From: Ignavibacteriota bacterium
GTDB lineage: Bacteria > Bacteroidota > Ignavibacteria > Tepidaquicellales > Tepidaquicellaceae
NCBI GenBank assembly: GCA_020437545.1
Contig: JAGQWH010000018.1
Coordinates: 1 to 34,842, forward strand
DNA length: 34,842 nt
Direction of reading: 5' to 3'
Part shown: piece after piece, positions 1 to 34,842 of the stretch
Layout of the letters: each line of letters opens with the position of its first letter
How positions within the stretch are numbered: the first letter of the stretch is position 1
The notes under the pieces: model-generated
Databases searched by the model: none
Seen by the model: only the letters and a program-made list of their open reading frames with translations
What the model was told of the DNA's origin: nothing
Translations under genes and position numbers: made by a program

Positions 1-252
1 ACTTCTTACTGCTTTGACTTTTGGCATACCCTGAAGTGAAGTTGTAAGCGGATATGTGATCTGATCCTCAATGATCTGAGGACTTCTTCCCTGCCATTCA
101 GTCCATATGATGACCTGATTTTCTGAAAGATCCGGAATTGCATCGACAGGTGTATTCATCATCGAATATATTCCATATCCGACAACACCTATATAAAGAA
201 TAAGTATTATAAACCGGTTGTTTACTGAGAAGTCTATTATTTTTTCTATCAT
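1..252 (-). CDS. CusA/CzcA-type RND efflux permease, N-terminal 84 residues (cut by window edge)
   Basis: Reading the minus strand from an ATG at 252 gives [20 protein letters not shown], then [21 protein letters not shown] and [20 protein letters not shown]. This is the standard start of a heavy-metal RND permease: a cytoplasmic amphipathic segment, TM1, then the first porter domain with the IPDLS and PLTTSLQG motifs. Known members are about 1,030-1,050 residues, so over 90% lies outside the window. The family drives proton-coupled export of Cu+/Ag+ or divalent metals through a TolC-type channel. Its likely partners are the adaptor at 22299-23645 and the channel at 23783-25057, about 22 kb upstream. 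Substrate is inferred from the copper context. Confidence 0.93.
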
Positions 253-321
253 GATAATTTAATTAAATTCGCTATCAATAATCTGTTCGTAACAGTCAAC
301 CGGTTTTATAAACCCTGTTAA

Positions 322-1125
322 TTACAGAGTAAATCCCAGTATCAGTCTTACATTGTTTCTTTCCTGTTCATCAAGCACCAAAGCGCTGTTTGGCTCATTT
401 ACCGAACGCTGAATTGCCGGGATCTGCGGCAGATAGGTACATGCCATAAACCAGCTTTCGCCTCTGTAACTTATATTCGGTCCTATAAACATTGATGAGA
501 ATATGGAACCTTCTCCGTTTGGATATTCGGTATGACTTCTGGCTTCAAGACCAACGGAAAAATCATGCGATATATCATAAGCCAGACCGAGATCAAATTC
601 CATCTCAAATTTTTTGGATGTCGGATCCGGTGACGGATTATATTCCCATTCATATTCACCGACTGCATTGAATGCAATCAGAAATTTTTTGGATATTTGT
701 TTGTCGGTTATAAGCTTTGCTTCAAGTTTTATTTCATCAGTATTTAATCCGAGTTCAATGTATGGCGCAAAACCGATCCCGTCCTTATATTTATTAAATA
801 ACTGGTATTTCCATTCTGAAGAGATCCCTTTGAATTCAAATTCAGTATCATAATTACCGGTTGTACTGTTAGCTTTAGTTACATTCTTTGTATTCAGATA
901 AAATGCAGTCTGAAGTTTATTGGTAAGTCCGACTTCAAATTCAAGCCTGTTCTCAAAAGCAGAATAAAATGTTTCACGGCTGCCTTTATAGGTAGTCCAG
1001 ATCTCCATATCCTTTTCATTCTTGGCAAGTGTTGATGATTCGTAAGTATAAGTGAATCTCCTGTCATCAGAGTATGTAAAGTCAGTTAATAAAAAAACGG
1101 ATAGTACAGCTAAAATTTTTCTCAT
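322..1125 (-). CDS. Outer-membrane beta-barrel protein of unknown function
   Basis: A 267-residue protein with a signal peptide (residues 1-19, hydrophobic core AVLSVFLLTDF). The mature part alternates polar and hydrophobic residues in short amphipathic strands (for example LEFEVGLTNKLQTAFYLNT and FEMEFDLGLAYDI). It ends in the aromatic-rich strand VRLILGFTL, with a penultimate/terminal pattern typical of beta-barrels inserted by BAM. No catalytic or metal-binding cluster is visible. It lies 69 bp upstream of the CusA-type permease and downstream of the HMA-MauE gene, so it is probably co-expressed with metal efflux. A role as an outer-membrane accessory or sensor is only a guess from context. 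Confidence 0.75.
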   Translation of the reverse strand: MRKILAVLSVFLLTDFTYSDDRRFTYTYESSTLAKNEKDMEIWTTYKGSRETFYSAFENRLEFEVGLTNKLQTAFYLNTKNVTKANSTTGNYDTEFEFKGISSEWKYQLFNKYKDGIGFAPYIELGLNTDEIKLEAKLITDKQISKKFLIAFNAVGEYEWEYNPSPDPTSKKFEMEFDLGLAYDISHDFSVGLEARSHTEYPNGEGSIFSSMFIGPNISYRGESWFMACTYLPQIPAIQRSVNEPNSALVLDEQERNNVRLILGFTL

Positions 1126-1205
1126 TGTTTAGATTTAATTTTTAAAGCTGATAATATACACATTTTTGTTATTTATATTAAGTCTTAATAAGAATATTTT
1201 TGAAT

Positions 1206-1940
1206 TCACATTAACACAAGCATTACAATTGCCATGGCCACCATTAACAGGTCTTCTATGATGGTGATCGTGCTCATTGGCAAATTAAAAACCGTTCCAA
1301 GACATGCGCACAGAATTGTCCTTTTCTGCATGACACTCTGTATCACACCGATACTGCTGATTCCCATTACTATAATTGTGGCTGAATTTGTAAACGCCGG
1401 ATTGATCTGAAGCAAATACAATACACCGAGTGTAAGTTCTATATAGGGATAAACAAAACCATATCCGTACCATTTTTTCGCAATGATATCATACGAACTG
1501 TAAGACGAAGCAAAGTTTGACACATCCAGCATTTTAAAGAATGAGAATACAATAAAAAAACCCGCCATGAAATTATTCATGGCATTCATCCAGTCAAAAC
1601 TGCCTGATCTAATTTCAAGAATTGTCACTCCTAGTATAATATAGAGGAACACTATTATTAAAGGTTTGTAAGTTTTTAATTTTGAAACTTCCTCAGGCAC
1701 TTTCTCTGTTGCTGGATTATGATCCGAAGATACTTCTTCTCCAAGCATATAATCACCGGCATTTTTCAATTCAGAATTAAACGTTTCTTTGTCAATATGT
1801 TGCCGCATTTTGATCTCAGCTTCCGGCGGCTCAAGAGTGACAATCACATTCTCAACTCCCTTAACTTCGGATAAAGTCTTTTGAACCCTTTTTACACAAC
1901 TGTTGCAGGTCATGCCCGATACTTTGAATTTATGTGTCAT
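1206..1940 (-). CDS. HMA domain fused to MauE/DoxX-like membrane domain
   Basis: A 244-residue fusion. Residues 1-68 are a heavy-metal-associated (HMA) domain with the Cu(I) motif GMTCNSC at 9-15. A hydrophilic linker follows, then four or more membrane helices from about residue 93 to the end. The membrane part carries CACLGTVFNLP near residue 210, a Cys-containing loop typical of the MauE/DoxX-like set found next to metal P-type ATPases. The start is 25 bp from the end of the CopB-type ATPase, so the two are almost certainly one transcript. Inference: the HMA domain takes Cu(I) and the membrane part shuttles metal or electrons beside the ATPase. The exact reaction is unknown. Confidence 0.85.
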   Translation of the reverse strand: MTHKFKVSGMTCNSCVKRVQKTLSEVKGVENVIVTLEPPEAEIKMRQHIDKETFNSELKNAGDYMLGEEVSSDHNPATEKVPEEVSKLKTYKPLIIVFLYIILGVTILEIRSGSFDWMNAMNNFMAGFFIVFSFFKMLDVSNFASSYSSYDIIAKKWYGYGFVYPYIELTLGVLYLLQINPAFTNSATIIVMGISSIGVIQSVMQKRTILCACLGTVFNLPMSTITIIEDLLMVAMAIVMLVLM

Positions 1941-1965
1941 ATTGAATGATTTATAATGAATTTAT

Positions 1966-4023
1966 TTAATTAATTTGTCTTTTTAATAACCGGGCATTTA
2001 CTGCAACTATAATTGTACTCAGACTCATGAATACAGCGCCAACAGCAGGTCCCAATACAAATCCCGATGAATATAAAACTCCCGCTGCAAGCGGAATTGC
2101 AATTACATTATATCCAGTAGCCCATGCAATATTCTGGATCATTTTATTGTATGTAGCTTTACCGAATAAGATCAGACTTGCTATGTCTTTTGGATTACTG
2201 TTGACGAGGACTATATCAGCCGTTTCAACGGCTACGTCTGTTCCGGATCCAACTGCTATTCCAACATCAGCCTGTGCTAAAGCAGGAGCATCGTTTACTC
2301 CGTCTCCGGTCATCGCAACAAACTCACCTTTGCACTGAAGCTCTTTTACAATCTCAACTTTCTGATGTGGTAAAACTTCTGAATAGTATCCGTCAAGTCC
2401 GAGTTCGTCCGATACTGCTTTTGCAACGGTCTCATTATCGCCTGTTGCCATCATTACTTTGATCCCGTTTTTCCTGAATATTCTAATCGCATCATTACTT
2501 TCAGGTCTGATGGTATCAGCTAAAGAAATATACCCCGCAACTTTCCCATCAATTATTACAAACACAACTGTCTCAGCTTTACTTGAAAAAGATCCTTCAG
2601 GAAAAGTCAGATCATTCTCCTTCAGATAACCCGGACTTACCACTTTTACGGATTTCCCTTCCACTATTGCTTCTACGCCTTTTCCGGTGATAGCATTAAA
2701 ATTCTCAGCATCCGGAATTTTCAGATCAAGATCTTTAACTTTATCGATTATACCAACTGCAATGGGATGCTCGGATGACTGTTCGAGTGCGCTCGCCAGT
2801 CTGAGCATCTCTTCTGCTGAAATTCCGGAGACACTTTCAAAACGGGTAACACCAAATATACCTGTTGTAAGTGTTCCGGTTTTATCAAACAATAAAACAG
2901 TTATCTTCCGGGATTCTTCAAACGCAGTTCTGTTGCGGATAAGAAGTCCGTGCTGTGCAGATACGGAAATAGAAATAGCGACAACTAAAGGTATTGCCAG
3001 TCCAAGCGCATGAGGACAGGTTATTACCATTACAGTTACCATTCTTTCTAATGCAAATACAAACGGATATCCTGCGATCAGCCAGACAGCCAGTGTTCCG
3101 AATCCAATTGTCAATGCAATATAAGTCAGCCATTTAGCAGCGCGGTCTGAAAGATTCTGCATTCTGGATTTTGTCTTCTGTGCTTCTGCAACAAGGGTTA
3201 TAACTTTATTCAGATAACTGTCTTTACCTGTATGTTCCACTTTCATCTTAAGAGAGCCGTTACCATTGATCGAACCGCCTATGACTTTACTGTCTTTATC
3301 TTTTTTAACCGGCTTGGATTCTCCGGTCAGCATGGATTCATTTACATAACTGCTGCCTTCTGTGATTATTCCGTCTGCCGGAACTTTCTCTCCAGGTTTG
3401 ATAAGTATGGTGTCATTTATTTTCAACATGTCAAGTTTGACATCTTCAACATTTCCATATTCATCTACTCTGTGCGCTTCAGCCGGCATCATGCTGACCA
3501 GTAATTGTAATGCCTTTGACGCGCCCAGTACTGACTTCATTTCGATCCAGTGTCCTAGTAACATTATGTCTATAAGTGTCGCGAGTTCCCAGAAAAAATC
3601 AACTCCCTTTAGTCCAAACACAGTTGCAGTACTGTAAAAATATGCTACTGATATAGCCATCGCGATCAGTGTCATCATACCCGGATTCTTAGATCTCACT
3701 TCTTCATAAAATCCTTTTAAGAACGGTAAACCGCCCCAGAAGTAAACGATCGAAGAGAGTACAAAAAGAATATATGGATTGCCCGGCAGCAGCCATTCAT
3801 ACCCGAAGAACATCTGTATCATGGGAGAGAAGATCAAAATGGGAATGGTAAGTATTAGTGTAACCCAAAACCGTTTCTTGAAATCCTCAATCATCATCTG
3901 ATGATGATCATGTCCTTCCATTCCCATAGGGATGTTTTCATGACCCATTTTTGAATGATCCATTTTACTGTGATCTATTTTTGAGTGATCCATTTTACTG
4001 TGATCCATTTTTGAATGATCCAT
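1966..4023 (-). CDS. copB: CopB-type P1B copper-exporting ATPase with His-rich MDHSK repeats
   Basis: A 685-residue metal P-type ATPase. In order: a His/Met-rich cytoplasmic tail (residues 1-44) with five MDHSK/IDHSK repeats and GHDHHQM; transmembrane helices; the actuator motif TGES (233-236); the metal-site motif CPH (336-338) in TM6; the phosphorylated Asp in DKTGT (380-384); then GDGVNDAP; and two last helices with MSLSTIIVA. CPH rather than CPC, plus a His-rich tail in place of an HMA domain, defines the CopB (P1B-3) class known for Cu(I)/Cu(II)/Ag export. Length is normal and no lesion is seen. It follows the DUF3347 lipoprotein gene (47 bp gap) and precedes HMA-MauE. A truncated relative lies at 9304-9671. 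Confidence 0.96.
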   Translation of the reverse strand: MDHSKMDHSKMDHSKIDHSKMDHSKMGHENIPMGMEGHDHHQMMIEDFKKRFWVTLILTIPILIFSPMIQMFFGYEWLLPGNPYILFVLSSIVYFWGGLPFLKGFYEEVRSKNPGMMTLIAMAISVAYFYSTATVFGLKGVDFFWELATLIDIMLLGHWIEMKSVLGASKALQLLVSMMPAEAHRVDEYGNVEDVKLDMLKINDTILIKPGEKVPADGIITEGSSYVNESMLTGESKPVKKDKDSKVIGGSINGNGSLKMKVEHTGKDSYLNKVITLVAEAQKTKSRMQNLSDRAAKWLTYIALTIGFGTLAVWLIAGYPFVFALERMVTVMVITCPHALGLAIPLVVAISISVSAQHGLLIRNRTAFEESRKITVLLFDKTGTLTTGIFGVTRFESVSGISAEEMLRLASALEQSSEHPIAVGIIDKVKDLDLKIPDAENFNAITGKGVEAIVEGKSVKVVSPGYLKENDLTFPEGSFSSKAETVVFVIIDGKVAGYISLADTIRPESNDAIRIFRKNGIKVMMATGDNETVAKAVSDELGLDGYYSEVLPHQKVEIVKELQCKGEFVAMTGDGVNDAPALAQADVGIAVGSGTDVAVETADIVLVNSNPKDIASLILFGKATYNKMIQNIAWATGYNVIAIPLAAGVLYSSGFVLGPAVGAVFMSLSTIIVAVNARLLKRQIN
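3949..4023 (-). repeat. Tandem coding repeat, five MDHSK units
   Basis: The first 75 coding bases of the CopB-type ATPase are five 15-bp units. Ser codons alternate between TCA and AGT, so the true DNA period is 30 bp, about 2.5 copies. Such an array could gain or lose His/Met units by slippage. Confidence 0.85.
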
Positions 4024-4070
4024 AATCTGCTTATATTATAAAGTTATTATTAATTTCAATTAAAATATTC

Positions 4071-4712
4071 TTATAATTCTTCTTTTATCTCTCCGCATTT
4101 AAGCATTTTTTCACCAAAATAGGGATTCATAATTTCTTTATCTTTAGAAAGCCAGTAAGCGCCTTTTCTGTCGAATGCCATTGGGCAATATACAACATAA
4201 GTAGTACCGGACTTCAATCCGAAACTTTTTATTGTGCAATACATGATCTCTGAGATATGGCTGAAATAAGAGCGCTTATTCTCTAAACCATCTATGTGAA
4301 TCATCTCCTGCAATTTTTTATTATATAGATCGGAATGGTTTTCCCATGCTTTGAGTCCGGCTTCTTTCATTCCGGATGTGCTTACTCCTGCTATATTATC
4401 AGCCATTTTTTTTGCATTAACATCTGCTGCCGGTACATCAGAAGCTACCAGAGCATCTTTTATTTCTAAATATGCTTCCAGAACTTTTTGCAATTCTTCT
4501 TGTGAAGCTTCAGAGATCTGATAAGGTGTTTCGAGTATGATTATATCCTTATGTGCTAAATTATCAGCAAGGCTTTTATGCTGTTTATGCATATCGTTTT
4601 GTCCCACGGTATCACCAGTTTTTTCTCTTTGTTTATCCGGTTGATTTTTCTGACATGATGAAACAACTATCAAAAACGTAATTAGCACAATAATTTTAAA
4701 TTTTATTTTCAT
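4071..4712 (-). CDS. DUF3347 metal-site lipoprotein
   Basis: A 213-residue lipoprotein with hydrophobic signal and lipobox VVSSC (Cys20). A His/Lys-rich linker (DMHKQHKSLADNLAHKD) is followed by the helical DUF3347 region (about 60-160). The C-terminal segment has VVYCPMAFDRKGAYWLSK, NPYFGEKMLKCGEI, with two Cys and two Met positioned as possible Cu(I) ligands. DUF3347 occurs alone or at the C-terminus of CusB-like adaptors in Bacteroidota. Here it is a stand-alone protein directly upstream of copB, after the PII-like gene. A periplasmic copper-delivery role is inferred from family and context. Confidence 0.85.
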   Translation of the reverse strand: MKIKFKIIVLITFLIVVSSCQKNQPDKQREKTGDTVGQNDMHKQHKSLADNLAHKDIIILETPYQISEASQEELQKVLEAYLEIKDALVASDVPAADVNAKKMADNIAGVSTSGMKEAGLKAWENHSDLYNKKLQEMIHIDGLENKRSYFSHISEIMYCTIKSFGLKSGTTYVVYCPMAFDRKGAYWLSKDKEIMNPYFGEKMLKCGEIKEEL

Positions 4713-4771
4713 ATAATTTTAATTTGTTTGATTATAGCAACTTCCGTTTAATATATTTATTTGAATCGTTA

Positions 4772-5125
4772 CTATTTTGACATATTTAATATTTCTTCGC
4801 CTTCTTCACCTGTTCGAATATGTATAGATCTTTCAACATCAATCACACAAATAATGCCATCACCCCGCACTCCTGTTCTACCATGCTTTTTAATAATTTC
4901 TACTATATTGTTTACATCCTTATCTTGTGAAATTATTTCCAGTTTTAACATTTTGCTGTGCATATAAGGAATTTTTGATGAAGGATATTCAAGTTCACCC
5001 GGATCAGAATATCGTCCAGTTCCTTCAGTGTCAGTTACAGTAACACAACAATAACCATCATTTCTAAGTGAACCAAATACATCATTGAATTCACTGGGTC
5101 TAATGAATGCTTTTATCTCTTTCAT
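4772..5125 (-). CDS. PII-like signalling protein (PII-NG-like)
   Basis: A 117-residue protein with the PII fold signature: beta-strand start MKEIKAFIRP, a T-loop region around 36-56, the B-loop TGVRGDG (84-90) and the C-terminal IRTGEEGEE. The B-loop and Arg103 are the nucleotide-binding parts known in GlnB/GlnK. The canonical uridylylated Tyr51 context is not present; the T-loop is short and reads GRYSDPGELEYPSSKIPYMH. That argues against a classical GlnB/GlnK. Literature describes a PII-NG group beside heavy-metal RND and cation efflux genes, and this gene has the same setting. A good AGGAG lies upstream of the ATG. Which effector or partner it senses is unknown. Confidence 0.88.
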   Translation of the reverse strand: MKEIKAFIRPSEFNDVFGSLRNDGYCCVTVTDTEGTGRYSDPGELEYPSSKIPYMHSKMLKLEIISQDKDVNNIVEIIKKHGRTGVRGDGIICVIDVERSIHIRTGEEGEEILNMSK

Positions 5126-5175
5126 TTTATTATCACTCCTATGTTATGGTTATTAAAAAACATCTCATTTTATAA

Positions 5176-6780
5176 TTATTCTTCGATTAAGTAATTTCTC
5201 ATCATACCCATATCTTCATGCTCCAGATTATGGCAATGATATAGATACATTCCTGTATAATCTTTAAATTGCAAAAGCACCTTAACTGAAGTTCCGGGTA
5301 ATAGCAAAAAACTGTCTTTCCAGCCATCATCAATGAAACCATCTTTAAAAGTATTCCAAACATTATCAGAATTACCGTTGTAGGATCTGCTTATAATTTT
5401 AAACTGAGTATTATGAATATGGACAGGGTGTGGCATTTCCATCATACTACCCATCATTCCTCTGCCGCCGCCGCCGTTTACAAACTCCCAGACTTCAGTT
5501 GTATTCAATTTTACTTTTTCCCATTTCGCTACATTATTCATTTCAAAAGTTTTATTGTTGATGGTCCATCTCATATGTCCACCCATTCCCAAATTAAATC
5601 TTCTAGGATTATTATAATTTATTGCATCATTTGGATCTGACTTTTCAAAAGAAGAAATCTCAGATGGCAACTTAAAGTTATTTGCAACACTATTTCTAAT
5701 ATTTATAGAGAGTATATTTAATTCATCACCCATTTCCGGGAGATTGCTATCTCTTCCATGCATCATTCCCATCCTTCCCATTCCCATCATTCCTCCCATT
5801 CCGCTGATAGGAGATGGAAAAGGAAGACTAATCAATTTAACAATATCTCCCGGTGTCTTTTTCGAGAAATCTGCAATAATATCAAATCTTTCAGCCGGAC
5901 CAAAAGTTAAGTAATCTTTCTGAACAAGTTTTCCTAATAATCCGCCATCAGTCCCAATTACTGTTAAAGGAGTTCCGTCGCTCCAGGCTAATTTATAAAC
6001 TCTGGAGTTTGAACCATTTAGCAAACGCAGCCGGTAAGTTTTAGAATCGAGATCAAGAGAAAAATTCTTTTTCCCGTTAACAACTATATGTTCACCTAAA
6101 AATCCGGTCATTCTATCCATAGGTGAATTCATATATACAAGCTGATTATCAGAATCAAAAGTTCTATCCTGAATTACAATAGGAATTTCATCTTCGCCCG
6201 AGGGTAAATTTAATTTACTTTCTTCGTTATCAGAAATAATAAACAAACCGGTTAAACCGCTGTATACCTGCGGACCAGTATTCTCATGAGGATGAGGATG
6301 AAACCAGTAAAAACCTGCTCTGTCCATTACTTCAAATTCATATACATATTCTTCTCCTTTTTCAATAACATATTTCGGATGCCCGTCCATATTAGCCGGG
6401 ATATGTAAACCATGCCAGTGAACTATCGTGGCTTCATCAACTTCATTTTTGAACCTGACTCTTAATCGATCACCGGTCTTTACCCGGAATACAGGTCCTA
6501 GATAATTATCATCCAAATTTTTAAGCGAATCTTTACTCCCTTTTATTACCTCTCCTGAAAATTTCCATACATTTGTTTTACTTCCGGGTAGAATTGAAAC
6601 TCTTGCCGGTTGAGCCGTGAGCTCGATTTCAATATCAGGAGAGAAATCAAGATCCGCTTTCTTATTAGGTTTAGAATTATTTTCGCAGGCAGATATAAAC
6701 GTTGCCGGCAAAAATGCTAATGCGAAAGGAGCGCTTGAATATTTCAGGAAATCTTTTCTATTTATCTTATAATTCTTCAT
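5176..6780 (-). CDS. Multicopper oxidase (CueO/CopA-like), Met-rich lipoprotein
   Basis: A 534-residue three-cupredoxin oxidase. All copper-ligand motifs are present: HWHG (121-124), HPHPH (161-165), HPVHIH in the third domain, and HCHNLEHEDMGM (515-526), with Cys516 as type-1 ligand, His521 and axial Met526. A Met-rich insert (GMGGMMGMGRMGMMHGRD) resembles the Cu(I)-binding loop of CueO-type oxidases. The N-terminus has a KDFLKY/AFLPATF signal with Cys32 as probable lipobox Cys. There is no twin Arg (NRKDF), so Tat export is doubtful. Likely role: oxidation of toxic Cu(I) to Cu(II) in the periplasm. It lies upstream of the PII-like gene. Confidence 0.95.
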   Translation of the reverse strand: MKNYKINRKDFLKYSSAPFALAFLPATFISACENNSKPNKKADLDFSPDIEIELTAQPARVSILPGSKTNVWKFSGEVIKGSKDSLKNLDDNYLGPVFRVKTGDRLRVRFKNEVDEATIVHWHGLHIPANMDGHPKYVIEKGEEYVYEFEVMDRAGFYWFHPHPHENTGPQVYSGLTGLFIISDNEESKLNLPSGEDEIPIVIQDRTFDSDNQLVYMNSPMDRMTGFLGEHIVVNGKKNFSLDLDSKTYRLRLLNGSNSRVYKLAWSDGTPLTVIGTDGGLLGKLVQKDYLTFGPAERFDIIADFSKKTPGDIVKLISLPFPSPISGMGGMMGMGRMGMMHGRDSNLPEMGDELNILSINIRNSVANNFKLPSEISSFEKSDPNDAINYNNPRRFNLGMGGHMRWTINNKTFEMNNVAKWEKVKLNTTEVWEFVNGGGGRGMMGSMMEMPHPVHIHNTQFKIISRSYNGNSDNVWNTFKDGFIDDGWKDSFLLLPGTSVKVLLQFKDYTGMYLYHCHNLEHEDMGMMRNYLIEE

Positions 6781-6855
6781 AGTATTAACTGTCTGTTCTT
6801 ATAATAATAGTTCGCTTTAAAATATTTACCCATAAATCTAAATTGTTTGATAACT

Positions 6856-7548
6856 TCACTTTTGAACTACCTTGTACCATAATAAATGCTCGTAAATGCT
6901 TGACCAATACATTCCAAAAGTAAATCCCCATAATAATTCTTCTACTGGAATTCCCAAAATCATTATATCAGATAATGCCTTTAAGTTCCAGACGATTTCG
7001 ACATAACCAGGATACATCAAATTTAATATTTCAAAAAAGATGAAATATAAAATTAAAAATAGTACTCCTCCAATCCAAATTTTTTTATTTAGGTCAGGTC
7101 TGCAAAAAAGTGTCGACAGAGAGCCTAAGAACATTGCAATGATTCCGCAATAAATATGATTCAGATTTGTAAAAAATGCCAACAGGACAAAAACAACTAC
7201 CGGGGTAAGCAAAATATAAAAATGAACTTTGTGTCTTTTATTGCTTCTTTCAAAAGGATGTAATGGTTCAATACCAGTTCGATTTATCAAACCATATAAG
7301 ACAGAACCAATACCGCCAACCGAAAAAGTAAAAATAAGACTCTCTATATCGAAGCCGGTTTTTTCTGCAAGATCAAAAAGTGTCGGAGGATTCCAGTATT
7401 CAGGAACGAATAGCGGCTCTGTCAGTCCAAAAAGCATCGTCCATAAACTTACTCTTAGCATTTGTATCCTGAGTTTTTTATTCCTGATATAAATAATCGC
7501 CCAGACAATCAAAATAATAATTGACCAGGTTAGCCATGCATATTTCAT
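6856..7548 (-). CDS. Lycopene-cyclase-domain (CarR/CrtYcd-like) membrane protein
   Basis: A 230-residue protein with about seven membrane helices. Two related halves carry motifs recalled from the lycopene cyclase domain (TIGR03462 type): EPLFVPEYWNPPTLF and DIESLIFTFSVGGIG in the first half, PVEELLWGFTFGMYWSSIYEH in the second. The PxEE acidic pair is the presumed catalytic site of heterodimeric-type cyclases. No other carotenoid gene (crtB, crtI, crtE) is in the window, so the substrate is unclear. The ATG is one base past the stop of the DUF5676 gene, so the two are translationally coupled. It is last in a five-gene membrane block. A carotenoid role is family-based; a metal-stress role is inferred. 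Confidence 0.8.
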   Translation of the reverse strand: MKYAWLTWSIIILIVWAIIYIRNKKLRIQMLRVSLWTMLFGLTEPLFVPEYWNPPTLFDLAEKTGFDIESLIFTFSVGGIGSVLYGLINRTGIEPLHPFERSNKRHKVHFYILLTPVVVFVLLAFFTNLNHIYCGIIAMFLGSLSTLFCRPDLNKKIWIGGVLFLILYFIFFEILNLMYPGYVEIVWNLKALSDIMILGIPVEELLWGFTFGMYWSSIYEHLLWYKVVQK

Positions 7549-7549
7549 T

Positions 7550-7828
7550 TTATCCCTGTTTTTTAAAAGAGAAATTATATACAGATGCTATCAGTGCTCC
7601 TACGAACCAGCAAAGAATAAATGTTTCTGCAATTCCTAAAATTGCCTCCCAAACAGGAATATCCATTCGTACGATTGAAGATGTATCAAATCCGTGCAGC
7701 AGGCTGTTGAAGAAAACAACAGTCCGGTCATGACCTAAAATTGTCATCAATAAAACACATCCGAGGTAAAGTAATGCGCCTGTAAATCCAAAAGCCAGTG
7801 CCAGCCTTTTAATGTTAATGGTGTTCAT
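7550..7828 (-). CDS. DUF5676 family small membrane protein
   Basis: About 92 residues from the chosen ATG at 7828 (MNTINIKRLALAFGFTG). A longer frame from 7870 exists, but 7828 has GGAG a few bases upstream and gives the usual start of this family. Two membrane helices: residues about 8-28, and the segment ETFILCWFVGALIASVYN near the end. Between them lies a conserved-looking loop HDRTVVFFNSLLHGFDTSSI. The 5' end overlaps the DUF2933 gene by 14 bp, which suggests coupled translation. DUF5676 has no known function but is often seen in metal and membrane-stress clusters. Confidence 0.82.
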   Translation of the reverse strand: MNTINIKRLALAFGFTGALLYLGCVLLMTILGHDRTVVFFNSLLHGFDTSSIVRMDIPVWEAILGIAETFILCWFVGALIASVYNFSFKKQG

Positions 7829-8021
7829 GATCTTTCTCCACTCCGTTATGATTATTTGAATGCTTGCCATGATGTCCCAGCATAAAAAAATGACCTATAA
7901 ACACTAAAATAATAATAATGAATAAAGTAACCTGGTTGCTGATATTGAAGACGGGCAGCAGGAATATTAAAATAATCGGAAGTATACAGCCAATTATCAT
8001 CCAAAAATGATGCTTATGCAT
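7815..8021 (-). CDS. DUF2933 small membrane protein with His-rich tail
   Basis: A 68-residue protein: a His start (MHKHHFW), two hydrophobic helices with the family-like IGCILPIILIFLLPV, and a His-rich C-terminus (LGHHGKHSNNHNGVEKDHEHH) that could bind metal. DUF2933 is regularly found beside copper/silver resistance genes and isoprenylcysteine methyltransferase-like genes, as here. It lies 8 bp after the YHS gene and overlaps the DUF5676 start. Confidence 0.82.
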   Translation of the reverse strand: MHKHHFWMIIGCILPIILIFLLPVFNISNQVTLFIIIILVFIGHFFMLGHHGKHSNNHNGVEKDHEHH

Positions 8022-8029
8022 GATTTTTT

Positions 8030-8200
8030 TTAATTAAGTTTTTTTAAATATTTTTTTGGATCACTTTCAAATTCTGCCTGGCATCGCGGGCAGCATAAAT
8101 AAACAGTAATACCTTCATATTGAAGTGTTGCATGTACTTTATTGCGGTTTATTTTTTTTCCGCAAACGGGGTCACGTAGTGTTATTTCTTTGTTTTTCAT
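8030..8200 (-). CDS. YHS-type metal-binding microprotein (56 residues)
   Basis: A short gene found by reading the gap. It starts MKNKEITLRDPVCGKKI, continues VHATLQYEGITVYLCCPRC and ends in KKYLKKLN before TAA at 8030. Cys13 in DPVCGK and Cys36, Cys37 and Cys40 in LCCPRC match the YHS/TRASH-like treble-clef metal-binding pattern. There is no signal peptide, so it is probably cytoplasmic. Its ATG overlaps the stop of the methyltransferase gene in an ATGA junction (8197-8200), and DUF2933 begins 8 bp after its end. Stand-alone YHS proteins are common in copper and mercury clusters and are thought to bind or chaperone metal. Confidence 0.9.
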   Translation of the reverse strand: MKNKEITLRDPVCGKKINRNKVHATLQYEGITVYLCCPRCQAEFESDPKKYLKKLN

Positions 8201-8865
8201 AATATTACCTTTCTATTATTTGTTTTTATGTTTTCCGGTATAAATGCCGGAACTCTTTCTTTATATTCCAGAAATTCCTTTCCAAATTTGTTTTCCAGTT
8301 CTATATCTTCTCTCTTAGTAAGTCTGTAATAAGTAAACATTAGTATTGGCCACATAGCTAATGTGATTATGGTTGGCCATTGAATTAAAAAGCCAATTGT
8401 AACCAAAAACAAACCTGTATATTGTGGGTGGCGGATATAAGAATAAATGCCCTGGGTCACAAGCTGATCTTCTTTTGCATCATATATTAATTTCCACCCT
8501 TTATACACCATAAAAAATCCAAAGAAGATTATTCCGTTTGTAATTATATGTAAAATCGTCATCGCAACTACCGAATGGGATATGCCAATGAATACCAAAA
8601 ATAAATGTCCGCTTGAATGTGAAAACGGATCAAGAACAGGGTACGTGTTCCCCAGCCATCCTGATAGAAAATATATTGTTAAAGGAATACCATACATCTC
8701 GGTAAATAAAGCTGCAATGAATCCAATGAAAGCGCTCATGGATCGCCATTCAAATTTATTTTTAGGCTTAATGAAACTAAAAGTTAAAAATAATACAATC
8801 AGAATGCTAAAAACTACTGTGGTCCAAAGACCATAAGCGTAACCGCCATAATCTACGTCGTGCAT
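8197..8865 (-). CDS. Isoprenylcysteine carboxyl methyltransferase (ICMT/PEMT-like) family protein
   Basis: A 222-residue membrane protein with five to six helices. The C-terminal half holds the family signature GIYSYIRHPQYTGLFLVTIGF followed by the acidic pair in KREDIELENKFGKEFLEYKERVP. These are the SAM-binding and catalytic parts of ICMT/PEMT-type methyltransferases. The substrate is unknown, since bacteria lack prenylated CaaX proteins; lipids or small isoprenoids are possible. The family commonly occurs with DUF2933 and YHS genes in metal-resistance clusters. It is first in the coupled block 8865-6856. Confidence 0.87.
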   Translation of the reverse strand: MHDVDYGGYAYGLWTTVVFSILIVLFLTFSFIKPKNKFEWRSMSAFIGFIAALFTEMYGIPLTIYFLSGWLGNTYPVLDPFSHSSGHLFLVFIGISHSVVAMTILHIITNGIIFFGFFMVYKGWKLIYDAKEDQLVTQGIYSYIRHPQYTGLFLVTIGFLIQWPTIITLAMWPILMFTYYRLTKREDIELENKFGKEFLEYKERVPAFIPENIKTNNRKVIL

Positions 8866-8952
8866 AATCTTATTCCTTTTTCTTAATGATGCTTTGAGTA
8901 ATCATTTTTTTTGTTTATAAACATCCTCTTTTTCCGGATATTTCAAAAAACG

Positions 8953-9165
8953 TTATGTAATATTTTTTTTCATGTCATCAAACTGCTCTTTTGTAATCTC
9001 TCCCCTTGCATATCTTTTTTTCAATATCTCCTGAGTGGATTCATCACCAATATTATTCCGGACTCCGTTTCCATTTGCAATTGTCCATACCATCCAGACA
9101 ATAAGCCCTATCAATACCAACAAGATTACTGAACCCAGTAACATAAAACCTCCTCCTCCCATCAT
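8953..9165 (-). CDS. SHOCT-domain membrane protein
   Basis: A 70-residue protein with an N-terminal Gly/Met start (MMGGGGF), one helix (LLGSVILLVLIGLIVWMVWTI) and a C-terminal SHOCT motif (ILKKRYARGEITKEQFDDMKK). SHOCT is a short oligomerisation-type domain often at the end of small membrane proteins. It has a paralogue at 10811-11029. No enzymatic role can be assigned. Confidence 0.88.
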   Translation of the reverse strand: MMGGGGFMLLGSVILLVLIGLIVWMVWTIANGNGVRNNIGDESTQEILKKRYARGEITKEQFDDMKKNIT

Positions 9166-9303
9166 AATATTACTTCCAAATCTTGATTTTCTTTTTAAAT
9201 TTTAAAAAAGTTAATATGAGAAATTCCATTTATTTTCTATCTGATTCCTTTTTCATTACTTTCATCTTTTTCATTATCATACACCCATTTTTCTTTTCTT
9301 TAT

Positions 9304-9671
9304 TCATGCGTTGGATTTTGTACCGATCCAAAATCCGAGCAGCATAATATCTATAAATATAACAAGCTCCCAAAAAATAACTACTGTGCTTCCAATTATT
9401 CCAAACAATACTAAGATACTGTATATGTAAGCTGCCGTCCATGCGATTGCAACGCCCACCATTTTCTTTTCTCCAATAAATAGTTCTTTCAAAAACGGAA
9501 AGAATCCATAGATATAAATAAAACTTGATAGCATGAAGACAAGGTAAACATTACCATGAAAAAAATATTTGTCGCCTATCCAGTATCCTCCTTCAATCAT
9601 GGTTGTCAACAAAACGACAGGAACTGTGATCAACATACATATAAGAAATCTTTTCTAAAATTTGCTTTCAT
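9304..9671 (-). pseudogene. Decayed N-terminal fragment of a CopB-type P1B-ATPase
   Basis: The open part (110 codons from 9636) reads PVVLLTTMIEGGYWIG, LVFMLSSFIYIYGFFPFLK and IFWELVIFIDIMLLGFWIGTKS. This lines up with residues 52-164 of the intact copB ([37 protein letters not shown]). It stops right after the fourth helix, so the actuator, CPH and phosphorylation domains are absent. Upstream, an ATG at 9671 gives MKANFRKDFL in another frame, matching the expected FKKRF region. A frameshift therefore separates the original start from the rest. Best read as a broken paralogue rather than a working short protein. Confidence 0.7.
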
Positions 9672-9725
9672 ACTTTTATAAGGAGTAAGCATTAATAAAC
9701 TAGAATTAAGACGCTACAAAGCTTT

Positions 9726-10154
9726 TTATTCTTTCTTTTTACTGTCATTAGGTATCTTACAGCATTCTTTAAGATTCTCATAAGCTTCCGGATCTGCTTT
9801 CTTATCATTAGCATCATAACCTGCAGATGTAATTGCATTTTCTATTTGAGTTACGTCAATTTTTGACTTCTCATAATCTATATGAGCAAATTTATCTTTT
9901 ACAGAAACAGTAATTTCTCTAATCCCATCCATCTTCCTGACCGCAGTCTCAATAGTCTCTTTACATTTATCGCACTGCATTGAGGGAAGATTGATTGTAA
10001 GATTCCCTGGCTGTTCGGATTGCTGCTTGGTTTGTCCGTTAACATCTATTTTATCTTCAGTATCCTCTTTGCTGCATCCTGTTATTAATATAGAAGATAA
10101 AATCACTATAAAGATTAAAGGCAATAATGTCTTTTTATTTTTTAGTATGTTCAT
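9726..10154 (-). CDS. HMA-domain lipoprotein with Cys-Cys tail (paralogue A)
   Basis: A 142-residue lipoprotein: lipobox LITGC (Cys27), then an HMA/MerP fold with SMQCDKC (Cys61, Cys64), strand-helix-strand, then GYDANDKKADPEAYENLKECCK. The tail holds Cys131-Cys132. Likely binds Cu(I) or another soft metal on the periplasmic side and passes it to efflux or oxidase partners. Close relatives are at 13085-13444 and 21752-22213, sharing the same tail. It is downstream of the P-loop NTPase gene. Confidence 0.9.
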   Translation of the reverse strand: MNILKNKKTLLPLIFIVILSSILITGCSKEDTEDKIDVNGQTKQQSEQPGNLTINLPSMQCDKCKETIETAVRKMDGIREITVSVKDKFAHIDYEKSKIDVTQIENAITSAGYDANDKKADPEAYENLKECCKIPNDSKKKE

Positions 10155-10188
10155 TTTCTTATTCTTTAGATTATTTCTTTATAAAATA

Positions 10189-10797
10189 TTAATTTGATTC
10201 ATTGATTAAATTATTTATGCCTAATGAGTCTAAAATGAAATCCATCCGCTCTTCAATTGTTGATACAGGCACCAATATAACTTCGTAATTTAACTCTTCA
10301 TAAGTTTCATAAATCATTTGTTCAATTTGTTTTGCTTTATCAGAATCTTCAGTTCTGGCATAATCCTTTTCAAATGGTAGAAGCTCCAAGAGAAAGATCT
10401 TATTGTATTTCCTTTTCATAGCAAATTTTCTTGCTATACTCTCATCTCCGCCGGACAATCTGATATAAGCTAATGAATCCGGAGTGCCCCTGTCATGGAA
10501 ACAAACATGATCAGGTACTAAAATATTTTCCATTGCCATTTGAATACATAATATGCTTTGATTAAATTGCTCTTCATCCCTTCTAATTTCTTGAATAGTT
10601 AATCCGTTATTGATACCAATATCTATTAAAACTCTTGCTGCTTCAGGAGTGCTTGAAAATCCCAGCTTCTTCAGTTGATTTACTATTGTTGTTTTGCCTG
10701 AAGACGGACCCCCGGTAATTACATTCCAGTTAGTTGAAATTCCAAAATTGACTATTCCTTTATTTGTATCCATGTCTATTTTATTGCCGATAATCAT
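10189..10797 (-). CDS. P-loop NTPase, AAA_28 (NadR/Ttd14-like) type
   Basis: A 202-residue soluble protein. Walker A is GGPSSGKTT (29-37) and a Walker B-like FHDRG lies near residue 100. EAARVLID and PFEKDYARTEDSDKAKQIEQ are typical of the AAA_28 group, which resembles kinases and nucleotide-binding regulators. No membrane segment or metal-binding motif. It sits between a SHOCT gene and an HMA lipoprotein gene, the only soluble NTPase in the island. Its substrate is unknown. Confidence 0.85.
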   Translation of the reverse strand: MIIGNKIDMDTNKGIVNFGISTNWNVITGGPSSGKTTIVNQLKKLGFSSTPEAARVLIDIGINNGLTIQEIRRDEEQFNQSILCIQMAMENILVPDHVCFHDRGTPDSLAYIRLSGGDESIARKFAMKRKYNKIFLLELLPFEKDYARTEDSDKAKQIEQMIYETYEELNYEVILVPVSTIEERMDFILDSLGINNLINESN

Positions 10798-10810
10798 TGA
10801 TTAGTCTTCG

Positions 10811-11029
10811 TTAACTTTGTTCAAGTGTTTTTTTTCTATCTTCATATTCTTCTTTATTTATTTCTCCCGCAGCATATCGCTTCTGAAGAATATCAAGGGG
10901 TGTATCTTTTTTTCGCTTGTCACCGGGAATCTTCCAAGGTGTAGCAAATATCCAGATCATAAAAATGAGCCAAATCACCCACCACAACATATGCATTCCC
11001 CAAAATGAATAATCTCCATCGTGAAACAT
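10811..11029 (-). CDS. SHOCT-domain membrane protein (second copy)
   Basis: A 72-residue protein with an aromatic/Met-rich helix (FWGMHMLWWVIWLIFMIWIF), a short linker and a SHOCT motif (ILQKRYAAGEINKEEYEDRKK). The stop lies 13 bp before the NTPase gene, so they are probably one transcript. Its SHOCT half is close to that at 8953-9165, while the membrane half differs. Confidence 0.88.
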   Translation of the reverse strand: MFHDGDYSFWGMHMLWWVIWLIFMIWIFATPWKIPGDKRKKDTPLDILQKRYAAGEINKEEYEDRKKTLEQS

Positions 11030-11077
11030 AATATTTTAATTTTCTAGGTTTTAAAAAAATCCGTTAATTTTATTTAC

Positions 11078-11614
11078 TTATTTCTTTTCTGTGTCATGAT
11101 GCTCCATCCCATTCATATTATTCATACTATCATTGCTTTTCATGTCCATCTTTTTCTCTCCACCCATCATATTCATGTCTTTATCACCTTTCATCATATT
11201 TTGCATCATACCCATCATTTGTTTATCTCCCATCATAGTTTTCATCATTGATGACATCATGGTGGAATCCATTTTACACATGTCCATCATATTAGACATC
11301 ATATCTTTCATCATTTCGGGATTCTCTTTCATCATTTTCATCATACCTTCATGATTTTCCATCATCATACCCAACATATTACTCATCATCTTGCCATTCT
11401 CCTGCATCATCATTTTTCCTCCGTTGTTATTCATCATGGTCTCCATCATTTCCTTAGACATTGTGCTGTTATTGGATATTGAATCCATTATAGCTTTTCT
11501 TGTTTCCGGTTTTGAAAGAACTTGTTTTACGTCCGGACTTGACTGGCACGAATAAAATACTGCAACTAGTAATATTGCTGTAAATGCCAGTGTAATTTTC
11601 TTTAATGTTTTCAT
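11078..11614 (-). CDS. Extremely Met-rich periplasmic lipoprotein
   Basis: A 178-residue lipoprotein with lipobox VFYSC (Cys23). By hand count it contains about 48 Met (27%), mostly in MM, MMM and MxxMM clusters over residues 50-165, plus HH near the C-terminus. Methionine clusters are established Cu(I)/Ag(I) ligands (CopK, CusF, CueO insert). No known domain is recognised. The protein is probably largely disordered until metal binds. Likely role: high-capacity soft-metal sponge or donor in the periplasm. It lies 123 bp downstream of the AraC-type regulator gene, a gap that may hold its own promoter. Confidence 0.85.
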   Translation of the reverse strand: MKTLKKITLAFTAILLVAVFYSCQSSPDVKQVLSKPETRKAIMDSISNNSTMSKEMMETMMNNNGGKMMMQENGKMMSNMLGMMMENHEGMMKMMKENPEMMKDMMSNMMDMCKMDSTMMSSMMKTMMGDKQMMGMMQNMMKGDKDMNMMGGEKKMDMKSNDSMNNMNGMEHHDTEKK

Positions 11615-11644
11615 GATCTTATTTTTTTAGTTTGTAAATAATTA

Positions 11645-11690
11645 CTGCAATATTTAATTTTCATCTATACAAAAATAGTAATAATTGCAG
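11645..11690 (-). promoter_or_regulatory. Candidate promoter/operator of the Met-rich gene
   Basis: The gap upstream of the Met-rich gene holds an inverted repeat CTGCAAT (11645-11651) and ATTGCAG (11684-11690). Between the arms, on the minus strand, TATTTTTG (11677-11670) fits the Bacteroidota -7 box TAnnTTTG. A clear -33 TTTG was not seen. The match is short and could be chance. Confidence 0.3.
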
Positions 11691-11737
11691 GCAGAACTAT
11701 TACGTTATCTTTAAAATATTTTATGAAATTCACAGGT

Positions 11738-12298
11738 TCATAATTTATCTAAAGATCTCCTTTTGTTGGTTTTAATCTTCTTAAAATGACCGGGCGTGAG
11801 ACCGGTGACTTTCTTAAACTGGCTTGACAAATATGCAACACTGCTGTAACCCATTCTGTAAGAAATTTCACTCAAAGTTAATTCGTCATAAACCAATAGC
11901 TCTTTTACACGTTCAATTTTCTGTCTGATATAATATTTCTCAATTGTAAATACCTGGGATTCTGAAAACAGATTACTTAAATAAGTGTAATCTTTGTGAA
12001 TCTTGGATTCTAAATATTCAGATAAATTTATTTTTATATTTTTTTCAGAGTAATGTACCAGATCAATGATAAGATTTTTTATTTGTTCTATTATCCAGCT
12101 GTTTTTATCATCAATCAATTCAAATCCGAAATTTCTGAGGGCATTTTCTATTATTGCTTTCTCTTGTTCACTCAGAACTTTATTGATTGAGACTTCACCC
12201 AAAACTATTTGTTTTGGCGTATAACCAAGTTTCTCTAATTCATTCTTAACGACTAATTTACACCTGTCACAAACCATGTTTTTTATGTGAAGACGCAT
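11738..12298 (-). CDS. AraC-family regulator with HMA-like metal-binding N-terminus
   Basis: A 186-residue protein. Residues 1-65 look like a compact HMA-like domain (HIKNMVCDRCK, Cys10 and Cys13) in place of the usual AraC effector domain. Residues 90-125 and 138-175 form the two helix-turn-helix units of the AraC DNA-binding domain (LTLSEISYRMGYSSVAYLSSQFK, with the final GLTPGHFKK). Such short HMA-AraC proteins recur in Bacteroidota metal islands. It is the only recognisable transcription factor here and a natural candidate for the local Cu(I) sensor. It follows the exported protein at 12329-12874 by 30 bp. Confidence 0.9.
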   Translation of the reverse strand: MRLHIKNMVCDRCKLVVKNELEKLGYTPKQIVLGEVSINKVLSEQEKAIIENALRNFGFELIDDKNSWIIEQIKNLIIDLVHYSEKNIKINLSEYLESKIHKDYTYLSNLFSESQVFTIEKYYIRQKIERVKELLVYDELTLSEISYRMGYSSVAYLSSQFKKVTGLTPGHFKKIKTNKRRSLDKL

Positions 12299-12328
12299 AG
12301 TTTTGAATTTATTTTAAAATAATTTTGC

Positions 12329-12874
12329 TTATTTATGGTTTCCACTCGTTGCAAGAACAATTACCATCATAACTACCATTGCTGCACCCATTATAATCAT
12401 CATTGTAGTGCTCATTCCCATAAATCCATGTTCATGATTTTCCATCTTATCTAAGCTTTCAACATCTTTATTAAAACTGAAATTAACTTCCTTCGGATTT
12501 TTAGTTGAATCTTTCAGTGTAAAACTGAAAATAAACCGGTATGACCCGGGATCTCTGATGAAAATAGAGGTCTTGTAACTTCCGGATGATAATTTCTTAA
12601 AGTTATTTATTTTTTGTACTTCACCATTTTTACTATTCAAATTTAGCTTAACTGATTCAGAATCAATTGTAAAAGCTGAGGTTAAATTCAGATACAAAAC
12701 TAACTTTTTCTCTGTAATAAGTTTCTCCGAATCCGACAAAATTTCAGCACTGAAGTCTGATTGCTGAGTACTAAAAAGCAGATTCATTGAGTCATCAGAG
12801 TAAGAATCATCTTCGAGTTGTGCATTCGTAAAATTTGCTATTAAGAAAAAAAACAGGATAATTAATTTCTTCAT
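12329..12874 (-). CDS. Exported Ig-like protein with C-terminal membrane anchor
   Basis: A 181-residue protein with a signal peptide (LIILFFFLIANFTNA), a beta-rich domain (about 35-135) and a His/Met patch (MENHEHGFMGMS). It ends in a Met-rich helix (MMIIMGAAMVVMMVIVLA). The layout resembles FixH/YtkA-like periplasmic beta domains, and it has a distant counterpart at 18683-19297. It is directly upstream of the AraC-type regulator gene, probably in one operon. Function is not known; metal handling is inferred. Confidence 0.7.
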   Translation of the reverse strand: MKKLIILFFFLIANFTNAQLEDDSYSDDSMNLLFSTQQSDFSAEILSDSEKLITEKKLVLYLNLTSAFTIDSESVKLNLNSKNGEVQKINNFKKLSSGSYKTSIFIRDPGSYRFIFSFTLKDSTKNPKEVNFSFNKDVESLDKMENHEHGFMGMSTTMMIIMGAAMVVMMVIVLATSGNHK

Positions 12875-12905
12875 GATCTTTTAATAAATTTTTACTCTAA
12901 TTAAT

Positions 12906-12925
12906 AACATATTGTAACATATTGT
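12906..12925. promoter_or_regulatory. Two tandem copies of AACATATTGT (candidate operator)
   Basis: Two exact 10-bp copies sit 31 bp upstream of the 12329-12874 start, the first gene of the probable operon that includes the AraC-type regulator. A 10-bp period places both on the same DNA face. Autoregulation is possible but untested. The bases are AT-rich, so chance is not excluded. Confidence 0.35.
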
Positions 12926-12979
12926 ATTAAAAGTGTTTTATATACAGATTAATCAAAGTATAAACTTTTAGTACAACGA

Positions 12980-13078
12980 TTATTTACAGCATTCCTTATC
13001 ATCGCTTACTTTCCTGAACTTCCTGTAAGCGATGAAAATTATACCTCCAATAAAAAATGATATTAAAAATATTTCCAT
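12980..13078 (-). CDS. 32-residue membrane microprotein ending in ECCK
   Basis: A short frame found in the gap after the HMA gene: one helix (MEIFLISFFIGGIIFIAY), a basic segment (RKFRKVSDD) and the end KECCK before TAA. It starts 6 bp after the stop of the 13085-13444 gene. The form resembles FeoB-associated or other Cys-tailed single-helix microproteins. The terminal Cys pair could bind soft metal and matches the CCK ending in the HMA tails. Coding status rests on layout and position. Confidence 0.6.
   Translation of the reverse strand: MEIFLISFFIGGIIFIAYRKFRKVSDDKECCK
12999..13035. other. 11-bp perfect inverted repeat inside the microprotein gene
   Basis: TCATCGCTTAC (12999-13009) pairs with GTAAGCGATGA (13025-13035) around a 15-base loop. 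It lies within the 32-residue coding frame. No long T tract follows, so it is not a standard terminator. It could be an mRNA hairpin limiting transcription between the HMA gene and the next genes. Confidence 0.6.
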
Positions 13079-13084
13079 TCTACT

Positions 13085-13444
13085 TTATGGTTTCTTACAG
13101 CATCCACTTAAATTATCATAAGCTTCCGGATCAGCCTTTTTATTATTTGCATCATATCCTGCGGATGTAATTGCTTTTTCAATTGCTTTTTTGCTTGTTA
13201 CATCGGAATTGAATGTTACCGTAGCATTTTTTTTATCCAGATCCACCGAAACTTTTTCTACACCTTCAACAGAATTTATTGCTTCTGTTACTTTCTCAAC
13301 ACACATGTCGCACTGCATTGAATTCAATTTGATAGTGATAGTCTTACTATGCTGAATATCATTTGCTGTTGCATGTACTGAATTTATATTTAAGAATAAT
13401 GCAATCAGTACAACGGTTAACAGACTTATAGTTTTTGTTTTCAT
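13085..13444 (-). CDS. Periplasmic HMA-domain protein with Cys-Cys tail (paralogue B)
   Basis: A 119-residue protein with a cleavable signal (cut near VHA, residue 25) and no lipobox. The HMA domain has SMQCDMC (Cys45, Cys48) and the tail GYDANNKKADPEAYDNLSGCCKKP, with Cys115-Cys116. Unlike the lipid-anchored paralogues A and C, it should be soluble in the periplasm. It could carry Cu(I) to the adaptor or oxidase. It lies 45 bp downstream of the thioredoxin-like gene and just ahead of the microprotein. Confidence 0.9.
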   Translation of the reverse strand: MKTKTISLLTVVLIALFLNINSVHATANDIQHSKTITIKLNSMQCDMCVEKVTEAINSVEGVEKVSVDLDKKNATVTFNSDVTSKKAIEKAITSAGYDANNKKADPEAYDNLSGCCKKP

Positions 13445-13489
13445 TTTTATTATTTATTTAAGTTATTGAAATTAATTAATTTTATATTT

Positions 13490-13753
13490 TTATTGCGGAA
13501 TACCCAGACCCATTGCTCTAAGAACGTCCATATCCATTCCACGATCCGAGCAACAACTCGCAAGAACACCATCTACCACTACAGCTGGTATTGATTTGAT
13601 CCCATAAACTTTGCTCTTTTCAAATGCATTGGGATCAGAATTTACATTCAATACTTCAACCTCACAACTTGGGCATGAAATATTTTTTATTTTTTGAACC
13701 TGCTCCTCACATACCGGACATCCTGCTGTAAAGACTTCAATTTTCCTTTTCAT
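13490..13753 (-). CDS. Thioredoxin/glutaredoxin-fold protein with CPVC motif
   Basis: An 87-residue protein: strand KIEVFTAG, active-site CPVC (12-15), a second CPSC (27-30), the conserved cis-Pro in SIPAVVV (around 55-57) and Cys67-Cys68 in ASCCSD. There is no signal peptide, so it is probably cytoplasmic. The six Cys suggest disulfide exchange or metal handling. Small proteins of this kind appear beside metal-transport genes in other bacteria. The partner is unknown. Confidence 0.85.
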   Translation of the reverse strand: MKRKIEVFTAGCPVCEEQVQKIKNISCPSCEVEVLNVNSDPNAFEKSKVYGIKSIPAVVVDGVLASCCSDRGMDMDVLRAMGLGIPQ

Positions 13754-13795
13754 TTTACTTTCCTTTCTGATTGTTAATTTATTTTTAAAATATAT

Positions 13796-14290
13796 TTATT
13801 GAAAACTTTCTGACGGATAAAGAGACTTTATTGAGTCTAACGTTTTAATGAATGTTGCATAAGTCGCAGTGGTGTTCTTTAAATCATTGTCATCTCCATA
13901 CTTATCCAGTAACTCAGCCTGTTCGGAAACTTCCTTAACGTATGTATCTAAACTTGCCTTTTTGTCAGCAGCTAACCCCGTTGATTGAGCAGGTAAAGTT
14001 TTAACAAGGTCTCTTATTGAAAAAGCTATCTCGTGAACTCCCGCAAGTTTTTTTGTTTCAATTGTTTTGTTTAGCTCCTCATTTTTCTTTTGGACAGATT
14101 CCCAAACCTTTCCAATCTTCGGTGCAGTTGCATTGCTCTGAGTTTGCTGTGTCTGCTGCTGAGTTTGATTTTGTGTTGCTGTTTTATCTTCCTTTTTTGT
14201 TTGTGTATCATCTTTTTTTTCTCCGCATCCAATGAATATCAAATTCAATGAAAATAAAGAAATTAAAGCAACTGATGTTAGAGTTTTCAT
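13796..14290 (-). CDS. Lipoprotein with Gln/Thr-rich linker and helical domain
   Basis: A 164-residue lipoprotein with lipobox IFIGC (Cys22), a low-complexity stretch rich in Gln and Thr (about 30-55) and a helical C-terminal half (WESVQKKNEELNKT, LAGVHEIAFSIRDLVKTLP). The His, Met-poor helical part resembles four-helix domains of unnamed proteins next to RND permeases. It lies 86 bp after the RND permease gene. Function is not recognised. Confidence 0.7.
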   Translation of the reverse strand: MKTLTSVALISLFSLNLIFIGCGEKKDDTQTKKEDKTATQNQTQQQTQQTQSNATAPKIGKVWESVQKKNEELNKTIETKKLAGVHEIAFSIRDLVKTLPAQSTGLAADKKASLDTYVKEVSEQAELLDKYGDDNDLKNTTATYATFIKTLDSIKSLYPSESFQ

Positions 14291-14376
14291 GTTGGTTCCT
14301 TTCAGTTTAAGTTTAATTGTTTTTTAATTAGTTGTTAATTTTGAATATATTACTACTTTAATGCTTTCCAATTTTT

Positions 14377-17300
14377 TTAAAATTCTATTACTGGTGCTTC
14401 ACCAATAAGATCTTTTTCAGTACTTTCTTCTAAATATTTTTCAACAGCTTTTTTCCCAAACTTATAGAATACCGTGGGAGTAACTACCATATCCAATAAT
14501 GTCGAGCTTATCAATCCACCGAAGATTACAACTGCAACAGGGAACAATATTTCTTTCCCGGGTTCACCCGCCGATAAAATAAGCGGTATAAGACCTAAAC
14601 CAGCAACAGATGCCGTCATTAATACGGGAACCAATCTTTCCAAAGAACCTCTTATGATCATTTCTTTATTGAATGATTCACCTTCTTCTTTTATTAAATG
14701 TATGTAGTGTGAGATTCTCATAATTCCGTTACGTGATGCAATTCCTGTAAGTGTTACAAATCCAACCATCGAAGCTATGGACATTACTCCTCCGGTTAAA
14801 TATATCGCTATTACACTTCCTATTAATGCAAGCGGAATATTTAACAGGATCTGTATCACAATTCTTGCCGACTTAAAGTGCATATACAACACTAAAAATA
14901 TTGCAGCAAATGAAAATAAGCTGAGTATTAATATTAATTTTGAAGCTGATCTTTGAGCTTCAAATTGTCCTCCATAAGTAATAAAATATCCGGAAGGCAA
15001 TTTAACTTCTGTATCAATTTTTTTTTGAATTTCATCAACTACTGATCCTAAATCTCTTCCTGATACATTAGACTGTATTACTATTCTTCGCTTTACATTT
15101 TCCCTGTTTATAATATTTGGTCCTTTATCTTCCAAAACATCAGCTACTGTTGAAAGCGGGATCTTTACTCCAGATGGAGTATCAATAAGCGAAAATTTTA
15201 TTTTATCAATATCGTCTCTGTATTTATCATCAAATCTTACAATCATGTCATAAGTTTTTTGTCCGTCCAGAATTTGTGAAACTACAGTCCCGTTATAAGC
15301 GGTTTCTAAAATACCGGTTACATCTCCCGCCGATAAGCCGTATTTACTTGCTTCATCTCTTTTTACTTTTATCCGAATCTGCGGTATCAAGACTTGTTTC
15401 TCAATTTGCAGATCAACTACTCCGTCAACTGTTTTCATTGCTTCCTCAATTTGAACAGCATAGCTTCTTAGCTGACTCAGATCATCTCCGAATAATTTGA
15501 CTGCAATCTGAGCTCTGACTCCGGAAAGTAAATGATCCAGTCTATGAGAGATAGGCTGCCCTACTGAGACATTTACTCCCGGTATTATTGCGAGCTTTTC
15601 TCTTAAATCGTTTAACACTTCTTCTTTTGGTCTGTCACTTTTCTTTAGCTCAACTTCAATCTCCGTTGAATGAACTCCTTCTGCATGTTCATCCAATTCC
15701 GCGCGGCCTGTTCTTCTTCCTGTTGAAATTACTTCAGGTACTTTCAAAATTAATTTCTCCGCGATAGTTCCGATTCTGTTAGATTCAGTTAACGAAGTTC
15801 CCGGAGGTGATAGAATATTAATTGTTAGCGCTCCTTCATTAAATGGAGGAAGAAATTCTGTACCCATAAAAATTATTGAGATGATCGAAATAGCTACCAG
15901 CATTCCGCTTACAGAAATTATTATTGCAGGATGTACTAACGTTTTATTTAATATTTTCACATTTTGCTTCTTAAGCCATCTTACCAAAAAGCTGTCCTTC
16001 TCTATAAGCTTTGCTTTTGGAAGTAAGTATGAGCACAGCACAGGTGTTACTGTTAGAGAAACTACAAGTGACGCAAGAATAGAGACTATATAAGAAATTC
16101 CAAGCGGTGCAAAAATTCTTCCCTCAATTCCGCTCAGACTAAACAATGGTATAAACACCAGCACAACTATTATTGTAGCGTAAACTATAGAATTTCTTAT
16201 TTCACTTGATGCCATATAAATTACTTTAAGATATGGCTCCGGGTGTTCTTTTAGTCTGTTTTCTTTTAATCTTCTGAATACATTTTCCACATCTACTATC
16301 GCATCATCTACCAGCTCGCCGATAGCTACGGCGAGACCTCCCAGTGTCATAGTATTTACGCTTATCCCGAAATATTGAAAAACCAATGCAGTGATCACAA
16401 ATGAAAGTGGTATTGCAGTAAGAGTGATGAATGTAGTTCTGAAATTTAAAAGGAACAAAAACAAAACTATCATTACAAGTATTCCGCCGTCTCTTAATGC
16501 CTCTTCAACATTACTGATCGAGGATTCAATAAAGTTGGACTGTTTAAATACATCTTTATTAATGACTATTCCCGGAGGCAGCGTCTTTTGTATTTCATCA
16601 ATAGCTTTATCGATATCTTTCGTGAGCTCAACTGTATTTGCGTTGGGCTGTTTTTCAATTGCCATTAATACTGCTGGCTTGCCGTTCATTCCGCCATCAC
16701 CTCTTTTTATAGGCGGTCCAACCTTCACTGTCGCAATCTGTTTTAATGATACAGGAATATTTTCTCTGTATGCTACAATTGAATTTGCAACTTCTTCTAT
16801 TGATGCTGCCCTTCCAATATTTCTTAAGAGATATTCCTGATTTGAGTTTTCTGTAAATCCGCCTGTAGTGTTAGAATTTGATGAACCAATTGCATCTTCA
16901 ACTTCTTTTAAAGAAATTTTAAAATCTTTCATTTTATTCGGATCGACTAAGACCTGATATTGCTTCACATCGCCACCGATATTTATGACCTGTGAAACTC
17001 CTGATATCGAGAGAATCCTCGGTCGCAAAGTCCAGTCTGCAATTGTTCTTATATCCATTTTGGAAGTTGAATCTGTTGCCGAAATCCCAACGATTTGTAT
17101 TTGACCCATTACTGAAGATATTGGACCCATGACAGGTGTTACATCAGCAGGAAGCTTTTCTTTTACTAACTGAAGTTTTTCTGCTACAGTCTGTCTTGCG
17201 ATTAATATATCAGTGTCCCAATCAAATTCCACAAAAACTATGGATAAACTCACACCGGAGTTAGAACGAACTTCTTTCACACCGGTTGCTCCATTCAATG

Positions 17301-17514
17301 CATTTTCAATTGGTATGGTTATTAGCACCTCGACTTCTTCAGGAGATAGTCCGTGGGCTTCCGTCATTACAGTAACTCTCGGTCGATTTAGATCTGGAAG
17401 AACATCTATCGGCAAATTTATGATTGTTCTGATACCATAAACCAATAACAATGCAGCTGCCGCTACAACTAATAGTCTGTTCTTTAATGAAAAACTTATT
17501 ATTTTATTAAGCAT
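14377..17514 (-). CDS. CzcA/CusA-family RND efflux permease (system 2)
   Basis: A full-length 1,045-residue heavy-metal RND permease: TM1 start NKIISFSLKNRLLVV, the DVLPDLNRPRVTV porter motif, and the TM4 motif AIGELVDDAIVDVENVF near residue 400 holding the acidic proton-relay residues. The tail is GLTG-type (FVTLTGIASRNGIM) with TM11-12. The TM4 sequence differs from the Zn/Co-type DGAVVMVEN and CusA-type DAAIVMIEN forms, so substrate cannot be fixed. Its adaptor is at 17554-18693 and its TolC channel at 19300-20601, all on one strand with short gaps. Confidence 0.94.
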   Translation of the reverse strand: MLNKIISFSLKNRLLVVAAAALLLVYGIRTIINLPIDVLPDLNRPRVTVMTEAHGLSPEEVEVLITIPIENALNGATGVKEVRSNSGVSLSIVFVEFDWDTDILIARQTVAEKLQLVKEKLPADVTPVMGPISSVMGQIQIVGISATDSTSKMDIRTIADWTLRPRILSISGVSQVINIGGDVKQYQVLVDPNKMKDFKISLKEVEDAIGSSNSNTTGGFTENSNQEYLLRNIGRAASIEEVANSIVAYRENIPVSLKQIATVKVGPPIKRGDGGMNGKPAVLMAIEKQPNANTVELTKDIDKAIDEIQKTLPPGIVINKDVFKQSNFIESSISNVEEALRDGGILVMIVLFLFLLNFRTTFITLTAIPLSFVITALVFQYFGISVNTMTLGGLAVAIGELVDDAIVDVENVFRRLKENRLKEHPEPYLKVIYMASSEIRNSIVYATIIVVLVFIPLFSLSGIEGRIFAPLGISYIVSILASLVVSLTVTPVLCSYLLPKAKLIEKDSFLVRWLKKQNVKILNKTLVHPAIIISVSGMLVAISIISIIFMGTEFLPPFNEGALTINILSPPGTSLTESNRIGTIAEKLILKVPEVISTGRRTGRAELDEHAEGVHSTEIEVELKKSDRPKEEVLNDLREKLAIIPGVNVSVGQPISHRLDHLLSGVRAQIAVKLFGDDLSQLRSYAVQIEEAMKTVDGVVDLQIEKQVLIPQIRIKVKRDEASKYGLSAGDVTGILETAYNGTVVSQILDGQKTYDMIVRFDDKYRDDIDKIKFSLIDTPSGVKIPLSTVADVLEDKGPNIINRENVKRRIVIQSNVSGRDLGSVVDEIQKKIDTEVKLPSGYFITYGGQFEAQRSASKLILILSLFSFAAIFLVLYMHFKSARIVIQILLNIPLALIGSVIAIYLTGGVMSIASMVGFVTLTGIASRNGIMRISHYIHLIKEEGESFNKEMIIRGSLERLVPVLMTASVAGLGLIPLILSAGEPGKEILFPVAVVIFGGLISSTLLDMVVTPTVFYKFGKKAVEKYLEESTEKDLIGEAPVIEF

Positions 17515-17553
17515 ATAAATATTAATATTTTGATTTCAGCTGTATCACAAATT

Positions 17554-18693
17554 TTATTTCACACTCGCTCTCAACTGATAATTTCCTGTTGTTACAACTC
17601 GAGCACCTGCTTTGAGTCCGTTCAATATTTCAACATACTTACCATCGGTCTTTCCCAATAATACTTCAACTCCTTTGAAGGTCTGAGCTTTAGTATGAAT
17701 AAAAACAACATTCTTTCCTCCAATATCAACAACCGATTCTTTAGGAACTGTCAAAACTTCTGATTCATTATTTGTATTAATGTTAATATTGACATTTGCA
17801 AACATTCCCGCTTTTAATAATTTGTTCTTATTCTTCACTTCAAATATTACTTTCACAGTCCTTGTTACATCATCTACAACATTTCCTACATTTACCAGCC
17901 TTGCGTCAAAATATTCATCGGGATATGTTTGCGCCGTAATTGTTGCGTTCGAAATATTCTGAAGCTTTGCAATGTCTGTTTCATATATTTCTGCTTCAAC
18001 CCAAAGTGTGTTTATATTGACAATTGTAAATAATTTCTTATTTGGTTCTAACTGTTCGCCAATGGAGACATTTGATTCTGTTATTACTCCATTGATCGGT
18101 GATTTAATCGGAAAATAATTATTCAAATTCCCATCACCCTGGAGCACGGACTCGTAATAGTCTAAAGTTTTCCCGGCTGCATTAAGCCGGATTTCTGCAG
18201 ATATAAGATCTTTTTTTGCAGCCACACCTTCTAAATCTTTCAACCTATCATAGTCTTTTGTCGCCTGTTCAAACTCCGCCTCAGCTTTGAATTTTTCATT
18301 TGCAACTGTTAACTTACTTTGAACATCAAGTGTCTGCTCAAGTCTTAAAAGTGTTGTTCCGTTTGAAACATTGGTTCCTACAACAGGAATTGAAGTCTGA
18401 GTTATTTTTCCCGGCAGAGGGCTAAATATCTCGGCTTTACCTTTTGCGGTTGGAGTTATTTTACCTGTCGAATTAATTGTAAAGTTAAGTTGTCTTTCTT
18501 CTGCTACTACCGTAGCAATTCCTAAAATGAATTGAGTTTGTTTCGAGATAAAAAATGGATCTCCAAGCGGCGCTCCATTATTGGAAGGCGGGGCATCGTC
18601 GTGTCCTTCATGCCCTTCAGTTTTCTTGTTAACCAAAGTTACTGAAAATATCAGGTACACAATTGTTAGAATTATAAATATTTTATTCTTCAT
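17554..18693 (-). CDS. RND periplasmic adaptor subunit (system 2)
   Basis: A 379-residue HlyD/CusB-family adaptor. It has a signal helix, a His-containing segment (EGHEGHDDAPP), a lipoyl-like half (SPLPGKITQTS, KSPINGVITES), a coiled-coil hairpin (about 120-190) and a beta-barrel with TLWVEAEIYE, then the membrane-proximal domain (NGLKAGARVVTTGNYQL). It lacks the N-terminal HMBD of the system 1 adaptor. Its start overlaps the end of the upstream Ig-like gene by 11 bp, and the RND permease gene follows after 39 bp. Confidence 0.93.
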   Translation of the reverse strand: MKNKIFIILTIVYLIFSVTLVNKKTEGHEGHDDAPPSNNGAPLGDPFFISKQTQFILGIATVVAEERQLNFTINSTGKITPTAKGKAEIFSPLPGKITQTSIPVVGTNVSNGTTLLRLEQTLDVQSKLTVANEKFKAEAEFEQATKDYDRLKDLEGVAAKKDLISAEIRLNAAGKTLDYYESVLQGDGNLNNYFPIKSPINGVITESNVSIGEQLEPNKKLFTIVNINTLWVEAEIYETDIAKLQNISNATITAQTYPDEYFDARLVNVGNVVDDVTRTVKVIFEVKNKNKLLKAGMFANVNININTNNESEVLTVPKESVVDIGGKNVVFIHTKAQTFKGVEVLLGKTDGKYVEILNGLKAGARVVTTGNYQLRASVK

Positions 18694-19297
18694 GCTTTAA
18701 CTCCTTAATGAAAATTTTAGAATCACTATTTGATTTTTCCGGGGATCTTTTCTTTAATCCAAGTTTATAGAAAAGAAAAGCTATTAATAAAAATAATGCT
18801 GTCAAAATTATTATTAACAAAAGATTCTCATGAATTAATTTAACGAAAGATTTTGATTCCTCATCTTTGGCAGTTACTTCTTCTTTCATTCCGATATCAA
18901 CATCATTAATTGCTATCAGATCATTTATCTCACCGCCTGTTACATTTATTAAAAACGAATATTTCTTAATTTCAGGAAATTCTGTAAGAACTTCATACAC
19001 GCCCGGGTCAATTGAAGGCAGAATGTTGATTTTGGAATTATCAATACCCGGAATAACAATTTCCAACTTCGCATTCCCGATCGGTGCATTAGTTTTGAAA
19101 TCTGAGATATATATCGTAAGCTTTGTTTCTTTGTTCGGTTCAATGCTATTGTATTCAATCACAACTTCGAAATTTGTTGTTGAACCTTCGGCATAAGGAA
19201 TTTGATTTGTACTGACCTTTTCCTGACCGAAGTTCATCGAGGTTGTTAATAGTAAAAGCCAAAAGCATATCATTGACTTCAAAAATTTTATTCTCAT
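18683..19297 (-). CDS. Exported Ig-like (FixH/YtkA-like) membrane protein
   Basis: A 204-residue protein: signal peptide (ending near MNFGQ), a beta-sandwich part with TNAPIGNAKLEI and DPGVYEVLTEF, an acidic stalk, one helix (LLLIIILTALFLLIAFLFY) and a basic C-terminal tail. Its place between the TolC and adaptor genes, with a 2-bp gap on one side and an 11-bp overlap on the other, argues it is a fixed accessory of system 2. A domain-level match to FixH/YtkA-like folds is tentative. Confidence 0.7.
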   Translation of the reverse strand: MRIKFLKSMICFWLLLLTTSMNFGQEKVSTNQIPYAEGSTTNFEVVIEYNSIEPNKETKLTIYISDFKTNAPIGNAKLEIVIPGIDNSKINILPSIDPGVYEVLTEFPEIKKYSFLINVTGGEINDLIAINDVDIGMKEEVTAKDEESKSFVKLIHENLLLIIILTALFLLIAFLFYKLGLKKRSPEKSNSDSKIFIKELKHEE

Positions 19298-19299
19298 TT

Positions 19300-20601
19300 T
19301 TAAAATAATTTAGTTTGTGTAGCTTTTTCCAACTCATAGAGTGATTGATTATATTCTCCGAGTATTTCAATGTAGTTTAATTTCAAATCAATCAACTTCT
19401 GCTTTTCATTTAAATAGCTGATCAGATTTATTTCTCCTTTTTCATATCCTTTCTTTAATAAATCCAAAGTATTTTCTATAACCTGATTATTGATTCTAAG
19501 AGTCTCTAAATTTTTCTTCGAGTTTTCCCATTTGTTATAGGCGCTGATTACTTCTGAATTTATTTGCTTCCTTATCAGTTCGATCTCATTTTCTAATATC
19601 TTACTTCGCACTTCCGCTACTTTAATGTTTCCCTGATTAAAATCAAATAATCCGTTAAACAGTAACGGTAAGTTGACTCCTATACCAAAATTCAAATTTT
19701 TATCACTGTCCTGTATCTTTGTAATATTGTGATCCCCAATTATATCGTCTCCAGGAATTATTGTTGTACCGTTTGAATATCCCATAGATAATTTCAAACT
19801 CGGTATGTTTTCACTTTTGAAAAGAGATATTTCACTGTTGGACGCTAACTTCTCATACTGCTTTGTTTTAATTTCAGACCTGTTTTCTAAAGCTGATTTT
19901 TTTAAGTTTTCAAGTGAAACAAAAACCGGTCTGTAAGAAGTATCCACATTAATATAAAATAATTTTGCCGGCTCATATCCCAGATATACATTCAAAGCGC
20001 TTATTTCATTTTTGAATTCTGTTTCTGTTTTTCCAAGAATTACTGACGAATTGCTTGTCTCAATTGAAACAAGATTGTAATCCAGTTGTGAAATATCACC
20101 GGCTTTTAACCGTTTGTCTGAATTAAATAAAAGATCTTTATTGATGTTGTATACTTCATCTGCAATCTGCAATTTTAATTGGCTCGTTATCACATTATTC
20201 AAAACTGATTTTAATGCAAAAACTATTTCATTATTTCTTACTTTATATTCGGATTCAGATTTTTTTATTCTGTAATTACTAACAGCATTTCGTTTGGAAA
20301 ACTGTCCGGCTATTTCGATCTCCTGAGATAAAGTTAGATTGAAAAGTTTATTGCCGTTATTTGTATAAAATTTGTCGGTCTCATATACAAAATCCAGTTC
20401 CGGTAATTTGGGAAAGAAATTATTGGTTTTATAATATTCTCCTTTTACCATGTCTATATTCAGAAGCTCATTTTTCAATATCATATTGTTTTTAAGTGCT
20501 TCATCTAATATTCTTTCGTATCGAATGGTATCCTGTGCAAAAGAATTCGCAATGAGATTGCAAAATATAAATATGGAAATTATAATTAATTTAATTTTCA
20601 T
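19300..20601 (-). CDS. TolC-family outer-membrane efflux protein (system 2)
   Basis: A 433-residue channel subunit with a signal peptide (ending FAQ). It has a repeated long-helix pattern: about 60-190 (NKLFNLTLSQEIEIAGQFSKR) and 260-420 (GIGVNLPLLFNGLFDFNQG), each followed by coiled-coil helices. This is the two-fold outer-membrane factor plan. Length fits the CusC/CzcC group. It is 2 bp downstream of the HMBD lipoprotein gene and 2 bp upstream of the Ig-like gene, so expression is coupled. Confidence 0.93.
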   Translation of the reverse strand: MKIKLIIISIFIFCNLIANSFAQDTIRYERILDEALKNNMILKNELLNIDMVKGEYYKTNNFFPKLPELDFVYETDKFYTNNGNKLFNLTLSQEIEIAGQFSKRNAVSNYRIKKSESEYKVRNNEIVFALKSVLNNVITSQLKLQIADEVYNINKDLLFNSDKRLKAGDISQLDYNLVSIETSNSSVILGKTETEFKNEISALNVYLGYEPAKLFYINVDTSYRPVFVSLENLKKSALENRSEIKTKQYEKLASNSEISLFKSENIPSLKLSMGYSNGTTIIPGDDIIGDHNITKIQDSDKNLNFGIGVNLPLLFNGLFDFNQGNIKVAEVRSKILENEIELIRKQINSEVISAYNKWENSKKNLETLRINNQVIENTLDLLKKGYEKGEINLISYLNEKQKLIDLKLNYIEILGEYNQSLYELEKATQTKLF

Positions 20602-20603
20602 TT

Positions 20604-21656
20604 TTATTTTACTTTTATTACAAAATTTGTTGTAATTAATTTTCCTCCGGGATTGAATTGTGCAAAAACCTTATAAATACCTGCTTCAGGAAATTCGGTA
20701 TGAAAAGCAACCGAAGGCCCGCTCTTGGTCATTTTATCTGAATCCATTTTCATTTCACCGGATCCCGAATGATCATGTTCCTTTTCCTCACCGGTTTCCT
20801 GTTCCATAGGATGAACATGCAGATATAAAGATGCATCTTCACTGATTATTACCATGTGTCCCAAAGCTCCGAGATAATTCTTCAGATTAGTTACATCTTG
20901 TCCATTCTTTTTAATATCAACAACAATTTCTGTGGATTTATTTATAACCGACTCTGTCAGATCTGTTGTCATAGATGCTGTATATCCATCTGTCTCAAAT
21001 GAATTCCGTGGAGCCATAGATATTTCTTCGACAGGATTTCCTTCAACTACTAATGGAATATCAAAAACCTGATTTGAATTTTCACCTTTAGGAGTTAAGT
21101 CAGCAAATAAAATATATTTCCCTCCCTTTTCGAATTTCGTTTTTACCGATAAACTTCCGTCTGAATTCATTTCAGGATGAAGATGATCAAAATATGCAAG
21201 ATTTTTGCTGACAATTATTAAATGAAGAATTTTTTCGTGAACTACATCTAATTCCTTAACTTGCTGTTTAGTCTCATTATTGGTTAAATAAAAATTCAAT
21301 GTTACTTCATCACCCGCTTTTGGATCCTGAGGAAGAGATGTCAGCTTTAATGAGTATTTATCCGAATGCAATTTTGGTTTAGAATTTTTCATTGAACCGT
21401 CTTTCATCTCAACAAGATTCATACCGCACTTGGGGCATTTATCATCTTTATTTGCTGATCTTACTTCGGGATGCATTGGACATGTATATACAACTTCTTG
21501 GATCGTTGAGTCTTTCTTGTTTTCAGAATCAGTTTTATTTAATGGTTCATTATTACCACAACCGGTTAATAAAAAAAGAAATGTAAAAAATATTGTTATT
21601 GAGAAAAGAATACTTGATCTTTTGAGATTAGTATTATTCATCCTACTATGTTTCAT
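20604..21656 (-). CDS. HMBD lipoprotein with two beta domains (copper site protein)
   Basis: A 350-residue lipoprotein with lipobox LLTGC (Cys33). The heavy-metal-binding domain is at 57-82 (YTCPMHPEVRS, CPKCGMNLVE). Two similar beta domains follow, each with a His-Pro motif: LHLIIVSKNLAYFDHLHP and ALGHMVIISEDASLYLHVHP. A Met/His-rich insert follows the second. The first Met may be replaced by Met6. It is probably a periplasmic metal buffer delivering to the TolC/adaptor/permease set encoded directly downstream. Confidence 0.88.
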   Translation of the reverse strand: MKHSRMNNTNLKRSSILFSITIFFTFLFLLTGCGNNEPLNKTDSENKKDSTIQEVVYTCPMHPEVRSANKDDKCPKCGMNLVEMKDGSMKNSKPKLHSDKYSLKLTSLPQDPKAGDEVTLNFYLTNNETKQQVKELDVVHEKILHLIIVSKNLAYFDHLHPEMNSDGSLSVKTKFEKGGKYILFADLTPKGENSNQVFDIPLVVEGNPVEEISMAPRNSFETDGYTASMTTDLTESVINKSTEIVVDIKKNGQDVTNLKNYLGALGHMVIISEDASLYLHVHPMEQETGEEKEHDHSGSGEMKMDSDKMTKSGPSVAFHTEFPEAGIYKVFAQFNPGGKLITTNFVIKVK

Positions 21657-21751
21657 ATTTTATATTTACTTAAGTTCGTTAAAAGTTTATTTCCTTTGAG
21701 AAAAATATATCTTATTTAATTCAAAACGAATTACTTAGATATCAATATTAA

Positions 21752-22213
21752 TTATTCTTTCCTGTCTTCAGGAAGCTTGCAACAATCACTGAGATTTTTG
21801 TAACCCTTCGGATCCGCTTTCATTTGATTTGCATCATAGCCTGCTGCTGTAATTATAGCTTCGATTTTAGTGATATCAGTTTTATTTTTATCAAAGTCTA
21901 TATGAGCCATTTTTTCATTTTTATCAACATTGATACTGTTTACTCCGTCTGAGTTTTTTACCGCAGTCTCAATTGTCTTCTTGCACATTCCGCACTGCAT
22001 AGACCCTAATGTTATATCTGCATGTTCCATATTGCTGTGATTGGTCATTTTATCTTTATTCATTGTTTCTGAATTTTCTTTTATAGTTTCAGTCTTCTTT
22101 GTATCACCTGATACGTCTCCTGATTCTTTACTTCCGCAACCGCCGATCAATACTGTGATCAACAGAATTGTTAACAATGACAAAAAAGTGTTTCTTAGAT
22201 TTTGGTTTTTCAT
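21752..22213 (-). CDS. HMA-domain lipoprotein with Cys-Cys tail (paralogue C)
   Basis: A 153-residue lipoprotein: lipobox LIGGC (Cys26), a Met/His linker (MNKDKMTNHSNMEHAD), HMA motif SMQCGMC (Cys74, Cys77) and the tail GYDANQMKADPKGYKNLSDCCKLP, with Cys144-Cys145. It lies between the system 1 adaptor gene and the system 2 cluster. The HMA core matches paralogues A and B. Metal capture is the expected role. Confidence 0.9.
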   Translation of the reverse strand: MKNQNLRNTFLSLLTILLITVLIGGCGSKESGDVSGDTKKTETIKENSETMNKDKMTNHSNMEHADITLGSMQCGMCKKTIETAVKNSDGVNSINVDKNEKMAHIDFDKNKTDITKIEAIITAAGYDANQMKADPKGYKNLSDCCKLPEDRKE

Positions 22214-22271
22214 TTTTGATTTTATTTAAGTTAAAAAATTTTCTTTTGAATGTTTAATTCATTTATCAACT

Positions 22272-22291
22272 CAATCCGCTATAGCGGATTG
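22272..22291. repeat. 20-bp perfect palindrome CAATCCGCTATAGCGGATTG
   Basis: A perfect 20-base palindrome 8 bp past the adaptor stop and 58 bp before the HMA lipoprotein start. No T tract follows on the minus strand, so it is not a classic terminator. It may be an extragenic palindrome, a protein-binding site or a stabilising 3' hairpin. Confidence 0.7.
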
Positions 22292-22298
22292 CTGCAAA

Positions 22299-23645
22299 TT
22301 ATTTTTTCATATCTTTCATTACATCCTGTCCTTTATTGAATTTTGGATCTCCTTTTACTTCCATTTCCATTCCTTCCATGTTGTGCGTGGATGTTCCGGT
22401 GCGGATCTGACTCTCGCTGTCTATAAGGAATCCGGCGCTGGTAACTATTTCATCTCCTTCTGATAATCCTGAAGTAATTAAATAGTAACCATCTTTTTCA
22501 CCCCCGACCGATACCAATTTTGGAGAAAATACATTTTCCCCTTTTTTAACATATACCATATCCATCTTGCCGGTTCTTAATACTGCATTTCTCGGAACTA
22601 CAATATTCCACTGATAATTAGCCGAACCGATTTCCGCTTTTACAAACATATCCGGCTTTAATCTGTAATTCCTGTTTGACACATCAAATCGCACCTCAAG
22701 CGTTCTGGAATCAGGATCAAGTACCGGACTGATAAAATTCACTTTTGCATTAAATACTTCACCCGGATATGCAACTGAAGTGATCTTCGCCGTCTGTCCC
22801 ATTTTGATATTGCTGATATCGGATTCGGGTACACTTGCTATAACCCAAAGTGTTGACATATCAACGACATCATAGATATCCTCACCTGCTGATGCCCAGT
22901 GTCCTTCATGTACTATCTTCTTTGTGATCACTCCGCTGTATTTTGAATAAACCGGTATATAATCGTGTACTTCCTGAGTATTTTCCAATTCCTCTATCTG
23001 ATCCTGAGTCATTTCCCATAATCTGAGACGGTTCCTGGTTGCACTGATCAGATTTTCTGCCTGAGCTATTACCAGTTCATTGTTACTGTTTTTTGCATTA
23101 TCTAGATTTCTTAATGCAAGTAAATATTCTTTTTGAGTAGAATAAATTTCAGGTGAATAGATATCAAGTACTTTTTCACCTTTGCTTACAATCTGTCCTT
23201 CATAATTAACATACATCCTTACAAGCTTTCCGGAGATCGGAGTAGCAATATGCCTCATGTTGCTTTCAGCAATTTTTATGAATCCGTTAAACTCCATACC
23301 GCTTTTAAATTCTTTAATGGATACCTTCTCTGTCTGCACATTTGCAAGCACTTGCTGGGAAGGTGATAATTTTACATCCCCAATCTCATTTACATGATCC
23401 TTTAAAGAATGAAATTCATCTTCATTTTCAGTGTTAACTTCTTCTTTCAATACAAGATCCATGTTGCAGATCGGACATACACCCGGATGGTCACTTCTGA
23501 TCTGTGGATGCATTGGACATATATACAATTCTTCTGCTTTGACAACTCCATTACTGTCATTTTTTTCAATGAATAATTTGTAGACCCCGAATGAAGCTCC
23601 CGCTATCGCTAAGATCACTAATACCGTTATAATTAATTTTTTCAT
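22299..23645 (-). CDS. RND periplasmic adaptor with N-terminal HMBD (CusB-like, system 1)
   Basis: A 448-residue adaptor: signal helix, heavy-metal-binding domain at about 41-65 (YICPMHPQIRS, CPICNMDLV), then the CusB-type core with HIATPISGKLVRMYV, a helical hairpin, YIPVYSKYSGVITKKIV, TLWVIASVPESD and SGLSEGDEIVTSAGF. The C-terminus has a Met-rich tail (MEGMEMEVKGDPKF). HMBD-bearing adaptors are typical of Cu/Ag systems. The TolC partner is directly upstream. A matching permease does not follow; the CusA start at 1-252 is the candidate. Confidence 0.94.
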   Translation of the reverse strand: MKKLIITVLVILAIAGASFGVYKLFIEKNDSNGVVKAEELYICPMHPQIRSDHPGVCPICNMDLVLKEEVNTENEDEFHSLKDHVNEIGDVKLSPSQQVLANVQTEKVSIKEFKSGMEFNGFIKIAESNMRHIATPISGKLVRMYVNYEGQIVSKGEKVLDIYSPEIYSTQKEYLLALRNLDNAKNSNNELVIAQAENLISATRNRLRLWEMTQDQIEELENTQEVHDYIPVYSKYSGVITKKIVHEGHWASAGEDIYDVVDMSTLWVIASVPESDISNIKMGQTAKITSVAYPGEVFNAKVNFISPVLDPDSRTLEVRFDVSNRNYRLKPDMFVKAEIGSANYQWNIVVPRNAVLRTGKMDMVYVKKGENVFSPKLVSVGGEKDGYYLITSGLSEGDEIVTSAGFLIDSESQIRTGTSTHNMEGMEMEVKGDPKFNKGQDVMKDMKK

Positions 23646-23713
23646 TTTAAATATTTTAAGATTGTAATTTTTCTTTTATCTCTTGTCTGTTCTGTAAATT
23701 TATTTCTCTGTAA

Positions 23714-23735
23714 AATTTCTATAACTTTAGAAATT
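23714..23735. promoter_or_regulatory. Inverted repeat AATTTCTA-N6-TAGAAATT (candidate operator)
   Basis: An 8-bp perfect inverted repeat in the 137-bp gap upstream of the system 1 adaptor. It could be a regulator site or weak hairpin. AT-rich composition makes chance plausible. Confidence 0.3.
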
Positions 23736-23782
23736 GTTTCATAGAAATCATTCCGCCGCCGCGTATCATTCCAAATCCCCGT

Positions 23783-25057
23783 CTAATTAACAGTTAAAAT
23801 TTGTACACCTATAATTTTTTCAAGATTGCTTATAAGAATAAGATAATTTGTCTCCTCTTCGACCATCATTTTGTTATTTTGAATTAAGGATCTGTATGTA
23901 TCCAGAAGATCTATAAACTGATTTGAAGCTGTTTCATATGAGATCAGAGATGATTTGAAAGTCTCTTCTGTCTGCGGTATCAAAACTTCATTCAGGTATT
24001 TAATTTTTTCCTGAGATGAATTTATCATTACTATAATATTCTTCAATTCATTTTTCAGATTTACCTCGAGAGACTTCACTTCCGAATTTATTTTCTTTTC
24101 CATAATGATCTTCTCTTTTATCATAGCATCAATCCGTTTTTCATTCCATGGCATGAACGGAAGCTCCACTCCGATCCCGAATGATAAAAAACTCTCCTGC
24201 ATACCCGAATTATATTTGTATCCCGTTATAAGATTCAGATCAGGTTTTCTTTCAAGTTCGGATATAGTAGTTTCAATTTTATTTTCTTTGTTTTGCTGAT
24301 CCAATAATTTATAATCTGTATTATTAGATCTCATCTCGGAAATGAGCTTTGTTGTATCAAGATCCGGCGGGTTAATTTTTAAAAGTATGTTAAGGTTTTT
24401 GGTCTTAAAATCATCCGGAAGATCAATGTTTGTAAGTGTTCTGAGATTATTTAAGAATATTTTTTTATTATTGTTTAGTTCGATCTCTTCCAGCAGCAGC
24501 TTTTGGTATTCGTTATTACTTTTAAGAATATCGTACTGACTGCCTTTACCAACGGAATATTTTATTTCAAGCGAACCGGTAATGGAATGCATTATCTCTT
24601 TAAATTCATCATTAAAAGAAAGTAATCTTTCATTTACCGAAAGCATGAAATAATTTTCTTTTACCATTTTTATGAGTTCGATCTGCAATGCTTCTTTTTG
24701 AATTTCAGGTCTCAATGAATTAATCTTTGCAAGCGATTCCTTTGCATCGAGTTTACCGAATAGTTTTAACGGCTGCAAATAATTGACTTTGTAATTACCT
24801 GCATCACTTAAATTAACAGGAAGATCATCCAGCATAAATTCAAACATAGGTGAAGACTGATATCCTGCCTGATCTATTTTTGTAGAGAGTAACTTTTGTT
24901 CAAGATCAACAGGCTCAAGATTTACATTGGTTTTAATAGCAGCATTGACGAGATCCGTCAGTCCTGTATAGGAATATTTGGAATTGTCGGTTGTTGAATC
25001 CTGCTGAGCTATCAGCAGGTTAGAGATAAATAATATGAATATTAGAATGTGTTTCAT
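23783..25057 (-). CDS. TolC-family outer-membrane efflux protein (CusC-like, system 1)
   Basis: A 424-residue outer-membrane factor: signal peptide ending LLIAQ, two similar long-helix repeats (SYQSSPMFEFMLDDLPVNL region, then GYKYNSGMQESFLSFGIGVELPFMPWNEKR), and coiled-coil helices after each. It pairs with the HMBD adaptor 137 bp downstream. A hairpin terminator upstream (25070-25111) isolates it from the Cys-rich exported protein gene, so it likely has its own promoter. Confidence 0.92.
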   Translation of the reverse strand: MKHILIFILFISNLLIAQQDSTTDNSKYSYTGLTDLVNAAIKTNVNLEPVDLEQKLLSTKIDQAGYQSSPMFEFMLDDLPVNLSDAGNYKVNYLQPLKLFGKLDAKESLAKINSLRPEIQKEALQIELIKMVKENYFMLSVNERLLSFNDEFKEIMHSITGSLEIKYSVGKGSQYDILKSNNEYQKLLLEEIELNNNKKIFLNNLRTLTNIDLPDDFKTKNLNILLKINPPDLDTTKLISEMRSNNTDYKLLDQQNKENKIETTISELERKPDLNLITGYKYNSGMQESFLSFGIGVELPFMPWNEKRIDAMIKEKIIMEKKINSEVKSLEVNLKNELKNIIVMINSSQEKIKYLNEVLIPQTEETFKSSLISYETASNQFIDLLDTYRSLIQNNKMMVEEETNYLILISNLEKIIGVQILTVN

Positions 25058-25069
25058 TTAAAATTCCTT

Positions 25070-25111
25070 TTTTTAAAAAATAAAAGAATCCGGCAAAGTA
25101 AAACCTTGCCG
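25070..25111 (-). terminator. Rho-independent terminator after the Cys-rich exported protein gene
   Basis: On the minus strand CGGCAA and TTGCCG (25111-25106 and 25096-25091) form a 6-bp GC-containing stem with a 9-base loop, followed by a T-rich run (ATTCTTTTATTTTTT). It lies 28 bp after the stop at 25139 and before the TolC start. Confidence 0.7.
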
Positions 25112-25138
25112 TTTAGTAAAAGACTTTAAATGAAAATA

Positions 25139-25525
25139 TTAAATCAGAAAAGAGGAGTTAATTACGGGTATGTCCGGAATGGGTATATAACAAATTGAAA
25201 ATATATTTTGAGTTGTAAAAGTTTTTGTAAGCTCTGTAACAGAAATTTGATAAATAACTGATTGAACCGGGATATGATTTGTTACTTTGATGTTATTTTT
25301 TTCGAGTGTGTTGGAATTGTTTATTTCGCTTATGTGGATCTTACAACAAGCTTTTTCTTCAGAAGAGATCTTCATTACACCGGTTTGGGAATCCGTTTCA
25401 CATTCACAAGATGTCTGAACTTCACTCATTTTACACATCATCTGTGTAATTGCAAAACTGAAATTCGAATTCAGTAAAATTATTATTAGAAATAATGTAA
25501 AATATTTTATGTAAGATTTTATCAC
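25139..25525 (-). CDS. Small exported Cys-rich protein (HYC_CC_PP-like)
   Basis: A 128-residue protein read from a GTG at 25525. A signal peptide covers residues 1-25 (FTLFLIIILLNSNFSFA). Cys31, Cys40, Cys42 and the pair Cys60-Cys61 (EEKACCKIH) are in the mature part, and the end is IPIPDIPVINSSF. The Cys-Cys motif and Pro-containing C-terminus recall the HYC_CC_PP proteins of Bacteroidota, but the match is partial. The GTG is favoured because it gives a complete signal peptide. A TATACTTTG lies just upstream. Role: metal-responsive exported protein, unproven. Confidence 0.65.
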   Translation of the reverse strand: MIKSYIKYFTLFLIIILLNSNFSFAITQMMCKMSEVQTSCECETDSQTGVMKISSEEKACCKIHISEINNSNTLEKNNIKVTNHIPVQSVIYQISVTELTKTFTTQNIFSICYIPIPDIPVINSSFLI

Positions 25526-25645
25526 GTAGTCAAAGTATAAAAAATGATTTGAATTTAAAATCCAAAATTTATTAAAAATTATTCAGTTGCGGATTTTTGA
25601 ACGTGTCTGCCTGTTTAAAAATTCCATCGATTAAAATTACTCTGA

Positions 25646-26950
25646 TCAGTTCTCTTTGTAAATCTCCACACTGTCTTTATCTAATCTCAGTTTAAGCCAG
25701 TTCTTCAGTTTCTGCTGATCATCTGTTTTCAATGCTTTATCTGAATTATAGATCATTACGGGTATGACATTTTCAGTGCTGTCATTCTCTGTATAAAAAG
25801 TATGGTTGGAGACAGAAATTGAATTTATATCCGGATAAATCGAATTAACTTCTTTCAGGATCTGCTCATTGTCATAAGTGTTTTTTGCAATTTTTTCTTC
25901 AAGAAGCTTTATCTTTGCATCTTTTTCATTGACTTTAAATTCACTGACTTTGACTTCATTAAGAATGTCGCTTTTTAATTTCTGAATATTATCTGATGAG
26001 TCCTGCATAACATAAAGTTTTGTGTCCGGAAGTCCGTAATCTATCATTTTATTTTCAGCACTGTCGATAGTGCTTTCCGGGACTTTGGATAAAAATGCAA
26101 TTTCAATGGTTTTAGGAGTGCTGCTGTAACTTGTCCTTTTATATATAACCGTATTTCCTTCAAGGGTAAATTCCTTATTGATAAATTCATTTACGGACTG
26201 TGTAAATTTCTGCTGTTCATAAAGTGAATAGGCAAAAAAAATACTTGGAATTAACATCAGAAGTACAATTGCGGTGATACCGTATTTTACCTGCTTTCTT
26301 TTATTTTCATCAATTTCCTTGGAAGGATATTTCAAATATTTTACAATTGAAAATGTTGCTATACAGATAAATACACAATTAATAGAATAAAGAAATAAAG
26401 ACCCGAAAAAAAATCTGTAATTCCCTATAGCAAGTCCGTAACCTGCCGTGCACAATGGCGGCATAAGAGCAGTGGCAATCGCAACTCCCGGGATGGGATT
26501 TCCTTTTTCCAGTCTTGTAACAGCAATTACACCAACCAGTCCGCCGAAAAATGCTATCAGCACATCATATATATTCGGCGAAGTTCGCATCAGAATTTCT
26601 GACTGAGCTTCCTTAAAAGGACTGACTACAAAATACAAAGTGGAAACTACAAGTCCGACCAGAGTAGCTATTAAAAGATTTCTGATTGAAGTTTTCAGAA
26701 GGGGAAAATCATAAATGCCAAGTGCAAACCCGGAACCGACTATGGGTCCCATTAAAGGAGAGATAAGCATTGCGCCGATAATTACTGCTGTCGAATTTAT
26801 ATTCAGCCCAATGGAAGCTACCATTATGGCACATGCAAGTATCCAGAAATTTGCACCGGTGAAGGAAATATTATTCTTTACACTCTCAAGAGTTTTATTC
26901 TTGTCATCTTCACCTTTATTAAGATTGAAAAGATCATGTAAAAACGTCAT
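25646..26950 (-). CDS. DUF389 family membrane protein
   Basis: A 434-residue protein: short soluble start, then the DUF389 hydrophobic core with IGAMLISPLMGPI, LIAFFGGLVGVIAV, GVAIATALMPPLC and about six to eight helices to residue 240. A C-terminal soluble part follows (250-434) with a helical KIKLLEEKIAKNTYDNEQ and strands. DUF389 members have no proven function; transport has been suggested. The preceding gap shows gene decay. It is not obviously part of the copper island. Confidence 0.88.
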   Translation of the reverse strand: MTFLHDLFNLNKGEDDKNKTLESVKNNISFTGANFWILACAIMVASIGLNINSTAVIIGAMLISPLMGPIVGSGFALGIYDFPLLKTSIRNLLIATLVGLVVSTLYFVVSPFKEAQSEILMRTSPNIYDVLIAFFGGLVGVIAVTRLEKGNPIPGVAIATALMPPLCTAGYGLAIGNYRFFFGSLFLYSINCVFICIATFSIVKYLKYPSKEIDENKRKQVKYGITAIVLLMLIPSIFFAYSLYEQQKFTQSVNEFINKEFTLEGNTVIYKRTSYSSTPKTIEIAFLSKVPESTIDSAENKMIDYGLPDTKLYVMQDSSDNIQKLKSDILNEVKVSEFKVNEKDAKIKLLEEKIAKNTYDNEQILKEVNSIYPDINSISVSNHTFYTENDSTENVIPVMIYNSDKALKTDDQQKLKNWLKLRLDKDSVEIYKEN

Positions 26951-26983
26951 TTTTAATAAGGAAAAAATTAAAGAATACTTTAT

Positions 26984-27136
26984 TTATTTTACATATCTGT
27001 CATCCTTAAAGATTCCGTGCTTATAACCGTCCGGATCACATAATAGAGCTATCCATACTTTTTTGATATTAGCATTTTTGGCTTTGCTACCTTGCCTCAG
27101 GTTTGTTACTTCATTAAAATAAATTTGTCCGGATTC
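26984..27136 (-). pseudogene. Decayed ORF remnant, possibly VOC/glyoxalase-like
   Basis: In the 386-bp gap between the DUF389 and glutamate dehydrogenase genes, one frame without a start codon reads GQIYFNEVTN, then KKVWIALLCDPDGYKHGIF and KDDRYVK before TAA. The WIALLCDPDGYKHGI segment is suggestive of a VOC/glyoxalase C-terminus. Part of another frame upstream (YPEESEVSIIDFENPDKF) also looks coding-like, as after a frameshift. No full gene can be built. Family assignment is tentative. Confidence 0.35.
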
Positions 27137-27227
27137 TCAAAATCTATTATACTGACTTCAGACTCTTCAGGATATTTCCTTTTAAAGATTGCTCAATTTC
27201 CCCGGTCATTTTTTTTCCCGAAATATG

Positions 27228-27274
27228 CCGGCCGGTATTCTATACTGACAAATTACTCAAACTTCCGGCCGGAA
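27228..27274. repeat. Twin CCGGCCGG palindromes downstream of glutamate dehydrogenase
   Basis: CCGGCCGG occurs at 27228-27235 and 27265-27272; the second extends to the 12-bp palindrome TTCCGGCCGGAA (27263-27274). They are GC-rich islands in AT-rich DNA, 60-110 bp past the gdhA stop, and could fold or pair with each other. A termination or extragenic-repeat role is possible. Otherwise 26951-27336 holds only the decayed frame. Confidence 0.5.
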
Positions 27275-27336
27275 ACTTCTTTAAAAAAATTAAATAAAAA
27301 TTAAAACTAAAAATTTACAATTTATAATTGAATGCG

Positions 27337-28773
27337 TTATGGGAAAATTCCAAGATTCAGATAGGATACAGCGATCTTGTCTATCGCACTGATGAATGCC
27401 GCTGTTCTTAAAGATTCAATTTTTTTATTATGCATTTTAATATCACGAATCTGCTGATAAGCTGACATCATGGTTTCTTCAAGACCTGAATCTACCAATT
27501 CTCGTTCACTAGCTCCTTTCACAAGAATTTCTCTCTGACCTTTGGTTAACTGGAAGTTACTTATTTCTTCCATAGCATTTACAAAATTCAGATTTGCAAC
27601 TTCTTCATATCTTTTTCCCATCCTTCCGAATGATACATGTGAAAGGTTTTTAAGCCATTCAAAATATGAAACAGTTACTCCGCCGGCATTGAGATAAAGA
27701 TCAGGAATTATAAGAGCGCCTCTGCTCAGCATTATTTTTTCTGCTTCCGGAGTTACAGGTCCGTTTGCGCCTTCACCTATTATTTTAGCTTTGATCTTTT
27801 TTGCATTAGCCTTTGTGATCTGATTTTCAAGTGCTGCAGGGATCAGGATATCACAATCAAGCTCGAGTGCATCCGAAGATCTTTTTATGTTTTTTGCGCC
27901 TTTATAATTCAGGATACTTCCGGTAGACTTTCTGTGCTTAAACACATCGGCTACATCCAGTCCTTTTGAGTTATATATCGCACCTTCAAATTCAGCGATC
28001 GCAATTATCACACCGCCTGCTTCCTGACAATATAAACCTGCATAATATCCGACATTGCCGAGACCCTGAAGTACAATTTTTTTACCTTCCATGCCTGTAG
28101 ACAAATTAAGCTTTTTCATATCTTCAGAAATATTTACTGCTTCACGTAACCCAAAGAAAACGCCTCTTCCTGTTGCTTCTCTTCTTCCTCTTATACCGTG
28201 CTGACTCAATGGCTTTCCGGTCACACATGCATTTGCATCAAGCTGACCCGGATTGAATGTAGCATAAGTATCGGCGATCCATGCCATTTCTCTCTCGCCT
28301 GTTCCGTAATCAGGAGCCGGTACATCAATTCCGGGTCCGATAAGATTTTTTTTGATAAGTTCTGAAGTGTATCTTCTTGTAATATTTTCAAGCTGACTTT
28401 CTGAATATTTGCGTGGGTCAATTTTTATTCCTCCCTTTGCACCTCCAAACGGAACATCTACGACGGCGCATTTATAGGTCATAAGCGCTGCAAGTGCTTT
28501 CACTTCATCGGTGTTTACCATTAAGCTGTATCTGATACCGCCTTTTACGGGGGTTTTGTGATGTGAATGTTCAACTCTCCATGCATCTAAAACTTCAAAA
28601 TCTCCGCCTTTGGTTCTTAGTGGAAAACAAAATCTGTATATACTGTTGCATCTTCTGATCTGATCCAGTAATCCTGCAGGATGTTTGGTATACTCCGCTG
28701 CCTTGTCGAAGTAACTGCATACATCATCAAAAAAATGAGTATCCTGTTCTGAGTCTTTGCTGCTTTTAAACAT
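27337..28773 (-). CDS. gdhA: Glutamate dehydrogenase (Glu/Leu/Phe/Val dehydrogenase family)
   Basis: A 478-residue enzyme catalysing reversible oxidative deamination of glutamate to 2-oxoglutarate and ammonia. The substrate-binding part has [14 protein letters not shown], the catalytic-Lys region [13 protein letters not shown] and [17 protein letters not shown]. The Rossmann part has [14 protein letters not shown] and the C-terminal half [24 protein letters not shown]. These are the marks of the hexameric family. NAD versus NADP use is not decided. Length is somewhat above the usual 410-450, mostly an extended N-terminus (1-40). It appears to be a single-gene unit. Confidence 0.93.
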
Positions 28774-28867
28774 AATGAATTTTTATTTTTTTTATGAATG
28801 ATTGTTTAAGCAAAATAAAACAAACCAAAGTTTAATTCAATGTTCATTCAGGCACAGTAAACCGCGG

Positions 28868-28886
28868 TAAATTTTATAAATTTACT
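28868..28886. other. AT-rich inverted repeat GTAAATTT-TAT-AAATTTAC
   Basis: An 8-bp perfect inverted repeat with a 3-base centre in the 149-bp gap between the methyltransferase and glutamate dehydrogenase genes. It could be an operator of gdhA or a weak hairpin after the methyltransferase gene. Little more can be said. Confidence 0.3.
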
Positions 28887-28922
28887 CTGATACATTATCT
28901 TGACCATTGAACCAAAAAAAGA

Positions 28923-29753
28923 TCAGTGCTTTAAATAAATTCCGCTTTGAACACATAATTTATTTTCTTTTAGATTTTCATTTAAGTTGGATAATTTAAT
29001 ACTTGTTTGCTCTGTCATCAATACATTTAATCCAAGCTTCGGCTGTCCTGCTTTCTTGTTGTTCTCAAAAGCGTTATTAAAAAATTCTATAGACTCGTTT
29101 GTCCTGTTCTTTTTTGCTGATTCAATAAAACCAATCTCTGTTAAAAGTTTTTCGTAATCGTCTGTTGTTATTAAAAAATTTATTGAATCATCATCTGCCC
29201 ATGGAAGTGGAAAGATAAGATCTTTTTTACCGGTACTGAAGATATCATAATATATAAATTTCCCTTCCTTTTTCAGAACTCTGAATAATTCTGAATACAA
29301 TTGATTCTTATCCCTGATATTCATCTGCGCATGCTGAGTCCACACGACATCAAATGTCTCATTTGCAAAAGGAAGTTGTGTTGCATCAGCTGCAATAAAT
29401 TCCGTAAGATGATTCAGGCTCACCAGTTCAGAAAGAAGAGTTGCTGTCCGGATAAATTCTTCTGTCAGATCCACACCCGTGACATTGCATTCAAAAACAT
29501 CAGCAAGCATTCTTGCAGGACCTCCAATGCCGCATCCTGCATCCAGTATTTTCTGTCCTTCTTTTATTCCACCTTCATGGGCAATTTCCAGAGATATTTC
29601 TGCACCTTTAATATGAAATTCATCAACCGAAGATATATCCTTTCTTGTAACTTTGTCTTTTTCTATTCCCTGCTCTTTTAACTTGTGAAGAATTGTTTCA
29701 TAAATATTTTCTCTCGTGTAATGTCCGCTTACAGATCTGTCTGAACTTTGCAT
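28923..29753 (-). CDS. Class I SAM-dependent methyltransferase
   Basis: A 276-residue protein with the SAM-binding motif I ILDAGCGIGGPARML (about 68-82), the acidic motif II end VTGVDLTEEFI, motif III AADATQLPFANETFDVVW and the post motif LFRVLKKEGKFIYYDIF. The pattern (WTQHAQMNIRDK) resembles sarcosine/dimethylglycine or UbiE-like enzymes, which act on small amines or lipids. The substrate is not certain. It is 27 bp downstream of the P-type ATPase gene, so they may be co-transcribed. Confidence 0.88.
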   Translation of the reverse strand: MQSSDRSVSGHYTRENIYETILHKLKEQGIEKDKVTRKDISSVDEFHIKGAEISLEIAHEGGIKEGQKILDAGCGIGGPARMLADVFECNVTGVDLTEEFIRTATLLSELVSLNHLTEFIAADATQLPFANETFDVVWTQHAQMNIRDKNQLYSELFRVLKKEGKFIYYDIFSTGKKDLIFPLPWADDDSINFLITTDDYEKLLTEIGFIESAKKNRTNESIEFFNNAFENNKKAGQPKLGLNVLMTEQTSIKLSNLNENLKENKLCVQSGIYLKH

Positions 29754-29780
29754 TATTATATTTTTTAAATGAATGATTTA

Positions 29781-32363
29781 CTATGATGAATTTTTCTTTA
29801 TCCTGATTTTTTTCTTTATGTATTTTTCCAGTTCGACTGCATGAAACACGACCGTAGAAAGTAACAGACATATCACAAGATCAGTCATCGATAGAGGATT
29901 GGTTTTAAAAACTTTATTTGCAGCAGGCAGATAAATTACCATTAGCTGAAGTACAAGTGTCAGTAACGCAGCTCCGAATAAAGGAAGATTACTGAATATC
30001 CCGCGTTTGTATAATAATTCATAATCACTTCTGATAGCCATTACATGACCTATTTGCGACAAAGCCAGGACTGTGAAAACCATAGTCTGCCAGTCAGGAT
30101 TACCGGTATGGAATGCCCATGCCTGCAGAGCTAATGTAACACCTGCCATTAACATTCCGACCCAGACTATATGGTAACCGATACCGTCCGAAAATAGACT
30201 TTCATTCGTACTCCGCGGCGGACGGCTCATGACATCAGGCTCTTCATTCTCACTTGCCAGAGCAAGTCCGGGAAGACCGTCTGTAACTAAATTTATCCAA
30301 AGCAGATGTATCGGTATCAAAGGGATCGGAAGTCCGAAAAACGGAGCTAAAAATATTATCATGATCTCCGCGCTGTTACATGTCATAATGTATTTGACAA
30401 ACTTTCTTATGTTATCATAAATCCTTCTTCCTTCTTTTACAGCTCTTACTATCGTTACAAAATTGTCATCAAGCAAGATCATATGTGAAGCTTCCTTGCT
30501 CACATCTGTTCCGTTTATTCCCATGGCTATACCAATGTTTGATGACTTTAATGAAGGAGCATCATTTACTCCGTCACCTGTCATTGCGACAAAATTGTTT
30601 TTCTTCTGAAGAGCTTTTACTATGCTTAGCTTTTGTTCTGGACTTACCCGGGCATAAACTCTTATATTCTCTACTTTATCAGTGAATTCATATTCAGTCA
30701 TATTTTGTAATTCTTTACCTGTGACAGAAAGATTATTTTCCTGAAGTATCCCGATTTCTTTTGCTATTGATGAAGCTGTTGCAGCGTGATCCCCGGTTAT
30801 CATTACTGTTTTAATTCCGGCGGTTTTACATTCCTGAATTGCTGATTTGACTTCAGGTCTTGGCGGATCTATCATCCCTGCCAATCCGCTGAAAGTAATA
30901 TTGGATTCAATAATATCAGAGTCCGGAGGTTCGGATAATTCCGAAAGTATTTTATATCCGAATGCAATAACTCTGATTCCCTTACCTGCGAGTTCTTCTG
31001 TTTTTGATAAAACAAATTCCTTATTAATTCCTGAATAAAATTTTTCTGCAATGACTTCAGCAGCGCCTTTTGTAATTATCAGATATTTATCTTTTAATTT
31101 ATGCACAGTTGTCATGCACTTCCTGTTGCTGTCGAAAGGTATTTCGGCTAATCGCTTGTATTCATTTCTCAGATCGGTAATTAAAAGACCTGCATGCTGT
31201 GATTTTACATATTCAACCAAAGCGATTTCAGTCGGATCACCAATGAGAATCTGCTCTTTGTTTATATTAACATCATTGTTCAGAGCCATGCTAAGTTCAA
31301 GAATAGAAAGACCGGAAAGCTCTCCTTTAATATCTTTATTCTCTTCAACTTCAACCACCGTCATTTTATTGAGAGTAAGTGTCCCGGTTTTGTCAGAGCA
31401 AATAAAATTTACCGATCCCAGTGTTTCTACTGCATAAAGTTTTCTTATAAGAACATTTACTTTCACCATCCTTTTTGCGCCTGCTGCCAGGGCAATTGTT
31501 ATAAGAGCCGGAAGGGCTTCGGGTATTGCTGCCACTGCAAGAGAGATAGAAAGCAAAAGCATATTGACCGGATCTTCACCTCTTAGCAACCCGATCACAA
31601 AAAGTAAAATACATATAAGAAATATCAGATATGAAAGCTTTTTGCCGAAATCATTCATTCTGATCTGAAGTGGAGTTGCCGATTCTTCCACATCCAGCAT
31701 TTTTGCGATCTTACCGATCTCGGTATTCATACCTGTGGAGACAACAACACCTTTTGCTCTTCCTGCAGTTATGAGAGTGGTTTTATAAAGCATATTGAAT
31801 CTGTCTCCTAATGAGACCTCTGCTTCATTTATTACATCAGAATTTTTATTGACTGAAACAGACTCTCCGGTAAGGGATGATTCATCTGCTTTCAGACTAA
31901 ATGTTTCAATGAGACGGATATCAGCCGGGACAATATTACCCGTTTCCAGAACTATCACATCTCCCGGAACGAGTTCTTCCGCGTCGACTGACTGAACTTT
32001 GCCGTCTCTTATAACACTTGCATTCAATGCTGCCATTTTCTTTAAAGCTTCAAGAGCTTTCTCAGCCCGGTATTCCTGAACAAAACCGAGTATGGCATTT
32101 AATATTACTATTACAAGAATGATTATAGTATCGGTGAGATCTCCGATTATTCCGGAAACTACAGCAGCTGCTATCAGAACAATTATCATAAAATCCCTGA
32201 ACTGATTTAAAAACATCAGCCAGACAGATTTTTTTCTTACATCATCAAGTCTGTTCTTTCCGAATTCACTTTGCTTCTGAATTACAGATTCCGCAGATAG
32301 TCCCTGTTCAGAAGTGCCTGTCATTTCAAATATTTTATTTATGTCTTTCTTATGCCAGTCCAT
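29781..32363 (-). CDS. P2-type (Ca2+-transporting) P-type ATPase
   Basis: An 860-residue ATPase: actuator TGES (165-168), the M4 motif PEALP (281-285), phosphorylation site DKTGT (324-328), nucleotide domain, hinge MTGDGVNDAP, and M6 NLVTDGLPGLALA as in SERCA-like pumps. The N-terminal cation-ATPase domain (EQGLSAESVIQKQSEFGKN) fits. Ca2+ is the expected substrate; Mn2+ is possible for similar pumps. The CaCA antiporter gene is just upstream (58 bp), and both point to Ca2+ extrusion. The sequence appears intact. Confidence 0.92.
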   Translation of the reverse strand: MDWHKKDINKIFEMTGTSEQGLSAESVIQKQSEFGKNRLDDVRKKSVWLMFLNQFRDFMIIVLIAAAVVSGIIGDLTDTIIILVIVILNAILGFVQEYRAEKALEALKKMAALNASVIRDGKVQSVDAEELVPGDVIVLETGNIVPADIRLIETFSLKADESSLTGESVSVNKNSDVINEAEVSLGDRFNMLYKTTLITAGRAKGVVVSTGMNTEIGKIAKMLDVEESATPLQIRMNDFGKKLSYLIFLICILLFVIGLLRGEDPVNMLLLSISLAVAAIPEALPALITIALAAGAKRMVKVNVLIRKLYAVETLGSVNFICSDKTGTLTLNKMTVVEVEENKDIKGELSGLSILELSMALNNDVNINKEQILIGDPTEIALVEYVKSQHAGLLITDLRNEYKRLAEIPFDSNRKCMTTVHKLKDKYLIITKGAAEVIAEKFYSGINKEFVLSKTEELAGKGIRVIAFGYKILSELSEPPDSDIIESNITFSGLAGMIDPPRPEVKSAIQECKTAGIKTVMITGDHAATASSIAKEIGILQENNLSVTGKELQNMTEYEFTDKVENIRVYARVSPEQKLSIVKALQKKNNFVAMTGDGVNDAPSLKSSNIGIAMGINGTDVSKEASHMILLDDNFVTIVRAVKEGRRIYDNIRKFVKYIMTCNSAEIMIIFLAPFFGLPIPLIPIHLLWINLVTDGLPGLALASENEEPDVMSRPPRSTNESLFSDGIGYHIVWVGMLMAGVTLALQAWAFHTGNPDWQTMVFTVLALSQIGHVMAIRSDYELLYKRGIFSNLPLFGAALLTLVLQLMVIYLPAANKVFKTNPLSMTDLVICLLLSTVVFHAVELEKYIKKKIRIKKNSS

Positions 32364-32421
32364 TTATAACAAATAAATATTTACAAAATTTAAAAAAAAT
32401 TAAAACTTCCGGTTACTGATT

Positions 32422-33420
32422 TTATTTCAGAATAAACAATAATATCATAAGACCTGCATAAAGCAGTAATATTATAAAAGCGTCAGCAGCAAGAAGAAAT
32501 CTCTTTCGCTCTGCCTTGAACAACAATCCGATCGCAGCGACTGCAGTCATTATTATTACAAACAATATTGAGATCAGATTCTCAGGATGAATCGCAGCGA
32601 AAAGAGAGCCTCCCCTGTAAAACAGATCATCTATTCCAAGTATAAAAATATTGAAAATGTTACTGCCGAATAAATTTCCTACCGCCATATCCACAGAGCC
32701 AATTCTAATCGCTGAAATGCATACAACTAACTCCGGAAGAGATGTTGATATTGCAAGAAATAAAGTCCCGAAGAATGTATTTCCCATTCCCGATTGCGTG
32801 GCAAGAATATTTCCGAAGTAAGGCAGAAACAGTGCAGCAGCTACAACTATAAACGCATTAAAAGCATAACGCATAAGGGTTTTCTGAAGTGCAGCAGAAT
32901 CTGTTTTTACTAATTCTTTTTCCTTTGCCTTTTGATCATTTCTGTTTTCAAATTTGAAAATTAACCAGATAGATAATAAATAAACTATAAATATAACCGG
33001 TGTCATTAAACTGATCCATCCGATAACAGGTGTTTCTGCAGACAAAAGGATTGCAAGCCCGCTGAGTGTAATTAGAATTATTCCGCATGCACCGGCAAAT
33101 ACATGTGTACTTCTTACTAAAGAAGTAATAGGTTTTTTTAAAAGTACATCAAGTATGGATAAAATAAAAAGATTAAAAACACAACTGCCGAATATATCAC
33201 CTGCAGCAAGATCAGGGGCATTTACGATTGCTACTGAACTTATACCCGTGATCAGTTCGGGAAGTGATGTAATAGATGCCATCATTATCAGCCCGATCCA
33301 TGCCTTGCCTAAACCCGTTTGCTCCGCAATCCGATCACCATAAAAAGAAAGTTTTATACCTGCATAAACAATCGCTGCTGAACAAAATATAAATCCTGAT
33401 ATAGATTCTAAAACTTCCAA
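32422..33420 (-). CDS. CaCA-family Ca2+/cation antiporter (YrbG-like), TTG start
   Basis: A 332-residue protein with about ten helices and two inverted alpha-repeats. Repeat 1 has GLIMMASITSLPELITGIS and GDIFGSCVFNLFIL; repeat 2 has FLAISTSLPELVVCI and VGNLFGSNIFNIFIL. These are the ion-binding motifs of the family. The start is TTG at 33420, giving MEVLESISGFIF with TM1 complete; the next in-frame Met is about residue 46, too late. An in-frame stop lies just upstream, inside the heptamer array. Expected role: Ca2+ (or Na+/Ca2+) exchange beside the P2-type ATPase. Confidence 0.88.
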   Translation of the reverse strand: MEVLESISGFIFCSAAIVYAGIKLSFYGDRIAEQTGLGKAWIGLIMMASITSLPELITGISSVAIVNAPDLAAGDIFGSCVFNLFILSILDVLLKKPITSLVRSTHVFAGACGIILITLSGLAILLSAETPVIGWISLMTPVIFIVYLLSIWLIFKFENRNDQKAKEKELVKTDSAALQKTLMRYAFNAFIVVAAALFLPYFGNILATQSGMGNTFFGTLFLAISTSLPELVVCISAIRIGSVDMAVGNLFGSNIFNIFILGIDDLFYRGGSLFAAIHPENLISILFVIIMTAVAAIGLLFKAERKRFLLAADAFIILLLYAGLMILLFILK

Positions 33421-33423
33421 TGG

Positions 33424-33462
33424 TATTAAGTATTAAGTATTAAGTATTAAGTATTAAGTATT
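33424..33462. repeat. Heptanucleotide array (TATTAAG)5.6 upstream of the CaCA antiporter
   Basis: Five perfect copies plus four bases of TATTAAG, with no interruption, begin 3 bp upstream of the TTG start at 33420. A 7-bp unit is not a multiple of three, so copy-number changes would alter spacing or frame. Stops occur within each unit on the minus strand. Confidence 0.95.
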
Positions 33463-33554
33463 GATCCGTCTTGGCAGATTGAGAATTGAGTAAATCGTTT
33501 TTTTTTAGAAGTTCATTGAACAAAATAACTCATCAATATTCTTTTGCCAAAAGA

Positions 33555-34787
33555 TCAGGAAAGCCTCTTTGCAAGTTTCCCGATGGTTAATCCCTGCACC
33601 AGAATGGTAAAGCACACTACAACGTATGTAATAGTGACCAGCAATTGCCGGTTATATTCGGGAAGTATTGAAAGTGCAAGAGCAATTGATATACCGCCTC
33701 TCAATCCGCCCCACGTAATTATGATAAGAGTTTTCTGAGAGATCTTCTCTTTATATCTGATAAGCAATGAGGGAACCCAGACTGAAATATATCTAGCAAA
33801 CAGACATACAAATATTGCCATTACGGAAATCAAAAAAACTTTAAATTCAAAATCTATTAAAAGTAACTGAAGTCCCATTAATACAAAAAGTATGGTGTTC
33901 AGGATCTCATCTATCAGTTCCCAGAATTTATCCACATACTCAACAGACATTTTTGACATTCCTAATTTCTTGCTTTTATTACCTGTAATTATCCCGGCTG
34001 TTACCATTGCAAGAGGTCCCGAAACATTTGTAAGATCGGCAATTGTATATCCGCCCATCACAATTGCAAGTGTGATCATTACTACAATCTTATAATTTTC
34101 TATATTTTTTATTAATCTGTACCCTACAAATCCGAGTATAATGCCTAATAAAATTCCGCCAAAAGCCTCCTGACCAAACAACTTGAGTATCGTCATAGCA
34201 TCTATCTCCGTTCCGGGCTTTGACATTTTTAAAAAAGCTAGAAAAGTTACGACTGCTACACCATCATTAAAGAGTGACTCTCCTGCAATTTTTGTTTCAA
34301 GGGATTTTGATACCCCGGCACTTTTAAGTATACTCATTACTGCAATAGGATCTGTAGGTGAGATCAATGCACCGAAAAGAAATCCATGAAGTATGTTTAT
34401 ATTTATGCCGAACATTAAAAGAACATAGTATGATAAAAATCCTATCACTAGAGTACTGATAATTACACTTAGAGAGGAAAACAGGAGTATACTTAGTTTT
34501 TCACTTTTAAGATCTTCAAATCTTACATGTATAGCTCCGGCAAAAAGCATAAAGCTCAGCATTCCTTCAAGCAAAAGCTCACTGAAATTCAAAGTCAGTA
34601 ATTCTTTGTTTAATAAATATTCCAGACCCGGAAAGATCTGCCCCAGAAGAATAACTATTCCTGAAAATACAAGTGAAACGATCATAAGTCCTATCGTTAC
34701 CGGAAATTTCAGTAATCGGAAATTTATAATTGCAAACCCCGCGGAGATGACTACAAGAATTGATATTATGTGAAATACACCAAGCAA
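33555..34787 (-). CDS. CPA1-family Na+/H+ antiporter (NhaP-like), TTG start
   Basis: A 410-residue protein with about twelve helices. FGALISPTDPIAVMSIL and ETKIAGESLFNDGVAVVTFL are the ion-binding signature regions of CPA1 antiporters (the ND motif after GES). LWR-type and SGGLRG-like segments (ITWGGLRGGISIALAL) occur near the C-terminus. The start is TTG at 34787; it gives a complete first helix (IISILVVISAGFAIINF). The next Met is near residue 35. An in-frame TAA from the heptamer array lies 4 codons upstream. Role: Na+(K+)/H+ exchange and pH homeostasis. No soluble C-terminal domain is present. Confidence 0.9.
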   Translation of the reverse strand: MLGVFHIISILVVISAGFAIINFRLLKFPVTIGLMIVSLVFSGIVILLGQIFPGLEYLLNKELLTLNFSELLLEGMLSFMLFAGAIHVRFEDLKSEKLSILLFSSLSVIISTLVIGFLSYYVLLMFGININILHGFLFGALISPTDPIAVMSILKSAGVSKSLETKIAGESLFNDGVAVVTFLAFLKMSKPGTEIDAMTILKLFGQEAFGGILLGIILGFVGYRLIKNIENYKIVVMITLAIVMGGYTIADLTNVSGPLAMVTAGIITGNKSKKLGMSKMSVEYVDKFWELIDEILNTILFVLMGLQLLLIDFEFKVFLISVMAIFVCLFARYISVWVPSLLIRYKEKISQKTLIIITWGGLRGGISIALALSILPEYNRQLLVTITYVVVCFTILVQGLTIGKLAKRLS

Positions 34788-34796
34788 ATGAATCAG

Positions 34797-34842
34797 TTAA
34801 TAGTTAATAGTTAATAGTTAATAGTTAATAGTTAATAGTTAA
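34797..34842. repeat. Heptanucleotide array (TTAATAG)6.6, runs to window end
   Basis: Six perfect units plus four bases of TTAATAG, continuing at least to the window edge, so the copy number is a minimum. It begins 9 bp upstream of the TTG start of the CPA1 antiporter. The unit is related in composition to, but not the same as, TATTAAG at 33424-33462. Confidence 0.95.

Follow-up and report, generated by a model that had tools for sequence, protein, structure and literature searches.

A heptamer array at the start of a CaCA antiporter gene belongs to a dispersed intergenic repeat family with gene-edge polarity in an Ignavibacteria genus

The tandem heptamer array that lies directly before the start codon of a CaCA antiporter gene in this Ignavibacteriota genome is a member of a dispersed, intergenic family of heptanucleotide simple sequence repeats (SSRs; LSSR/STRR type), which it matches in abundance, period, location and variability. 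Arrays of this family occur throughout the genome, turn over in unit and copy number between species at orthologous slots, are in excess at gene edges, and are almost always oriented there such that G without C is found on the strand running out of the gene, and the start of the CaCA gene has not been displaced. We consider it probable that these arrays represent a slippage-driven family placed under a polarity rule at gene edges, giving a G-free, unstructured leader, and that the CaCA gene has no private switch.

Within the window, i.e. the whole stretch of 34,842 nucleotides that was analyzed, the features around the array are as follows.

32422..33420, minus strand: CaCA / Na_Ca_ex antiporter gene, 332 aa, TTG start at 33420-33418 (ORF and Pfam)
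33423..33462, minus strand: heptamer array (GTATTAA)5.7 (TRF: period 7, 5.7 copies, 100% match)
33463..33554, minus strand: remaining intergenic leader, from the Na+/H+ antiporter stop to the array, with a decayed GC-rich palindrome ATCCGTCTTGGCAGAT (sequence, leader fold)
33555..34787, minus strand: Na_H_Exchanger antiporter gene, TTG start, next upstream gene on the same strand (ORF and Pfam; TTG kept in congener loci L029 and L087)
34795..34842, minus strand: second heptamer array (AGTTAAT)6.9, cut off by the end of the contig (TRF; 7 nt before the Na_H_Exchanger TTG)

The array at 33423-33462 is upstream of the CaCA gene, which is read from the minus strand. The protein matches Pfam PF01699 (Na_Ca_ex) in two stretches (2.4e-27, 96.2 bits, cut-off 24.9), and genes for a P-type cation ATPase and a methyltransferase (Pfam) follow downstream on the same strand. 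An earlier note on this DNA had described the array, and TRF confirms it as perfect, with 5.7 copies at period 7; its placement in lieu of a ribosome-binding site and leader also stands, the gap to the TTG being 2 nt from the TRF edge and 3 nt in the TATTAAG phase. The unit reads GTATTAA on the plus strand and CTTAATA in the CaCA mRNA leader, and because the array mRNA (CUUAAUA) has no G, it harbors neither a start codon nor a Shine-Dalgarno (SD) motif. The array is unpaired in predicted leader folds, and one slippage step would alter the length of the CaCA leader by 7 nt.

The same note had raised the possibility of a native start displaced by array expansion, which is contradicted by three observations: both congeners (L029, L087) share the TTG and the codons that follow it, the window protein has 51 residues before SLPE, against 49-56 in 12 of 13 homologous loci and 65 in the other, and the array contains in-frame TAA codons, the last of them 15 nt before the TTG. 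The CaCA start is neither displaced nor located within the array, translation reading through the array is ruled out by the in-frame TAA, and frame switching by a change of copy number is excluded because the array is outside the reading frame. A TTG start is unremarkable in this host, given its use in 132 of 548 mechanically called ORFs of at least 150 aa (own-genome sample). SD use appears weak in general, with SD-like 4-mers before 13.6% of 390 array-free ATG-start ORFs (4.1% after shuffling) and before none of nine ORFs with arrays. A sigma-70 scan of 33300-34842 returned four matches, below the shuffle mean of 6.7, and none that was promoter-like had the array between its hexamers, as judged by a sigma-70 consensus that may not suit this phylum. 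Of the 15 array-led starts in the own-genome sample that have an AATAC, seven show a gap of exactly 3 nt between the last AATAC and the start codon (AATACCATATG, AATACCAAATG, AATACTAAATG etc.), a partly fixed register that may hint at function or at the copying of whole leaders.

Other repeats were also noted. The GC-rich palindrome TCCGCCGCGGCGGA, with its variants, is a second dispersed element, with 34 copies in an 840-kb sample of the genome, some of them beside arrays (e.g. L236:6505-6544), and a decayed copy at window positions 33464-33480. A 15-bp repeat ATGATCCATTTTTGA (window 3940-4023, 5.6 copies, 75% match) occupies the start-codon end of the minus-strand ORF 1966-4023. No RNA element was matched when the window was scanned with Rfam at the gathering threshold.

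The host genome comprises 4.29 Mb in 429 contigs, and (TATTAAG)3 has 85 matches in it, counting overlaps and including the window's own three, compared with none for the reversed control; for (TTAATAG)3 there are 40 matches against 17 for a reversed control that is a poor one, being itself a possible family member. For a broader view we used an own-genome sample chosen by contig number and thus not selected for arrays (840,103 bp, with 829,646 determined bases and 10,457 N; about one fifth of the genome), which does include the window itself and some contigs already known to bear an array; locus L229 was dropped as a duplicate of the window. ORF calling was mechanical (greedy, minimum of 100 aa, longest-ORF starts), so that small genes were missed. 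Perfect arrays of at least three copies at period 7 numbered 72 in this unselected sample, compared with 0 in one Markov-1 shuffle, which extrapolates to approximately 370 per genome. Every other period within 4-15 yielded at most 19 arrays (19, 2, 3, 13, 16, 0, 0, 0, 1 and 10 at periods 4, 5, 6, 8, 9, 10, 11, 12, 13 and 14, respectively); period 4 reached 28 in the shuffle, and alternating heptamer units may account for the arrays at period 14. The 13 period-8 and 16 period-9 arrays also exceed the shuffle (0 each). Contigs end in or beside heptamer arrays in the window (34795-34842), in contigs C2, C3, C6, C145 and C266 of G000, and in C16, C17, C21 and C25 of G002; short-read assembly was therefore probably broken by the arrays, and long arrays are probably under-counted.

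The family is intergenic (66 of 67 blocks in the unselected sample), and its units are many yet similar (GTATTAA, GTATTGA, GTATTAG, GTATTGG, GTATTGT, AGTTAAT, AGTTAGT, AGTTGAT, AAGTTAA, GATTTTT, GATTTGG and others), most of them having G without C on one strand. Ten array-led proteins, chosen from 21, were scanned; the matches include an M20 peptidase, a phosphoglucomutase, a sulfotransferase, MoaC/MoCF, threonyl-tRNA synthetase and three guanylate-cyclase-domain proteins with TPRs, and one protein had no match. In a row of four genes at L218:3065-15359, all about 1000 codons long, each has a heptamer array of a different unit at most 10 nt upstream, and the first and last of these, the two that were scanned, encode guanylate-cyclase-domain TPR proteins.

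At the edges of genes these arrays are strongly polar. For blocks of the unselected sample no more than 30 bp from the nearest ORF edge, the strand running out of the gene was G-type in 34 cases, C-type in one and mixed in two, with a split of 24:1 at stops and of 10:0 plus the two mixed blocks at starts. The corresponding near-edge ratios were 27:4 in an array-selected sample and 7:0:1 in congener genomes G001 and G002 together. Beyond 30 bp the polarity fades, to 7:10 at 31-100 bp and 6:3 plus three mixed at more than 100 bp. A comparison that does not preselect the edge led to the same pattern: among pure arrays with two flanks, the nearer ORF was on the 5' side of the G strand in 46 of 54 (unselected sample), in 40 of 57 (array-selected sample) and in 6 of 8 (congeners), with p values of 1.4e-7, 0.003 and 0.29, which are optimistic because arrays in one block are not independent. 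These counts leave out mixed G+C arrays (9 and 9) and arrays with only one flank (9 and 13). Median distances to the ORF on the 5' and 3' sides of the G strand were 17.5 and 134 bp in the unselected sample, with 29 versus 1 arrays within 20 bp, and 31 and 105 bp in the array-selected one. In regions holding both types, a G-array was followed by a C-array in 16 of 17, both between convergent genes and in the two tandem arrangements, when arrays with mixed or no G/C are left out.

Several trivial sources of this polarity were considered. Outward base skew, computed with arrays masked, is too small to account for near-absolute array polarity (+0.07 at stops and +0.18 at starts in the own genome, +0.045 at each in other family members, and +0.02 and +0.29 in G002). 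An artefact of ORF calling, by which stops within arrays create the ORF ends, was rejected since C-type arrays are not swallowed by ORFs, pure arrays inside ORFs numbering 0 in the unselected and two in the array-selected sample, and since starts obey the rule as well. Removal of one orientation alone was likewise rejected: arrays in the allowed orientation reach 2.16 per kb at the edge, a value to be halved for a fair comparison as arrays from −15 to +15 fall into the edge bin, where only 15 bp are available, against 0.40 and 0.37 deeper in intergenic DNA. This excess indicates that more than purging of the wrong orientation seems to be needed. Imperfect extra units lay on the gene side versus the outer side in 26 versus 7 cases (unselected), 22 versus 20 (array-selected) and 2 versus 4 (congeners), and overwriting toward the gene is not supported by their position.

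The family is largely confined to one genus. Among named records, the protein closest to that of the CaCA gene (92% identical) is encoded at L029, from an uncultured Ignavibacteria bacterium (G002:C139), and the next within Ignavibacteria at L087 (G001:C152; 74% in the best segment). The pattern (GTATTRR)3GTATT is present in 10 of 294 genomes of the class, with 470, 492 and 284 matches in all three genomes of the genus and 1-14 matches in 7 of the 291 others. Two of the latter, G172 and G224, distant genomes from another family of the class, carry GTATTAG arrays (14 and 6 pattern matches), which reflect either independent origin or transfer. Across 109 loci around CaCA relatives (601,054 bp), arrays were found in five loci of the genus and in one outside it (L037), and the small congener samples gave 12 arrays in 53,953 bp (G001) and 7 in 152,839 bp (G002). 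Orthologous slots differ between species in unit and copy number: the slot before the Na+/H+ antiporter gene has (AACTATT)6.9 here, (AACTTTT)3.4 in G002 and (AACTTTT)8.3 in G001. An inspection of orthologues, which the earlier note had suggested, revealed the same at the CaCA leader, with TTAATAC units here, TTTTAAG-like and degenerate units in G002, and two copies of CAATAC type in G001. Arrays at L236:1663-1891 have no counterpart in the corresponding slot of G002 (L240). The CaCA orthologue of G001 (L087, C152:6554-7517) is itself split over several frames with stops, and is either a pseudogene or affected by sequencing errors.

What the array does for the CaCA gene, and what orients the family, could be explained in several ways. 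The earlier note suggested a phase-variable contingency locus, in which slippage alters leader length or promoter spacing and thereby toggles a Ca2+ antiporter. Its description of the leader position was sound, the array does differ in length and unit among species, and an array that abuts the start and varies between congeners is what such a switch would display; a displaced start and a switch special to the Ca2+ antiporter were not borne out. Similar arrays stand genome-wide beside unrelated genes, including that of threonyl-tRNA synthetase, where the array ends 3 nt before the TTG. A tRNA synthetase is generally essential, so an off-switch before its gene is hard to credit. With frame switching excluded and no sigma-70-like match spanning the array (the consensus may not suit the phylum), a dedicated phase switch at the CaCA gene is not supported, and we regard it as very unlikely. 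Selection for regulatory leaders, in which a shared S1-like or Csp-like RNA-binding protein recognizes a G-free repeat, as proposed for the TAACTGA repeats of Beggiatoaceae, would account for the G-free mRNA strand near starts, for the many arrays that end a few nt from starts in a partly fixed register, and for array-led genes lacking SD-like sites. However, rule-obeying arrays are more frequent at stops than at starts (24 versus 10, unselected sample), the wide variation of units would be intolerable to a sequence-specific binder, and some slots are array-less in a sister species, as at L236 and L240. Leader selection would explain starts and not stops, and seems to us unlikely.

Two further explanations concern the polarity. 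Intergenic breaks could be healed by telomere-like addition of G-bearing heptamers to 3' ends, which, once joined, would leave a G-array followed by a C-array; this order is indeed the rule in regions with both types, the paired arrays are usually of different unit, and imperfect units in the unselected sample lie more on the gene side (26 versus 7), as outward growth predicts. Nevertheless, the array-selected sample shows no growth-direction signal and the small congener sample shows the opposite one, arrays begin at gene edges and not at random break points, and neither a reverse transcriptase (RVT_1) nor Ku was found in this 97%-complete genome, all of which makes such healing decidedly improbable. 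Placement through quadruplexes, as suggested for the GGGAATC repeats of Xanthomonas and Nostoc, is brought to mind by a shared polarity and by similar distances to the ORFs (averages of 28 and 160 nt for xanthomonads in excerpts of PMC4692102, compared with our medians of 17.5 and 134), and GGG runs occur in 5 of the 34 near-edge G-outward arrays. In 25 of these 34, however, there are no adjacent Gs at all and the rule is still obeyed, which excludes quadruplexes as a general cause of the polarity and renders this explanation extremely improbable.

The slippage-driven family that we favor would operate as follows. Strand slippage, a standard generator of tandem arrays, would create and re-lengthen intergenic heptamer arrays, which would thereby change unit and copy number between species, and the observed turnover is consistent with this. 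The genome has three matches to MutS-family genes, so that a loss of mismatch repair does not suggest itself as the cause. A placement rule would set the 5' end of the G-bearing strand against the gene edge, such that the outgoing strand has G and lacks C; at a start codon the result would be a G-free, unstructured mRNA leader that a host rarely using SD sites could translate, presumably without harm. The CaCA array would occupy the same type of slot as hundreds of others, and we conclude that it is probably a tolerated family member with at most a modest effect on the gene. Candidate causes of the polarity are directional growth or spread of arrays that stops on reaching a gene, or counter-selection of the opposite orientation; spread toward genes halted by coding sequence fits in part, agreeing with the edge excess and not with the position of imperfect units. 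Counting against the favored explanation, the array-selected sample is less strict and polarity is absent away from edges.

Heptamer arrays as such are known from other bacteria. According to the account of Mrazek 2007 in excerpts of PMC4679880, heptanucleotides are the most abundant of the long prokaryotic SSRs, a 7-nt excess shared by our genome, and slippage at the DNA polymerase was proposed; unlike here, no polarity appears in that account. SSR contingency loci such as the uspA1/uspA2 leaders of Moraxella likewise have a tandem repeat before the start codon, there between promoter and start, but are single loci with a demonstrated change in expression (PMC4679880, introduction), in contrast to a genome-wide family known from sequence. 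The TAACTGA direct repeats before starts in marine Beggiatoaceae, which excerpts of MacGregor 2015 (PMC4679880) also report from some cyanobacteria and Bacteroidetes, along with heptamer assemblages in a few Bacteroidetes, share with our arrays the rarity of canonical SD sites and the diversity of genes. They differ in having one favored unit with both C and G, mostly at starts, as opposed to many units and more stops than starts, and no TAACTGA array occurs among our listed units of at least three perfect copies. A tandem array at a start in such genomes is not by itself evidence of phase variation, which should be borne in mind during annotation.

The closest precedent, in excerpts of Rehm et al. 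2015 (PMC4692102), is the GGGAATC and GGGGA(C/T)T heptamers of Xanthomonas and Nostoc, to which no role could be assigned. Like ours, they are intergenic, dispersed, variable in copy number and tied to no functional class, with a G strand that is antisense before starts and sense after stops, an ORF that is closer on its 5' side, and convergent pairs; the same polarity governs our arrays at starts and stops alike (34:1:2 within 30 bp; 46 of 54 arrays). Ours differ in being AT-rich, with mostly isolated Gs and many unit families per genome, and in belonging to Ignavibacteria; the CaCA unit GTATTAA is not of the GGGNATC/GGGGAYT type with quadruplex potential, nor are the 25 of 34 near-edge arrays that lack GG. 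Excerpts of a 2025 short tandem repeat survey (PMC12699852) describe no heptamer polarity, and the open-licence PMC literature yielded no paper on heptamer arrays in Ignavibacteria. The bacterial heptamer excess is an old and unexplained observation, and the Xanthomonas/Nostoc polarity was discussed in terms of quadruplexes; AT-rich, mostly GG-free units under the same polarity separate the two and make the cause testable: an explanation has to do without quadruplexes and hold for both starts and stops, regardless of the direction of transcription. It is conceivable, though we would offer it only as a tentative and rather doubtful generalization, that outward-G polarity at gene borders is a general rule for heptamer arrays in bacteria, independent of quadruplexes and seen in at least three phyla, and that it arises from directional DNA synthesis that grows or spreads arrays one way and stops at coding sequence. 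Taken together, these comparisons place the arrays in a known kind, of which the AT-rich, mostly quadruplex-incapable, multi-unit form in this Ignavibacteria genus is new.

Follow-up and report, generated by a model that had tools for sequence, protein, structure and literature searches.

Polar heptamer arrays at gene edges in an Ignavibacteria genome, described from the start of a CPA1 antiporter gene

Introduction

The cyanobacterial STRRs are known repeats of the heptanucleotide type. For heptanucleotide long simple sequence repeats (LSSRs) in general, PMC4679880 cites Mrazek et al. 2007, and PMC4692102 cites Calothrix heptanucleotides. The G-rich heptamers of Xanthomonas and Nostoc, GGGAATC and GGGGAYT, have no function found, and G-quadruplexes have been the focus of their description; the 5' end of their G-containing strand is nearest a gene whatever the orientation of the ORF (PMC4692102). 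In Maribeggiatoa, repeats of a different heptamer, TAACTGA, lie just upstream of start codons and have been put forward as translational elements; a few cases come from Bacteroidetes (PMC4679880). Arrays of heptamers are found here and there among bacteria.

The array described here lies at one end of the window, the whole stretch of 34,842 nt of Ignavibacteriota DNA that was analysed, directly in front of the gene of a CPA1-type Na+/H+ antiporter. A neighbouring exchanger gene carries a second array of another unit. From these two cases, a preliminary description suggested a lineage habit of placing variable heptamers at initiation sites.

Data and definitions

The window is one entire contig (C99) of the source assembly, G000, a metagenome-assembled genome (MAG) which comprises 429 contigs and 4.29 Mb and whose closest named relatives are MAGs of Ignavibacteria; G001 and G002 are genomes of sister species. 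The census drew on 2.02 Mb of the 4.29-Mb genome, of which 1.84 Mb was not selected for repeat hits. Census arrays are perfect period-7 tracts of at least 3 copies, and the control is a first-order Markov simulation. Genes were called with a codon-based caller and not taken from a reference annotation (1657 genes, 88% coding); this caller put the start of the CPA1 gene at an internal position.

The array at the CPA1 start

Tandem Repeats Finder (TRF) reports a perfect array of 6.9 copies of AGTTAAT on the + strand, with period 7 and 100% matches (Table 1). On the coding strand, the sequence in front of the gene reads ...ACTATTAACTATTAACTGATTCAT-TTG. The perfect array stops 7 nt upstream of the TTG, or 9 nt if counted from the first whole TTAATAG, which agrees with the preliminary description of a TTAATAG-type heptamer 9 bp upstream. 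The span given there, 34785-34842, is right at its end and wrong at its start, position 34785 being part of the TTG codon (34787-34785). Both genes are ion transporters as had been proposed, with matches to PF00999 and PF01699, and the CPA1 protein matches PF00999 (Na_H_Exchanger) with 205.6 bits over residues 15-406, the full-length transmembrane domain.

Table 1. Features of the two array-bearing genes, in window coordinates
Feature	Position	Strand	Basis
Array of the heptamer AGTTAAT, 6.9 copies (+ strand); reads (ACTATTA)n / (TTAACTA)n in coding orientation	34795..34842	-	TRF, sequence
TAACTGA, one copy at the array-gene junction	34793..34799	-	sequence reading
In-frame stop TAA just upstream of the CPA1 start, inside the junction TAACTGA	34799-34797	-	sequence reading
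TTG start codon of the CPA1 antiporter; TTG also in two sister species	34785..34787	-	
CPA1-type Na+/H+ antiporter gene, 410 aa, PF00999	33555..34787	-	
Second heptamer array (GTATTAA)5.7 on + strand, (TTAATAC)n on coding strand	33423..33462	-	TRF, sequence
TTG at the start of the adjacent exchanger gene; also TTG in sister species	33418..33420	-	
Na+/Ca2+ exchanger-family (CaCA) gene, 332 aa, PF01699 Na_Ca_ex	32422..33420	-	

The TTG is a credible start codon on sequence grounds. An in-frame TAA 9 nt upstream closes the reading frame, no alternative ATG lies nearby, and both sister species likewise have TTG here (G002, TTGCTTGGTGTATTCCAC; G001, TTGCTAGGTCTATTCCAC). In alignment, Flavobacterium homologues have their ATG no more than one codon away. 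TTG had been read as the start from the outset. In the predicted fold of the leader the array is almost wholly unpaired, and promoter and terminator scans at the array gave nothing exceeding shuffled sequence.

The locus shares with the Maribeggiatoa repeats a 7-bp unit, proximity to a start, a coding-strand unit near TAACTGA, a TAACTGA at the junction and little use of Shine-Dalgarno (SD) sequences. The array unit itself, TTAACTA, differs from TAACTGA, which occurs singly. Furthermore, whereas the Maribeggiatoa repeats are mostly forward, end a few nucleotides before starts and have one fixed unit, the genome-wide set here is biased towards stops, falls into 37 unit families and shows turnover of units between species. 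The arrays of the window and of the genome lack both defining features of the TAACTGA repeats, the unit and the start majority.

Two other sequences of the window can be recorded here. CTGCCAAGACGGATC adjoins the second array (near 33463-33480) and is related to palindromic, REP-like elements, ATCCGC[CG]G...[CG]GCGGAT, which are found in 13 places in the 2.02 Mb, all intergenic, 4 of them within 20 bp of a heptamer array. At 3940-4023, a 30-bp (15-bp) tandem repeat lies in the first codons of a 685-aa minus-strand ORF (1966-4023); it is coding and is not a heptamer.

Full length of the array and the upstream paralogue

The CPA1 array touches the last base of the window and thus of its contig, so that 6.9 copies is a minimum and the true length has been cut by the assembly. 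Of the 104 contig ends examined, 6 have a heptamer array within their last 60 bp, which exceeds the expectation from overall density. In both sister species a second CPA1 paralogue, about 67% identical to the first, lies just upstream of the CPA1 gene (G001:C152 and G002:C139), and the intergenic region of G002 reads CAACTGA-ACTTTTA-ACTTTCA-ACTTTTA...-CATAATCAT-TTG. In G000, the upstream paralogue is found at the end of another contig, C30, the terminus of which is 7-periodic, CAACTGA-GCTATGA-ACTATGA-ACTATGA.... Because C30 ends in the same register as the sister-species array, with drifted units, C30 and C99 most likely abut within a single array with some 31 + 7 copies or more (~38+), a join deduced from the sequence and not assembled. 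The drifted units across this array are ACTTTTA, ACTATGA and ACTATTA.

We favour, with reasonable though far from full confidence, the view that the CPA1 array is the terminal part of a long heptamer microsatellite in the intergenic DNA between tandem CPA1 paralogues, grown by slippage and filtered at gene edges, and that it is no dedicated switch.

Turnover between species

The CPA1 site carries an array in all three genomes, with about 5 copies in G002, 8.3 in G001 and at least about 38 in G000. The units keep the same register, being CAACTGA-(ACTTTTA)n in G002 and CAACTGA-(GCTATGA/ACTATGA)n...(ACTATTA)n in G000. At the exchanger, G000 carries 5.7 copies, G002 about 2.7 of a different unit and G001 at most a degenerate array. 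A further orthologous site, on contig C429, bears an AACTTTY array that is about 14 copies long in G000 but 4 in G002. Between sister species the heptamers are variable, as had been supposed, in copy number and in unit. Windows with the GTTRAAA pattern number 622 in G000, 106 in the incomplete G001 and 5 in G002, and GTTRAAA-positive genomes amount to 4 of 149 in the class and 7 of 296 in the phylum. This looks like a recent burst of arrays at the level of the lineage. In a further genome of the same family, all eight GTTRAAA matches fall within about 28 kb of a single contig (G142:C75, 30575-58390), and these could be acquired DNA or contamination.

The dominance of period 7 over periods 5-11, the intergenic location, the scattered phylogenetic distribution and the differences in copy number between close relatives are all shared with LSSRs and STRRs; the lineage, Ignavibacteria, is new and the burst apparently recent, which sets the present arrays apart.

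Arrays also lie at two mismatch repair genes of G000. At both mutS (L049, C380 13079-15691) and mutL (L041, C110 4593-6437), an (ACTATTA/ACTACTA)n array, of the same unit as that of CPA1, ends within about 20 nt of the start, which in mutL is a TTG. From the base rate of 2.75% given below, the post hoc chance that both genes carry arrays is about 8e-4. A mutator switch based on these arrays was considered and set aside: in the sister genomes, a search for AACTNNY units lists none at either gene.

Abundance and placement in the genome

The 1.84 Mb contain 211 perfect period-7 arrays, compared with 0 in simulation; 122 of them have at least 4 copies, and simple extrapolation gives about 490 heptamer arrays genome-wide. 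Other periods are less frequent, with 20 arrays of period 8, 32 of period 9, 4 of period 6, 8 of period 5 and 15 of period 14; there is some excess of period 3, and periods other than 3, 7, 8, 9 and 14 are close to simulation. That the two neighbouring arrays of the window are not due to chance, as had been argued, is supported by these counts. The commonest units, AATACTC, AAAAGTT, AAAGTTG and AAAAATC, have no GGG on either strand.

Grouping of the arrays gave 177 clusters, 176 of which are intergenic and one within a gene. The intergenic clusters lie in co-directional (112), convergent (30) and divergent (15) regions or beside a contig end (19), and array density per kb declines from convergent (1.64) through co-directional (0.83) to divergent regions (0.33). 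Among the 112 co-directional clusters, 15 lie within 15 nt of a start, where uniform placement would give 14.4, whereas 33 lie within 15 nt of a stop, where 14.5 are expected and the permutation maximum is 27. Starts are thus at the chance level and stops enriched, and density peaks in convergent regions, which have no starts; together, these results lead us to reject start-site targeting. The supposed lineage habit therefore survives as an abundance of heptamer arrays and not as a placement at initiation sites: the genome scan for start-codon bias that had been proposed finds none in the 1.84 Mb, the very outcome that the preliminary description had named as contrary to its suggestion. A 7-periodic tract ends within 25 nt upstream of the start in about 2.75% of genes, and two neighbouring genes each with a start array are uncommon but not remarkable among thousands of genes.

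Nor do the genes behind start-abutting arrays form a class. TTG starts are not significantly linked to arrays (5/20 versus 180/1584, P = 0.07), and no transporter class emerges: Pfam assignments of ten such genes comprise MutL, SDR, HAD, PGM, MoaC, a tail-tube gp19, TPR/cyclase, two antiporters and one unmatched protein. This small sample of ten shows no bias towards surface or host-interaction genes. The arrays resemble phase-variable contingency loci in being tandem repeats in a 5' leader whose copy number differs between relatives; they differ from them in this functional spread.

These data bear on the alternative that the heptamers are regulatory elements of the start site, acting in translation initiation or phase variation, for instance as sites for ribosomal protein S1 or cold-shock proteins or as leaders tuned by slippage; this is the direction of the preliminary description and of MacGregor's reading of TAACTGA. 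The CPA1 array lies directly at a start, it is kept together with the TTG in three species, and arrays are present at mutS and mutL too. Arrays that abut starts are G-free and pyrimidine-containing on the coding strand, and there is a precedent in Maribeggiatoa, where TAACTGA ends 1 nt upstream of start codons (PMC4679880). We nevertheless regard such a role as unlikely, given the chance-level placement at starts and the greater frequency at stops and in convergent regions, the unrelated functions of the downstream genes, the non-significant TTG enrichment, the missing or degenerate CaCA array of G001 and the lack of listed AACTNNY arrays at the sister mutS and mutL.

Polarity at gene edges

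The heptamer units are strand-asymmetric: in most of them one strand has G but lacks C, and no more than 22 of 176 clusters contain both. When an array lies within 15 nt of a gene edge, its G-containing strand points outward from the gene in 63 of 65 cases, namely at 14/15 co-directional starts, 30/31 co-directional stops and 19/19 convergent stops. Tabulating co-directional arrays by near-stop or near-start position and by G or C gives [[51,12],[10,35]] (Fisher P = 1e-9). The polarity weakens beyond about 60 nt from the edge. Under a relaxed array definition it stands at 63:2 for stops and 21:4 for starts. Units before starts are thus of the type AACTTTT, AATACTC, AAAAATC and TTAACTA, and those after stops are their reverse complements. 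Both arrays of the window obey the rule. Genes that end at arrays use TAA, TAG and TGA 17, 19 and 18 times, compared with 1009, 228 and 372 times overall (P = 6e-7), which indicates capture of the stop codon from the array.

With the satellites of Xanthomonas and Nostoc, the only and unrelated bacteria for which this polarity rule has been reported, the present arrays have in common the 7-bp unit, intergenic location, under-representation between divergent ORFs, gene-edge polarity, overlap with stop codons, convergent pairs, varied gene functions and variation in length and sequence among close relatives. By contrast with those G-quadruplex heptamers, the present units are AT-rich and their G-tracts few or absent (the window unit has one G), so that no G-quadruplex is expected; there are many unit families where the others have one, and stop codons are here captured from the array. 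Since polarity holds in AT-rich units without G-tracts, G-quadruplexes are insufficient as its cause. In IMG/VR viral contigs with GTTRAAA arrays (36 loci, L290-L325), 48 of 52 heptamer arrays lie outside called genes and the polarity is mixed (16:6 at stops, 6:7 at starts). A 0.9-Mb Nostoc plasmid has 13 arrays only, and few loci come from G001.

Any cause of the polarity named here is one that we infer. Because G-strands carry TTG starts and TGA or TAG stops and C-strands often carry neither, each side of a gene has one harmless orientation, and part of the polarity could come from such a codon filter. Codon avoidance as the sole cause is contradicted by arrays in which both strands lack a start codon and both contain stops; these arrays are still polar (18:0 at stops, 6:1 at starts). 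The codon content of an array is thus insufficient, unless orientation is inherited from codon-bearing ancestors, and codon-neutral arrays might indeed descend from codon-bearing relatives (GTTGAAA to GTTAAAA). General composition of gene edges is likewise rejected as the sole cause, array-free edges being skewed in the same direction but weakly.

A quite unlikely alternative, to our mind, is that the arrays are born oriented, through a strand-specific process (end-anchored slippage, repair synthesis or array copying) that extends the G-strand 5' to 3' from gene edges, in which case the polarity would be mechanistic and unselected. Indeed, 123 of 149 arrays (P = 3e-16) have the 5' end of their G-strand closer to a gene than the 3' end, regions with two arrays under the relaxed definition have them as '><' in 17 of 22 cases and never as '<>' (0/22), codon-neutral units are polar as well, and the rule recurs in Xanthomonas and Nostoc (PMC4692102). 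Directional growth should leave a gradient of unit decay along arrays, and there is none (P = 0.22); no enzyme or signal has been identified, and the fading of polarity beyond about 60 nt is also predicted by a selective filter.

The '><' pairs also invite the idea that arrays are the inverted termini of a composite, MITE-like intergenic mobile element, with G-strands directed outward from the flanking genes. Palindromic GGCGGAT elements are sometimes found inside arrays, and in two consecutive regions of contig C66 (L195, locus ~2080-3930, contig 22080-23930) near-identical middle sequences lie between GTATTGA and CAACTTT arrays; either a tandem duplication or a composite element may lie behind this repeated middle. 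We consider the mobile element very improbable, as the middle sequence at the C429 site is native and conserved in sister species, the two ends mostly belong to different unit families, and many regions have a single array.

A microsatellite probably filtered at gene edges

Growth by slippage followed by a filter at gene edges remains our preferred reading. Mismatch repair is expected to recognise loops of 7 nt poorly. Through slippage, and through point mutations that are then re-amplified, arrays would lengthen, shorten and switch unit. They would survive only in non-coding DNA and be scarce in promoter-rich divergent regions. Before starts, the polarity retained would be that which is C-containing and G-free on the coding strand; after stops, it would be G-containing and C-free, often providing the stop codon. 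The CPA1 array would then most likely be a mere G-free, unstructured 5' leader tolerated by initiation in an SD-poor lineage. SD-like 4-mers are found in 10.8% of leaders against 4.9% in background, and with such motifs rare a G-free leader is not obviously costly. We infer that slippage drives the arrays, that selection filters them and that they are neutral for expression. What counts against this explanation is a polarity stricter than a simple codon filter would produce.

Significance

An array next to a start is easily mistaken for a start-site element, whereas the census favours stops and gene edges. The published placement rule is valid here for units unable to form G-quadruplexes, which weakens the G-quadruplex explanation. 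A broader proposition, that the heptamer satellites of bacteria as unrelated as the Ignavibacteria studied here and the published Xanthomonas and Nostoc have in common a gene-edge polarity independent both of G-quadruplexes and of the start and stop codons of the array, is tentative and in our judgement rather doubtful. If it is true, it would suggest an undescribed strand-specific process, either the oriented synthesis of arrays from gene boundaries or a general constraint of transcription or translation on strand composition at gene ends. For such questions this one genome offers several hundred natural examples, with sister species for comparison.
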